Shown here: one piece after another, positions 1 through 60,826 of the stretch | Position numbering within the stretch: position 1 is the first letter of the stretch | Layout of the letters: every line of letters begins with the position of its first letter | DNA from: Fragilaria crotonensis | Lineage: Eukaryota; Bacillariophyta; Fragilariophyceae; Fragilariales; Fragilariaceae | Assembly (NCBI GenBank): GCA_022925895.1 | Contig: JAKSYS010000366.1 | Span: 1-60,826, forward strand | DNA length: 60,826 bases | Direction: 5' to 3' | The notes under the pieces: model-generated | The model's input: only the letters and a program-made list of their open reading frames with translations | What the model was told of the DNA's origin: nothing | Database searches by the model: none | Translations under genes and position numbers: made by a program

Positions 1-475
1 AGTAGGAGTAGAGCATAATTCCCGAACTTGCCCGCCCGCCCTTGGTGATATTTGTAAGCAGACAAATATCTAATAACGCGAGTGCGTACCACGGATACCA
101 CACGTACAGACACGATTTTACTGACAAGAAGAGATTGTTACGTACTCACAGGCACGACGCGTACACATGATTCGAAATATTCACAACGCCCAAGAATCCC
201 GCATGCAGAACATCCAGGAACGCATACAGTTTTCCATCACTTCTTCGCCGCTCAAGCTGCGTATGGTTGGGAACAGTATCGTGTTCCCTCCACGAATGAA
301 CTGGAGCGCGCTTGTGCAGAGTCGTGACATGATTGTGAGATTGTGAGACACCCACCGACTGGACGCCACACCTGTATGACTCGATTCTGACTTCTGGGTC
401 TTGCTTTTTAAACTTGGAATTTCTTTCAACTTTTTCAAGTCGTTTCACACAAAAAAATACTCACCAAACATCAAT
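1..475. other. gene-free left edge / 5' flank of first SCP gene
   Basis: No ORF here shows family resemblance or coding-like composition. The last 60 bases are T-rich and then A-rich just before the first SCP-domain ATG, which would suit a short promoter/5' UTR. No other element is recognised. Confidence 0.4.
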
Positions 476-1210
476 ATGCATTTCTCGTTTGGAAGAGGAC
501 AAACAAGTAAGAAGGGCCTTCGAGTTGCAAACTCAAGTAGCGAGAAGACTCTCACCATTGGAGGTGGCTACCGAAGCGCCCTGTCACATCAACACGGAGC
601 TCGAGAATTTGTGCGCGATGAATCCGCCGATAGTATCGGCACCTCAAGTAGCACGCAGGACCTTGAATGTTGCAGTTGGTCAAGCTCTGGTGAATCAGAT
701 TTTCACAAGCACGCACCACTTCTCACGAAGCCTCTTAGAACGTTTTTGACGCGACAAGGGTCAGACGGAGCTGCCAAGGAACAGCCGATTCTCGACGAGA
801 TCTCTGAGTTTGGCCAGATTATGGCAAAGCAACGCCAGCATCTTCCTGGTACTTGGTATTACAGCAGCAATCACATCCTGGTTAATAAGGAGAGAATAAA
901 GCGCAATATTCCTGCACTGACAAGACGGATAGAACTCGATGCGCTCGCAAGAGAACGCGCCGAGGCAATGGCCAGGCTAGGAAGTATTGATCACGGCCGT
1001 CCAGAAGAAATTCAATTTCGAATCCAACCTTGCCGTCGATTCGGAGAAAATGTCGCATGCGGAACTTCTATCAGAGAAATACATAATGACATGGTGAAGA
1101 ACGATGCGGATCTGAATAACATGCTGGATCGTCGTTATTCGTACATGGGAATGGGAACCGCAAAAGGAAAGAATGGAGCACTCTATTTTTGTCAAATATT
1201 CAAGGGCTAG
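476..1210 (+). CDS. CAP/SCP-domain protein, copy 1
   Basis: A 244-residue intronless protein with a C-terminal CAP (SCP/PR-1-like, PF00188-type) domain over about residues 120-244. Visible hallmarks are a helix around VNKERIKRNIPALTRRIEL, an ALARERAEAMA helix, IDHG with a cavity-type His, GENVACG with the cavity Glu, IHNDM, and a terminal GMGTAKGKNGALYFCQIF strand pair. An in-frame ATG lies 25 codons upstream at 401; I prefer 476 because it sits in an A-rich context and the encoded start resembles the basic, Gly/Lys-rich start of the paralogue. The N-terminal 110 residues are Ser-rich and probably disordered. CAP proteins are usually secreted and bind sterols/lipids or act extracellularly, but no signal peptide is visible here, so location and role are open. 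It is followed by a diverged tandem duplicate on the same strand. Confidence 0.8.
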   Translation: MHFSFGRGQTSKKGLRVANSSSEKTLTIGGGYRSALSHQHGAREFVRDESADSIGTSSSTQDLECCSWSSSGESDFHKHAPLLTKPLRTFLTRQGSDGAAKEQPILDEISEFGQIMAKQRQHLPGTWYYSSNHILVNKERIKRNIPALTRRIELDALARERAEAMARLGSIDHGRPEEIQFRIQPCRRFGENVACGTSIREIHNDMVKNDADLNNMLDRRYSYMGMGTAKGKNGALYFCQIFKG

Positions 1211-2606
1211 ATTGCCTAGTACATTATAACTTAGTTAAGCACGAGCCATGTACAATGCAGCGCTGCTTCATTGGAAACCGATTAGACGGTAGAATAGGTC
1301 TGCTATCCCCAAAAGCCACATGATTTTACAAGGTGACGAGATGGGATGGCATCAATGAAAAAGTCCTGGGCAGAAAATCGGTTCGCCGAATTCGTAATCC
1401 AATGGCCTGGACGGCTTCGTGAAGGCCTACTCGAGTAATTGGCAGTAATGGTAAGATCTGCAGTGGACTTCAGGCAACATATGCTGCTAGTAGTCGGAGT
1501 ATGCTCTTATTACTTTTCGATGCCTGGGCTTATTAAGAGTGGGAGTCAAACTTAAGAGAGTTGAAAGTTGTATATAGCTTGTACTCCGAGTACTACTATA
1601 GTAGGCACTCCGACGTCTCTCGGCACTCCGAGCTCCGAGTATTCATATGCCGGTTACCATAGTCTCCCTTCTCAGACCCGTCCCGGGCGTTTCACGGCAC
1701 TTCAGTCTCCAGCATTGTAAAGATTCTGGGACTCTCCAAGTTGAAGTAAGTGACCCTGTTGGAGTTTCGAAGTGGGAGTACAACTACCAGGTTCCAGGTA
1801 TTCGGAGTACACAGTACAAGTATGCCGAACTCGGAGTATTCCGTGTTGTTCTGTAGCCTACGAGTTCTGAAGTATCAGAAGTTCTTGTAACAGGAACAAC
1901 TGGAACATGCGCTACTAGTACCACTTGAGAAGTCTAATGTTGTGGAGTAACATGGACATCGTTGAGTCTCGCGCCAAATCTCGCCCTCGAAAAAAGAAAA
2001 ATGAGGTTGCCGTTGTTTGAAATATATCGGTATACGTATATAATATATCTTTGCTTACTACACGACACAAATCCTGTCCTTCTGCCGTGGTTCGGTAGGA
2101 GGGATACAATCAGCAGCTGACGTAGGCGTGACATGAATCAGATGGAACAACGAGAACACACATGGATCGTACCTGTTGTCTACTGTTGAAAAGTACGGCT
2201 GTTGGAGAAGTCTTGGGAAACTGAAACGTTGGGTACTTCGTATATGGCGATGAATGTTATAGATTGACGGCGGGAATGAAGAGTGACTGAATACATACAA
2301 AAAAGCGCGCGCAAGGAACATTATTTTAATAGATATAGCTTTTCCCACATGTTTTTAACGTTAATGGAGAACAGCACCTGGTACCAAAATTCACTTTCTT
2401 CAAGGAGGGCTTGAGTTTGACACCTCGGTGGAGCTCAAGAACCCAGTAGTTTTCCGGGACTTCAAAAGGCGAGGGTTTCTACACTGATTTGTACATGCTA
2501 CCAGTACCGTAAATGCAAGATCAAAATCGAAGTCAGTCGTTCATGACGACCTGCCACCCACAAAAACCTGAAGGAAACAATCGTATCACTGCGATAAGAA
2601 TCAATC
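1211..2606. other. intergenic, CTCCGAGT-rich
   Basis: No supported gene. Between about 1580 and 1850 the sequence is unusually dense in short words such as CTCCGAGT, GAGTACT and GGAGTAC, in both orientations. These words recur in other gene-free parts of the window (7340-7580, 26895). The rest is unremarkable. Confidence 0.4.
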
Positions 2607-3386
2607 ATGGTTCTGGGATTGAATATGAAACCACCCTCATTCAGAGGCCCCAAGAACGGTAGAAAGAACGCCTCACTCGCTGGTTGTGACCAAACGACGT
2701 CGAAGCGAACTGTGGAACCTCGCGTTGGATTGCAACGCTCCAACTCGTTTCAGTTTGGCCGACGAAAGCTTCTCCAGGTGGAGCGAACTGAATCTGACCG
2801 CACCATTCATCTCACTGACAGCTGGTTTAACACATCCGCAAGGAACTTGATGGTTGACTCTTCTGTAGGTGCGAGTCCTCCGCCGCGTCCAACTCACACA
2901 AGGAACTTCTCGGAAGATACAACTGCGAGTTCGATCAGTGCATCCTCCGTGGACGATGCAAGATTGCAAGCAGCGAGAGAGTTTGGTCTGATGCTAGCAA
3001 AGAACAAGAGACTTCCCACTGTGTGTCCAGGATTTGTGAGCAGCAACCACGTGTTGGTGAACAAGGAGCGAACAGCATTACACCTTCCTGCACTCACGAG
3101 ACGGATAGAACTCGATGAACTCGCTAGAGAGTTTGCCCAAGTCATGGCGAAGAGCGGAAGGGTTCAACGATACTATCCTATGGATCTCGACGATGGAATT
3201 ACGCAGTGTGAAGTTCTTGGAGTGAACGTTGCGTGCGGACCATCCGTGCAAGAGATTCACGAAAAGATGCTGCTGAATCCTAGCGAGCGAAGTAAGATGG
3301 TGGATCGTCGCTATTCTCAAATGGGAATGGGGACCGCAAAGGGAAAGAACGGCAAGCTTTACCTGTGCCAGATTTTCAAGGGCTAG
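2607..3386 (+). CDS. CAP/SCP-domain protein, copy 2
   Basis: A 259-residue intronless paralogue of the gene at 476-1210 on the same strand, 1.4 kb downstream. The shared core is clear: SSNHVLVNKERTALHLPALT, RRIELDELAREFAQVMA, VNVACGPSVQEIHEKML and MGMGTAKGKNGKLYLCQIF. The N-terminal 110 residues are again Ser/Thr-rich and basic, with little identity to copy 1. Two putative cavity residues have changed: the GENVACG motif reads GVNVACG, and the His between the helix and this motif is replaced (QRYYP). If CAP-cavity chemistry matters in this family, copy 2 may have lost or altered it. No signal peptide is visible. An alternative start is Met7 at 2625. Confidence 0.8.
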   Translation: MVLGLNMKPPSFRGPKNGRKNASLAGCDQTTSKRTVEPRVGLQRSNSFQFGRRKLLQVERTESDRTIHLTDSWFNTSARNLMVDSSVGASPPPRPTHTRNFSEDTTASSISASSVDDARLQAAREFGLMLAKNKRLPTVCPGFVSSNHVLVNKERTALHLPALTRRIELDELAREFAQVMAKSGRVQRYYPMDLDDGITQCEVLGVNVACGPSVQEIHEKMLLNPSERSKMVDRRYSQMGMGTAKGKNGKLYLCQIFKG

Positions 3387-4840
3387 ATTGGAGTCTTTAA
3401 CTCCCATCGGCCCTGATGCCAATTGTTGCTGGTAGAGTTGATTCTCAACTCTTTTGACCAGTGATTAGATTACTAGATGCGAATGCTGCAGGCTTTATAA
3501 TTGTATCACTAATACACCTGTTACACTATACTTCTGATTCTTCGTATTATGAATAGATCTCAGTTACAGTATGATCATATGCTGTGTTCGATTCACGTGA
3601 AGAAGTCTTTCGAGGTGTCGTGCATGGTTGAATCGCGACGACCAGATTCGAGGTGCATGTTGAGGTGCGTTTCCCACGTGACAACGCGATAAACACAAGC
3701 GGCATTTTAGTTCGTGGTTCGTTTATGCCTCGGATACGTAGGTTCTGGTATACTTCATAGAGGGATGTTCAAAAGGCACTTGATCCGTCGTTTGTTTTTT
3801 GGTTCGCGACAAGTAGGTTCTGGTATAAACTGCACTTGATACATCATTAATGACCTGCCGTGGAATGTTGGACATTTCTCGACTTCATCAAAAATTTCAA
3901 ACCGTATTTAGCAAGCACCCGGTAGCGATACGACATATCTTGTATGTTTATGCCTACAGCGTCTAAGGTTCTGATGCGAAGCCCTATGGCGATCTCATTC
4001 CAATCGACAACGGTTTAGACACATTTAAAAAGAATAATGATACAGATAAATACTTACAGTGCATATAATATAACCACACCAGGTCAGTGCTCAACGCTTG
4101 TAATCGGCTGTCAGATTTGACGCAAATGCACAGGCTGTCAAATGAAATCGCCGATGTCCCTTACAATTATTCAAAGAACTTTTGCAGGGTGTGCTTAATT
4201 AGGATCTCAGTACCAGATTCGGTTTTTCTGAAGCATTTCACCATTCCATATCATCCCAATGGACAAACAACGCCGTGTCGATGACACTGACCCAGCTACG
4301 TATCTCGATGTACCACGTATCGAACCCTGCTTTCTCACTAATCCTTGACAGCACTCGAGACTCAAATGGAGGGACAATAAATGTCTTGGTATCGATGTCG
4401 TCCATTATCGCTGATAGTCGAGATTGCTATCAACAGCACGAAAGGTCGAACAAGCACACTATGGGTGTCGTATGATTCATACAAACGCGCGAAACTTGGG
4501 GTCACCGATTGACAATCCGCGATTTTTTGAACAGAAAAAATAGGCGTGCTGACTGTCTACCAACCCCGCCATGAGGTGTCGCCGACGGGCATGACACAAA
4601 CAGCTTCCGTTCTATCGACCAGATCTTAATAGTGAGTTTGTTATGATGATGATGATGGTTACTGTATAGTGCGATTGTCTTGATAAAAAAATGCTCATCG
4701 TTAAAGACGAAATTGCGATGCGACTACTGATAATGAATCGCACAAGAACAGCGCTTTCCTTCCGCGTGTAGTTAAAACCCCGCTGAACCACATGTGAGAA
4801 GTGGAGACTGGCGCCATAGTCAGTAGTAATAGTAAGGAAC
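3387..4840. other. gene-free stretch
   Basis: No ORF with recognisable similarity. A phrase of the form GGTTCTGGTATA...CACTTGAT recurs at about 3738 and 3805, suggesting a small degraded duplication. The segment 4612-4840 would be the genomic sequence beyond the ancestral 3' end of the bZIP gene (see the duplication at 4841). Confidence 0.35.
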
Positions 4841-5350
4841 TGGTCACAAACTGTGAACAACTTCTCCGTCACACTTTCACACTATTGCACGAGTCACGTC
4901 TAGTCTAAATAGTGCGATGACAATGGCGACCCATTCATATTCTATTCACGGACAAAGGAGTCTCAACGCACTTCCCCGTTGACATTGTCTACATAGGTTG
5001 TTGCTCTTGTTGTTGAGTAACTTGCTGAGGAATCTCGACACATTGCTTTGGAGGTTGCTGCCACATCATGCCCATGGGAATTGCAGGTGGAAAGCCAATG
5101 AATTGTATTCCCTGTGCAAATTGAGCTTGACCAGCCTGCTGGGCAAATGCATTAATGGCATCCGCATAGGCCTGTTGTGGGCTGGCTGCCGGGTTCATAC
5201 CCATGGCAGCCTGCATTGCGGCCGCAGCAGCTTGTTGAAAGGCAGCCATTGCTTGCATAGTGGCGCCTGGTTGCATCTGAGGTGCTCCAGAGGCTGATGT
5301 GGCGTTGGATGGAGTCTGATCAGGACCAGCAGTAGAGGCATTAATGGCCT
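4841..5350 (-). repeat. direct repeat, copy A (bZIP 3' part)
   Basis: 510 bp nearly identical to 5471-5980 at a constant offset of 630 bp. By eye there are four mismatches (one near 5236, three in the last 15 bp). It carries the last part of the bZIP coding sequence and its 3' UTR. The homology to copy B stops exactly where copy B meets a T15 tract, while copy A continues into unrelated genomic sequence below 4841. Confidence 0.9.
4989..5350 (-). pseudogene. 5'-truncated duplicate of bZIP gene 3' end
   Basis: Encodes only the Ala/Gln-rich C-terminal 120 residues of the adjacent bZIP protein (shared text such as INASTAGPDQTPSNATSASG and the terminal QQVTQQQEQQPM). The open frame runs upstream into about 100 bp of unrelated sequence (5351-5456) but finds no ATG and no basic region, so it cannot encode a bZIP factor. 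It keeps the same stop and 3' UTR as the intact gene. Confidence 0.8.
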
Positions 5351-5456
5351 GCGAATTACTGATACTGGACGTGGTCCCACTCGGATCATATCTGGTCGTG
5401 CGAGTCGACCTTTTATACCACGAAAGAAGCGGCAGCACGTTAACTTAGATTTGAGG

Positions 5457-5471
5457 TTTTTTTTTTTTTTT
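5457..5471. other. T15 tract = poly(A) at the 3' end of bZIP copy
   Basis: An uninterrupted run of 15 T on the plus strand, i.e. A15 on the coding strand, 148 bp past the bZIP stop and exactly at the edge of the duplicated segment. This is the expected look of a cDNA-derived 3' end rather than a genomic one. A chance homopolymer remains possible. Confidence 0.55.
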
Positions 5472-5980
5472 GGTCACAAACTGTGAACAACTTCTCCGTC
5501 ACACTTTCACACTATTGCACGAGTCACGTCTAGTCTAAATAGTGCGATGACAATGGCGACCCATTCATATTCTATTCACGGACAAAGGAGTCTCAACGCA
5601 CTTCCCCGTTGACATTGTCTACATAGGTTGTTGCTCTTGTTGTTGAGTAACTTGCTGAGGAATCTCGACACATTGCTTTGGAGGTTGCTGCCACATCATG
5701 CCCATGGGAATTGCAGGTGGAAAGCCAATGAATTGTATTCCCTGTGCAAATTGAGCTTGACCAGCCTGCTGGGCAAATGCATTAATGGCATCCGCATAGG
5801 CCTGTTGTGGGCTGGCTGCCGGGTTCATACCCATGGCAGCCTGCATTGCGGCCGCAGCAGCTTGCTGAAAGGCAGCCATTGCTTGCATAGTGGCGCCTGG
5901 TTGCATCTGAGGTGCTCCAGAGGCTGATGTGGCGTTGGATGGAGTCTGATCAGGACCAGCAGTAGAAGCATTGATTGCCT
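5471..5980 (-). repeat. direct repeat, copy B (bZIP 3' part)
   Basis: The partner of 4841-5350. It lies within the intact bZIP gene, covering the 3' half of exon 2 and the 3' UTR, and ends at the T15 tract. Confidence 0.9.
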
Positions 5981-6781
5981 GAGCTGCTGCACGAGCAGCA
6001 CCAGCTGGGAAACCTTGAGACTCGTACAGCGCTTGAGTGGCAACAGCCTGGGCTTGAACTTGTTCATTCAAGTACGGAGGGGCCCTTTGTTCCACAGGCT
6101 TCTGAGGAATCTCAGGCTGAACTGGTTCGGAGTTCTTGTTGGCTTCAATTGCAGCAACTCTAGCTTGCGCCTCCATAAATCTGCGTCCAAGCTCCTCATT
6201 TTGCATCTTGAGTGTGCCATTGGCCTTGGAGAAGAAAATTACCGACCTCTGGAGTTCTGCTCAGTAAATAATTTGAGAAAAATTGGGGAAGAGACGTGAA
6301 TGAGTGAAACGAAGAAAGGCCAAGACTACCACATGTATTTGCGTCAATTGTATTGAAAGGTGCAAGGTAGCAACAACGAGTCACGAGTTCATCGAAAGGA
6401 AAAATACTAACCTTCAATCATCAACTTCTTCCTTCGGCGTGACTCTCTCGCTGCCTTTCTGTTCTGCTCCAATCTGTTTTCACGAGCCTTCGTCACTGGT
6501 GCACGTGTACTTGAAGGCATAGACATGGACATGGTATTGGCAGTTGAAACAGATGCCAAAGCGTCCAAGCCGTTCTCAGTCTTAATTCTCTTTCCATCCT
6601 CCTGATCCTGAAGCTCATCTTCACCATAGCGTTTCATATTCATGTTCTCCATCTGTAATAGTATTGTTGTTTGAGTGTTGAGGGTTTGCGCTAAAGTTTA
6701 AATTCAAAAATGCTGCTGCGATGGTTTATGGGCCTTCGTCTGAGATCTGAAGTTGTTCAACAAACTTACTGTAGTCGTCAT
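5619..6781 (-). CDS. bZIP transcription factor
   Basis: A spliced gene. The main exons are 6412-6652 and 5619-6256, joined by a 155-bp intron (donor GTTAGT, acceptor CAG). The junction restores KKLMIE/ELQRSV, a continuous basic region plus zipper. A further mini-exon at 6770-6781 (ATG ACG ACT ACA) precedes a GTAAGT donor, and a CAG lies directly before the ATG at 6652, so the protein may start MTTT-MENMN; otherwise it starts at 6652 (292 residues). The basic region NRLEQNRKAARESRRRKK is a classic N-x7-R bZIP DNA-contact motif at about residues 57-77. It is followed by a short zipper (VIFFSKANGTLKMQNEEL) and a long Ala/Gln/Met-rich tail that could be an activation domain. Role: nuclear, sequence-specific transcription regulation; target unknown. 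The 3' half is duplicated immediately downstream. Confidence 0.88.
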
Positions 6782-7952
6782 CTTCTCGTCACGAATAATG
6801 ATGATGTGGCTCTACGACCTTTTCTGTCGGCGTTTCGGACCTCCACAAGTTTGTGCAAAAACGGAACAAACAGATGGCTTTTGCTTGGGTTCTCATTGGA
6901 TAGCGTCATCATTTTCCGGGTTTCCAATGCAACGTCACATTTCCATATAATCAGATTTGTATACAATTTAATGAAAATGACGGAACAAACGACGTCATCC
7001 TTGGACGACATCTTACGCAGTCTCATCTGCTTTCGTCGATTTCCCCGAGCGGAGGAGTTATCGACGTGCAACAAGAAACCTGTCCTGGTACTTCATAAGT
7101 GTTACGCCTTGTACTGAAAACGAACCGGAAGAAATCGACGTCACTGTGACGAGCGGAACGGCGAATTGCTGACGACATTTGGTATCGACAGCTGGTTTTG
7201 ACCCTTGGGAAATTCCGGTACATGACGTTTTTTCTGAAGTGAAGATAGCTAAACTTCTCTTCATTGGCCTTTCCAGTGAATTTTTTAGATCACAGAGCTG
7301 TATGTACTATTTGTGTATGTTCATACGCAGTACCTTCGACACGACCACTCAGATTCAGTGTTCCGAGTTCTCCGTGCAGTCTCCGAATTCTCCGAGTTAT
7401 CGACGTGCAAGCGTGACGCACTACACTTCGGAAGAAGAGGAAGGCAAAATCGACGTCAGTGTGACATAGATATCGACGTAATGCTCTCGAAATTGACATT
7501 CCACTTGTCGTAATACCGGTAGTAGTTGCAGTTGAGATGTGTATGTACCAGTACCATTTCGTACTACTCGGAGTACTTGGACAGTTCTCATTATTCGTTA
7601 TCAGTTCTATCATACACTGTATCAGTGTAGGTCTACGTGCCAGAAATGCCTCAACTATCCTCTATTTTAATGCTGATATTTTAATGCTGATATTTTAATG
7701 CTGATATTTTAATGCTGATAAACTCTCTAGCCGAGGTACCAGGTACATTTAATTCACGATAAGAAATACTGAAATGCTACTGAACGACCCTCCAACCGAT
7801 TGGAGACGTTAAAATGTTAACTGGAGTACGATTACTGCTGAAGACTCACTAAACTAGACTCTACTAACAGAGATCACTCATTAAGTTGGCGTGACCGGAA
7901 AGACAATGTTATTGCATTACAACTTGGGGTTACAATATCTTATCCATCACAC
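6782..7952. other. gene-free stretch with short repeats
   Basis: No gene recognised. It contains an imperfect direct repeat whose copies share the edges GTTATCGACGTGCAA and AATCGACGTCA-TGTGAC (about 7050-7149 and 7390-7467), CTCCGAGT-type words around 7360-7400, and the 14-bp tandem array at 7664-7719. Confidence 0.4.
7664..7719. repeat. 14-bp tandem repeat, 4 copies
   Basis: Four exact head-to-tail copies of ATTTTAATGCTGAT (56 bp), a short AT-rich minisatellite about 230 bp past the 3' end of the ProRS gene. No function is suggested. Confidence 0.95.
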
Positions 7953-10900
7953 CTAATACGAACGTCCCCAAAGGACCCAACACTTGGCATCCTTGCCACT
8001 TGCAAAGCACTTTGTCCCAGGTGGGAGATCCGGCTGATTGAAAGGAATGCACAGCGTCTTGGCTGCGACAGAAGTGGACGTGCGAACGTCCTCCTCTGCC
8101 TCTCCACTCGCTGCCAACGATTCCTCTCGCGATTTGTTCTTGACCCACTCTTCCCAGTCCTTATGCTCTCCACCGCACCATGGAGTAAGAACTAGATTGT
8201 GTTTTTCCAAATTAGGGACAAAGTCTTTCCATTCCGTAACTTGAACCAAATGGTCGTCACGGAACTTCTTTGCCTTCTCAAACAAACCGTGTTGGATCTC
8301 TTCAAGCTTCACAACGAGAGCAGCACCCAAGCCAGCGATTGGCATGTCGACCTTTTCGCCATTATAACGAACCACGATTCTGGCTTGCTCCTGTTCCACA
8401 TCACGAGGGCCAATTTCAATGCGAATTGGGACACCCTTTTGTTCCCAATGGTTATACTTCCAACCTGGGTTGTACATGGTGCGATCATCAAATTTGGCAC
8501 GGATCTGGATATAAAAACACAGGTGTTAGGTACCATGAATCTCGATCCAATTGCATCAGCATCACGCCAGAAAGCAAGCTGCGAACTTACTCCATTGTCA
8601 GATAAATCCTTGGCAATCGATTGACAGTACACGGCAACGTCGTCCATGCTCATGCTCTTGCTTGTAATCGGAACAATGACGCACTGGAGTGGACTTATAC
8701 GAGGTGGCAAGACAAGGCCCACATTGTCTCCGTGAACCATGACCATGACACCAATGGTACGAGTGGTCAAACCCCACGACGTCTGCCACGCCGTCTCAGT
8801 CTTTCCTTCATGATCTTGGAACTTGATATCAAACATTCTACCAAAGTTCTGTCCCAAATTGTGGGACGTGGCGCCCTGAATGGCTCGACCAGCTACTGGA
8901 ACGTACGCTTCGACCGTCGTTGTCTGCATGCCTCCAGCAAACTTCTCTCTCCTCGGTCTTGTATCCTGGAATGACAGGGACGGCAAGGAGTTCTTCGTAT
9001 ACTCGTCGATAAAGTTCGAGGGCTTGTAGGACCATGACATTTGCGTCCTCGTAGGTCGCATGGGCCGTGTGACCCTCTTGCCACAAGAATTCTCGCGATC
9101 TAAGGAATGGGGTTGGGTACTTGAATTCCCATCGAACAACATTGGACCACTGATTCAGCTTGAGTGGCAAATCACGATGTGATTTGATCCAATCAGAAAA
9201 GGAAGGGTACATGATCGTTTCCGATGTTGGACGGATGGCAATGGGCTTGGCGAGTTCACCATCACCCGATCTTGTCACCCACGCGACTTCTGGAGCGAAT
9301 CCTTCGACGTGGTCCTTCTCTTTCCAAACGGTCCTGAGTGACGAATAGAGGAAAGTAGCAATTTTCAACTCCAAGTGGGCCAATCTAATCAGAATGGGTG
9401 CGCGTACATGGTTAGTGTCCGTGTTGAACGGATGAAACGTAGTCATTCATGTTGGTTAGGCAAAATACACGCCGCACGTACCTCCTTATTAAACCATTCC
9501 TGAATCATCTCCCACATTTTGTAGGACCAAGGGCGAAGGATGTAACAACCAGAGATATCATAGTAGGAAATCATTTCCGCCAGAGTAATCACGTCGGAAT
9601 ACCACATACTGAAATTCTCCTCCTTTTTGAAACCCAAAGCAAGCAATGTTTTCCCCTTCTCCACGTTTTTCTTATCCTTGTTTTTAACCGGAGCGGCATT
9701 CGGTGCCGCTTTTGCAGTTTTGGGTGGAATGACCTTGGTGGTGGCAGGGGCTTTCCCGTCGTCCGAGACGTCGGTTGGGAACTCCAAAATGATTGCCTCG
9801 TGATCCGTCAACTGAATGTACTCCTGCAGGGCAGCTGGGGTCAAAACGACGGACGCGTCATTGCGGAATGGATGGGAATGAATCTTGGTTTTGGTCAAGA
9901 GTGCTTGGTCGAGAATGAGTGTCACTTCCTTGTTCATGTCCTTGATAATGGCGAGCGGTCCGACTGTCCCAGGCTCGCAACCAAGAAGGTCAAGGAGAAT
10001 ATCAGGAGTTGCCATGCGGAGATTGGTCTTTCCTGACAACTTGAGCATCGTTCCGAGGTCTTTCGTGTTGACTTTGGTATCGGGATGGAGAGTAATGAGG
10101 AAATTTCCGTGTTTCTTATCTCTCAAGAAAAGATTCTTGGTGTGCGTTTCATCGTCGGATGGGAGCGGGACTTTGGCGACGAGTTCTTCGGCAGTGACAC
10201 ATAGTTCGTGCATGTAGACTGAGTGTTCCAATTTGAGCTCAACAAGTCGTTGAACAATGGCATTATCGGCAAAGTCACCAATGGCAGTCTCCTCCAATGG
10301 TGTCACGGCAGGAGCAGCTGCAGGAGGACTGGAAACACCTTGCTGCGGAAGCGATGCGGGAGCAAATTCCTTCAAGGCTGGATGATTAGCGATTGCAATC
10401 AGCAATCGAAATGATTGTTGCGAAAGTGCATCGAGGGAAACAATCTCACATGCTTGTGCCAACCATAGGCCAACGCAAATGTCAGCCGCCGTGGGAGTGT
10501 CACTAACCAAGTAAGTATACTCCTTTCCGAAAAGCCAATCCTCAAGTTTGATGACGAATGCTTGCACAGAGGAAGCATCCGAGTCACTTGCTGTGAATTA
10601 TATGGAGATTCCCTGTTTGTTAGACTACACGAGACATGACATTTGTTTGATTCGCCTTGCATGACTACGATGTCAATCACGTACCTTGTTCGGCTCCTTT
10701 TGAAAGAATGGGAACAAGTGATTCAGCGGCAGTCTCCAACCAAGAAATGACCAAGGCCTCTTCTTGTGCAGAAGCACCAAACAATCCAACCGATGGAACT
10801 TGTTGACTAAGAGCGCGACAGCAATCAACCCACGTAGTTGCCTTGGTAGTTGACGTCAAGCCAGTCAAAACATTGCTTGTCGAGACAGACACTGAAGGCG

Positions 10901-11018
10901 ACGAAGATTCAACTACTTCAACCTTCAAATCAGTGTCAAGACCCAACACTTTAATCAATGCCTTTAATGCATTCGACGCAGGCGCTGGCGCTTCACAAGA
11001 AAGCGAAACGATTGCCAT
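7953..11018 (-). CDS. prolyl-tRNA synthetase, GST-like + editing + catalytic
   Basis: Four exons: 10685-11018, 9482-10590, 8591-9384 and 7953-8504 (introns 94, 97 and 86 bp; donors GTACG/GTAAG). The start is the ATG at 11018; the product is about 930 residues. Domain order: a GST-C-like domain (about 1-195), a YbaK/INS-like Ala-tRNA(Pro) editing domain (about 224-384; includes KNLFLRDKK), a Lys/Pro-rich linker, then the eukaryote-type class II ProRS core. Core landmarks are [54 protein letters not shown] with [13 protein letters not shown] (motif 3), [11 protein letters not shown], and the typical C-terminal WGRSY. It charges tRNA(Pro) with proline. Two breaks in exon 3, near 9320 (LE/KEK) and 8950 (TEE/REKF), each look like a 2-base loss in an A/G-rich tract; with both restored the exon sum is divisible by three. 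This fits consensus errors more than decay, though a null allele cannot be excluded. Confidence 0.93.
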
Positions 11019-12096
11019 GGTCAATTACAATCTACAATGACGATGTTCTAGAATGATGGTACTCTGGTAGTGACTGCTTTTTGTCCAGCAATTCTGATGG
11101 ACAGTGTGTAACCATTCAGTACTCTTGAATTCAGTAATAGGCTTCAACAGTACTACAAAATATTAACATACATGTATTTATGTGATAAATATATTTATGA
11201 TGCACGCTTCATGTCTATGCATATGGATAGTCTACATTGACAGGCGACACGTGGCATCGACATTGTCCAGTTCTACAGTGCTAGCTAGAACCTGGTACTG
11301 TACTACCGGTAGAGAAAGTAGGCCCGATATTCAAATAACCTATTGTGAGATTATACATAGAGTAGTACAGTAGTAGTACTCCAGTACGACATACAGATTC
11401 GTCCATATTTCATGCTACAGTACTGTAGTAGTCTGACATTCATCAGTTAACATAACCGTCTAACCGTCTACTGCAGTACAGTATACAGTACCGTAGAAAG
11501 TTCTCGTCCAGCGTTGCTGGTAGACCGTCGTACCGTAAAGTGCGTACGATCCATGTTACCTCTTACTCGAACACTTTTGTAAGTGCATTGAATATCAAAT
11601 GCTACGGTACGGTCGAGACTGTACTTACTGGACTACTCGAAGTACCACACATCCTATCGAGGGTAAGTGTGTGATCACCATGGTCCTCCACGCCGATCAA
11701 AAAGCAGCGTATTTCCAAATCATCAGGAGCTTCTGTACCATGTAACACTCGAATGGCTTCAAGCGGATCAGGTGTAGAATGGAGATTTCAAGGCAGATAG
11801 AATTTTGATGGAAATGCGCTGAGCTCGTAACGTGTTGTAGTCGATCCCAGGATTGAGACCGTCAGATGTGCCTGCGTCCTTTGTGCAAGCCGATCTGCGA
11901 TCTGCATCAATAATCATTAACGCTACAGACAGCAGAGAACACACACGCACATTTCTGTTGTTGGCGCATCACCTGTTCACACGCGTACACTTGTTGCCCC
12001 AACCTCATTATTTGCCGTCACCTGGTCTCAACAATTGCTGCCATCCCCCCTTCCCTTCTTCACAGTCATTACATAGTATTCAAAAACAACAACAAC
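11019..12096. other. intergenic, GTAC/TACAGTA-rich
   Basis: The divergent spacer between ProRS and eS21. It is crowded with self-complementary words (GTAC, CAGTACTG, TACAGTACTGTA, ACCGGTA), especially 11270-11660. The last 100 bp before the eS21 ATG are C/A-rich with CAACAACAAC, typical of a 5' UTR. No gene seen. Confidence 0.4.
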
Positions 12097-12357
12097 ATGC
12101 AGAACGAAGCCGGCGAGAATGTCGATCTTTACGTGCCACGCAAGTGCCACTACACCAGCCGAATTTTGGCGGCCAAGGATCATTCAGCGATTCAAGTCAA
12201 TGTTGCCAACGTGGACCCAGTGACTGGAATTGCCACTGGAGAATACACTCCATTCTGCCTGGCAGGATACATTCGATTCAAGGCAGAAAGTGATATGGCC
12301 TTGACGACCCTAGTGAAGGAACATGATGAGAAAGTCTTGACGAGTGTTGTGGAATAA
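12097..12357 (+). CDS. RPS21: 40S ribosomal protein S21 (eS21)
   Basis: An intronless 86-residue protein that begins MQNEAGENVDLYVPRKC and continues TSRILAAKDHSAIQVNVANV, the unmistakable start and core of eukaryotic eS21; the usual family length is 81-87. It is a structural component of the small cytosolic ribosomal subunit. Full length, no breaks. The A/C-rich 5' leader directly abuts the ATG. Confidence 0.97.
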   Translation: MQNEAGENVDLYVPRKCHYTSRILAAKDHSAIQVNVANVDPVTGIATGEYTPFCLAGYIRFKAESDMALTTLVKEHDEKVLTSVVE

Positions 12358-13737
12358 ATGAAAAGAACTGAACTATAGACGCGGTAGTTTTTGTCTATAT
12401 TCTGCTCATCTTGTATATTGTTGATGATTCGTTGGTTTGGTCCATCTATGCTCTTATTTTTGCACTTGGTTACGTTTGGAACAAGGTGGATGGCAGTTCT
12501 CGTTCGGTGATGCATTTCTACTTTGCAGTCTTGCCCTTGGACCCTCCACTCATGATCACCTAGTTCGTCCTCAAGTTAGCTTCCTATCTACGGCTGCGTA
12601 TAGTAACGGATTCTTTATTGCAGAGCGCTCGGATCGGAATCCCCTGCTGCTTGCAAGTCCTAGTTCTCCATTACACGCTATGGAGTGCTCCGAGCATGCC
12701 TCTAAATAGCACTCCAGTTTTATAGTTTTTTACTAACCCTTCATCGCTTTAACGTAAATCCTCCCAATAAACTCCACACACTTCTTGGAGACATCCAATT
12801 GCACGCCATACGCCTTGATCAAGCATGATGAATGATAACTGATCACACGGAACCATTATAAAGTTTACAGTAGTGCTGTCGCACAGTATTCTCATCGACA
12901 ACCCCATCGCCCGTTGCCCAGTACTGTACAAGTACGCCCACAACATCAAGTTGATAATTGGGCGTCATGGCGCTGGTACTGTGTACTGTAGTCATCCTGG
13001 TGGTACAGTACACTGTACGCGCAAGTTGCAATGTACTATGGGATTGTACTGTGGAGTGTGGAGTACAAAAGAACTACATACCGGTAGTAGGATCCAGTAC
13101 CCCAGTTTGACCGCTACTAGAGCCACACACTAAGATATCTTGAGTCATTCGATGTCCTACTCTACGTTACTGAGTAGGTGATTTCCATGCGACATCTGCC
13201 AACCACTCCCAGAAGTGCTATGGCAAGAGTTGCGTGCTGCATGTCCCCGGCATGTTGTTTCTTACCTCGTTGGTGGTACTAAATTGTTGAGTCATTTCTC
13301 TTGTCTAATTGTATTCTCAGCGTGTGAACATGCCGTGATACTTGGTACAGCAGCAGACATTCCAGCCGGTACACAACAGTCGTGCTTTTCGAAACGAGTA
13401 TGACAGCATGACCCTTGTCACCATTTCGATCAACGAACTGGTCTGGTTTCACATTGATTCTGTTAGTATTCGTCGTCCACATAACTACCTGGCGAGGCAA
13501 GGCAACGCAGCAGTTCTCTGTCGCATTTCGTGCCCAGAACAATCGATTGGCGATTGGAAGAGCGGTGTTAGTGTGGGGTGTGAGAGTGGTGTCATTCACA
13601 ACAGGCATTTTAAGTGCTCCAGACACAACAATTCATTACTCTGCCAAATATCAAGACATATATTTGAGTTTGAGGAACTGCATCAGCTTCGCAATTATTA
13701 ATCAACGGTTGAAGTCGAAGGGATAGAGCTTTACAAA
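12358..13737. other. gene-free stretch
   Basis: No recognisable gene on either strand. From 12840 to 13110 the sequence is rich in GTACTGTAC/CAGTACTGTAC palindromic words like those in 11.0-11.7 kb. The last 40 bp lead into the LRR gene start (TTTACAAAATGAG). Confidence 0.4.
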
Positions 13738-16700
13738 ATGAGCGATAATGGCCTTTCTTACGAGGTTGACACAAAAATCAATGATGACGACCAGTACTAC
13801 GAAAGCAGAAAACCAGTGCCCGTGTCATTTGACATGATGACATTCGAATTACCGGATGCGAGCAAGGAACCGAGCGTGTATGAACCATCCATGAAAGAAC
13901 CGAGCTTGTACGAACCCACCACAAAGGACACACCTCCTGCTCCTCCAACTAGGAATGATCATTCACAATCTGCCTCCAACATTCGTCGGAAACAGAGAGC
14001 ATCACGACGAAACCTAATGGCGTCAGCCACACCAACCCCTGCACAGGACAACCTCAAGAATCCGCCACGGGAGATGCCTGAATCCATCCAAACAAGCAGT
14101 AACAGTAGTACGCCAGTCGAGCCTAGTCGCTCTTCGGAAACTGAAATGGACCCTGTTAGGGAAGCCAAGTGGACGGGCGAAGCTGAAGAAGAGTCCACAA
14201 TCGCTCGACGCAAAGCTATTCAAGAAATCATGAAGGACACATCGCTCAGCGCTGCCGAAAGGAATCAGAAAATACAACAGCTCATGAGTGGAAAGATTGT
14301 TATAGATCCAACACCATCCACACGGACCGGCGAGACCAATGACAACGTGTCGAAATCAATGCGAAAGAATGTCGAGGCAGTCAACATTGGCGGTGCTTCG
14401 GCCTCTTTCAACTCTTCAGGAAAAAATCGAAACAATCTCGACACGAAACCAGGTTTTACTGCGGTCAAAGGTACCGATACCAGGGCTGACATGAAAGCAC
14501 GACGCGAAATGGTTCCCATGAGTCCAGGAGATCAGAGAATAGGGAACATGGATAGTCAATCCGGTTCCGATTCCAAAGTGGGGTTCACAGCTGTTCGAGG
14601 GGAGGACTCGAGGGTCAAGGGTAAAGTGAGTCGAGGAATGGCACCAATTTCACCCGGGATATCACAATTGCAAACTGCAGAAGATTCCAAGGACAACCAA
14701 AGTGGAGATGTGCGACCAGGTGTGACTGCTGTCCGAGGCGAGGATGCACGAATCTCGCGTAAAGCCAACCGTGGTTCCACCACTGTAACCTTACCGTCAG
14801 ATTTGGTTGCAGCTCCGCAGTTTGATAACGACGAACCCACTCGTGCTGGTGGGCAAGTTTCGATGGATCGATCAGGTGCAATTGATGCCGAGAACTCCTT
14901 TCCTCCTCATCGATTCCTGGCGCATCACCCGTGTTGGGACGCGACTCACGAGTTTCCCGCAAGCTGCAATCAAGCTTGACTGTGCCACCGGTGGCTTCAC
15001 TAAAGGTGGATGATCCTTCCTTCTCATCGACTCCCGGAGTGTCGGCCATGCGGGGGAGTGACTCACGAATTTCGCGCAAGTTGCAATCGAGCACGATTGT
15101 TCCAGCCGTGGCATCATTGAAGCTAGATGATAGTGAATCCGATGAAAAACCAGCCTCTAAACCCGGCGCAGTCGTTTCCTATTCAAATTCGCGTGTGGCT
15201 CGAAAAATCGGTGTCGCAACCACGGCGAATGCATCCAATTCTGCCACCTCCTTTGCTTCCTACGATGTTACGATGGATGAACCCGGCGCCATTGCGCCAG
15301 GCAGTGCCATGTCAATGGCCGACGACTCACGGGTGGCTCGAAAGATGCAATCAAATTCGAATAAAGGTCCTGGAGTTTTCGCGTCAACTGATGATTCTCG
15401 CGTTCGACGAAAAAAGAGCGGGTCTAGACGCTCATCCAGTATATCAGATGGACGAGCTGCAGAAAACGCTGAAACCTTTGAGGACGAACCTGAGAGCCTC
15501 GCCCTTCCAGGCAGTGCCGTTGCATCAAGGAACGATTCTCGTCTCGCCCGAAAAATTGCGCAAGGAGGTACTGGTGCCGGCGCTCAAGCAGCATCCGACG
15601 ACACGGCTGTTTCCAAGAAAGTTGGTCGAACGCGAGGGGCTGCATTGGGCCTTGCGGCAGCGACCGCTGCAGCAAACATTGGTGCTGTTCAAGCATTTGG
15701 CGAAGATGAAGCTGCCCAGAAAAAATCATTTGTGCAAGACGAGCTATTCTCTACTGACGACGGCAATGATATCAATCCTGACGATTACCTCATGCAACAA
15801 GTTAGAGCAACGCAGCAAGCGCAACAGAAAAAGATTGCAAAGAAGAAGCCAGATAAAGATTTGGACGAATCCGAAGGGTTGCATAAAGACGGGGATGCTG
15901 CAGTCCCCAAGGTTCCTGGTGCCTTTTCTGTGAAGGGAGGACGAGGCTGGTTTACGGGGGGCTTTCGCCAGCGCGCCGCTCGGGGTATGGTACGCATTCG
16001 GAACCAGGTCATCTTGGACGCGGACGTTACCGCGGTTGCCGAGGATGGCATCGATGAGGAAGAAACTTGGTGGGATCGCGCTGACAAACCGACTCTGATT
16101 GTTGGTGCTTGCGTATTGGTATTTGCCATCATTGTCATAAGCGTCCCTGTTGCGCTTGCGGTAACGAAAGAAGATCCACCAACACCGGCGCCGACAAGCC
16201 CACGTTTCTTCGCTACGGATGACTTCAAACAATTGCTCGCCCCAGTTACGGATCCTGCAGCGTTTGAAAATCCAGAGTCTCCCCAGAGTCGCGCCCTAGA
16301 TTGGATTGTCTACGACGACGAATTGCAGCTTTTACCGAATGACGCGGCCACCATTCAGCGATACATCTGCATGGTTATGTACTTCGGCAATGGTGGCGAG
16401 AATTGGGACTTCCCGCAACCAGCTGTTGAATGGGGTTCTGGGGTTCACGAATGCGAATGGGATTACATCACTTGTGAATCCAACATGACTGTTGGGAAGC
16501 TGAACCTTCTTGAGCTAGGGTTGACAGGATCTTTGCAAGCAGAGATGGTGCATCTTTCACAGCTATCATCGTTGGATCTTGGTCGAAATAAGTTAAGCGA
16601 AGTCAGCTTCCCAGTTTTGCTTTTGCAAATGACAACATTGAGGTTCCTCTATCTTGATTCACTTGGCTTGAAAGGAACCATACCCAGTGAGATTGGCAAA

Positions 16701-17444
16701 CTCAATAAGCTCGAACAATTGTATTTGGGCTCCAACAGCTTCTCTGGTTCATTGCCGACCGAAATACAGGGATTGACTTCCATCGAGGGTTTCCAGGTCA
16801 ACACAAACAACTTGGAAGGCGACATCTTCAACATCGTTGGAAGCTGGCCTGTGCTCAAGAACTTAGATTTTGGTAACAACGATTTCATCGGGAAAATTCC
16901 GACGAATCTTCCTTCAAGTCTGGTGTCTTTGCGCCTCGACCGGAACAGTATTAGTGGCAGTCTTCCGACAGAATTGGGAGCGCTGAAATTTCTCAAGTCG
17001 GTAATTGTGACACAAAACTTTCGACTTGGTGGAGCCCTTCCTAGTGAGCTAGGGAGGTGCTCCTCACTGGAAACCCTGCAAATTGACTCAAACATGTTTA
17101 GCGGTAACATCCCATCTGAATTGGGCAACCTGCCTGCCATTCAAGAATTACGTCTTGGTCAGAACGAATTCACAGGAATGATTCCCTCAGCGTTGGGGAG
17201 CTGTACAACGTTGACCAGTCTTGATTTTAACAACAATAATTTCATCAGTGCAGTGCCGACCGAGTTGGGCAAGTTGACCGCACTGTCGTTGTTGTGGCTC
17301 CAATTCAGCAACTTGTCCGGCTCCATGCCGAGTGAAATTTGTTCTCTACGAACAAACAAGTTGATTGATCTTCAAGCCGATTGCAAATTCTCCAATGCGG
17401 AATTAAAATGCCAAGAGCCTGAATGTTGCACGCTTTGCCATTAA
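13738..17444 (+). CDS. transmembrane LRR protein with DSR repeats
   Basis: About 1235 residues once one break near 14898 is bridged (a missing T in CTCCTTT shifts frame; the repeat motif resumes in the next frame). N-terminal part (1-780): disordered, charged, with a helix near residues 154-186 (IQEIMKDTSLSAAERNQKIQ) and about nine copies of a G-x-DSR-(V/I/L)-x-RK motif (e.g. RGEDSRVKGK, GRDSRVSRK, GSDSRISRK, ADDSRVARK). One TM helix follows at about 784-808 (LIVGACVLVFAIIVISVPVA), then a Pro/Thr linker, SPQSRALDWIVYDD, and 10-12 plant-type LRRs (LxxLYLGSNSFSGSLPTEI) over about 918-1208. It ends in a Cys-rich CCTLCH tail. No N-terminal signal is seen, so it is probably type II: LRRs outside, repeats in the cytosol. 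Diatom LRR proteins of this layout are thought to be surface receptors or adhesion proteins; the ligand is unknown. Confidence 0.88.
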
Positions 17445-17471
17445 AAGTGAAAATCATAAAAGTCAACGGTA

Positions 17472-18685
17472 CTACACTTTATTTTCCCACACTTTGAGAT
17501 GCGTGTCTTCCACAGTATAGACACCATTTTCGTCAAACCGCAAATCTTCCAAGGTATGCTCGCCGTCCAATGTCGCTCCTTTGGTTGCAACCATTGCAAA
17601 ATGTCGGCCAGTAGCCGCTCCGACCTTTGTTGTGGCAAACAGTTGCAGCAATAGGTCCCTGTACTCTTGAGAATGATCTGCGTAGTCATCCAAATATGGT
17701 TCTGTCGCACGGATTAGACTGACAATAACGGATTCGCTCGTTGGGCAGCATAGGCTGGCGTTTCAAAGTCCATTTCACAGAACCAAAACTGACCGTTGGG
17801 TTTGAGAATGCGATGGGCCTCTTGAATAATGGCAAGTGTGACTGCCGCGGGAAGCTCATGAGCCACAAACTGTAAATTGACAACGTCGACCGATGCATCT
17901 GGTAGACCAGTCGCTTCAGCTGCCGCTATTTGGTACGAAATACGATCGTCGCGAGTGATGGAATTGATCCAAGTGCCTCCCTCCTCAATGGATTTGGGCT
18001 GTAGGGCCAACAACCTTCTGCCCACTTCACAAAAGTAGGGACTCAGGTCCAACCCGAGAATCTTGGAGGCATGTGGGTATTGTTGTGCAAGCCGCCGTGT
18101 GCTCATTCCAGTTCCACATCCTAAATCCACAATGAGAGCACCGTCGTTGTTGTTCACAGAGGCACCGAGCTGATGTAAGCAAACTTGGAAGGAATCCCGA
18201 AATGCTTCTTCGCCTTTACTCCCATGCGCTGGGAAATTCCTTGCTCCAACGGAGGCACTGGCAATTTCTGCCTCCCAGGCTGCATCCCAACATAAATTGC
18301 CATTCGGATAGGCATGAAAGGGTTGTTGGTAGTATGTAGGAATGTGCGAGGTATCAAACTCTAAATCAGTCGACTGCCAGTCATCAAACGACTTTGCAAT
18401 CCATTCTTTGCATTCCATCCATGGAATTCCATTGGAGGATGCCGTATCCATCATTTTTTGATGTGCTTGAGGTACCAAGACGTACTCCCATAAGGGAGAT
18501 TTGAGGGCGAAGTTAAGAATACCATGTAAAAGTCCAGTTCGAGGAGTCGGTCCTGCTTGACTCACGTCGGTGGCGTAGAGAGAAGAGGGAAGCCGCACCA
18601 CAGGATTGAGGTTAAATGCCTCTGATGAAGATAGCGCCGTTAACGAAACGACAAGGACAATGGGGACTCTTGCATGCATCTTCAT
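17472..18685 (-). CDS. plastid-targeted SAM-dependent methyltransferase
   Basis: Starts MKMHARVPIVLVVSLTALSS with SEAF|NLNP: a signal peptide ending in an -AF- motif followed by a basic/Ser region, the bipartite presequence of complex-plastid proteins. The mature part has a class I methyltransferase fold: motif I VDLGCGTGMSTRRLA (about 186-200), ILGLDLSPYF, then VDVVNLQFVAHELP and HRILKPNGQFWFCEMD. It resembles the UbiE-like chloroplast methyltransferases of plants, whose substrates are largely undefined. A break near 17722 (a missing base in TTATTGTCAG) ends the first frame after NPLL; the next frame continues SLIRATEPYLDDYADHSQEY to the stop at 17472, matching how this family usually goes on. 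Intronless. Its stop lies 28 bp from the LRR gene stop (convergent). Confidence 0.85.
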
Positions 18686-21206
18686 TTTGCCAGATTATGT
18701 CTGTGTATGTTCACATTCGCATCTGACCATGATACTACAATCTACGATCTGCTGATATGATTTCTTCAAGAAAACAACAGTATGATGTGCTACAGTAGTG
18801 CTGTATCACTAAAGTATAAGTAATACTGGAGTACCAGTTTCATCGCTTTTTAGTGTTATATGTCGGCTATTTTAGTATGACATCACCGTGCCCACAGTAC
18901 TTGCTCTACTACAGGCTACAAGGGAAACACATGAATCACTGATAGAAGGAGATATGTAGCAGTTATCTTTCTGGCATGACAAAGGGTTGACATGCGCGTT
19001 AGGAAAAGCGCCGACAGAAGTCAACAACAAAGATTCCGTGTTTTGTCAGCCATTCAAATTTCCGATGTCTTCAAAAATCTTCTACAGGAGGACTCACTGT
19101 AGTTTATTACTGTGACGTCAGTGCCCACGTCACAGTACTGATGTCTGCACGTTCAACGTACTGACATGCAGTACTACAGTAAGACAGTAACATACTGAGA
19201 GCATCCTGATTGGTACGCGCTGACGTCAAATCGGTGAAACCTTATCGGATCTGATCTCACAAATCCATTGCACACTCTGCCGCACGACAGGCCTAGCATG
19301 TCTTATCGTTGGGGGTACACCGGCCCTCTTGTGTACCCTGGGTACATCGATGTACCCTTCAAAAAAAATTGAAAAATTGGCAATCTTTATCGTGTACTGT
19401 AGTACTGTGTACTGAACCACCGCGCAGTTTTCCGATTACCGGAGCGAGAACGGCGTGAGTGGGCACACGTGCACACAATTTGATACACTGCAAGTTGATA
19501 ATTGTATCCAACATTGTTGGCATTCGCACAATGCTGATTGTGAGACTACTACTTGTACTTAATAGTGGGGGAGTGATAGTTGTATGGCTGGTTTCACCTT
19601 CGACCCTCGCGAGGTAGGTCATAGTACTAGATGTACTTAACTCCTACATATTATATACTAATTCTTTCGTAAAGATATGATTGCTCTCTCGTGTGATGCT
19701 GGGATCAAAGCATTAATCGCACAACCAATTAGCTACTGCGTGGTGCCTTCCTCATCGTCGCTTTATTCAGCCCCCGTGTTGGTCAAAGTAAAGCGTGAAC
19801 CGTGGTGACTCGAACACGAGCCGCTCATTCTTGTTGCACTAGAGCTGCTGTTCTTGCTGGGATGCATGGGCGGATGAGCAAGGTGGGCGCAACAAGACTT
19901 TCTCGGCAGATTCGCGATTCGATGGTAGTTTGCTATTCTTCAACAGCTATCATGGGCTTGAGGAATGGTTACGATCTAAGATTTCCCAGCCAAGAATGTA
20001 TGGCATTGGTAAAACAAGGACGTTTCCAAATCATGCCGCATGATGCCATCAGTATTCACCGCCGGCCCCAGAGGATAAACACATCGTCACGTCGGAGGCT
20101 CATGTGATTGAAATTCGGCACAATGATTGACCGTATCCTGTGGTGAAGCTGTGCCAAATAATCAATGGGTAGCTTCTGGTAATCCTGGCAGATGCTGGGG
20201 GTTGCAAACTACCTTAGCAAAAATCAGCCCAGTTGGTGAAATTGTTTTCGGATCTTTGTTTCATCCCACTGAAAAATCATCTTTTGCGATGCGACACTGC
20301 AAGTGCACAATGTGTTTATAACTAGCTACTACATGATACTTGACTGTTTCAAATCTATATGCCACAATAGAACCTTAGCGAAAAGGGGATTGCCCAAATC
20401 ATTATCAAATATGTTGTTGGCAAGGAAACAGACCGCCGACTCTCTTATGGGAGATGGAAAGCAACATGCAAGTATGGGCCTTGGACTATTCATCCACCAG
20501 GAACACATCAAGTAATTGGCATTTTTGTTACAACAAACTGTATCCTATTGTAAATCCACTCCCAAATTGTCAAATCACGGATGCCATAGATTATGGCATA
20601 GAGAACGCCATTGCTCGTAGACATGATCATGACTCCACGATTCGTTTGCGAAGATCAGTTCTTTAAGTAAGCACAATAGTTGGTCGATGTGGTATACGCA
20701 AATTAAGCAACGGCCGAAGGTTCACGTGTTGCTCGTTCCTATTCAACTGTATGGGAGCCGAATCCTGAAGCGCCTTAAATTTGCGATTGCCTTGATACAC
20801 ATCATCATTTGCATGCAATTACCGTGGGTATCATCGCCAAAGAAATCGTCACCATAGTGGTCAACATGATCATTCTCTCCCTCTTCTTCTGCTCCGGCAT
20901 CCGCCTCCACACCATTATCGTTGTAGTTGTAGAAACTCTTGTTCCGTGTTCTTTAGTCGTCATCATACCAACTCCATTCCGCTTGTTCAAGGTGTCAAAA
21001 ATCTCTCGACAATTATTTGGGAGGGTAGAACGGCAGTGTTTCAAAGCTTACTCAAGTCGACAAGGAGTATCCGCGGATCTCGTCATAGCCTTGCAGACGA
21101 ATGTTGCTTGGCGGACTCACGATTGTTTGGCTGATCACTGAGCATCGTTGTGCACACGCAACTGAAATTGGTGCTCCTTACACATGCCAAAATATTTGCG
21201 AGAATT

Positions 21207-21289
21207 TGAAGACTATCGTCCTCACTCATGTTTCTCGATCCCTCAGGCGATGATTAATACTGCTGTCCTAGTGAGGACGATAGTCTTCA
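21207..21289. repeat. 20-bp perfect inverted repeat (hairpin)
   Basis: TGAAGACTATCGTCCTCACT (21207-21226) and its exact reverse complement (21270-21289), separated by 43 nt. It lies in a gene-free region and is not part of an ORF. It could be a structured small-RNA precursor, a foldback relic or a terminator-like structure. Confidence 0.9.
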
Positions 21290-21689
21290 TGGCGTGATCG
21301 TTTGAAAGCCGTGTAATCCCATGGTCAATGCCCTTGGTTGCATCGTGGTAAAAATCCATTCTTATGACGTCACTTATCAGAAAACACTTAAGGAAATCAT
21401 TTTCCAAGTGGAAAACGTACCACGGCCTACCTGCCGATTCCTCAGGGTGAAACCAGCCATATATCTATGCTGGGAGGGCGTGCATCCTTTTGAGGTGTCA
21501 TCACAGTGCAGGATGCGTTTCGATTGCAGGGCAATTGTTGAGATATCCCATAATCCGAGTACACAACTGCTCCAACGTTCGACGAAAACACGAGGATCAG
21601 GTATTTGTACGTTTTGTGGTATTAAACATATGCAGTGAAAAGCCACAAAAAGGTCACTGTATATTCCCACTGGAGCAATGATACAGTAC

Positions 21690-21860
21690 TGACCCCGGGT
21701 ACATGAGGGGGGGTCAGATTTTGAAAATGTGACCCTAGGTCATCAAAAAGGTACATCATCTGACCCCCCCCAATTCGATGTACCCCCCCTCATAAGAAAT
21801 GCTTTTTTGAAAAAAAATCGAAAAATCAGGGATGTACCCCCCACGATAAGACATGCTCTA
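21690..21860. repeat. G/C-tract foldback element
   Basis: Contains GACCCC...GGGGGGGTCAGAT facing ATCTGACCCCCCC, then ACCCCCC...CATAAGA and ACCCCCCACGATAAGACATG. The final word (GTACCCCCCACGATAAGACATGCT-like, 21835-21858) matches 19293-19318 in inverse orientation with one difference. The structure suggests a short non-autonomous element; no coding capacity. Confidence 0.5.
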
Positions 21861-21880
21861 AGTAATCAATCATACCACAG

Positions 21881-22512
21881 CAAACCCTTCCCTCCGGACA
21901 AGATTGGGAGAATCAAAATGCGGGACGAGGCACTGGTGGAATGCGCATGTCCCTTCCAACGACGGGACGTGAATTGGAACGGGCCAAGGCCATGGGCTTG
22001 GTCACGACTGAGAAACGGTACGGTAACAATTACATGAGTCCTTGTATCGGGATGAAATTCAACACTGTTTTGGGTGCAAAAATGATGAAGGACGAGAATG
22101 TAGTTGTTGTGGTGAAAGAATGGAGGAACGAAGTTGTAACGCTTGGGACGGTCATCGTCGAGGTTTTTCGTCGGTTTGGAAATCGATCTCATAACCTATT
22201 CTCAACGACTCGATTTTGTACTCACTTTTTTTTTTCCGTTCCTTGTCGCTGTCTTGTCATGACATTATCATTATGTTATAATACTATTTTGATACACACA
22301 GACAAACAGCAGGTGGTGCCAAAACCCACAAAAGCATGATCATGTCGGCCCGAACATTGGACGATGCTACCGAGGCAGGTCGGATTGTCAAAGTCGACGT
22401 GAAATTGTCCAAGGCTATTGCTCAGGCACGTACATCCATGAAGCTTTCACAAAAGGACTTGGCGGCTTCCATCAACACTACGCCAAACTTGATACATGAG
22501 GCGTGCTGGTAA
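21881..22512 (+). pseudogene. MBF1-like fragment (multiprotein bridging factor 1)
   Basis: Two exon-like blocks. The first (open from 21881 after a CAG; ATG at 21941) carries QDWE and ELERAKAMGLVTTEKRYG and ends at 22022 with a GTAACA donor. The second (from 22310 after ACAAACAG to the TAA at 22512) carries GGAKTHKSMIMSARTLDDAT, VKLSKAIAQARTSMKLSQKD and LAASINTTPNLIHE. This is the order of MBF1: basic N-terminal core binding partner factors, then a Cro/C1-type HTH. The protein stops about midway through the HTH (NLIHEACW), where MBF1 normally continues EYExGxAIPN. The true N-terminal exon is also not evident, because the foldback repeat lies directly upstream. I read it as a truncated, probably non-functional copy. 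A still-expressed short form is possible. Confidence 0.6.
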
Positions 22513-23729
22513 CTTTGTTCGCACGAATGAGACAGTACGAGCTACTCGACGGAAGGCACACAACTTGTTGATCTTGACTAATTTATAGATGACTTTTGAC
22601 ATGCCTAATACCAGTCGAATCTCATCACGACAAGTTATGATGACAGTGGAGAGTTGAAAGTCGGAGAGGTCGGAGTAGACGACCTGACCGTTGGCCAACT
22701 GTCGACCTTCATGTTGTGTGGCGGCATTGACTCTGATGACCGCATCTGCCTTTTCAGCCAGTGGCACTCGGACGAAATGTACCGCTACATTCATGTCCGA
22801 TGTCCAGGCGCAACCAGGTATGGCGGGAGTCGCTGCCATCATGCTTCGCGGTGGCGAGTGGCGACTACCACCTGAACACCCCACCCTTTTCCGCTTCGAT
22901 TCTGGCCCAACTGGCCGAAGAGGTGCCACCGTGCCACCACCTCTACCAGAGAAGTAAAGGAGGTGTCAGGAGATAGCACCCCCGAGGATAGAGCGCGCGG
23001 CAGCGAAGTAAGGGCGCCGCCACTGGAAGGTCCAGCAGAATGCATGTTTCTTCCTCGTTTCTTTTACACACAATTAATACCAAGCAGAGGTGAGTTGCCG
23101 GACCTTTCCTGCCAAACACTTCACCTACCAGATAATTCACCACTGTACATATCTCGCAAAGTCGCCAAGTCGGAGATCCCGTTGTATTAAGCGGGATGTC
23201 CTGCAATATTTAACTTCCTTGATTATGTCGAGACCAACCATTCCATGCACCTTCTAGATGCATGATCAGCTGTGCTTTCCGACGGCTTTGTTTAGTACAG
23301 TACAATTTCTTGACAGACTGCGGGCTCAAACCGGGATCAGCAGGAAAAAGTCATACCCCATAATACTGCGTTCGCCATTTGGTGCTCAATCAAGAACGGC
23401 GACGAAACCATTAAGATGACAGCTGAGCAGCTGAGGCATGCAAAGTCATCATAGAATTCCAAAACCGATACGATGATCTGCCGAAAGCGGTACATGCAGG
23501 ACGTTGAGGCGAGAAGTACAGAAAAAGCGGGTGACTAGTACATCTAGAAGGCCCTGATAACACAAAACAAATGAAACACTACTTTGAGCGATGGTGAGGC
23601 CGCTGACAGTGGGCTTACACATGTAAAATATAGGGTCGGCCCGTCACTCTCAGCAAAGACTCCCTTGACCTGAGAGCTCATCGCCTTCTCTCCAATGCAT
23701 TATTTGCCTGTATCAGGCAAGAACGTCAA
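22513..23729. other. gene-free stretch
   Basis: No ORF with recognisable similarity on either strand. It separates the MBF1 remnant from the 3' end of the receptor-PARP gene. Confidence 0.35.
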
Positions 23730-26511
23730 TTACACGGAAACGGACGTTTGTCTTCTACGCACAGAACGCTGTCGGTTGTTGGGATGCCGGATATTTCTCT
23801 GCAACATGGCTACCACATCAACTACGTATTCCCACTGCCCGGCATGTATCCGCACTAGGCTTGATGATGAAGTCCTACTGACAGCGAAAGACTGAAATGC
23901 AGTTTCAAGCTCCACCTGGTGCGAGTCGGAAAACGGTGTCCAGTCATCGTCACCTTCGTACTCCCATATGAAGGTGATGCCGTTTCCCATCTCAACGTCT
24001 GGTGCACCCTCTCTGGCCTCATCCTCATTCTCGAACGGAGTGCGATTTCGATCACGCGAACCCCGGTAGTATCGAACTAAGTAGTCCGGATAAGCACGTC
24101 CATTCTCGTACACCACCCAAACTTGCGATCCAGCTGTGTGTCCGGTCACAGTGTTGTACTTTAAGTTTGTCACGGGGTCAGTAGGCGGAATGATAAGTTT
24201 CTTGCACTCGGCAGCTATTAATGGGCTCTCATCTCGATCCAAGAGAACTTCCTTGCCCACCAGAAGCTTCGTCAAGAACATCTCATGTTCGTCCTTCACA
24301 GCTCCGGGCCGTTGTACGGACGATGGAAGCAAACCAGAAGTACCAAGGAAAGGCTGGTAAGAGTAGCCTTTCGAGTAGCTGCTCTTTTCCGCAAAATAGA
24401 TCCCACGTCTACAGATAATGGTGAACAGAATGAGAAATCTCAACCCGACGACGCATACAACGCACACGACAATGCTTTCACATTCCAACTTACCCCCACA
24501 ATCCACTTCGAGAGTATTGCATCATGAAACCATCCTGGCGATCGTTGTAGATAACGCTTGGGTCGACACTTGACGTACCGTGCCAGACAGTCTTTTCGTT
24601 GTGATCAATTCCGTTCATTTCAAGTCGATCTTTGTGAAAGGAGTAATATGTCCAAATTGAGATGTTTTGGATCCTCCATAGCTTGGATATATGTGCATCG
24701 CTCATGTCTCCTCGCAGTCGATTGCACACCGCCCAATACTGCGTGTCATCAGGCAAGACTTCCACAAGGACTTCGTTAGAGCCGGACCACGTTTCTGGCC
24801 TTTCTATCAAAGCTGCTCGCTTTTGCATGAGCGATGCTTGACGTCGTTTGGCTGCTTCAACTTTGTCATCGATATCTATGATTTCGTCATCAATCTTTTG
24901 CATCGCCTGCATTCTTTTCTCAATATCCGACATGTTGGACTTGAGAGCAGCCTTCCCCCTGCGACTCCTCCAGTACTTGAGCAAAACCGCGACAAGGAGA
25001 ACCAGCAAAACGGAGATGACAGCTATTACCCAAATTTCAACAGGAACAGGGTACTTATCCGATGGAAAGGGTTGCGGGTTGCAGCCTCTCGCAGCAACAC
25101 AAATGCCAGTCCGATTTGGCTGAGCCAACGAAGTAGTGGCATCCCCGACCTCAACCCATTGTCCCTTGCCATCTATTTTCTGCATATTAAGTATTGTATA
25201 GCGAGGGTTGCTACGATCTCCCTCTGTTGTGAAACTGACATTTCCGCTAACGCCTTGGAACGTCAGGTTACGGAGTTGCGCAGTGACGAGTGACCCGATG
25301 CGGCGTGAGTTTCTTGAGACCATCGAAAGCGCTTTCACGAGGGCAAGAATCGAGTCAACCAGTAAGGGAGCAGTGAAGTCTGATGGTAGTTGGGACATCT
25401 CGCTAAGCCCCTGCACCTCTTGGAGCCGTTTGAAGTATGTCTGATATTCCTCAGCATCACTGTTCCTAAACGGTACCAAGCCAAGGTATCCTGGATATTC
25501 AGGCACGGCGAAGTCATCCGGTGGATCTCGACCGACCCAGGCTTGAGGTCCAACCCAAATTGTGTCATTTTGAAAGCCTATCTCACCAGCTTTTTTCAGA
25601 ATAGGATACGCATTGGTGTCCTCAGCGACTAGCAATATCACTCGTGAATTTATTTTCGGATCACCGGTTGGGACACCCTCCAAGGCTTTGACGACAGAAT
25701 CTGAATCTATTTTTCCTTTGTCGAAAGTAATCGTGGACGAGTACGCCACCTTTCCTTCCCATGGATTACTGCCGTCCACTTGGTGCATTCCCTTCCAAAG
25801 CTTTTCAAATGCAGTAGAAAAGTCGTTTGCATACTGCGTATCAGTGCTGAGAATCGAAACACGGTCCCACTGAAACGATCGCAGCAAAGCAACCATTGCC
25901 AGAGCTTGTCCCTCAGTATCGTTAGCAACCAGGCGGGAGAAGAGAGGAAAGTCGTTTTTGTCACTCAGTTTGTATGATGTGGAGCTTGGGGAGACTTGAG
26001 TAATATTTTCCAAGTTTGTGATACCTCCGACGGTAATCGATGCACCTGAACACCGAGGGCCCACCACACCATGAACAATTCCATCCCAGTTGTTTCGGAT
26101 TTTCCAATATGCCTCGGCAGCAGCAGTTGCCGCATTGCACGCTGTGTTGGTGATGTTATAATTAACGATCGTTCCGTCAGAGAAGATACCGTCAGGGAAG
26201 ACCTCCTTAACCCAACGATCTGTGTGATTATTGATCAACGAGAAGGTGAAGTCGACCAGTTGCTCAGTCCAATTAAACAACTCGGTGGTGTCAAAAAGCA
26301 CAGCGATGTGCACGACACTCTCGTTGGATGCGTTTTGCAACTCTCGGTGTTGCACGTCGATGCCTCCACCAACCACCTCCTTCTCGCATGGGCAGATCTC
26401 TGCTGGGGCGCTGCTCGTCGCGGCATTCGCGGAACCAAGGGGAGTGCATCCGCTCAACAACACGATGCTAGTCAACAACTTCGCAAGACGGCTTCCTTGA
26501 AGGAATCCCAT
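23730..26511 (-). CDS. receptor-type PARP: ligand-binding, TM, PARP, WWE
   Basis: Two exons (24494-26511, 23730-24408) joined by an 85-bp intron (GTAAGT...CTGTAG); the junction restores LWG/RGIYFAEK. About 898 residues. Order: signal peptide (1-30); ANF/periplasmic-binding receptor domain (about 64-460: VVGPRCSGASITVGGITN, SSTSYKLSDKNDFPLFSRL, RVSILSTDTQYANDFSTAF); Cys-containing juxtamembrane segment; TM helix (about 491-514, WVIAVISVLLVLLVAVLL); basic stop-transfer and coiled coil (about 527-570); PARP catalytic domain (about 575-785: LWRIQNISIW, VWHGTS with His644, RGIYFAEKSSYS with Tyr677, AYPDYL); WWE domain (about 817-893: FIWEYEGDDDWTPF, VVDVVAML, RQRSVRR). The third triad residue, normally Glu, aligns with Val769, so mono-ADP-ribosylation or no catalysis is expected. 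Many N-x-S/T sites support an extracellular N-terminus. Inferred role: an external ligand sensed and relayed by cytosolic ADP-ribosylation. Confidence 0.88.
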
Positions 26512-29314
26512 GCTTTGTTCTCTGATATGATGTTAATCGATTTCACTCTCTGGGAATTGTGAGCCAGCAATCGCTGCAGCGTTTGGAAGTTCTCAGTCGT
26601 GCGTAGATTAGAATTCACCGAGAAGAACATGCCCCCTCTGGAGTGGTCGTATTGATTGTAGGTAGAAGCAACGAGGAGAAGTCTGATGCCGGTTTCCCAA
26701 CTGGATCTCGGAACTTCATCATTCAACAGACAAGTGCGTGTGCGTAATGCGTGATGTGTGCGCAAATGGAAGGTTGATCGGCAATCGGCACTGGCGCGAA
26801 GGAACTGATGACACAACCTCCATCACTCATCATCTCATCATGTTCTGCCTTCTGGCCTTTCCCAACTCACAACAGGACCAGTACTGCACCCATTATCCAG
26901 TCGGAGTACTCCCAACCTGAATGCATGATGTAGAGTTCTACGCCTTGGTGTACCATTCTTGTCGTCCGCTCACATCAAATAGATCTTCACTCACCTGTCG
27001 ATCCACTGACCATGACGGCGTGCTTATCTCAGCGAATCCTTGACCATTCGTGGAACTTCTCTTATAGACATGTTCTCTTTGGTCATGATTATGAATGAAA
27101 ACATGCGGAAGTTCCACATGAAGGGTGCGTCATCCATTCGTGGGGCGTCATTTCCATGCAGTATTTCAAGATGCTCAATTCCGAGACGTTTGATGGCAAG
27201 CAGTCACATTGGTGGACGAATTCATGCAAGAAACCAACTTGGAAATGATATGAACGCGACAACGTTGGCGCTGCTATGGGGTGTGTGCACTTTAATTTAA
27301 AGTTGCTACTTGGTGAGAACACCAGCTCGTTTTGCTTTTGACCATGGCAATCGCGCTCCGCAAGCATTCAACTTTGAACGTTTCGAAGAAAGCAAGGGCA
27401 TGGGAAGGTGTGCTGATATCCACCAGGTCTGAAATCGTCTCGACAGCGGCAGGCACAGGAGCGACTGTACCACCTTCACGTGCCACTTTCATGGAACTAC
27501 AACTGTTGCTATCGTATCCCTCAAGTATCCAGCCTCTAAACTCTCGAAATCGCCCGTCGATCCGGCAGTAGTGTATGCAAGGCGAGCAGGGGCATCCTAC
27601 GGAATGAATACATCGACGACTTCTGCAGCCGTCGCGATAGCACCATGTGCAAGAGCTGGTGTGCCATTCTCCCGGGCCAGTTTCTTGGAAGCTACCATGG
27701 CAATTGTATGCTTCAAGCATTCAACTTTGAATGTTTCAAAATCTTTCTTTGCTTCGAAGTAGTGTACGCAAGAAGAGTGGGGGCATGGGCTCGAGAGGTA
27801 CCGCTGAGAGGCGCAGGTGTTTCGATTTGAACTGCCCCCGGTGCTTCCTGTGGTATACATCTCTTCAAAGATTCTTCGTAGCGGTGAAGGCAAGAGCCTC
27901 CCCAACACCGAATACTTGTATGATTGCTTCGTTGTAGTGCAAGGTTTGAGGAAGATGTTGACGAGAAGGTGCATTCGAGCAAAACCACAAATAACCCTTT
28001 TCAAACTTGGAGGTCTAGGTTTGGGAGGGGCGATTCGGACCGCACTACACTCAACAGCAACAGAACGAGGATAGCGACAGAAAGCTCCATGCTGGTGGGA
28101 TTGGTTGTTACTACTAGGTGAGCAGAAGCACTCATACAGATCCTGTTAAGATTTCCTGTTGCATTCTAGAACTGCTTGGGAATTCAAAGCGCATCGATGT
28201 GCAATTGACTTCGTTTTCAAGTTTGCTATGAACCCCGATTCTCGCATCAATCGTTTGTCAAAACCATCGCAAACAAGTCCAACATTGTACTCTACTAGCA
28301 TGATTAGCACACGTGGCGTCCCTTGCACGTGTATTATATGTACCCCGTTTACCCATTTGCATCAACATATATGTACTATGTACTGTACCTGGTACCACGT
28401 ACTTGTACTGGGGTACGAGGTACGACTTTTGTCATGCTTGGTGTTTGTGTTGAGTTCGACTCGTGCTATCATGATTTAAGGCTACTGTATACTGTGCAAG
28501 ACCGTAGGGGACATGCCCATGCGGTAGCAATGTCAACAGTAGAGAATTCGGTATCTTTTGTTATAATTCTTAATTTGATATTAACATCACCAACATGCTG
28601 CCCTTCGGGGCATGATCACCTTGCGAAAGGTTCCGAATAGATTGTTGATCGTACAAATAGAAGTTAACAGTTTATCAGACCCAGACGCTGTGCCCGCTGC
28701 AGGGCAACCTTGGCAGCGCCAACGTCGTTTCGGTATATGGCAGCTTGGCTGGGCTGAATCCAATCGACGACGAATGTGTGACCGGATTGGCAAGTGCGCC
28801 GGTTACATGGGTAGCAAGAATGAGCCCCAGCCCTCAAAGAATTGGTTGGAACCTGGTGACGGTGATTTACTTTGTTTGACGACGTCGAGATACGCTTTGT
28901 CAACCGGCATCGTGGTGGTCGAAACATGGATATTGTCCGTAGCGCCTCGTGCGGAAGAAACGCACCAATGCAATTGATGGAAGGTTCGTCCATCTGTCAG
29001 AGGGGTTGTTTCAAGAGGATCGTTGCTACCGTTTGATCGAACGGGGCAATCGGGCGACGAGTTGGAAAGGATTTTTCGGTCTTTCCTTTTGTGATACTAG
29101 TACGTTCGGTTGGAATCGCCACAACCGACGCTATGTTATCAGGCACGCGGTTACATATGCGATGGCTTTTGTCAGTTGGCGCAACTTTGATCTAAATATA
29201 TTAGATCGTGGGATCCGTTAAGGGGCTGGTGGTCGCATGGTCGTTTCACTGTCTGCTCGGTTCTTGGACAAGTTGTGTTTCACTCGTCTTCACACAATTA
29301 TCGAAATTTGAAAG
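26512..29314. other. gene-poor stretch before the copia element
   Basis: No intact gene apart from the decayed repeat relic at 27300-28000. The copia 5' LTR and leader should lie somewhere in the last kilobase, but the 3' LTR is missing from this window, so the LTR cannot be delimited. No TG...CA plus tRNA-primer site could be assigned by eye. A small TGCCC-TTCG-GGGCA hairpin lies near 28599. Confidence 0.3.
27300..28000 (-). pseudogene. decayed repetitive coding relic
   Basis: On the minus strand three related segments recur about every 65-75 codons. Their common core reads F-E-(T/S)-(F/L)-K-x-E-x-L-(R/K)-x-x-I-A-x-V (e.g. FETFKVECLKHTIAMV, FESLEAGYLRDTIATV, FETFKVECLRSAIAMV), followed by Ala-rich text such as AHGAIATAAEVVDVFIP and preceded by LAYTT. 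The segments are separated by stops and frame changes, so no intact protein exists. The family is not recognised. Confidence 0.4.
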
Positions 29315-31304
29315 ATGGCCGATGCTGTCAACATGCGCGCAGCCTTGGAAAGGTGTGGTCTTAATCAGACGACTGCCACCTATGTGATGACCGATCAAGG
29401 CTTCGACTCCACCGAAGAACTACTCATGGCGTCGAAAGAAAGTTTTGACACGATGATCAAGAACGCCATCAAATCTTCACCACCTGATGTCATTTTCTCA
29501 ACTGCCTCGATTAGGCGGTTGAATGCGTTTAAGTATTGGGCTGAGGAACGCCACATGTGTGGTTTACCAGTGACGCCTATTCTTTTTACCGCCGCTGTCT
29601 TAGCAGAATACATGAATGTTTTACGTTCCGATGAAATCGAGATTGCTGCCAGAAAGGACCAGGTTCCGACAAAGCCGGACCCTTTGAAGGCTGAAAAGGA
29701 TTGGTTCAAATTCTGGGAGAAACTCAAGAATTATCTCGGGCGAATTCGCGGTGCAGCGAAGATTCCGTTGTCGTACACGATTACAGATCACGATGTGATT
29801 ACGGGTGAGATTCGTAGTGCAACGTATTCTACGCATGCATACGAAGAAAATCATCGATATTGTCCTGTTGTCGGGTGAACATTTCGCTGTGGACAACGTG
29901 AGTTTGTGGGAAATCATCAAAAGCCTCGTTATTGATGGTTTTGGATGGTCATTTGTCAAGCGATTTGACAGGACGATGGACGGAAGAGGTGCAGTACTTG
30001 CACTGCGTCGTCAGTGCGAAGGGAAAACGTCAGTCAAGACCCGAAAAAACAAGGCCTACGCTTCAATTGCTTCGTCCAATTACCGTGGAATCAGGAAGCA
30101 GTTTACCTTTGCTCAATATGTAGCAATTCACCTGGCGGCACATAATGAGCTGGAGGACTGCAACGAGCCAATTCCCGAAACTAAGAAGGTGTCGGACTTC
30201 CTTGCAGGAATTTCAGACTCATCACTTGAGGCCGGGATCACGTGTGTCTTGAGTGAAGACCGATATCAAGATAGCTTCGAAGCGACGCAACAGTTCCTTG
30301 GGACTCTGGTCGCTAATCAGATGATACATCGTCAAGCGAAGCGTGGTGGGAGCGATGATCGTAATGTGTCTTCGGCTGACAGCGGAAACAAGAGCCATGC
30401 GAATGCAAAGGGCGGCAAGAAGAAACTTGAGGCTCGTTTTTACTCGGCGGAGGAGTGGAAGCAGCTCACGTCCGAGGAGCGGTCTAGTAAGGTTATCGAG
30501 CTCAAGAAACAACAAGGGTCAAAAAGCAAGGATAAGAAGGGTTCTAGCAAGAGGAAGGCACCCTCAGCCGAGTCAACTAAAGACAAGGATGATGAGGCTG
30601 CACCAAGCGATGGCGATGACGCTCAAGAGACCGATGCGACGGTACAAGGTGGGAATGAGTTTGGCCGTGGTGCGCACAAGAAGGCTAAGAAGAAAGCCAC
30701 GATTTCGGCAGTTTCTTCTATGGCTGCGTTGCCAACACCGAGGACTGTGCGCCATGTTATGATGGTATCCCGCAGAGTTGTGATGGATTCGAGTCGATTT
30801 GATGTGAACGGCGGGGGAAGGATGGAACTCGATACCCACGCAGACACATGTGTGGCGGGTAGCAATACGGTGGTTCTTGACCTAACCGGTAAAGTTGCTT
30901 CAGTGTCACCCTTTTGTGATTCTGAGTTCAAGGCGCTCGAGGATATTCCGATCGCAACTGTTGCAACCGCTTATGATTGTCCGTCAACTGGCAAGACGTA
31001 CATTTGGTGATTAACGAGGCCTTGTATTTTGGGGACAAGATGAAGCATTTGCTGCTTTGTCCCAACCAACTGAGGGCACATGGATTGAGGGTACATGACT
31101 GTCCGCAGCAATATGATTCTGATTCTACGCACAGTATTCATATACCGGAGTCTGACCTAACCATACCGCTAACACTACGTGGTGTCATCTCTGGGTTCAC
31201 TACACGGATTCCTACGACGGCAGAGCTTGAGGATTTGGCAAGACACGTCGACCTTACCTCCGAGGAGGAATGGGAACCTTATTCTGCTGAGGAAGAACGT
31301 GATA
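29315..31304 (+). CDS. copia gag and protease (frameshifted)
   Basis: Begins MADAVNMRAALERCGLN, a gag-type N-terminus with a SAM-like helical start. A shift near 29845 moves the frame (STHA / KKIIDIVLLSGEHFAVDN); the next frame carries the rest of gag, a Lys/Ser-rich linker, and the aspartic protease active site MELDTHADTCVAG. A second shift near 30998 moves to the segment VINEALYFGDKMKHLLLCPN, the end of the protease/start of pol. The piece ends at 31304, where the minus-strand LINE is inserted within the codons for EEERD/TYW. Confidence 0.8.
31292..31304. repeat. target-site duplication, LINE insertion 1 (left)
   Basis: GAAGAACGTGATA, repeated exactly at 32946-32958. Together they flank the truncated minus-strand LINE; removing the insert and one copy restores the copia reading frame. 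Confidence 0.9.
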
Positions 31305-32945
31305 ATAATAAAACCTAATTATAGGGTTAGCACCGGCCTTGTCCATTTTATCAAAAACTAGGCGTGTACCCCGGTACAGCGAATCCCGTGAAATCCGCGA
31401 TACCTTATCGTTTGTGGATGTTGCGTCGCAACTGTGACTCCTTCATTTCTTACTGTATGTTTTCACCCTTGACTCGGAAGAAATCCGTCATCATCATCTG
31501 TTTCTTTGATCCATCTATTTCGAACCTTTCTCTCGCCTTTCGCATGTACTGTAACCACCGTCTTCGAACCGACGAACGTGCGTTTATTATCTCCTCCAGT
31601 GGCCGTTCGCAGAAGTGTCTATCGCTCGCATTGACCATGTGTACCTGCTCGTGTAGACGTGTTATTTCGTCGAATTCGGGATATCGAAGCTGTCTGCAGG
31701 CAATCTTATCAGTGTTGTGTAAATGGCTGTTCCGAGCTTTCCACAGCTGCATACTGAGCGTGTGTATCGCCATAGTCACCTTCCGCATAGTCTGACTACC
31801 CTTTGCCTCATCATAAACACCTGTGCCGTCGTCGCGCGCCGCAATGTCGCTCCAAGAGGCGGCTAAAATTCCTCTTAGTGCTGCTGACCACCCAATTTGC
31901 TGTTGTTGATGGAGTGCCTTCTCGACCGTGTCTAAATGTCTCGATGGTATCATCGACCTATCTGTGTCTGCTATCTCCTGATTGAGCCAACCCAGAACCT
32001 GACTTTTGATCACACGTGTTGCCAATGGTGCCCCGAGAGCGTCCATAGTCTTCCGAAAATTTGTAATAGCCTGGTGGCGCCCAGGATTTGCGTGACACTG
32101 TAAAACGTGCTCTGAAGTTTCTTCGGTGGTAGAACAGCAGGGACAGAGTAACAAAGTCGGGTTTTTGATCGTTGCCACGCGGTATCGTCGAATTCCCGTG
32201 TGGCGCTGGTCGTACATCAACTCAGTCTGTGCTACTTGTCCTGCCGGTGACAGTGAACGACAAAACATCCCGAGTACTTTGAAATCAATCATATCCCACA
32301 CTCTGTTGGACCACCTGTTTCTTGCTTGGAGGTAACTTCTGAGATGGTAACCGTTAATGTGAAACCGTATACAATCTTCCACTTTTCCTACTTGTCGGAT
32401 ACCATTTATTCTCACTGAGACTCGTTCTTCGGGAACATGATCAGTTTTTTCGCGCGATTGACCGCTGTCTCTGTTCTCACGAAACCATGTCGCTAATTCA
32501 TCAGCGCGATTGTTACGCGCCACATCTGGGGATTGGTTACCAATGGACCCAGCTGTCTGGTGACCTTTGACCCACTTCGTACTGACTCGTATGCCCAATT
32601 CACATTTCATAGCTCGAATCTGTGACAAGAGATCCACGTTCTCTGGTTGCCTTCGTCGATGATGTTGTATCTTTGTATGCTTGTCCACATTGGACATAGC
32701 TGCTTTGCTATCACATACCCATCAAAACTTACACTTGTATTTCGTTCCCCAGTGTCTGGCTAACAATGTAAGCAGGAGCATCGGAGCCGCGAACCCTGCA
32801 ATTTCGCATCGAGTGGAATTCGCCACATCACGAGGACCATCAACTGGTCCTGCTCCTTCGTAAATGGTTGTATTATCAGCCGTGCTGATTGTCCACCCGA
32901 ATGTCCCTCTTGTACCTTTCAGTCCTCCATCCGTTGCTATATGGT
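31305..32945 (-). mobile_element. 5'-truncated LINE (RNase H end only)
   Basis: A 1641-bp insert on the strand opposite to its copia host. From its truncated 5' end at 32945 it encodes RNase H (ATDGGLKGTRGTFGW, ANSTRCEIAGFAAP), then after a shift near 32710 the rest of RNase H (STKWVKGHQ) and the C-terminal part. The 3' tail is A/T-rich (TTAGGTTTTATTAT). 5' truncation and a 13-bp TSD are the signature of target-primed reverse transcription. Confidence 0.88.
31450..32697 (-). CDS. LINE RNase H C-terminal half + zinc knuckle
   Basis: 415 codons that align end to end with the C-terminus of the full-length LINE at 40.7-42.25 kb. Shared landmarks: WVKGHQ/WVKAHQ, RINGI..CIRFHINGYH, ATIKNPTLLLCPCCSTTEET with a downstream HVLQC (a C-x2-C...H-x4-C knuckle), QIGWSAALRG, and RRRWLQYMRKAR near the end. 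Divergence is large, so the two LINEs belong to different subfamilies. It is a fragment and cannot mobilise itself. Confidence 0.8.
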   Translation of the reverse strand: MSNVDKHTKIQHHRRRQPENVDLLSQIRAMKCELGIRVSTKWVKGHQTAGSIGNQSPDVARNNRADELATWFRENRDSGQSREKTDHVPEERVSVRINGIRQVGKVEDCIRFHINGYHLRSYLQARNRWSNRVWDMIDFKVLGMFCRSLSPAGQVAQTELMYDQRHTGIRRYRVATIKNPTLLLCPCCSTTEETSEHVLQCHANPGRHQAITNFRKTMDALGAPLATRVIKSQVLGWLNQEIADTDRSMIPSRHLDTVEKALHQQQQIGWSAALRGILAASWSDIAARDDGTGVYDEAKGSQTMRKVTMAIHTLSMQLWKARNSHLHNTDKIACRQLRYPEFDEITRLHEQVHMVNASDRHFCERPLEEIINARSSVRRRWLQYMRKARERFEIDGSKKQMMMTDFFRVKGENIQ

Positions 32946-32958
32946 GAAGAACGTGATA
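32946..32958. repeat. target-site duplication, LINE insertion 1 (right)
   Basis: GAAGAACGTGATA, identical to 31292-31304; copia coding resumes directly after it. Confidence 0.9.
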
Positions 32959-33629
32959 CGTACTGGAAGGACAGAGAGTTGTCCTCCACCTCGGTGATTC
33001 CGAAGAGGGAAGGCGCTGACTATGATACCTCGGTTGAATTGGCAATTGCAGAGTCAAATGATTTAGCGGATCGTGGTCTAATTGCCTCGGTTCGAATTGA
33101 TCTAGTTGGGGATGATCCCGTGAGGTCCGCTGGTGCTTTAGAGCTACGCTCTGTCGAAGCGGTAGTTCGTGACGGGACGCGTTCCATCATCACGCCCGAG
33201 GATGTTGCCAAAAGATGGAATGTTGGTTTATCAACGGCGACGAAGACCCTCCAAGTCACGACGCAGCTAGGTGTACGAACACTGACATATCCGGCACAAC
33301 GTCGTTTTCAGACTGCCATGCCCCACTTGCGCTACGCACCCACGCTTGAAGGGGACCTTTTATGCGGACACTCTTTTCTTTACGATGAAGTCGGTCCGTG
33401 GGTTCAAGTGTGCGCATCTGATTGGGAATGGTTTAGGGTTTGCTAGGTTTACGCCAATGGAGTTGAAGAGTGATGCACATTTGTCGCTCACAAGCTTCAT
33501 TCAGCAACATGGCGTGATGGAAAACTTGGTGGTTGATAATGATCCAACGATGGCGTACAAAGAGTGGCGCAAAACAGTTCGCGAGTTCCGGATTGAGCAG
33601 CGTATGACGGAGCCCTACTCGCCTTGGCA
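32959..33629 (+). CDS. copia integrase, N-terminal and core part
   Basis: Copia pol resumes as TYWKDRELSS, runs through a linker, then the pre-integrase/integrase region (ITPEDVAKRWNVGLSTATKT, LTYPAQRRFQTAMPHLRY). A shift near 33345 changes frame: one frame ends GDLLCGHSFLYDEV and the next carries GTFYADTLFF, which includes the first catalytic Asp. VVDNDPTMAYKEWRKTVREF would hold the second. The piece stops at TEPYSPW, where the full-length LINE sits; the Gln-Asn-x-x-Glu segment with the third acidic residue resumes at 42408. Confidence 0.75.
33615..33629. repeat. target-site duplication, LINE insertion 2 (left)
   Basis: CTACTCGCCTTGGCA, repeated exactly at 42393-42407. Confidence 0.93.
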
Positions 33630-33721
33630 CACTTTTCACAGTCTAAGTTTTCGAAACTACGTTCTGTCCGTCGTCCGTCCCTTAGTATTCTTCCAACGTG
33701 GTGTTTTCGTTGAAACTCACC

Positions 33722-36700
33722 ATGATCGACAAGTCGGCACCAGCCGTCGCTCTCCCCTTCGACTCCCCAACTCCTCCACATGATCCCATTTTCGACTTCG
33801 ACACCTCTACCTGGATTGATCCTCCAGTTTACGTGACAACGCTCCCTGAAACAACGCCAGAATCCAACATTCGCGAAATGACCGAAAAAGAATATCGTGA
33901 CTCCACCACTCCTACCTTGTGGCACCGTTACATTACTCTTGGCCGTTATGTCGTAGATGGTTTCACGTTCGACTCAATCATGGAAGACGGTGTTATCGAT
34001 CCTCTCAAGATGCATTGTCTCGTCTGGTATCAGTATGCCTATCATCTTGATCAAAAGATAGACATACCTCCCAAGCTCCAAGCCTGGGGAGCGACGAGAT
34101 CACAACCTTACTTGGCAAAGCATGCTGATTCCGCCTTCAAACTTGACACCAACATCACTACCTGGAAAGAGTTCTCTCGAACCCAATCTCTTTCCAATCC
34201 GTGGTCTGAAGTTCCATCTAAGTCGAACAAGCTCAAAAAAGCCAATCCTACAAAGACTTTTGTCACGGCATCATCTCTCCTCTCAAACCGTTCCAAACCA
34301 GGCACTATTGTTGAGGAGACATCCAAAGCTAGCACTTCCACGGTGTCCAGAGGACAAAAACGCCCTTCGGATCGCGACGAACAATCAGCTGCTTCAGATG
34401 GCAAACAGTCCGCGTTGATTCCTACTCTCAACGTCCCTGTATGTGATGGCACCCATCGAGTTACTCTGCGCTGGAAGGTACCTCTTGACGTTAATCAACT
34501 CTCGCGCAATACTCAGCAACTGAAGGAGGAGATTTATAAGCTCCTGGATGACCTTTTCGATGACGATGATGGCTTTCTATACAAATGGCAACACTCTGGA
34601 ACTGATGTGAATAACTCCATCTCCAAAATGTCTCCAGACGAAGTTCGTCAGTATATCTGTCCCTCTATTGGAATCATACCTTCCAAATCGATGATTGTTA
34701 TCCCTATTCGTTTCGGATTCTCCAGCACAAACCCCAGTAAATGGAGGAATCTTGAGACCACAAAGGAAAAACTCGACAAACATGATGTTACTGTCTCGTT
34801 CTCCAATTGCACAAGTATCAGCGGAAAATTGGTTGTTGCCGGCTATATTCTACTCAAAGCTCCTATGACAACGCACCGTCTTAGGTATCTGCAGAGTCTT
34901 CGACTGATGTTACCACAATCTACGTCCCCTTTTGACATTCTCCTCCATAAACGTACTCCCCCTGGACCAACAAATTCCACACCTGGCGGTACAGTGTGGC
35001 AACAAGAATGTTCATGCTCTCAGCGAAGCATTAGCTTCTATTTTAACTGGTGAAAGCTCGGCTCTCTACATCCCTCGGTTTGCCTTTTCCCAGATGACGG
35101 ACTCAGAAGCGCACGCTTTGTTCCAAACCCACGACGAGTATGTTAAATCCCTTCGTTGGCTACCCCTCTCTCCTCTTCTCTCGAATTTGGACCGACCTCG
35201 CAAAGAGTACCAACCAGATGGAAGTTTCATTGAACGCACCACCCGAGAATGGGCTAGGAGCATCAAAGATCTTGACGGGGAAATCATCTGCTCAGTGTGA
35301 CGTTGTTAATGGTGGTCTGGACCAATTGCCATACCTCTTGTTTACACCACCATACACCGAAGCTGCAACCTTGGCCCTAGAAGACTACCGCAGACGTCTT
35401 TATCCGTTCACGCAGCGCGAAGCTCAATTCCGCGAAAACGTCGGTCCTCCTCCCTACATCCAATTCAGCAAAAGTGTTATTGCAAACTTGGATTTCATCA
35501 AACGTTTATCGGCAACCAAACATTCGTCCTCACCCTCTCCTACATCCAAAGATTCGGAAGTGGAACAATGTTCGGTCACCACCCCGGAATCTGGTATTAC
35601 AGATTCATCGTCCGTTAGTCAGATCACGCGTCCTCTTACTTCCGCTGAATCACTCCGCCAACAATACAGTCAACGACGTCACAAATCGGATTCTTCTGGC
35701 GACCAGCAGTCTGATGATTCTTCCACTGCAGGATCAACGGTTACTTCTCCTTCAAAGTTGAGCGATGGCCGCATGTCCACCAGTTCTGCTAAGCTAAGAG
35801 AACTTGATGTTGCCATCCAACGGCAAAAGAAAACCAATGAAAAGCAGGATGCCAAAAATTCTGAGCGGCTTTCCCATATCGAACGGAAACTCCATCGGAT
35901 CGACGATATCGATACCAAATTGGATGAAGTACAAACGGATTTTGGGCAAAGGCTAACTATTTTCGAGTCTCGCATGGTTGAAACGGTAAAGGGTCACATC
36001 GAGTCCTCACATCACAACATGGAAAACATGAATACAAGCCTTGAGAAACTGATGCTTGTTGTCAATCGCCTGTTGACACACAGTGGAAATCCCAGCAACA
36101 ACTCTACACTGGATCCGATGAGTGTCTCTGACCCGATCGATCCCTCGTTGGACACTGGTATTGTCGCTCGCCCTCATACCCATCATCTCGACGAGGAACA
36201 AGTGAATTGTGCATCTCATTCCAACTCCAGCTCCTCTCGCTCCTCGATGTCTTCCGAATCCCTAAGCGCCATTCAGTCGCCTGAACACAAACGCCTTAAG
36301 TCAGGTCAGAAGCCATCCAATGACCCTGTCCGTCGCCAGCTCGCCCGGGCCATGGAAGAAGCAAATCAGCCTGTCTCCTCGCCACCAACCAACTCCTCGC
36401 AAGGGTCCCTCGACTCTCTCGATGAAGCAATGCTACAACTGGAACACATCGCTCAAGCCAATAAGAGCAACACAGCATCATCTGTTGCTGAAAACGATAA
36501 CCCTGACCCTGAGAGTCAATACACAGCAAGTCCACCAAATCAAGAAGATAAGGACACAAATGCAACCCCTCTCATCGTCGGGCATCGCAACCATAGCAGT
36601 CCGAACGCCACGAGTTTCCGCCGACAGCCCATTGATCCTTCTATTCCCCTCGTCCCAGTTTCCCGTTTGCTTTCTATCCCCTCCACCCGACCCGGACGCC

Positions 36701-37080
36701 AACCACGTCATACAAGCATTGACCCGGCACCCTCGGTCTCCTATGGCGATCCAGTGATACAAAAGCCCACCGGATCGATCAGGCTCTTTTTTCAAAACGT
36801 GAAGGGTCTTACCTACACTTCCACCAAAGAAGACTACAACTATTACCTAAAGTGTTTGCAGGGCCTCGATGTGGACATTATGGGATTATCTGAAACAAAT
36901 ACATGTTGGTCCCATCATCACTTGTCGTCTGATTTCCGCTCAACCTTACGTCGATATGTTCGTCAAAGCAAAACTGTGTTTGGAATGGTCTCTACGGACA
37001 TTGATAAATGTCTACAGTCAGAATCATTCCAATCTGGGCAATCTCACGAGTATTCTTGGTTCTCTCGCATCTCGAGTTGA
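33722..37080 (+). CDS. LINE N-terminal region and endonuclease start
   Basis: Starts MIDKSAPAVALPFDSPTPP. Shifts near 35010 and 35290 split it; text resumes as AQCDVVNGGLDQLPYLLF in the third part. The first 450 residues are of unknown family (acidic, then a beta-rich stretch around RVTLRWKVPLDVN). There follows a Ser-rich region, a coiled coil (LSHIERKLHRIDDIDTKLDE), another Ser/Pro-rich linker, and the opening of an APE-like endonuclease (IRLFFQNVKGL, DIMGLSETNTCW, with the metal-binding Glu). The endonuclease makes the target nick. The frame breaks again near 37060. Confidence 0.75.
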
Positions 37081-38329
37081 TGGTTCGGATATTTTGGATG
37101 CTACTGGATTGGGTCGATGGAGCGGCGTCAAACTGGCAGGTCCCGATAACAAAAAATTATCCATCATCACTGCGTACAGAGTTTGCTCAGGCTCTCCACA
37201 AACCTCTCCCATTGGAAGTTCGTTTCTTCGGGAATACGAATTTTTCAGAGAACACAACCACCCATCACCAAATCCAAGAAGACTTTTCTTTGTCGACCTT
37301 CAGAAAGTCATCTTGGACCTCCAGGAATCGGGTTACAGTACTATTCTCATGCTTGATGCAAATTCAACTCTGGACGACAAACAGCTCACGGATGTACTTG
37401 CGAGATGCGGTCTCCAGGATTTACATTCCCATGATCCGCCTCCCTCAACCTTCATTGGTTCGGCTCATCGCCGTATTGATTTCATATTTGGCTGTGCAGA
37501 TGCTCGACGGCATGTTATTCGCAGTGGATCTCTGGCGTACACAGAGGGACCTCAATCCGACCACCGAAGCTTGTATGTAGATCTTTCTCCGGAATTCATG
37601 ACAACTCCTCCTTGGCAGTCCATAAATTCCCTGCAATCACGGGATCTTTACACAGGTAATCCAGAAAAGGTTACGACGTACCATAATGCTATGCTATCTT
37701 ATTATGCTCAACATCGGATGATAGAACGAATTCAACATCTTTATGATGTACGGGACTCCATGGATCGCGACGAAATTCGTTCGGCACTCATCAAATGGGA
37801 CAACGACCAAGGACGGGCCATGGAACTCGGCGAAAGGACTTTACGACGCCCTCCTCAGAAGTGTGCCTGGTCGCCGACATTGCGGAACTCAGCTATACTA
37901 CGCAGGTACTGGCTTCTTCGCCTACGAGAGAAACTACGAGACGAAAATTATGCAACGACCTTCTGTCGATGGCAAATGGAAATTCAAACGAATGATCCGG
38001 CCTTCCGACTCCCATCATTGGGACAGAGCTTATCGATTGATCAGATCCGTTTGTCTTTGAACCGAGCCAACAGGGAATTTCGTCGTATTCAAAAACAATC
38101 TGTTCCACTCCGGCTACACACCTATCAAGAGCTATTGGAGACCTACCAAGAGGATACAAATCCCGCTACCAAAGAGGAGTCAAGACGCAAAGCAAAGATT
38201 GTCCAGACGACTATAACTGGTGAAAGTATCCGACACGTGTTTGGGAATATTCGAAAGATTGTCCGCCCATCAGAGCAGTCTGGGCTCTCGAAAGTCATCG
38301 TCCCTCAACCACTTCGGCCCTGGATATAG
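37030..38329 (+). CDS. LINE endonuclease C-terminal part and linker
   Basis: Continues the APE-type endonuclease: SIITAYRVCSGSP, STILMLDANSTL, a DFIFG element and the terminal SDHRSLYVDL, which contains the catalytic Asp-His pair. A helical, basic linker leads to the reverse transcriptase. A shift between 38290 and 38480 moves to the next frame (ALDIDTYSAYQITQDTPSED). Confidence 0.75.
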
Positions 38330-40690
38330 ACACCTATTCGGCGTATCAAATAACTCAAGACACTCCCAGCGAAGATATCCTGTGGGAAACAATCGTTACT
38401 CGGGAAGAGATAGATCGTCACCTGCTCGAATACAACCGCGACTCATTCAGAGCAGCATCTTCTTCCCCGTGCGGCCATGGGGTCATTCATGATGCACTTA
38501 CGTTTACTAGCCTCTCTCCGGCTTCTGAAGAATTACTCGCTGGAAATGTACCGCCTCACTGGGTTTCTCGACAATTATCTCCGGGAATTCCTCGCTTCCT
38601 TTGTCATCCCGTCGACGGTTATCAATCATGGCGAAATCCCAACGGATATATCGGAAGATGATGTGCTTCGAGGATTCAAAGCATGGAAGGAGCGTACGTC
38701 AACCTCTCCGTCGGGGCGCCATCTTGGACACTACAAGGCTATTATTCAACACCCTGTACTACTGAAATGTTTCGTGCAGTTTATGAATATCGCTGTATCC
38801 CGTGGCATCGCTATTCCCCGCTGGTGCCAGGCTACAAATGTCATGATTGAAAAAGATGTGGGCTCGCCCAAGATACATCGACTACGCATCATCCATCTCT
38901 TCGAAGCAGATTACAACTTCTTCCTCAAGCTACAGTGGGGCCACAGGCTAGTACGTCATGCCGTCTCGTTGGATCTACTACACGACTCTCAACACGGCTC
39001 GATACCCCGGCGTACTGCGATGGATCCTATAATGCTCACTCACCTTACCTCAGACTTGTGTAGGATTCTCAAACACGACCTCGCTCGTTTCGACAATGAT
39101 GCGTCTGCGTGCTACGATCGAATCATCGTTGCCCTCGGAATGCTCGCGGCTAGAAGGTGCGGTATGCCACGTAACGCCATCCGACTTCACGCTGAGGCAC
39201 TCCAATTTATGCAGTATACAGTTAAAACCATTCATGGGATTTCTGAAGCCAACTACCAAGGGACACCATTTGCTCCTCTGTTTGGTACCGGACAAGGAAG
39301 CGGCGCTTCTCCAGCTGTCTGGCTTACCCTTGTGGTTCTTCTTCTTCATACCTTCGATCGTCTGATACCTCACAGAATGAATTTTGTACCCGTTTCTGGC
39401 GCGAGGAGGCATTCACGATCCTCTGATGCTTTTGTTGATGATACCTCTGTCGGCTTCACCTCAAGCGACGACACAAGTTTCACTGATCTCATCGCTCGTC
39501 TCGAAGAGACAGCCCAAACCTGGGAGAAGCTTTTATCGCTTTCCGGTGGCAAGTTAAATCTCACTAAGTGCTCATGGTATGTCCTCCGCTGGGAATGGAA
39601 AAACGGACGACCAGTCATCAGAAAAATACAACAAGACGATCCCACAATCGCTCTCACCCAGGGTGAGTCTACGACAACAACTACTATCAAGAGGAACGGT
39701 CTGCAGCAATCATCCCGCATGTTGGGCGTATACCTCAACCCGATGGGCGACTTTTCGGATCACCTACACATGTTGAAGAAAAAGGCGGACGACTTCTCCC
39801 GCAGTATTCTTTCCCCGCGACTAACGGAAACAGACGTCGCCATCTTCCACCGATCCATATACATCCCATCTATGCGTTATAGCTTGGCTGCTATAGCGGT
39901 TGACGAAGAATCTCTGGCGTCTGTACAGACCAATGTCATCAAGTCTATGCTTCAAAAATTCCATCTGAGCAGCACGATTCCGACGTCACTCCGCCATGGT
40001 CCCACAGAACTTGGAGGGTTGGGTCTTTATGACCTACGCACCGAAGCAGGGATAGAAGCTATTAAATTTCTCCGAAACTCCTTGTACAGCGACTCAGAAG
40101 CGGGAAATCTTATACGTCTAAATCTACAATACTCTCAACGAGAGGCCGGAGTTGGATTCTACTTGCTCGAGGAACCGCGGAAACACATATCATACTTGAC
40201 CCCATCGTGGATTTTATCCATTCGCCAATTTCTTGCCAACCACAATATGTCAATTAAAGTGTCAGATATCCACAATGACCAGCTCCAGGGACCGACGGAT
40301 GAATATATAATGAATGCCTCCCATCTCCAGCGCTACAGTCCTGCTCAACAACTCGATCTAAATCTAGTTCGAACTTGGCTCCAAGTTACGACGCTCGCCG
40401 AGATGTCTGATCCAGAGCGTCCGAACCGAATTCTTTTGTCCTATCTTGATGCCAAACGTCCGGATGGGTTTCAAATGTCAGACACATGGCCCCGCCAACT
40501 CCAACCATCCAAAGCTCAGGTCCGCTTGTGGAAACGCTTCATCTCGTCGTCCTTTCTCCGCTACATTCCATACTGGAAGAAAACCCCGGTTTCAAAACCT
40601 TCACAAACTGCGATGTCCCACGAGCCCAGCACACCTGTCAATGACATGGAGTCTTTCGACGAATATCTCTACTGTACTTTCACGAACTGA
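38330..40690 (+). CDS. LINE reverse transcriptase
   Basis: After a further shift near 38570, a non-LTR-type RT: SPSGRHLGHYKA, IHLFEADYNFFLK, FDNDASACYDRI with the first catalytic Asp, FGTGQGSGASPAVWL, and AFVDDTSVG (the Y/F-x-DD active site), then thumb-like text and TELGGLGLYDLRTEAGIEA. It would synthesise cDNA at the endonuclease nick. The frame ends at 40690; the neighbouring frame carries RNase H. Confidence 0.82.
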
Positions 40691-42250
40691 ACGACGATTA
40701 CTCGATGGCTTGGAGCAAATGAGCTCCGACATAAAAATCTGGAGGGCCTTCCGTTCGAAAGCTCGGTTACATCTGGCATCCGACGGCGGACTTGGTGAAA
40801 TGTCAGCTACCCACGGTTGGGTACTGAGCTCGGGTAAAGAGGTGCTTTATCAATGCTCGGGACCGGTCGACGGTCCCATCGATACAAACTCATCGACAAG
40901 AAGTGAGCTCGGTGGATGCGCGTCGTCACTATTATTCCTCTCATCTCTCTCCGGTTTCTGGGGTATTCGTCACCGTTGTTCGTTCCGTTGGTACACTGAT
41001 AGCACTTCCGCGATCAGCCGTTTTCACAAATTCTGCGGCCGAGGACATCGTCCCACTCGCATGCCCCCCGATTCCGATCTCTTGTCCATTATTTCATCGC
41101 GCCTAAGAGACCTCAAGCGTCCATTTAAACCTCGATGGGTCAAGGCACACCAAGATAACTCTATGGCGTACGATAGGTTGCCTTTGTCCGCTCGTTTAAA
41201 TATTGATGCAGACTTTCTCGCAACTCGATATCGACAACATGGCCGCCTTCGCGCGATCGAAACAATCGACCACAGCTCGAATCAACAAGTTTCGATCTAC
41301 ATAAACGGTATCCCAGTCACGAGTCAATACGATGACTGCATCCGCTTTCATGTCAATGGATATCATCAGCGCCAATATGTTCAACATCGCCACGACTGGG
41401 ACAATAAGACCTGGGATTCAATTGACTTCCACACCTTTGGTAAGCACTTCAAACGCCTTCGACCACATCATCGGGTTCAGCATTTCAAGTTTGTTCATGA
41501 TCTACTCCCCTTAGGGGAGCGCCGTCACCGCGAGGCCACCATAAAGGATGATTCGTTGAAACTCTGCCCTTGCTGCCAAGCCTCAGACGAGACTTCCTTC
41601 CATTTTATTCGGTGCACTTCCAACCCAGTACTGCAGTCCAGTCTTGCTACGTTACGGTCTGACATTGTCACGAGCGACATCCATCCAGTTCGATATCTCC
41701 TGGCTGATGGTTTTTGCCACACGATCCAATCGGAAACACATTATTCTCCCACATTCACCCAATTCCCACTCCACTTCCAAGACCTCATCTCTGACGCACT
41801 GACCAATCAACGTCAGATCGGGTGGGACAACTCGCTGAAGGGTTATTTTGCCAAGGAATGGGGTCGGATGGCCCAGTATGATATGCATGGCAACGCTCGA
41901 GACATCCGAAAGGAGAAACACGCATGAAGGAGATTATTAGCGCATTGAGTGCGCATTTTCGACGCCTGTGGATTTCTCGGAACGGAGTACTACACTCTCC
42001 AAACGACGCTATTCTTGCAAGCATTCGATCCGCGGAGTCGGTGGAAATAGAGTACTATCATAGCCGGCCTCACCTACTTCGTACTGGGGACAAACACTAC
42101 TGCGACCGACCTCTATCATCCATCCTGTCGGGCACACCAGCCACGAGGCGTCGATGGTTACGAAAGGTCAAACAATCCTCGGCGGACCTCACTAAAGATG
42201 GTACACGGCAGACCTTGCTTACAAATTTTTTTCGCAGATCGAGTGGTTGA
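40690..42250 (+). CDS. LINE RNase H, zinc knuckle and C-terminus
   Basis: RNase H with all expected acidic residues: LHLASDGGLGEMSATHGW, SSTRSELGG, WYTDSTSAI and RWVKAHQD. Then a region with INGIPVTSQYDDCIRFHVN, a C-x2-C...H-x4-C knuckle (LCPCCQASDETSFHFIRC), QIGWDNSLKGYF, and after a shift near 41925 the end RRRWLRKVKQSS ... LTNFFRRSSG. RNase H removes the RNA template; the knuckle probably binds RNA. It parallels the fragment at 31450-32697. Confidence 0.8.
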
Positions 42251-42392
42251 GTCACGGTTCAGTCCCAACAATTTGAATTTATTTTGATTTTCTTATTCTC
42301 GCGGATTCCCGCTGGAACTGGGTACACAGTAGCGGCCTACCGGCCGGTACATGGTGAAAACCCATTAATAATTAGTTCATATTTTATTTTAT

Positions 42393-42407
42393 CTACTCGC
42401 CTTGGCA
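42393..42407. repeat. target-site duplication, LINE insertion 2 (right)
   Basis: CTACTCGCCTTGGCA, identical to 33615-33629; copia integrase coding continues through it. Confidence 0.93.
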
Positions 42408-44208
42408 GAATCGAGCGGAACTAGATGTGCGGGAGATAAAGAGATCGATAAGGAGGTTTACGAAAAGATCGGGTTCCCCGAAACGTCTATGGTGTTTCCT
42501 TGGGGAGTTGGTTGCCACTTTGCGGGGTCTGACAGCATATGATACTCCAAAATTACAAGGGCGTTGCGCGACCGAGCATGCTTTAGGATACACACCTGAC
42601 ATTTCTCCTTGGGTTCAACATGCTTGGTATGAGAATGTTTGGTACCGAGATGCCGATGGGGAAAGCAGGATCGGGAAGTGGCTAGGGTTGGCGGCAAACA
42701 TCGGAGGAGGTGATTGTTTTTGGATTTTGCCCTTGTCGGCAAGATGGTCGATCACCCGAGATAAATTGGCCGGTGACGCTGTCAGGAGGGCAATTGAATC
42801 TTTAGACCTCTCGATAAGAGACAAGATTGGGGATGGCGTGGAAGATGGAATTGCACAAGAAAAGGTTGGAGCTCTACCGGTGAATGGGGATTTGTTGGAG
42901 GATTTGGATGATGATACAGCTTTCGACGAAGAGCCTGGCGTGCCTGAGATGGATGAGTATACGCTAGAGACTTTTGATGGATATTTAACTGCATCAGTCA
43001 TGCTACCTCGAGGCGATGAAGTGCTGAAAGCACAGGTTGATGCCAGGAAGAGGGACATCAATGGGAATCCAATCGGTAAAGCCAACTCGAATCCGATTTT
43101 GGATACGAGGGAATATGTTGTTGAATTTGAAGACGGCACTTCGGATGTGTACGCTGCGAACATGATTGCTGAGAACATGTACGCTCAGGTGGACAGTGAA
43201 GGCAAATCTCACGCGTTGATATCCGAGATAGTCGATCATGAGTCAGACGAAAGAGCAATGAAGGTTGCTGACGGCACCTTTGTTGACAAGCAAGGCCAAC
43301 AGCGGCCGCGGATTACTACTCAGGGATGGCGACTCTTGGTAGAATGGAAAGACGGGACGACAACCTGGGTACCTCTGAAGGATTTAAAGGAGTCGTTCCC
43401 GATAGAAGTGGCTGAATATGCTGTTGCGAACAAAATTTCAGATCAACCCGCTTTCAAATGTTGGGTGGACGAGACGCTTAGGAAGCGACATCGTATCATC
43501 AAGAAAGTGAAATCAGCCAAGTATTGGAAGCGGACGCACAAGTTTGGTATCCGACTACCGCATTCAGTTGAAGAGGCTTTGAAGTTTGACGAGGAGACAG
43601 GGACTGACTTCTGGCGAAGAGCAATTGAAAAGGAGATGAGAAATGTTTTGCCTGCCTTTGAGTTTACAGACGACGATAAGATGCCTATCGGCTACCAATG
43701 CATTAGATGCCATATGGTATTTGATGTCAAGATTGGCGATTTGACAAGGAAGGCGAGGTTTTGCGCGAACGGTAATGAAACGGATCCCCCGAAGGATTCG
43801 ACTTTCTCGACCGTAGTTTCCAGAGACACCGTTCGACTCTTCTTTTTGATGGCAGCACTCCACGATACTGATATACTATCAGCCGACATACAGAATGCCT
43901 ATTTGAATGCTCCGGTGAAGGAGAAGTTATACACAATAGCTGGTAAGGAGTTTGGTCCCAAGAATGAAGGACGTCCGGTAATGATCGTGCGTGCACTTTA
44001 TGGGTTGCGGAGCAGCGGCAAGTCTTTTCGCAACTTTCTCGCAAATAATCTTCGCGAAATGGGTTACATAAGTACTAAGGCAGACCCGGACCTGTGGATG
44101 ATGCCAGACACCAAGACTGATGGTACGGAATACTACAGATACGTTATATGCTATGTCGATGATGTGGCAGTTATGATGGCGGAACCTAAGCGGTTTATGG
44201 ACGAACTA
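42408..44208 (+). CDS. copia integrase C-terminus and reverse transcriptase
   Basis: Resumes in frame with the piece ending at 33629: the TSD codes SPWQ and the continuation is NRAELDVREIKRSIRRF, containing the conserved Gln-Asn and an acidic residue. Next is the integrase C-terminal/linker region (WVQHAWYENVWYRD), an acidic spacer, then copia RT: LSADIQNAYLNAP, IVRALYGLRSSGKSFRNFL, and YVICYVDDVAVMMAEPK with the YVDD site. The RT ends abruptly at FMDEL, replaced by repeat sequence that adds a few foreign residues before a stop at 44271. Confidence 0.82.
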
Positions 44209-44612
44209 CATCTAAGGGTGCCAAAACCAAGTCGGCTCTTGGATATGAAAAACCAATCATCTTTGATATGACAATTTTTTGTTCATAATTTTTACCTTAA
44301 ATACAGGTAAAAACTTAGGACTAAAGAGCTTGTACATCATGTGTATGAAGTGGGTTTCTTCGTATTTCCTGAACTCGGAAATTTATTCTTCCTGAATTTT
44401 TTAATCTCTTGCATAGGAGCTCATACTTTGTATTCTTGAACTCCAAAATTTCAAATCCTGAATTCTACTGACTCATTTTTACTAGAACTCGAGTGGAATT
44501 CCTGAGCTCTTGGACTCAAAATATATGAACTATACCACTTCTTTGTTTGTGATAATGAATTTCAATTCCTGAACTTGACATCCGAAAAGAAGAAGTTTGC
44601 TGTAAAGTGTGT
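44208..44612. repeat. dispersed repeat, copy 1 (left end of an element)
   Basis: From ACATCTAAGGGTGCCAAAAC onward this is about 90-95% identical by eye to 60422-60826, which runs off the window. Both copies begin at the same base with unrelated flanks to the left, so this is a defined end of an element. It starts after A with TC (A/TCTAAGG), as Helitron 5' ends do, but the other end is not identified and the class is unproven. Confidence 0.8.
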
Positions 44613-44769
44613 ATGAAGTCATCTCCTCAGTATTTCTGAGCTGACATTGTTCATATAATTCATGTAATTGTCGCTCATTTTAACTTTTGTTGGAGATTAG
44701 TTTTAATGGTCCTATTTGTGTGGCTTTGATGAAGCATTCTACTATTCATTACTAAGTCTCTGATCTATT
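44613..44769. other. AT-rich continuation of the element
   Basis: AT-rich, no ORF. It probably belongs to the element starting at 44208, but the second copy in this window stops before it, so the boundary cannot be tested here. Confidence 0.3.
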
Positions 44770-45568
44770 CTAAACTGGTTCCACTTTCACTTCACCGTAG
44801 ACAAGTTCAGATGCAAGATGCCTGGAGTAGTTATCATCCTCCTCATCGGAATCCTCGTCAAATACATCAATGCACTTGTGTGGGCGTTTCTTACCCTTGT
44901 CATCAAATTGTTTCCTGACCCCCCAGCCAGACTCCTTTTTCCTTCTTGACAGAAACATTTTAAGTAGTTCCTGGGTGAATGTTGGGGCGGCTGATTTCTT
45001 TCTATCATTCTTGATGGCCATGTATAATTCATCGTATTTCCTCATTCCAGCCTGTGACCAACCACAGCCTCCCCCATTATCATGAGCACCCTTGTTCCTG
45101 GAGAATGTGTGAAGTGGTGGCTGCGGAAAATGGTATTGCAAAGATTCGTCAGAATTTAGGATGTTGCTTATTCATTTTATTTATCATAGTGTAACTTACT
45201 GGTAGGTTTTTGTTGTCCTCATCTGTCCATGTACCGATTTGCTGTTTCCAACAAGTGACAACAAAACAAGTCAGTTCCTTGTTTTTTGTTCTGTGACAGA
45301 CCAATCGGAAAAACTTACCATTTTCTCTGTCTTAACTAATTCGGCAAACCACCTCTTCCCATAGTTGATCAGGCATAGCAAAATGAATGCTTCGTTGTTT
45401 CGCGTGACGACGTTGTTTTTGTCCTACGAGGCGTTGAGCCTCGTTTGAAATTGATTGTTCAATCTCATGGGACGAGATGAACATGTTTTGAATCGACGTG
45501 AGTTTTGATTCCAGTTGTGTACTGTCGCACTGGTTACTGGAGTATCGATGTATTGTTTTACTGCGCAC
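44770..45568 (-). CDS. small spliced gene, probably transposon-associated
   Basis: At least three exons with consistent GTAAGT/CAG sites: about 45319-45568 (frame shift near 45350; ends KRWFAELVKTEKM), 45200-45241 (QIGTWTDEDNKNLP) and 44770-45120 (PPLHTFSRNKGAHDNGGGCG...). No ATG was found for the first exon, so the 5' end is uncertain. Landmarks are RWF-x-(D/E)-L, GTWTDEDN, a Gly-rich GGCGWSQAGMRKYDELY turn-helix, a Lys/Arg-rich stretch, and an acidic tail (DVFDEDSDEEDDN). This looks like a nuclear DNA-associated protein of a mobile element. I recognise no named family. It lies 560 bp inside the repeat end at 44208 and points toward it. Confidence 0.5.
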
Positions 45569-46017
45569 TTGGGAGTAAGTAATTAGGAATAGGGATAATG
45601 TAAAAATATGTAGGGCGATACGGAATGTTTACAACAGTCTGGGCTGGTACTTCCATGAGCGTAGATTTACGTGGGTACCCATGGGTTTGATATTTTCAGA
45701 AATTCCCGTCTCTGCTCTGCAGCCACAATGTACGTGTAGGTGTGTAGTACCACCTACAGCACCTACCACGGGTGAAAGGAAGGAGGAATGAACGTCGAAG
45801 TGAGTAGGGACCGCTACTGTACCTAGTACAGGAACTGCAACACCAGTGTGATGATACATGTAGTACACCGAGTCTCCGACTAGACTATCCCCTTGGCATC
45901 GATCACAATCTGCATGGCATCGATGGGTTTGCAAGGTTACAAAGCAGGATATGCTACTACTACTAGCTCTACTAGTGGAGAGTAACATCATCTTCCACAG
46001 TCAAGGTGAATTTACCC
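45569..46017. other. gene-free stretch
   Basis: No gene seen. It includes short palindromic words around GTAGTACCACCTAC (45740-45770) of the kind common in other spacers here. Confidence 0.35.
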
Positions 46018-46512
46018 TTAAAATTCAGTGTCTTGGGTCACATCAGCAGTTCCTATCGATGAGCTTTCAGACAACGAATCCGCAGAGGACAATTGTTGCT
46101 GCTGCAAACCATCATCTGGATCTTGATTGACCACAATTTGTTGCATCACAACCATTGACGCCATCTTGAGTTCATCCGCAGAAAAGTGTCGAGTGAAACC
46201 AAAGATCCACGTTAAAATCATCATGGCGAGTGCGTTCAAGACTCCTGCAAAATGTAGATTCTTGTATTCATCCATGTCGGCAAGTAGAATCATTTGGCAG
46301 TATAGTACGGGTATAAAGGTGATAACGTTCAAGCCAAGGATGCAAGCCAGTGCGCCGGGTGTGGAACCAAGATAGGTGCCGTACGCAATGGCAATGATGA
46401 AACGGAGCCACACAATGCAGTCTTCCAATTCTGGGAAGGACTCTGGCGTCGGTTTTGATCCAACTGCCGCGAACTTTCGTAGAATGTGTTGAAAACGCTT
46501 CAGTGTCAGCAT
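46018..46512 (-). CDS. Rab5-interacting-family membrane protein
   Basis: 164 residues from the ATG at 46512 (MLTLKRFQHILRKFAAVGSK). The core, PELEDCIVWLRFIIAIAYGT with P-x6-ILGLNVITFIPVLY, MDEYKNLHFAGVLNAL and LTWIFGFTRHF, matches the Rab5ip/RAB5IF (EMC6-like) pattern: W-x-R-x-I-I-A, an LY-ended second helix, D-x-(D/E)-EY, then a last helix ending WI. Three hydrophobic helices are expected. Family members sit in the ER membrane and assist multipass-protein or respiratory-complex assembly. A Gln/Ser-rich acidic tail follows the last helix. An open frame extends upstream to 47001, but its composition is unlike coding sequence, so I start at 46512. Confidence 0.6.
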   Translation of the reverse strand: MLTLKRFQHILRKFAAVGSKPTPESFPELEDCIVWLRFIIAIAYGTYLGSTPGALACILGLNVITFIPVLYCQMILLADMDEYKNLHFAGVLNALAMMILTWIFGFTRHFSADELKMASMVVMQQIVVNQDPDDGLQQQQLSSADSLSESSSIGTADVTQDTEF

Positions 46513-47119
46513 GATACTAATCAGAATATGATGAGTGTGTGTCGAGTGTAAGAGTGTTGAGGATGTTACAATGTGATCGAGAGCTGAGTCGAGCGTCGAG
46601 TGGATTGAGCGTGGTTGTCTTGAGATCTCGTGTCTTGTTGTCTTTCTATCATACGACAGTAGATATCCCAGTACGGAAGGATCAGTACCAGTATCTCGTA
46701 TCCCGTCGTCATCAACAATTCTGAGCGAGTTATTTGTAAATATCAGTATCAGAGTCGATATTATCGTAACTGTTCGTAATACGGTATATGTGCCAGGTAC
46801 CAGATGCCGCCAGTTCTCGACTTCTTCACCGACGTCCGTCCGACAACCCGTAACACTCATACACAATACACAATCCTTGGTCGAGAATCTTGCTTCCAGT
46901 GGTGGTGAACTGTGAGCCAATGGTGTTTTGTGTTTTGGCTGGTCAGAGTCGCACCAGTACCAGTCGTCTGGAGATTTGAGAGATTTTATGTATTTCGTCA
47001 CCGAAAATTAAGAATGCGCAAAGTGGCATAATTTTCTGTTCATCGACACTCTGCCTCGTCTCTACATATAGTGCTGCTTCTCGTTTGATTTGGATGATTG
47101 TGTGAGATTAGATTAAACA
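46513..47119. other. divergent intergenic region
   Basis: Between the Rab5ip-family gene and the importin gene, transcribed away from each other. No ORF of note beyond an upstream extension judged non-coding. It presumably holds both promoters; no specific sites were recognised. Confidence 0.35.
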
Positions 47120-50100
47120 ATGACGAGCCCAGAAGACATCACCCAGATGGCATCCTTGATGCTTGCGCTGACGCAGCCAGATACCGAAACGATTCGACAA
47201 GCGGAACTTGCTTTGAAACCCATTCTCAAGGATGCCAGGTCGGTCCCAGCATTGTTGGAAGTTATCAAGGCGAGAGGCATCCATGTAAGTTTTGATATTG
47301 TTATTCCATTTGCTGTTTATATATGTGTTGGGATGGCTAGTATATATCGGTGTTGAACTGGCGACTATGACATGTTTTCGCATTGGCATGACGGCATTGC
47401 TGCCTGCATCCCACATGGCAGTCGTCATCTATTGATGGAGTTGTACTCGAGGACATGGCATTCCACTTGTGGCTGCGCCGATGCATATTCAATGTGAATG
47501 CACAATGCTTATAGTGACACCTATATCATCCTCCTTACTAACTATTTCACTCTCCACCACACCGACGCTACCCACACAGTCCAACGCAGTTCGACATGTC
47601 AGTGCCATTGTCTTGCGAAAGCGCATCACAGGTCACTACACCAAGTTCGACGAAAAGACCAAGACGGATCTCAAGACGGAGATCCTGCACGTGCTCGCGA
47701 ACGAACCGGAACGTCCGGTTCGCGGTGGAGTGGTCGGAATCGCTGCGGCGATTGCCAAAATTGAAGAACAAGCCAACGGATGGCCCGATTTGTGGCAGTT
47801 TGTGGCGGCAGCCTCGTCCGATCCACATCCCGATGCACGCGAACTCGCATTTTGGATCCTTTCCGAAACGACCGATACGATTGGAGTGCATCTTGGAACG
47901 CAGTTCCAGCACTTGAGCGACTCGCTCTTTCGGGCGGGTCTGCAGGATACCGAAAGCAAAGTCCAGAAAGCCGCAGTCAAGGCTCTTGGCCAACTCATGT
48001 CATTTTTGGCGAACGAGCCTGACGTTGATACCTTTTGTGTGCTCTTGCCAGGCGTCTTGCAAGTTGCTGCGCAGTGTGTTCAGGCGCACGATGAAGATAC
48101 GGTCGCGACGGTTTTGGACGTTTTGTACGATTTGGCATACTCGCCGTCGACTGCCGTGGCGAGTCAATTGAATGAAATGGTGAGATTCGCCCTCATGTGC
48201 ATGGCGGATTCCAACTTGGAGATGGGCGTTCGTGACTCGGCCGCCCTTGTCATTGCCACCCTGGCCGAGGCGAAACCCAAGTCGCTGGGAAAAGAGGAAC
48301 TTTTGATCTCCACCATTCTGGACACTTTGTTTCTTCTCATTGAGAATTCACCAGAATCCGCGGCTGGTGCTCTCCTTGAGTCTAATCCCGCGTGGAAGGA
48401 GGACATGAACCTTGAAGATGCTACCGATGAGCCGACGGAAACGAGTATGGCCCAGGGAACACTTGACATGTTGGCTTGTGAGATTCCCAAGAAATACATT
48501 TTTCAACCAGTCATGTCGCGGTGCATTGCTCGATTGTCCTCCAAAAGCATCGGCACGTAAGGCCGGTATTGCTGGATTGGGTGTTATTGCCGAAGGTGCG
48601 CCGAGCCTCTTCGAGAACACTTGCACGATGTTATGCCCCACGTCTTCTCTGCCGCCGGCGATGGTGACGCTCAAGTTAGAGAGTGTGCCTGCTTTGCGTT
48701 GGGTCAGATCTCCGAACATTGTCAACCAGAAATCTTGGGATACTCAACCCAAATTTTGCCCATTGTCTTTGCTCTCCTTGACGACACTACCGTCAGTGTG
48801 CAAGCAACTTCTTGCTATGTTCTCGAAATGTTTTGCGAACGCTTGGAGCCAGACGCAGTCCGCCCTCTTCTCGACCCATTAGTCCGAAAGCTGGCTGCCA
48901 TGCTTGAGGCAACTACCAAGCGCAGTGTACAGGAGATGGCTGTTGCAGCATTGGCGGCCACTGCTGTTGCCGCAGAGGAGGAGTTCACGCCTTATGTTGG
49001 TGGTGTTGCAGCTCTCATGACGAAGCTCATGGCCCTGCAAGAGGAGCGTCTCTATTCCCTTCGTGGACGCGCCTTGGAATGCATGGGCCACATGGCTATT
49101 GCTGTTGGAAAACAAACCTTCCGTCCTTATTTCACAGGCACCATGCAGTGCGCGTGTGACGGTTTGGCGACCGAAAGCACCGACCTTCATGAGTTCGCCT
49201 ATGCTGTGTTTGCCAACCTTGCCAAGGTCATGGGCGAGGAATTTGCTCCAGTCTTGCCGGACCTTGTCCCTCATTTGATCAAGGTTATTGGTGCTAATGA
49301 GGGTCACATGGAAAAGGCTGATGGCGAAGATGTAAGTGCTCAGTTGATACGGTTGTGATGTTTAGGATGACAACGATTAAACTCACTATGCAAGCATGAA
49401 TTGCAATCGCTTTGTTATGTGTCCCCTCAGGGTGATCAGTTCAACAACTTGGATGACTCGGACGATGAAGAAGATGAGGATGGGGCTGGATACGTCCTCC
49501 ATGTTCGTACTGCTCTTCTCGAAGCCAAAAAGGGTGCGATTACTGCGATTGGCGAGATGGCTGCCCACACTGGATCTGCGTTTGTGCCTCATTTGGAAGA
49601 AGTCATGGAAGTTCTCAGTGAAGCTGGCCGAACTCACTGGCACCCGCTGGTCAAGTGTGAAGTTGCAGAGGCGTTGCCATCCATGGTCATTCCGTCGGTC
49701 GCTGCCTATCACAATGGAGAGATTTCATGGGAAAAGGGTGACGTGAGAGGCGCCAACCCCATGTCGCAGCATACCGCCGCTATTACTTCTGCTGTCCTTG
49801 CTGAGCTGATCGCACTGATGCAAGATGATGACAAGGATACCGTTGGAAAGGCTTGCGAAGGAATTCAGTCTGTGATTGAGCTTGTTGGACCACATGCATT
49901 GGTCCCCGTGGCCTCGGAATGCTTGAAGAATACTCACGAGCTCCTGACAAAGAAGGCGCCATGCCAGCAAACAGATGAGAGTTTTGAGCAGCTCGAAGAT
50001 GACGACGATCATGATTCTTTCATGACTTCTGTCTGCGATCTGGTCGGCGGTTTCGCGCGAGTAATGGGACCTCACTTCAAGGAATACTTGACCGAGTTCC

Positions 50101-50702
50101 TACCAGCGATTTGCTCTTACGGTAAATCGTCCCGCCCACCCTCAGACCGATCCATGGCGATGGGATGTCTCAGCGAGATTGCTCAAGAACTTGAAGGCGC
50201 TATTGCCGAATTTTGGCAACCAGTGTTTTACCCGGCTATTCTCGCTGGATTGGCCGATCCTGATGACAGCGTGAAGAGAAATGCTGCCTTTTGCAGCGGA
50301 GTATGCTGTGAGAATTTGGGAGAAGCGATTGTTGGCGAATATCCCACCATCCTGCAAGCTATCTCGCCACTGTTTTCCATTGACCCTGCGCAAGGTGATT
50401 CATCTGCCGCTTGTGTTGACAATGCTGCAGCTTCCGTTTCCCGCATGATTATGGCGTCGCCGAACTTTCCTTTGGGACAGGTTATCCCTGTTTTGCTCAA
50501 GGCGTTGCCTCTCCTCACGGACATGACGGAGAACATTACTGTATACACGTGCTTGTTGGGACTGTTGCAAATGAACCAGCCCGATCTGTTGGAAAACAAG
50601 GCGGATCTGAAGAGAGTGTTTATGGAAGCCACATCAGACGCTTCCAAGGTTGCTGAGGAGATTCAAGAAAAGTTGCGATTGGCCGCGTTGTCTTTGAACT
50701 AA
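47120..50702 (+). CDS. importin-4/Kap123-type karyopherin beta
   Basis: Exons 47120-47284, 47580-49331 and 49431-50702 (introns 295 and 99 bp), all phase 0. About 1063 residues once two breaks are bridged: near 48530 (SRCIA / LDCPPKASARKAG; 2 bases) and near 48597 (IAEGA / AEPLREHLHD; 1 base). Total loss of 3 makes the sum divisible by three. The N-terminus has the importin-beta pattern (DTETIRQAELALKPIL) and VRHVSAIVLRKRITGHY; the rest is HEAT repeats (e.g. RECACFALGQISEH, LYSLRGRALECMGHMAIAVG, SVKRNAAFCSGVCCENLGEA), with an acidic loop (NLDDSDDEEDEDG) before LHVRTALLEAKKGAI, as in Kap123/importin-4. It carries cargo such as ribosomal proteins and histones into the nucleus in a Ran-dependent way. 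Length matches the family. Confidence 0.9.
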
Positions 50703-51953
50703 TTAATCTGAAGCTGACGTGAAATTAGGATATTCTTGCATGTCGATTATAATTCTTCTATACTGTATACTGTATCTGACCCGTCCATGATGCGATATGG
50801 ATTGTTTTCAGACTCACTGTTGTTCCAACTATTTGTTCCCATTTCTCCTCTTTTTTTGTATGATTCTCAAGACGGTACTAAAGATTTGTCATTATCCAAT
50901 TTGGTTCTGCTGGCGAATCAGGCGGCATGCATCCGTGGGAAATGATATAGCTCTGACGATGTTTGGGCTGCGTTCATCAAACCTCTTTCCGTGATGCCTT
51001 TATACTTGAAGATCTGAAGGCTTGGTACACTGGACTGGTCAGTAGTTGCTGAGTGCTGAGTGCTGAGGTGCATGGCCCGCATGCAGGAAGAGGCCAAACA
51101 AGTCAACCTAGCAACTACCAGGTACAATCTGCAGTACACGCAAGGAAACGAAATGCAAGCATTGTCATGAGAGAGCTGACCAAAGCCAACAGCTTGTGAT
51201 GAACTTGAGAGTAAGGAATGAACGGAGTACGAGAGATTCCCAATGTGTCGCCCCACTCAACAAGTTATAACTCATAACTACAATGCCATACTCCCTCTGT
51301 CCTAACCATGACTGCGTGGTCGTTCACGTTTGAGCGCCTATTCCCTTATATTATTAAATGTTCCATTTACAATGATGACGAAAAGACAACTTGAGTTCGA
51401 CTCGGGAACAAAACCAACGAATGCCATGATACTACAGTTTGAGAGTAGCGAATGAGATACTCGCATTCCAACATTCTGCCAGATGGAGCAAATGTCGCCT
51501 TTTGATTTGAGTGACGAATGGAAACCTTCTCGTTCACGGACGATTAGGATAAACATATTACTCCGGACTCTCGGACTATGATGTAAGGGAATACGTATTG
51601 CACATAGACGACAGCATATATTTGGAGCTACATTTAAGAAGGATTTCGATTTATTTGATATACTGGAACTTACTGGGGTACAAGAAACTGCGATGCTCGA
51701 AATACGACTTGGCTCTCACTGGTACTGAACCACTATGTCATACTTGTACTTGTTGTACTATTAGGAAGTATGTGTAAACGAGTCATTCCGAATGCCGATT
51801 GTAACGTGACTCTCAAATCGTAAAAAAGGCTCGGACGAAAAGGTCGCACAACAATTACCACAAAAACCCACTTTCTTGGTTTGTTTGGTCACATATTTCC
51901 TTCCCTACCCTTGAACAACAAAGCCAGCCTCTTTCGTGTAAAGGATTCATCCC
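50703..51953. other. intergenic stretch
   Basis: No gene seen. A short GCTGAGT triplication lies near 51050. The end is the leader of the secreted repeat protein. Confidence 0.35.
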
Positions 51954-54900
51954 ATGAAGTTTATCGGTGCCGTCAACATCGCCTTTGTGCTGGTCGCCTT
52001 CTCAGATGTTGTCAACGCGAGAATGCCTCGTCCAGAGACTCCGACTGCCAGTCCTTCAGGAAGTGCTTCCCCAGCGACTCTCCTACATCGAGCGTTGGGC
52101 CGTCTGCTACTCTAGCAGACACGGGAATTTGAGAACGGAGGCTCCTAGTCGTCAGACGTTGCTCCCAATTACTCAACGGTGATTGAGCCGACCTCTCCTC
52201 CGATCCAAACACCGAGGCGATCAACCTAACCAAGTACCAAATGATTCTCCAACTGACTCACCGAACGATCAAGCACCAAATAATGCTCCTACCGAGGCAC
52301 CAAAGATTCTCCGATTGGCTCACCAAACGTTGCACCTACTGAGGCGACGACAGCCTCACCTACCGAAGATGTCGATCCTTCGAGTCACCAACTGATCCTC
52401 CAGACGAGGCAAAGACTGATGCTCCTATCCAGGCACCAAATGATGCTCCTTTCCAGGCTCCCAACGATGCACCCGAAGAACCACCGACTACTGCTCCTTT
52501 CGAGGCACCAAACAGTGCTCCTAACGAAGTCCCCAGTGATGCTCCTGCCAACGCACCAAATGATGATCCTGCCAACGCACCCAATGATGCTCCCTTCGAG
52601 GCACCCAGCAGTGCTCCAAATGATGCTACAGCCAACACTCCTGATCCATCACCGACTGAAGTACCAGACGATGCTCCCTTTGACGTTCCGAGTGCGGCAC
52701 CCAATGATGCGCCTTTCGAGTCACCGGACAATGCTCCTTCTGTTGATCCGACGGATCCTCCGTTCGAGCACACGATGCTCCAAACCAAGAACCGAATGAC
52801 ATTCCAGGCGCAGCACCAAATGATCCTCCATTCGAGCAACCAAACAATGCTCCTAGCCAAGCACCCAACGATTCTCTAGCCAAGAGCCGAATGACGTTCC
52901 CGACGGAGCGCCAAGCGGAGCTCCTGTCTTAACCAAACGATGCTCCTACCCAAGCACCCAACGAGGTTCCTTCCGATGAACCGAATGATGCTCCTAACCA
53001 AGCACCCAACGGTGCTCCTAGCCAAGCCGAATGACGTTCCAGACGCACCACCCGTTGAAACACCAACTGGAGCTCCTGTTGAGCTTCCAAACAATGCTCC
53101 TAACCAAGCACCCAACGATGTTCCTTCCGAAGAACCGAAGGATGCTCCGACACCGAATGATGCTCCTAACCAAGCACCCAACGGTGCTCCTAGCCAAGAG
53201 CCGAATGACATTCCTGATGCAGCGCCAAGCGGAGCTCCCTTTGACGCACCAAATGATGCTCCTATCGACGCGCCAAACGATGTTCCTTCCGATGAACCGA
53301 AGGATGTTCCGAGCGAAACACCGAATGATGCTCCTAGCCAGGAGCCGAATGACGTTCCCGACGCAGCACCAAGCGGAGCTCCTGTCTTGCAACCAAACGA
53401 TGCTCCTACCCAAGCACCCAACGATGTTCCTTCCGATGAACCGAAGGATGTTCCGAACGAAACACCGAATGATGCTCCTAACCAAGCGCCCAACGATGGT
53501 CCTAGCCAGGAGCCGAATGACGTTCCCGACGCAGCACCAAGCGGAGCTCCCTTCGACGCACCGAATGATGCCCCAGCCAGAACCGGGTGACGTTCCAGAC
53601 GCACCACCAGTTCAAACAGCAACCAGAGCTCCTTTTGAGCTTCCGAACGATGCTCCTAACCAAGCACCGAACGATGCTCCATCCGATGAACCGAAGGATG
53701 CTCCAATCGGAGCACCAAACGGTGCTCCTAACCAAGAACCAAATGACGTGCCTGACGGAGCACCAAATGATGCGCCCGTCAACGCATCAAGTGGAGCTCC
53801 TGTCGTGCAACCGAACGATGCTCCCAGCCAAGAACCGAATGACGAACCTTCTGAGGTACCGAATGATGCTCCCGACGAAACACCGAGTAATGCTCCAAAC
53901 GAGGAGCCAAACGATGTTCCTAACCAAGGACCGAATGACATCCCCGGTGCAGCACCAAATAATGCTCCCTTCGACCCACCAAACGCTGCTCCCTTCGAGG
54001 CACCAAAAGATTCACCCTCCGCAGCACCAACACCCACTACTATGTTGCCGAACTTGACAACAACTCCGATCCAAGATTCTACACCCGTCCAATCACCAAC
54101 CAAGTACGATCAGCCCCCATCCCCTACCAAAAATGACTCCGATGACATTCCAACGGGTAAAGGAAAGGGTTCAGAACCCGTCAAGTCTCCAACCAAATAC
54201 GACCAGCCCCCGTCCCCTACCAAGAATGGCTCGAACGATGCCCCATCGGGTAAAGGAAAGGGTTCAGAACCGGTCAAGTCTCCAACAAAATACGACCAGC
54301 CCCCGTCGCCAACCAAGAATGGCTCGAATGATGCCCCATCGGGAAAAGGAAGGGTTCAGAACCCGTCAAGTCTCCAACAAAATACGACCAGCCTCCATCG
54401 CCAACCAAGAATGGCTCGAATGATGCCCCATCGGGAAAAGGCAAGGGTTCAGAACCTGTCAAGTCTCCAACCAAATACGACCAGCCTCCATCCCCAACCA
54501 AGAATGGCTCGAACGATGTTCCATCGGGTAAAGGCAAGGTTCAGAACCTCAAGTCTCCAACCAAATACGACCAGCCCCGTCCCCTACAAGAATGGCTCGA
54601 ACGATGCCCCATCGGGTAAAGGAAGGGTTCGGAACCCGTCAAGTCTCCAATCAAGTACGACCAGCCCCGTCCCCTACCAAGGATGACTGCAAACCTGTCC
54701 AATCACCAACCAAGTACGATAAGCCCCCATCCCCTACCAAAAATGGCTCGAATGACGTTCCATCGGGAGAAGGCAAGGGTTCGGAACCCGTCAAGTCTCC
54801 AACAAAATACGACCAGCCCCGTCGCCAACCAAAATGGCTCGAATGATGCTCCGTCGGGTAAAGGCAAGGGTTCAGAACCCGTCAAGTCTCAACCAAATAC

Positions 54901-55526
54901 GACCAGCCCCCGTCGCCAACCAAAATGGCTCGAATGACGTTCCATCGGGTAAAGGCAAGGGTTCAGAACCCGTCAAGTCTCCAACCACGTACTACCAGGC
55001 CCGTCGCCAACCAAAAATGGCTCGAATGATGCCCCATCGGGTAAAGGAAAGGTTCAGAACCCGTCAAGTCGCCAACAAAATACGACCAGCCCCGTCGCCA
55101 ACCAAAAATGGCTCTAATGATGCTCCGTCGGGTGAAGGAAAGGGCTCGGAACCCGTCAAGTCTCCAACCAAGTACTACCAGCCTCCGTCGCCAACCAAGA
55201 ATGGCTCGAATGACGTTCCATCGGGTGAAGGAAAGGGCTCGGAACCCATCAAGTCTCCAACCAAGTACTACCAGCCTCCGTCGCCAACCAAGAATGGCTC
55301 GAACGATGTTCCGTCGGGTAAAGGAAAGGGTTCAGAACCTGTCAAGTCTCCAACCAAGAACGACCAGCCCCCGTCCCCTACCAAGAATGACTATAAACCT
55401 GTCCAATCTCCCAGCAAGTACGACCAGCCTCAAAACAACAAGCCGGTGCAATCGCCAACCAAGTGTGATCCATCTCAAACTTCTACAAAGTATTACCAGC
55501 CTTTCAAATCGGGGTCAACGCATTAA
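51954..55526 (+). CDS. secreted Pro/Asn/Asp repeat protein (frameshifted)
   Basis: Begins MKFIGAVNIAFVLVAFSDVVNA, a clear signal peptide, then Thr/Ser/Pro-rich sequence. Region 1 (about 52240-54030) is built of roughly 8-residue N-D-(A/V)-P-x-x-x-P units (e.g. NDAPNQAPNDVPSEEPKDAP) with a longer-order period of about 70 residues. Region 2 (about 54090-55430) is about 15 copies of a 31-residue unit, SPTKYDQPPSPTKNGSND plus (V/A)PSGKGKGSEPVK. The C-terminus is QTSTKYYQPFKSGSTH. Reading frame is lost repeatedly (e.g. near 52050, 52780, 52925, 53030, 53585, 54350, 54535-54630, 54825, 54890), nearly always where one copy has one fewer C or G than its neighbours. Low complexity, very few Cys, acid/base-alternating: suited to cell wall, mucilage or silica-associated matrix. 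No named family (it lacks the Cys pattern of pleuralins); function is inference. Confidence 0.7.
52240..54030 (+). repeat. intragenic NDxPxxxP coding repeats
   Basis: Dozens of 24-bp units of the form GATGCTCCTAACCAAGCACC with variable middle codons, grouped into higher-order blocks (compare 53205-53420 with 53345-53580). Consistent with expansion by unequal recombination. Confidence 0.85.
54090..55430 (+). repeat. 93-bp intragenic tandem repeats, about 15 copies
   Basis: Units carry TACGACCAGCC, CCAACCAAGAATGGCTCGAA, CCATCGGGTAAAGG and GGTTCAGAACCCGTCAAG, at about 93-bp steps; some are 90-92 bp through single-base losses. One interior copy (about 54690-54720) is shortened. Confidence 0.88.
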
Positions 55527-56136
55527 TCGTTTGCATATCCGCCTCGCCATGGCATGCTGAAAGCAGTCGAAGTCCATTTATTGACATCCCCAGCCGTAGT
55601 ATCCTCCTTCATCAAGAATAACACGAATAAATTGCAACTTTGCTTGTTACAGGCAAATCATGAAACCTTCAAAGATTTCCGACTCCTGGATCTAAGTATC
55701 GCCGTGCATCCAAAGGAAGGCCATCGTGATGTCTCGTCCATTTATCCTACTCCTATAATTTGCTTTTGCGGGTGTGATGAGTGCGTGTATCATATGTTCT
55801 GTGTTCGTTTGTTGCGGACTTATGACCACTGACCATTCTGGGTACTGTCGTAGTGTCACGTCGATACACGTACTACTGGTTTACAGTGCATAAATCGATC
55901 TGTAATTTATGTTGAAACGGCAGTGTGTACAGAACTGGTACTTCGCTACTACCAGTACAGTAGTGGGGGGAAGGCAAAATCGGGATTGCCGTCATTCCAA
56001 TGACTTGCAGGCACATGTAGTATTCCTTTGTCCTTGAATATTTCGCATTGCGTCGTTTGCCAAACATCTACCACTCTGCTGACTGCCGTGTTGCACAGTT
56101 GCTGCCCCTTAAACACAGCACCGATCATCAAACGTC
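55527..56136. other. intergenic stretch
   Basis: No gene seen; GTAC/CAGTAC words occur near 55930-55970. It ends in the leader of the ArfGAP gene. Confidence 0.35.
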
Positions 56137-57502
56137 ATGACTGCCGCGGAAGAGAAAGTGAAACGTTTGGCAAAATTGAAAAGCAACACGATTTGCCCAA
56201 ATTGTGGAACGGAGAAGAAATTTGGTTTTGGTTCTGTCTGCATCAAGTTTTACACGTTTGTTTGCAATGAATGCAAGTCTAGCCATCAAGCTATATCCCA
56301 TCGATGCAAGTCAACAACCATGTCCAGTTGGACTGATGAAGAGGTTGCTGAATTGGAGCGCAAAGGCAACGAATATTGTCTTGGAACCTGGCTAAAGCAT
56401 GCTCCACCTTGTGGTCAGAACGGTCGTCCACAGCCCGGAAGTGATTTGACCGTGTACAAACGATTCGTCGTGGATGCTTATGAAAACAAGCGGTACTTTG
56501 GAAATTACGACGGACCTGTCTCTGCTACCGTTGCCGTTGCTGCGCCTCAGGCACAGGTTGCACGGGCTGCTCCTCCACCACGTAGCGCCGCGAGGACTGA
56601 TTTCCAAAGGATGAAACAAGTGCCGGCACCTGCATCGGCCCCGACGCCTCCGTTGGTAGATTTGCTGGACTTTGCTTCTCCCGTTTCTTTGACAACAACA
56701 GCAACTCCTGCACCCTCGATTGATCTCTTTGGTGACTTTACATCTGCACAATCCGAGGCTCCGACCTTTGATGCTTTCGCCGTTCCCTCCAGCCAGGCAC
56801 CAGCTCCAGCGGCGAACAACGATTTGTTCGAATCTCTAAACCAGAACTCTAACATGAAACCAGCTTCAGTGGCACCAGCACCAAGATCGGCGGACTTTAG
56901 TGGATTCGCCATGCCGCCAGCTACTGCTGCTGCTGCTGGAGCTCCATCGACTGCGTCTGATTTCAGCGGACTTGTGGCCCCGACCGCTTCGAGCACAAAA
57001 AAGCCAATCATGCGTTCCAGTGCTCAAGGTGGAGTCATTTCCATGATGAGTGCAGTACCACCGCCTGTCCCACAGTCATATGGCCATCAAATGCCACCAC
57101 ATCAGAATACCACCAGGATGCAACAACAGGGTGGAGTCATGATGAATCAGAACATGAGCATGATGGGTGGCTACAACAACCCACAAATGCAGCAGCAGTT
57201 TGCGATGCAGCAACAGATGTTATGCCTATGCAACAAAACCAAATGAATGGTTTCGCCATGAATCAGACGGGAGGAGGAACAATCGGTCACGGTTTCGGTG
57301 GAACGATGAATGGTGTCATGCATCAATTTGGAGGTATGAGTATGAACAACGGAGGCATGATGGTGGGTGGGATGAACCATGGCGGCATGGCGCATGCTTC
57401 CTTCGCGGTGGTACCGCCGCAACAGCAACGACAAACAATGTCAGACAACGTGATGCCGGCGGAAACGTTATGGATATGTTATACACTCAAAAGAAAACCT
57501 AA
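56137..57502 (+). CDS. ArfGAP-domain protein, AGFG/AGD14-like
   Basis: Starts MTAAEEKVKRLAKLKSNTIC. An N-terminal ArfGAP zinc finger: Cys20-x2-Cys23, then Cys43-x2-Cys46 (spacing 19 instead of the usual 16), FVCNECKSSHQAISHRCKS, SSWTDEEVAELERKGN and a KRFVVDAYENKRYFG helix. The catalytic Arg that normally follows the His (C-x2-C-x3-HR) is Gln51 here, so GAP activity is doubtful. The middle is Ala/Pro/Ser-rich with VDLLDF, IDLFGDF and DLFESL motifs, typical of clathrin/adaptor-binding proteins. The tail is Met/Gln/Gly-rich. A base is missing near 57218 (QQM / MPMQQNQMNG), and a second change of frame before 57450 gives the natural end GGNVMDMLYTQKKT at 57502. Expected role: membrane trafficking adaptor at Golgi/endosomes. 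Confidence 0.8.
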
Positions 57503-58200
57503 AGAGCAATTTTTGATGTTTCTGTAGAAATGCCCCGAGGAATCGGATCGACTAACTGCTTCCACACGAGCACTTCTTGAGGAGGCATTCTTTTTGCCAG
57601 CCCCGGGCCACCCAGGGTCACACGTGGACTAATATTCATGTCATTGGATCTTGGTCTCTCGGTCAGGATACTGTCGGCTACAGTTCGCTGCGATCTCGAG
57701 AGTAATGACCCGATAATCTTCTGAACTATTGGTGCCACATTCGATAACGATATCAGCAAAATCTATGTTAAACCCAATTTGTTCGTCGTTCGTTTCCACG
57801 ATGGAATTTCTGACGACTCGCGCTCACTCTAGGCTGCGTTAATCGCTCTCGACTTATCCACGTCAACACGATCGACTTTCTCAGTCAATACTGTCATCCG
57901 ATGATTCGTCTGCGTCTAGTGTATCATCATAGTAGCAGTGAATTAGGCTTTCAAGATCTGCTTTCCAACTATTTGGAGTGTTTAGCGATAGACCAAACGA
58001 AAATCTCTTGATTCAATTTGATGAACGAGTACGATACATGTTGTATGATTTGGCATCCAGTCTTCGAATGCCCTTCACGTAATCCAACATAAACCTTTGA
58101 AACTAAAAGATTAACACGTGTCAATTAGAAATCAGGTTCCACCTTGTCTGTCAAATGAAGTCCGATCCTGCATCAAAGCTTAGGGTCGACCAGACAAACA
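57503..58200 (-). other. coding-like minus-strand segments, unassigned
   Basis: Two protein-like stretches. (1) About 58105 to 57891, preceded by a TTTTAG acceptor-like site: MLDYVKGIRRLDAKSYNMYR, then an in-frame TGA, then GLSLNTPNSWKADLESLIHC and an acidic end. (2) About 57810 to 57640: VETNDEQIGFNIDFADIVIE and CSRQYPDRETKIQ. These may be 3' exons of the minus-strand gene upstream or of a separate decayed gene. No family recognised. Confidence 0.3.
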
Positions 58201-58415
58201 GATACAGAGTTTGTTCAGTGAGCGACCGCATCTCGTTGGAATAATATCATCTGAGCCATTCCATTTAAAGTGTACCATTGCTTGTGCGAGTCAGGTACGG
58301 AACAGGAATCGATGGACGAAAGCGAGGTGGATCTCCACCCTGAGGGGACAACATCGAGACTGCCTTCGGAATCGTTCTGAAGTGCGATTGGTTTCTCAAA
58401 TTCCTTGTCCACCAA

Positions 58416-59957
58416 TCAGCTTCTCTTCTTCGTGCGGTCCAAGTCTCCCCATTCAGATTGATCCAGAGGTTGATCTGGGTCACAATAGGTTTGAATCTGA
58501 GTCATGCAGTGATTGAGCCACCGGAGTGCCTTCGTGTACTCCGCCTTGCTCACCGACGACTGATGAAGCCCTGCTGGCCGCACCAGATCAATACATCGCC
58601 CCAGGGACAACGTGGCCCCCTCAAAACAATGTCAACGGTGTCTTCATTATCCGGAAAGTGGTAACTTCCCGCAACCCACTTCGCAACCCCGGTGAAGTCC
58701 TGTACAGATCTTCCATGAGTGACACCAACTGGTGTCGAATGGCGGCAGCCGTGACGTAGTTGTCTCTCTGAAGGAATTCCCGTTCTGCCACAACGCCCTT
58801 CATGTTGACAAACAGAGGCATGAGCTCTTCGCCCAGCAGATAACAGCGACCCATGAAGGCGCTTGCGTCGTCATTGGTGTACGAATAAGGATACGTAGAA
58901 TACATGTAGCTCCAAGAACATTCGATAATGCCGTGGATAAGATCAGTCGTCTTTCTGTCGTTGCTGTGGTTTTCAAAGAGATAGTTCGTCATCGTATTCT
59001 GTATTGATTTCTTCATGCGACCGATCCGTCGTTCGCAGCATCTCAATCGGCCTCAGTGGCGATTGGTTTGGAGATCTGTGGTGAATGTCATTGAGATTGC
59101 ACAAGTGATATTCATTTGAAATGAGAGTAAAATGCAAGTGAATCTTTTTGCGGGGCATCTTTCGTTCCATCCCGTACTCGTCTTTTGGTGATTCCGCCTC
59201 TTGACTGATGGCCAGCCATTCTGTGACGTGTTCTTTTCGAATATGTGTCGCAACATGCTGCAAGGCTTTCCCTTCGTTACCGCTCGTACGATCAATAAAG
59301 AATTTGATATTGTCTAGGGAGATTCCCTCGTTGGCGCACACATGTTTGAAGAACATGAAGCCAGCGTCCGAGTCGGAAACATGATTGCCTTGACGAATCT
59401 CTCCACAAAAGCAAATGAGATCAGGATCCAGCTCCTCATTCTTGAGCAATTGTGCCAAGGTTCGTATCCTTGAGGCGTATTCCACCGTGACTTGATCATC
59501 AATGAGGTGCTTTCCGAACAATACAACAATCTCGTGACCAGCTTTTGTTTTCTCTTCGTTGTTAAATCCAAGCAGTGCTCCTATGGGATCTCTTGATAAA
59601 TTGATTCGTCCATCTACAAAGTTTGATGACGGACCATTTCCTCGAAGTCTGGCGTCAATTGCTTCGGTCAATGGGTTAGCTTTCCAACGCGGTCGTCTCC
59701 TGTGACTGTTGACGGTGACCTCACTGTGTTCTTCACGGTGTTTCTCAATGCCCTTGCTCGCGATAAGCGTTTCAGAACGACACCAATATCTGCGGCTGTC
59801 CGCTTCCCTTGCGTTCGTTTACCACGATCTTTCAAGTCTCTGGACGACGTTGCTAGTTGACGAGTCGTTGATGATCGAGCATGAAGCCTTATGGAACTGA
59901 AGGCGTTGGCACCAGGAGAGTCACTGTCACGAAAAGAAGCAATTTCAAGGATACCAT
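58416..59957 (-). CDS. putative plastid-targeted DUF218 (YdcF)-like protein
   Basis: The start at 59957 gives MVSLKLLLFVTVTLL; one base lower the frame continues GANAFSSIRLHARSS, i.e. a signal peptide plus an ANAF motif and basic Ser/Thr-rich transit region. After another shift (RPRWKANPLTEAIDARL) the core reads HEIVVLFGKHLIDDQVTVEY, DPDLICFCGE, SDSDAGFMFFKHVC, FIDRTSGNEGKALQHV and IHLHFTLISNEYHL, the order seen in DUF218 proteins (VVLG..., a GGE-like turn, S-x-N-T-x-E, then an S-x-(Y/H) segment). It continues through shifts near 58985 and 58630 to WLNHCMTQIQTYCDPDQPL and a TGA at 58416. At least four breaks. DUF218 domains are mostly of unknown function. Family call is moderate; plastid location is inference. 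Confidence 0.45.
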
Positions 59958-60421
59958 GGTGTGATGTGTGATGGGTGTGTGTGTGTATCAACTTTCAAGG
60001 ATAGCAAGGGTTTACTACCGGTAGACCACGACGGTATCGGTGCTGAAGCGTTAGCTGTACAGGCAGACAGACAACCACAACCGGAATTCCGCTTACGGCG
60101 AATTCACTCGGGAATCGGAACAGGAATGGAATGGAATTTATTACTAGTTGGCAGAGTCACGATCCAGCTATTAGTCGTCGTGAGCCGTGAGTCTATGTGC
60201 AAAGGAGCGATACTTGCTCTGGTTAATAGGGATATAACTAGTATATGCTAGGCTGGTCAACAAGAAATGTTGAGGGTATTCATGGCAAGCAATTACAATG
60301 AGGGAAGGAATGCCAGACAAGATATCAAAACTTTGCCATCATGTCATAATCACATTCTTCATCGAATGCTTTTGGAAAAATCCTTAGCCCAACATGCGAG
60401 CCACCAGTCATCAGTGTCATC
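59958..60421. other. gene-free stretch
   Basis: No gene seen. A GT-rich simple run (GTGTGTGTGTAT) lies near 59980. The segment ends where the dispersed repeat begins. Confidence 0.35.
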
Positions 60422-60826
60422 ACATCTAAGGGTGCCAAAACCAAGTCGGCTCTTGGATATGAAAAAACCAATCATCTTTGATATGATATTTTTTGCTCAT
60501 AATGTTTACCTAAAATACAGGTAAAAACTTAGGACTAAAGAGCTTGTACATCATGTGTATGAAGTGGGTTTCTCGTATTTCCTGAACTCGGAATTTCTTT
60601 TTCCTGAATTTTTCATCTCTTGCATAGGATCTCTGTACTTTGTATTCCTGAGCTCCAAAATTTCAAATCCTGAAATTCAATGACTCATTTTAACTAGCTT
60701 CCAAGTGGAATTCTGAGGCTTTGGGACTCAAATATCTGAACTATACCACTTCTTCATTTGTGATCATGAATTTCAATTCCTGAATTTGACATCCGAAAAG
60801 AAGAAGGTTGCTGTGTAGTGTGTATG
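60422..60826. repeat. dispersed repeat, copy 2 (runs off window)
   Basis: Begins ACATCTAAGGGTGCCAAAAC, like 44208, and stays alignable to the window end (offset about 16214, small indels). The left flank is unrelated to copia RT, confirming that this base is an element end. Confidence 0.85.

Follow-up and report, generated by a model that had tools for sequence, protein, structure and literature searches.

Flytrap-PARP fusion genes of the diatom Fragilaria crotonensis point to ligand-regulated receptor ADP-ribosyltransferases

Results

The window, i.e. the whole stretch of 60,826 nucleotides of F. crotonensis DNA that we analysed, harbours on its minus strand a gene made up of two exons. Exon 1 (24494..26511) is an open frame that ends at a GT donor (24493-24492) and encodes the N-terminus, a Venus-flytrap (VFT) domain, a transmembrane (TM) segment, a coiled-coil-like helix and the first half of a PARP domain. 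Exon 2 (23730..24408, minus) contributes the second half of the PARP domain, a WWE domain and the stop codon. Between them, inside the PARP domain, lies a GT-AG intron of 85 nt (24409..24493, minus). When this intron is read unspliced, a stop follows immediately in frame; joining of the exons at 24494/24408 yields an in-frame protein of 898 aa. The intron is found at the identical codon in two related genes that lie in tandem on another contig (C94a and C94b; the window gene bears the contig label C299), where it measures 76 and 71 nt, respectively. Pairwise, the three lengths differ by 9, 14 and 5 nt, the flanking exons still being in frame. A comparison of the window exons with those of C94b (882 codons) gave 175/123/322 differences at the three codon positions, and the comparison with C94a (880 codons) gave 180/159/321, with the third position being the commonest in both cases. 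The two-exon gene with these coordinates and this junction had been proposed in an earlier sequence-only reading, and the proposal is upheld by the open joined frame, the GT-AG boundaries and the shared intron site.

We also scanned 20 other long ORFs of the window. Those with matches fell into two kinds, reverse-transcriptase pieces and ordinary eukaryotic genes, the latter including importin-like, ArfGAP, methyltransferase and tRNA-editing ones. An ORF of 852 aa (14886-17441, plus), which lies some 6 kb away from the receptor-PARP gene, has leucine-rich repeats toward its C-terminus and might represent a second receptor-like gene.

A Pfam scan of the spliced protein revealed three domains, all exceeding the curated cut-offs: the VFT (ANF_receptor, residues 111-445; 25177..26181, minus; E 2e-45), the PARP catalytic domain, which is split by the intron (residues 605-786; 24069..24699, minus; E 1.4e-11, 44.7 bits vs a cut-off of 26.7), and the WWE domain (residues 820-891; 23754..23969, minus; E 1.9e-12, 47.8 bits vs a cut-off of 21.1). 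The VFT is followed by a single TM segment (residues about 486-516; 24964..25056, minus), with a hydropathy peak of 3.34 over 19 residues, and by a juxtamembrane coiled-coil-like helix (residues 517-571; 24799..24963, minus). The succession of VFT, single TM, coil, PARP and C-terminal WWE, which had been read earlier, thus held according to Pfam and to sequence comparison with PDB entries, the WWE being weak in the latter. It had been stated that a failure of HHpred to detect PARP after HGTS/GIYFA, or the flytrap fold in the N-terminus, would refute this reading; Pfam detects both domains. A single-sequence AlphaFold model of the window VFT was uninformative (mean pLDDT 39), and the VFT fold is called by sequence.

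One dominant hydrophobic segment is present in all six VFT copies of the genome (see below), with peaks of 2.37-3.34; minor hydrophobic segments (1.65-1.79) occur in C299, C94b and C843. In the window protein, 11 of 14 N-glycosylation sequons are located N-terminal to the TM. Two other elements of the earlier reading fared less well. The signal peptide had been called by eye only and is unsupported on the Kyte-Doolittle scale in the window copy, where no N-terminal 19-mer exceeds 1.6; one such 19-mer is present in C94b. In a heptad test, the coiled coil had only weak support in the window copy and C94a, where 128 and 138 of 2000 shuffles, respectively, scored as high, and better support in C94b (52), C658 (32), C843 (17) and C328 (15).

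When we searched the 62.1 Mb assembly (881 contigs) with the window protein, we obtained 18 matches, counted per exon. The order VFT-TM-PARP-WWE is found at six distinct loci, namely C299, C94a, C94b, C328, C843 and C658. The single gene that had been implied earlier must therefore be corrected to six distinct loci of the VFT-PARP kind, to which two receptor PARPs with Cache-type sensors are added. Identities to the window protein amount to 66-69% for the tandem genes (exon 1), 49% for C328, 44% for C843 and 43% for C658. All three domains were confirmed by Pfam in the latter three; the domain calls for C94a and C94b rest on genome-level profile and protein searches and on the family alignment, not on Pfam scans of spliced proteins. 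In both C328 (863 aa) and C843 (859 aa), a single ORF without introns encodes all the domains. Since these two are single uninterrupted frames, the architecture of the window gene is not that of a mis-spliced chimera. The possibility that the two exons belong to separate mRNAs, which would have refuted the sequence-only reading, is thereby excluded for the family; for the window gene itself there is no transcript evidence.

In C328 and C843 the first ATG is placed directly at the first VFT strand and no signal peptide is visible, which suggests a missed upstream exon or another targeting route. The search for an upstream signal-peptide exon of the intronless copies gave unproven hydrophobic candidates in C328 (one) and C658 and none in C843; no candidate could be linked to its gene. 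Broken relatives were encountered as well. C49 is a near-copy of C658 (99.2% over 4.5 kb) with frame breaks in its VFT-PARP gene; the two could be allelic haplotigs, or a recent duplicate of which one copy is broken. C49 and the fragments on C81 were left out of the family alignment and of the count of six loci.

A third copy on the tandem contig (C94:1-7000, ORFs 2514-5022 minus) has a VFT and a TM that continue in frame into a stretch resembling, by eye, a kinase N-lobe, and a kinase domain (Pkinase 1.3e-19) comes next in another frame. Its VFT is interrupted by an in-frame TGA and there are frame changes, so this copy may be decaying. It suggests that effectors have been exchanged behind one and the same sensor.

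The genes of the VFT-PARP family are under purifying selection between paralogues. We calculated pairwise dN/dS values (Nei-Gojobori, own script) for six close pairs, three among C299/C94a/C94b and three among C843/C328/C658; nine distant pairs were dropped because synonymous sites were saturated in many domains. No domain reaches a dN/dS of 1 in any of the six pairs; the ranges are 0.13-0.25 (PARP), 0.28-0.52 (VFT), 0.23-0.57 (TM plus coil) and 0.21-0.62 (WWE). The PARP domain has the lowest value in five of the six pairs, the exception being C94b/C94a (WWE 0.21 vs PARP 0.23). These values are pair averages, in which the window gene's own branch is not isolated. As a family under purifying selection resides in the same genome, a chance or mis-spliced chimera can be excluded.

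The catalytic residues of the window PARP are H644 (24580-24582, in HGTS), Y677 (24396-24398, in GIYFA) and V769 (24120-24122). Its nearest solved relatives are PARP14 (6e-16), followed by PARP15, PARP12 and tankyrase, and V769 aligns with a leucine of PARP14. In total, we found eight distinct PARP loci in the genome. Six of them are PF00644 matches, five of which pass the cut-off; the other two, C299 and C94b, were hidden from that search by the intron. Histidine and tyrosine of the triad are kept in all eight; the third residue is V or I in each, and a catalytic E at this position is absent from all of them. According to the H-Y-E versus H-Y-phi rule, a hydrophobic third residue goes along with mono-ADP-ribosylation, and it is the pattern of the active mono-ADP-ribosyltransferases (mono-ARTs) PARP10, 12, 14 and 15. 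Since the third triad residue is V or I and not E, we predict that the chemistry is mono- and not poly-ADP-ribosylation. The output that had been proposed earlier, ADP-ribosylation, is refined in this respect; enzyme activity and ligand dependence are inferred.

Each of the eight PARP loci found has a sensor region and a TM ahead of the enzyme, although in one of them (C89) the frame changes after the TM. Likewise, the nine WWE matches of the genome are all located in these PARP genes or in C49. The nearest solved relative of the window WWE is the WWE of RNF146, albeit weakly (E 0.0066). RNF146 is an ADP-ribose reader. Six macrodomain matches in the genome are possible readers or erasers; an eraser of the ADP_ribosyl_GH type gave no match in the genome search, where controls were positive in 5/14. 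No DNA-repair-type PARP was seen among the detected PARPs, and a genome search for PARP_reg gave no match, but its control was silent as well, so that the absence of a nuclear PARP is not demonstrated.

On the sensor side, the window VFT has its nearest solved relatives among the metabotropic glutamate receptors (mGlu5, E 3e-14), and a profile of the six paralogues points to mGlu7 (3.5e-22). The best 60 of 98 solved relatives of the window VFT and the best 60 of 227 for the profile are mGlu and calcium-sensing receptors (plus PARPs for the profile); neither set contains an ANF receptor. In mGlu1, the main residues for amino-acid recognition are S165, T188, D208, Y236 and D318 (PMC2680970). We placed their equivalents via alignments to mGlu receptors and the family alignment and carried the mGlu1 numbering over to them. 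The window VFT keeps four of the five, with S155, T178, D198 and Y227 corresponding to mGlu1 S165, T188, D208 and Y236, and Q323 in place of D318. All five are present in C328 and C843, four in C658 (D318 = G) and three each in C94a and C94b, where the equivalents of D318 and D208 are Q and S, respectively. The motif is thus complete in only two of the six loci. It is likely that at least part of the family responds to amino-acid-like ligands and that ligand choice diverges among the copies. This is an inference without binding data, and the residue match does not imply glutamate as the ligand.

Altogether, the genome has 21 ANF_receptor matches, which divide into seven VFT-PARP genes (including C49), one VFT-kinase-like gene (C94), one fragment (C81) and 12 others. 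A 7tm_3 domain is near nine of these 12; C6, C112:12390 and C405:91481 remain unresolved.

The two remaining PARP loci possess another type of sensor. In C41 (L005:2-2170), whose 723-aa ORF is truncated at the beginning of the contig, a sensor-like region, a TM, a charged helix, WWE and PARP follow one another in a single unbroken frame. C89 (L021:4476-6917, L004:785-2314) has an ORF of 814 aa with Cache repeats and a TM and, after a frame change, an ORF with helix, WWE and PARP. Its Cache domains were detected as dCache_2 (8e-19) and sCache_2 (1.2e-16), in three stretches each, and C89 was the sole match in a genome search with sCache_2. In NCBIfam, its sensor matched a sensor histidine kinase (5e-11), far under the model's cut-off, and among solved structures only the chemoreceptor TlpB appeared, without significance (E 0.18). 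The start of C89 looks like a signal peptide by eye; no 19-mer above 1.6 is found there. C41 has no Pfam Cache match. We call it Cache-like because its sensor shares 66% identity with the matching C89 stretch and, weakly and below the cut-off, hits a sensor kinase model of NCBIfam (E 0.0021). The possibility that C41 and C89 are ordinary soluble WWE-PARPs was rejected in view of the TM and coil in C41 and the Cache domains in C89.

The PARP of C41 is nearest to PARP15, 14 and 10 (3e-40), a much closer relationship than the window PARP has with any of the three. In addition, the order WWE-PARP in C41 and C89 is the reverse of the order PARP-WWE in the VFT family. In light of both observations, the simplest interpretation is that the Cache-type and VFT-type receptor PARPs arose by separate fusions, with the reservation that no tree stands behind it. 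Between C41 and C89, dN/dS is 0.61 for the cytosolic part (PARP 0.81, WWE 1.20, linker 0.23) and 0.38 for the shared sensor repeat. Constraint on this pair is weak, and C89 might be decaying.

Discussion

Domains, gene structure, membership in a family, purifying selection and the conservation of catalytic and, in part, ligand-site residues are shown for the VFT-PARP genes. The reading that we prefer, with a probability of roughly 0.7, is that they encode ligand-regulated receptor mono-ADP-ribosyltransferases, for which activity, ligand, dimerisation, direction of regulation, reading by the WWE domain and topology are all inferred. According to this model, the extracellular or lumenal VFT would bind a small, probably amino-acid-like ligand. 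By analogy with VFT receptor kinases and receptor guanylyl cyclases, its closure would rearrange a receptor dimer via the TM helix and the juxtamembrane coil and thereby activate or reposition the cytosolic PARP of the H-Y-V type. Using NAD+, the PARP would mono-ADP-ribosylate the receptor itself or nearby membrane proteins. The C-terminal WWE is presumed to read the ADP-ribose and to bring about receptor clustering or partner recruitment, and macrodomain proteins may erase the mark. The notion of a single-pass receptor enzyme is supported by the second, unrelated Cache sensor that is wired, behind a TM and a coil, to WWE-PARP in C41 and C89. Points against it are the incomplete motif in four of the six loci, the unproven signal peptides, the weak coil in the window copy and C94a, the weak constraint on C41/C89, the frame change in C89 and the lack of a match for an ADP_ribosyl_GH-type eraser.

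The rival that survives best is an organelle sensor, in which the VFT faces the lumen of the ER, the vacuole or the plastid envelope and detects internal amino acids. This is possible and compatible with the chemistry of the main reading. A membrane-bound precedent is PARP16 with its C-terminal TM region (PMC4245714), a protein located in the ER, and a signal peptide has only weak support in the window copy and is unproven in C328, C843 and C658. On the other hand, the nearest solved VFTs are surface receptors. The 11 of 14 sequons before the TM would fit a surface as well as a lumenal side and separate neither.

Less probable is a receptor pseudo-enzyme, with a catalytically dead PARP that, together with the WWE, only binds ADP-ribose or partners. 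In its favour, none of the eight loci has E as its third triad residue, the PARP score is modest (44.7 bits) with a domain diverged from PARP14, and some PARPs, RCD1/SRO and PARP9, have been described as inactive (PMC4245714); the same has been proposed for PARP13. However, the NAD+-binding histidine and tyrosine are present in all eight loci, active mono-ARTs likewise have a hydrophobic residue in third place, and PARP is the most constrained domain in five of six close pairs, all of which renders this rival unlikely.

An artefact, be it neighbouring genes fused in the reading, a contaminant contig or a decaying duplicate, could be suspected from the broken relatives (C49, the C81 fragments, the third C94 copy with its in-frame stop), but it is very unlikely and contradicted for the family by the single-ORF genes C328 and C843, the shared intron with in-frame exons, purifying selection, the ordinary eukaryotic genes in the window and the diatom-type silicon transporters of the assembly (19 matches, 18 over the cut-off), which agree with the earlier attribution to a diatom.

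As an aside, some silicon transporters are tandem-fused in single ORFs, with three units in C97:29749-33762 (1456 aa) and two in C771:21664-24330 (1008 aa). Fused silicon transporters are known from araphid pennate diatoms such as Synedra/Ulnaria.

A mobile or viral origin was also considered and rejected, as neither exon 1 nor C328 has a PHROGs match. A search for relatives of the family in viral and prokaryotic contigs gave 52 and 71 pattern matches, respectively, none of which was confirmed; each scan rests on two short peptide patterns and is weak evidence of absence.

In the open-access literature that we searched, no receptor with a sensor ectodomain and a PARP is described, so the earlier statement that no described receptor couples ligand binding to ADP-ribosylation holds within these bounds; database annotations that are undiscussed in papers were outside this scope. 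The survey of PARPs in PMC4245714 contains the word 'receptor' solely in its reference list, and the word PARP is absent from the main text of PMC3727952, in which class C GPCRs in diatoms were published. PARPs were first reported to be absent from the diatoms' group (PMC2964712); later, at least two were found in Thalassiosira oceanica and none in its close relative T. pseudonana (PMC4245714).

Known single-pass receptor enzymes signal via kinases, phosphatases or cyclases. If the receptor mono-ADP-ribosyltransferase reading is true, extracellular sensing is tied directly to NAD+ chemistry through an ADP-ribosylating receptor, and the family offers a concrete ligand class (amino-acid-like) and a natural design for studying the ligand control of a PARP. 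A bolder reading, which could as well prove wrong as right, is that receptor ADP-ribosyltransferases constitute a separate receptor class next to the receptor kinases and cyclases. In this genome the class would have been built at least twice, with an amino-acid-type flytrap and with a Cache sensor of the bacterial-chemoreceptor type; the whole detectable PARP/WWE repertoire would serve membrane sensing and not DNA repair, and environmental metabolites would be read directly as NAD+-dependent protein modification.

Comparison with known systems

Among PARPs, the clade 3 mono-ARTs (PARP14, 15, 12, 11 and 7) have the same H-Y-hydrophobic catalytic domain, often together with a WWE, but are not known to have a ligand-binding ectodomain and a TM. 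Furthermore, the WWE precedes the PARP domain in PARP7, PARP12, PARP13 and plant RCD1 (PMC4245714), whereas it follows PARP in the VFT family. PARP16 is likewise a membrane-bound mono-ART, but its TM is C-terminal and it lacks a ligand-binding domain (PMC4245714).

The class C GPCRs of diatoms have the VFT ectodomain in common with the window protein and differ by their seven TM helices and a presumable G-protein output. Receptor guanylyl cyclases (natriuretic peptide receptors) share an ANF-type flytrap, one TM and a juxtamembrane coil before the enzyme. Their effector is a cyclase, whereas that of the window protein is an ADP-ribosyltransferase; Pfam finds no cyclase domain in it, and identity as a receptor cyclase was rejected. 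A matching design is provided by the Venus kinase receptors (VKRs) of invertebrates, which also combine an extracellular VFT, one TM and an intracellular enzyme, and whose VFT binds amino acids and which form surface dimers (PMC2680970, PMC3703292). In these animal proteins the effector is a tyrosine kinase, in the diatom receptor it is PARP plus WWE, and the insulin-receptor-like kinase domain that is the criterion for VKRs has no Pfam match in the window protein. VKRs demonstrate that a VFT with a single TM and an enzyme is a working receptor design (PMC2680970). Individually, the VFT, PARP and WWE domains and the VFT-TM-enzyme design are all known; what we did not find described in the open-access papers searched is the pairing of receptor and PARP, for which the function is inferred and the architecture is shown, and which recurs in several genes of one genome.
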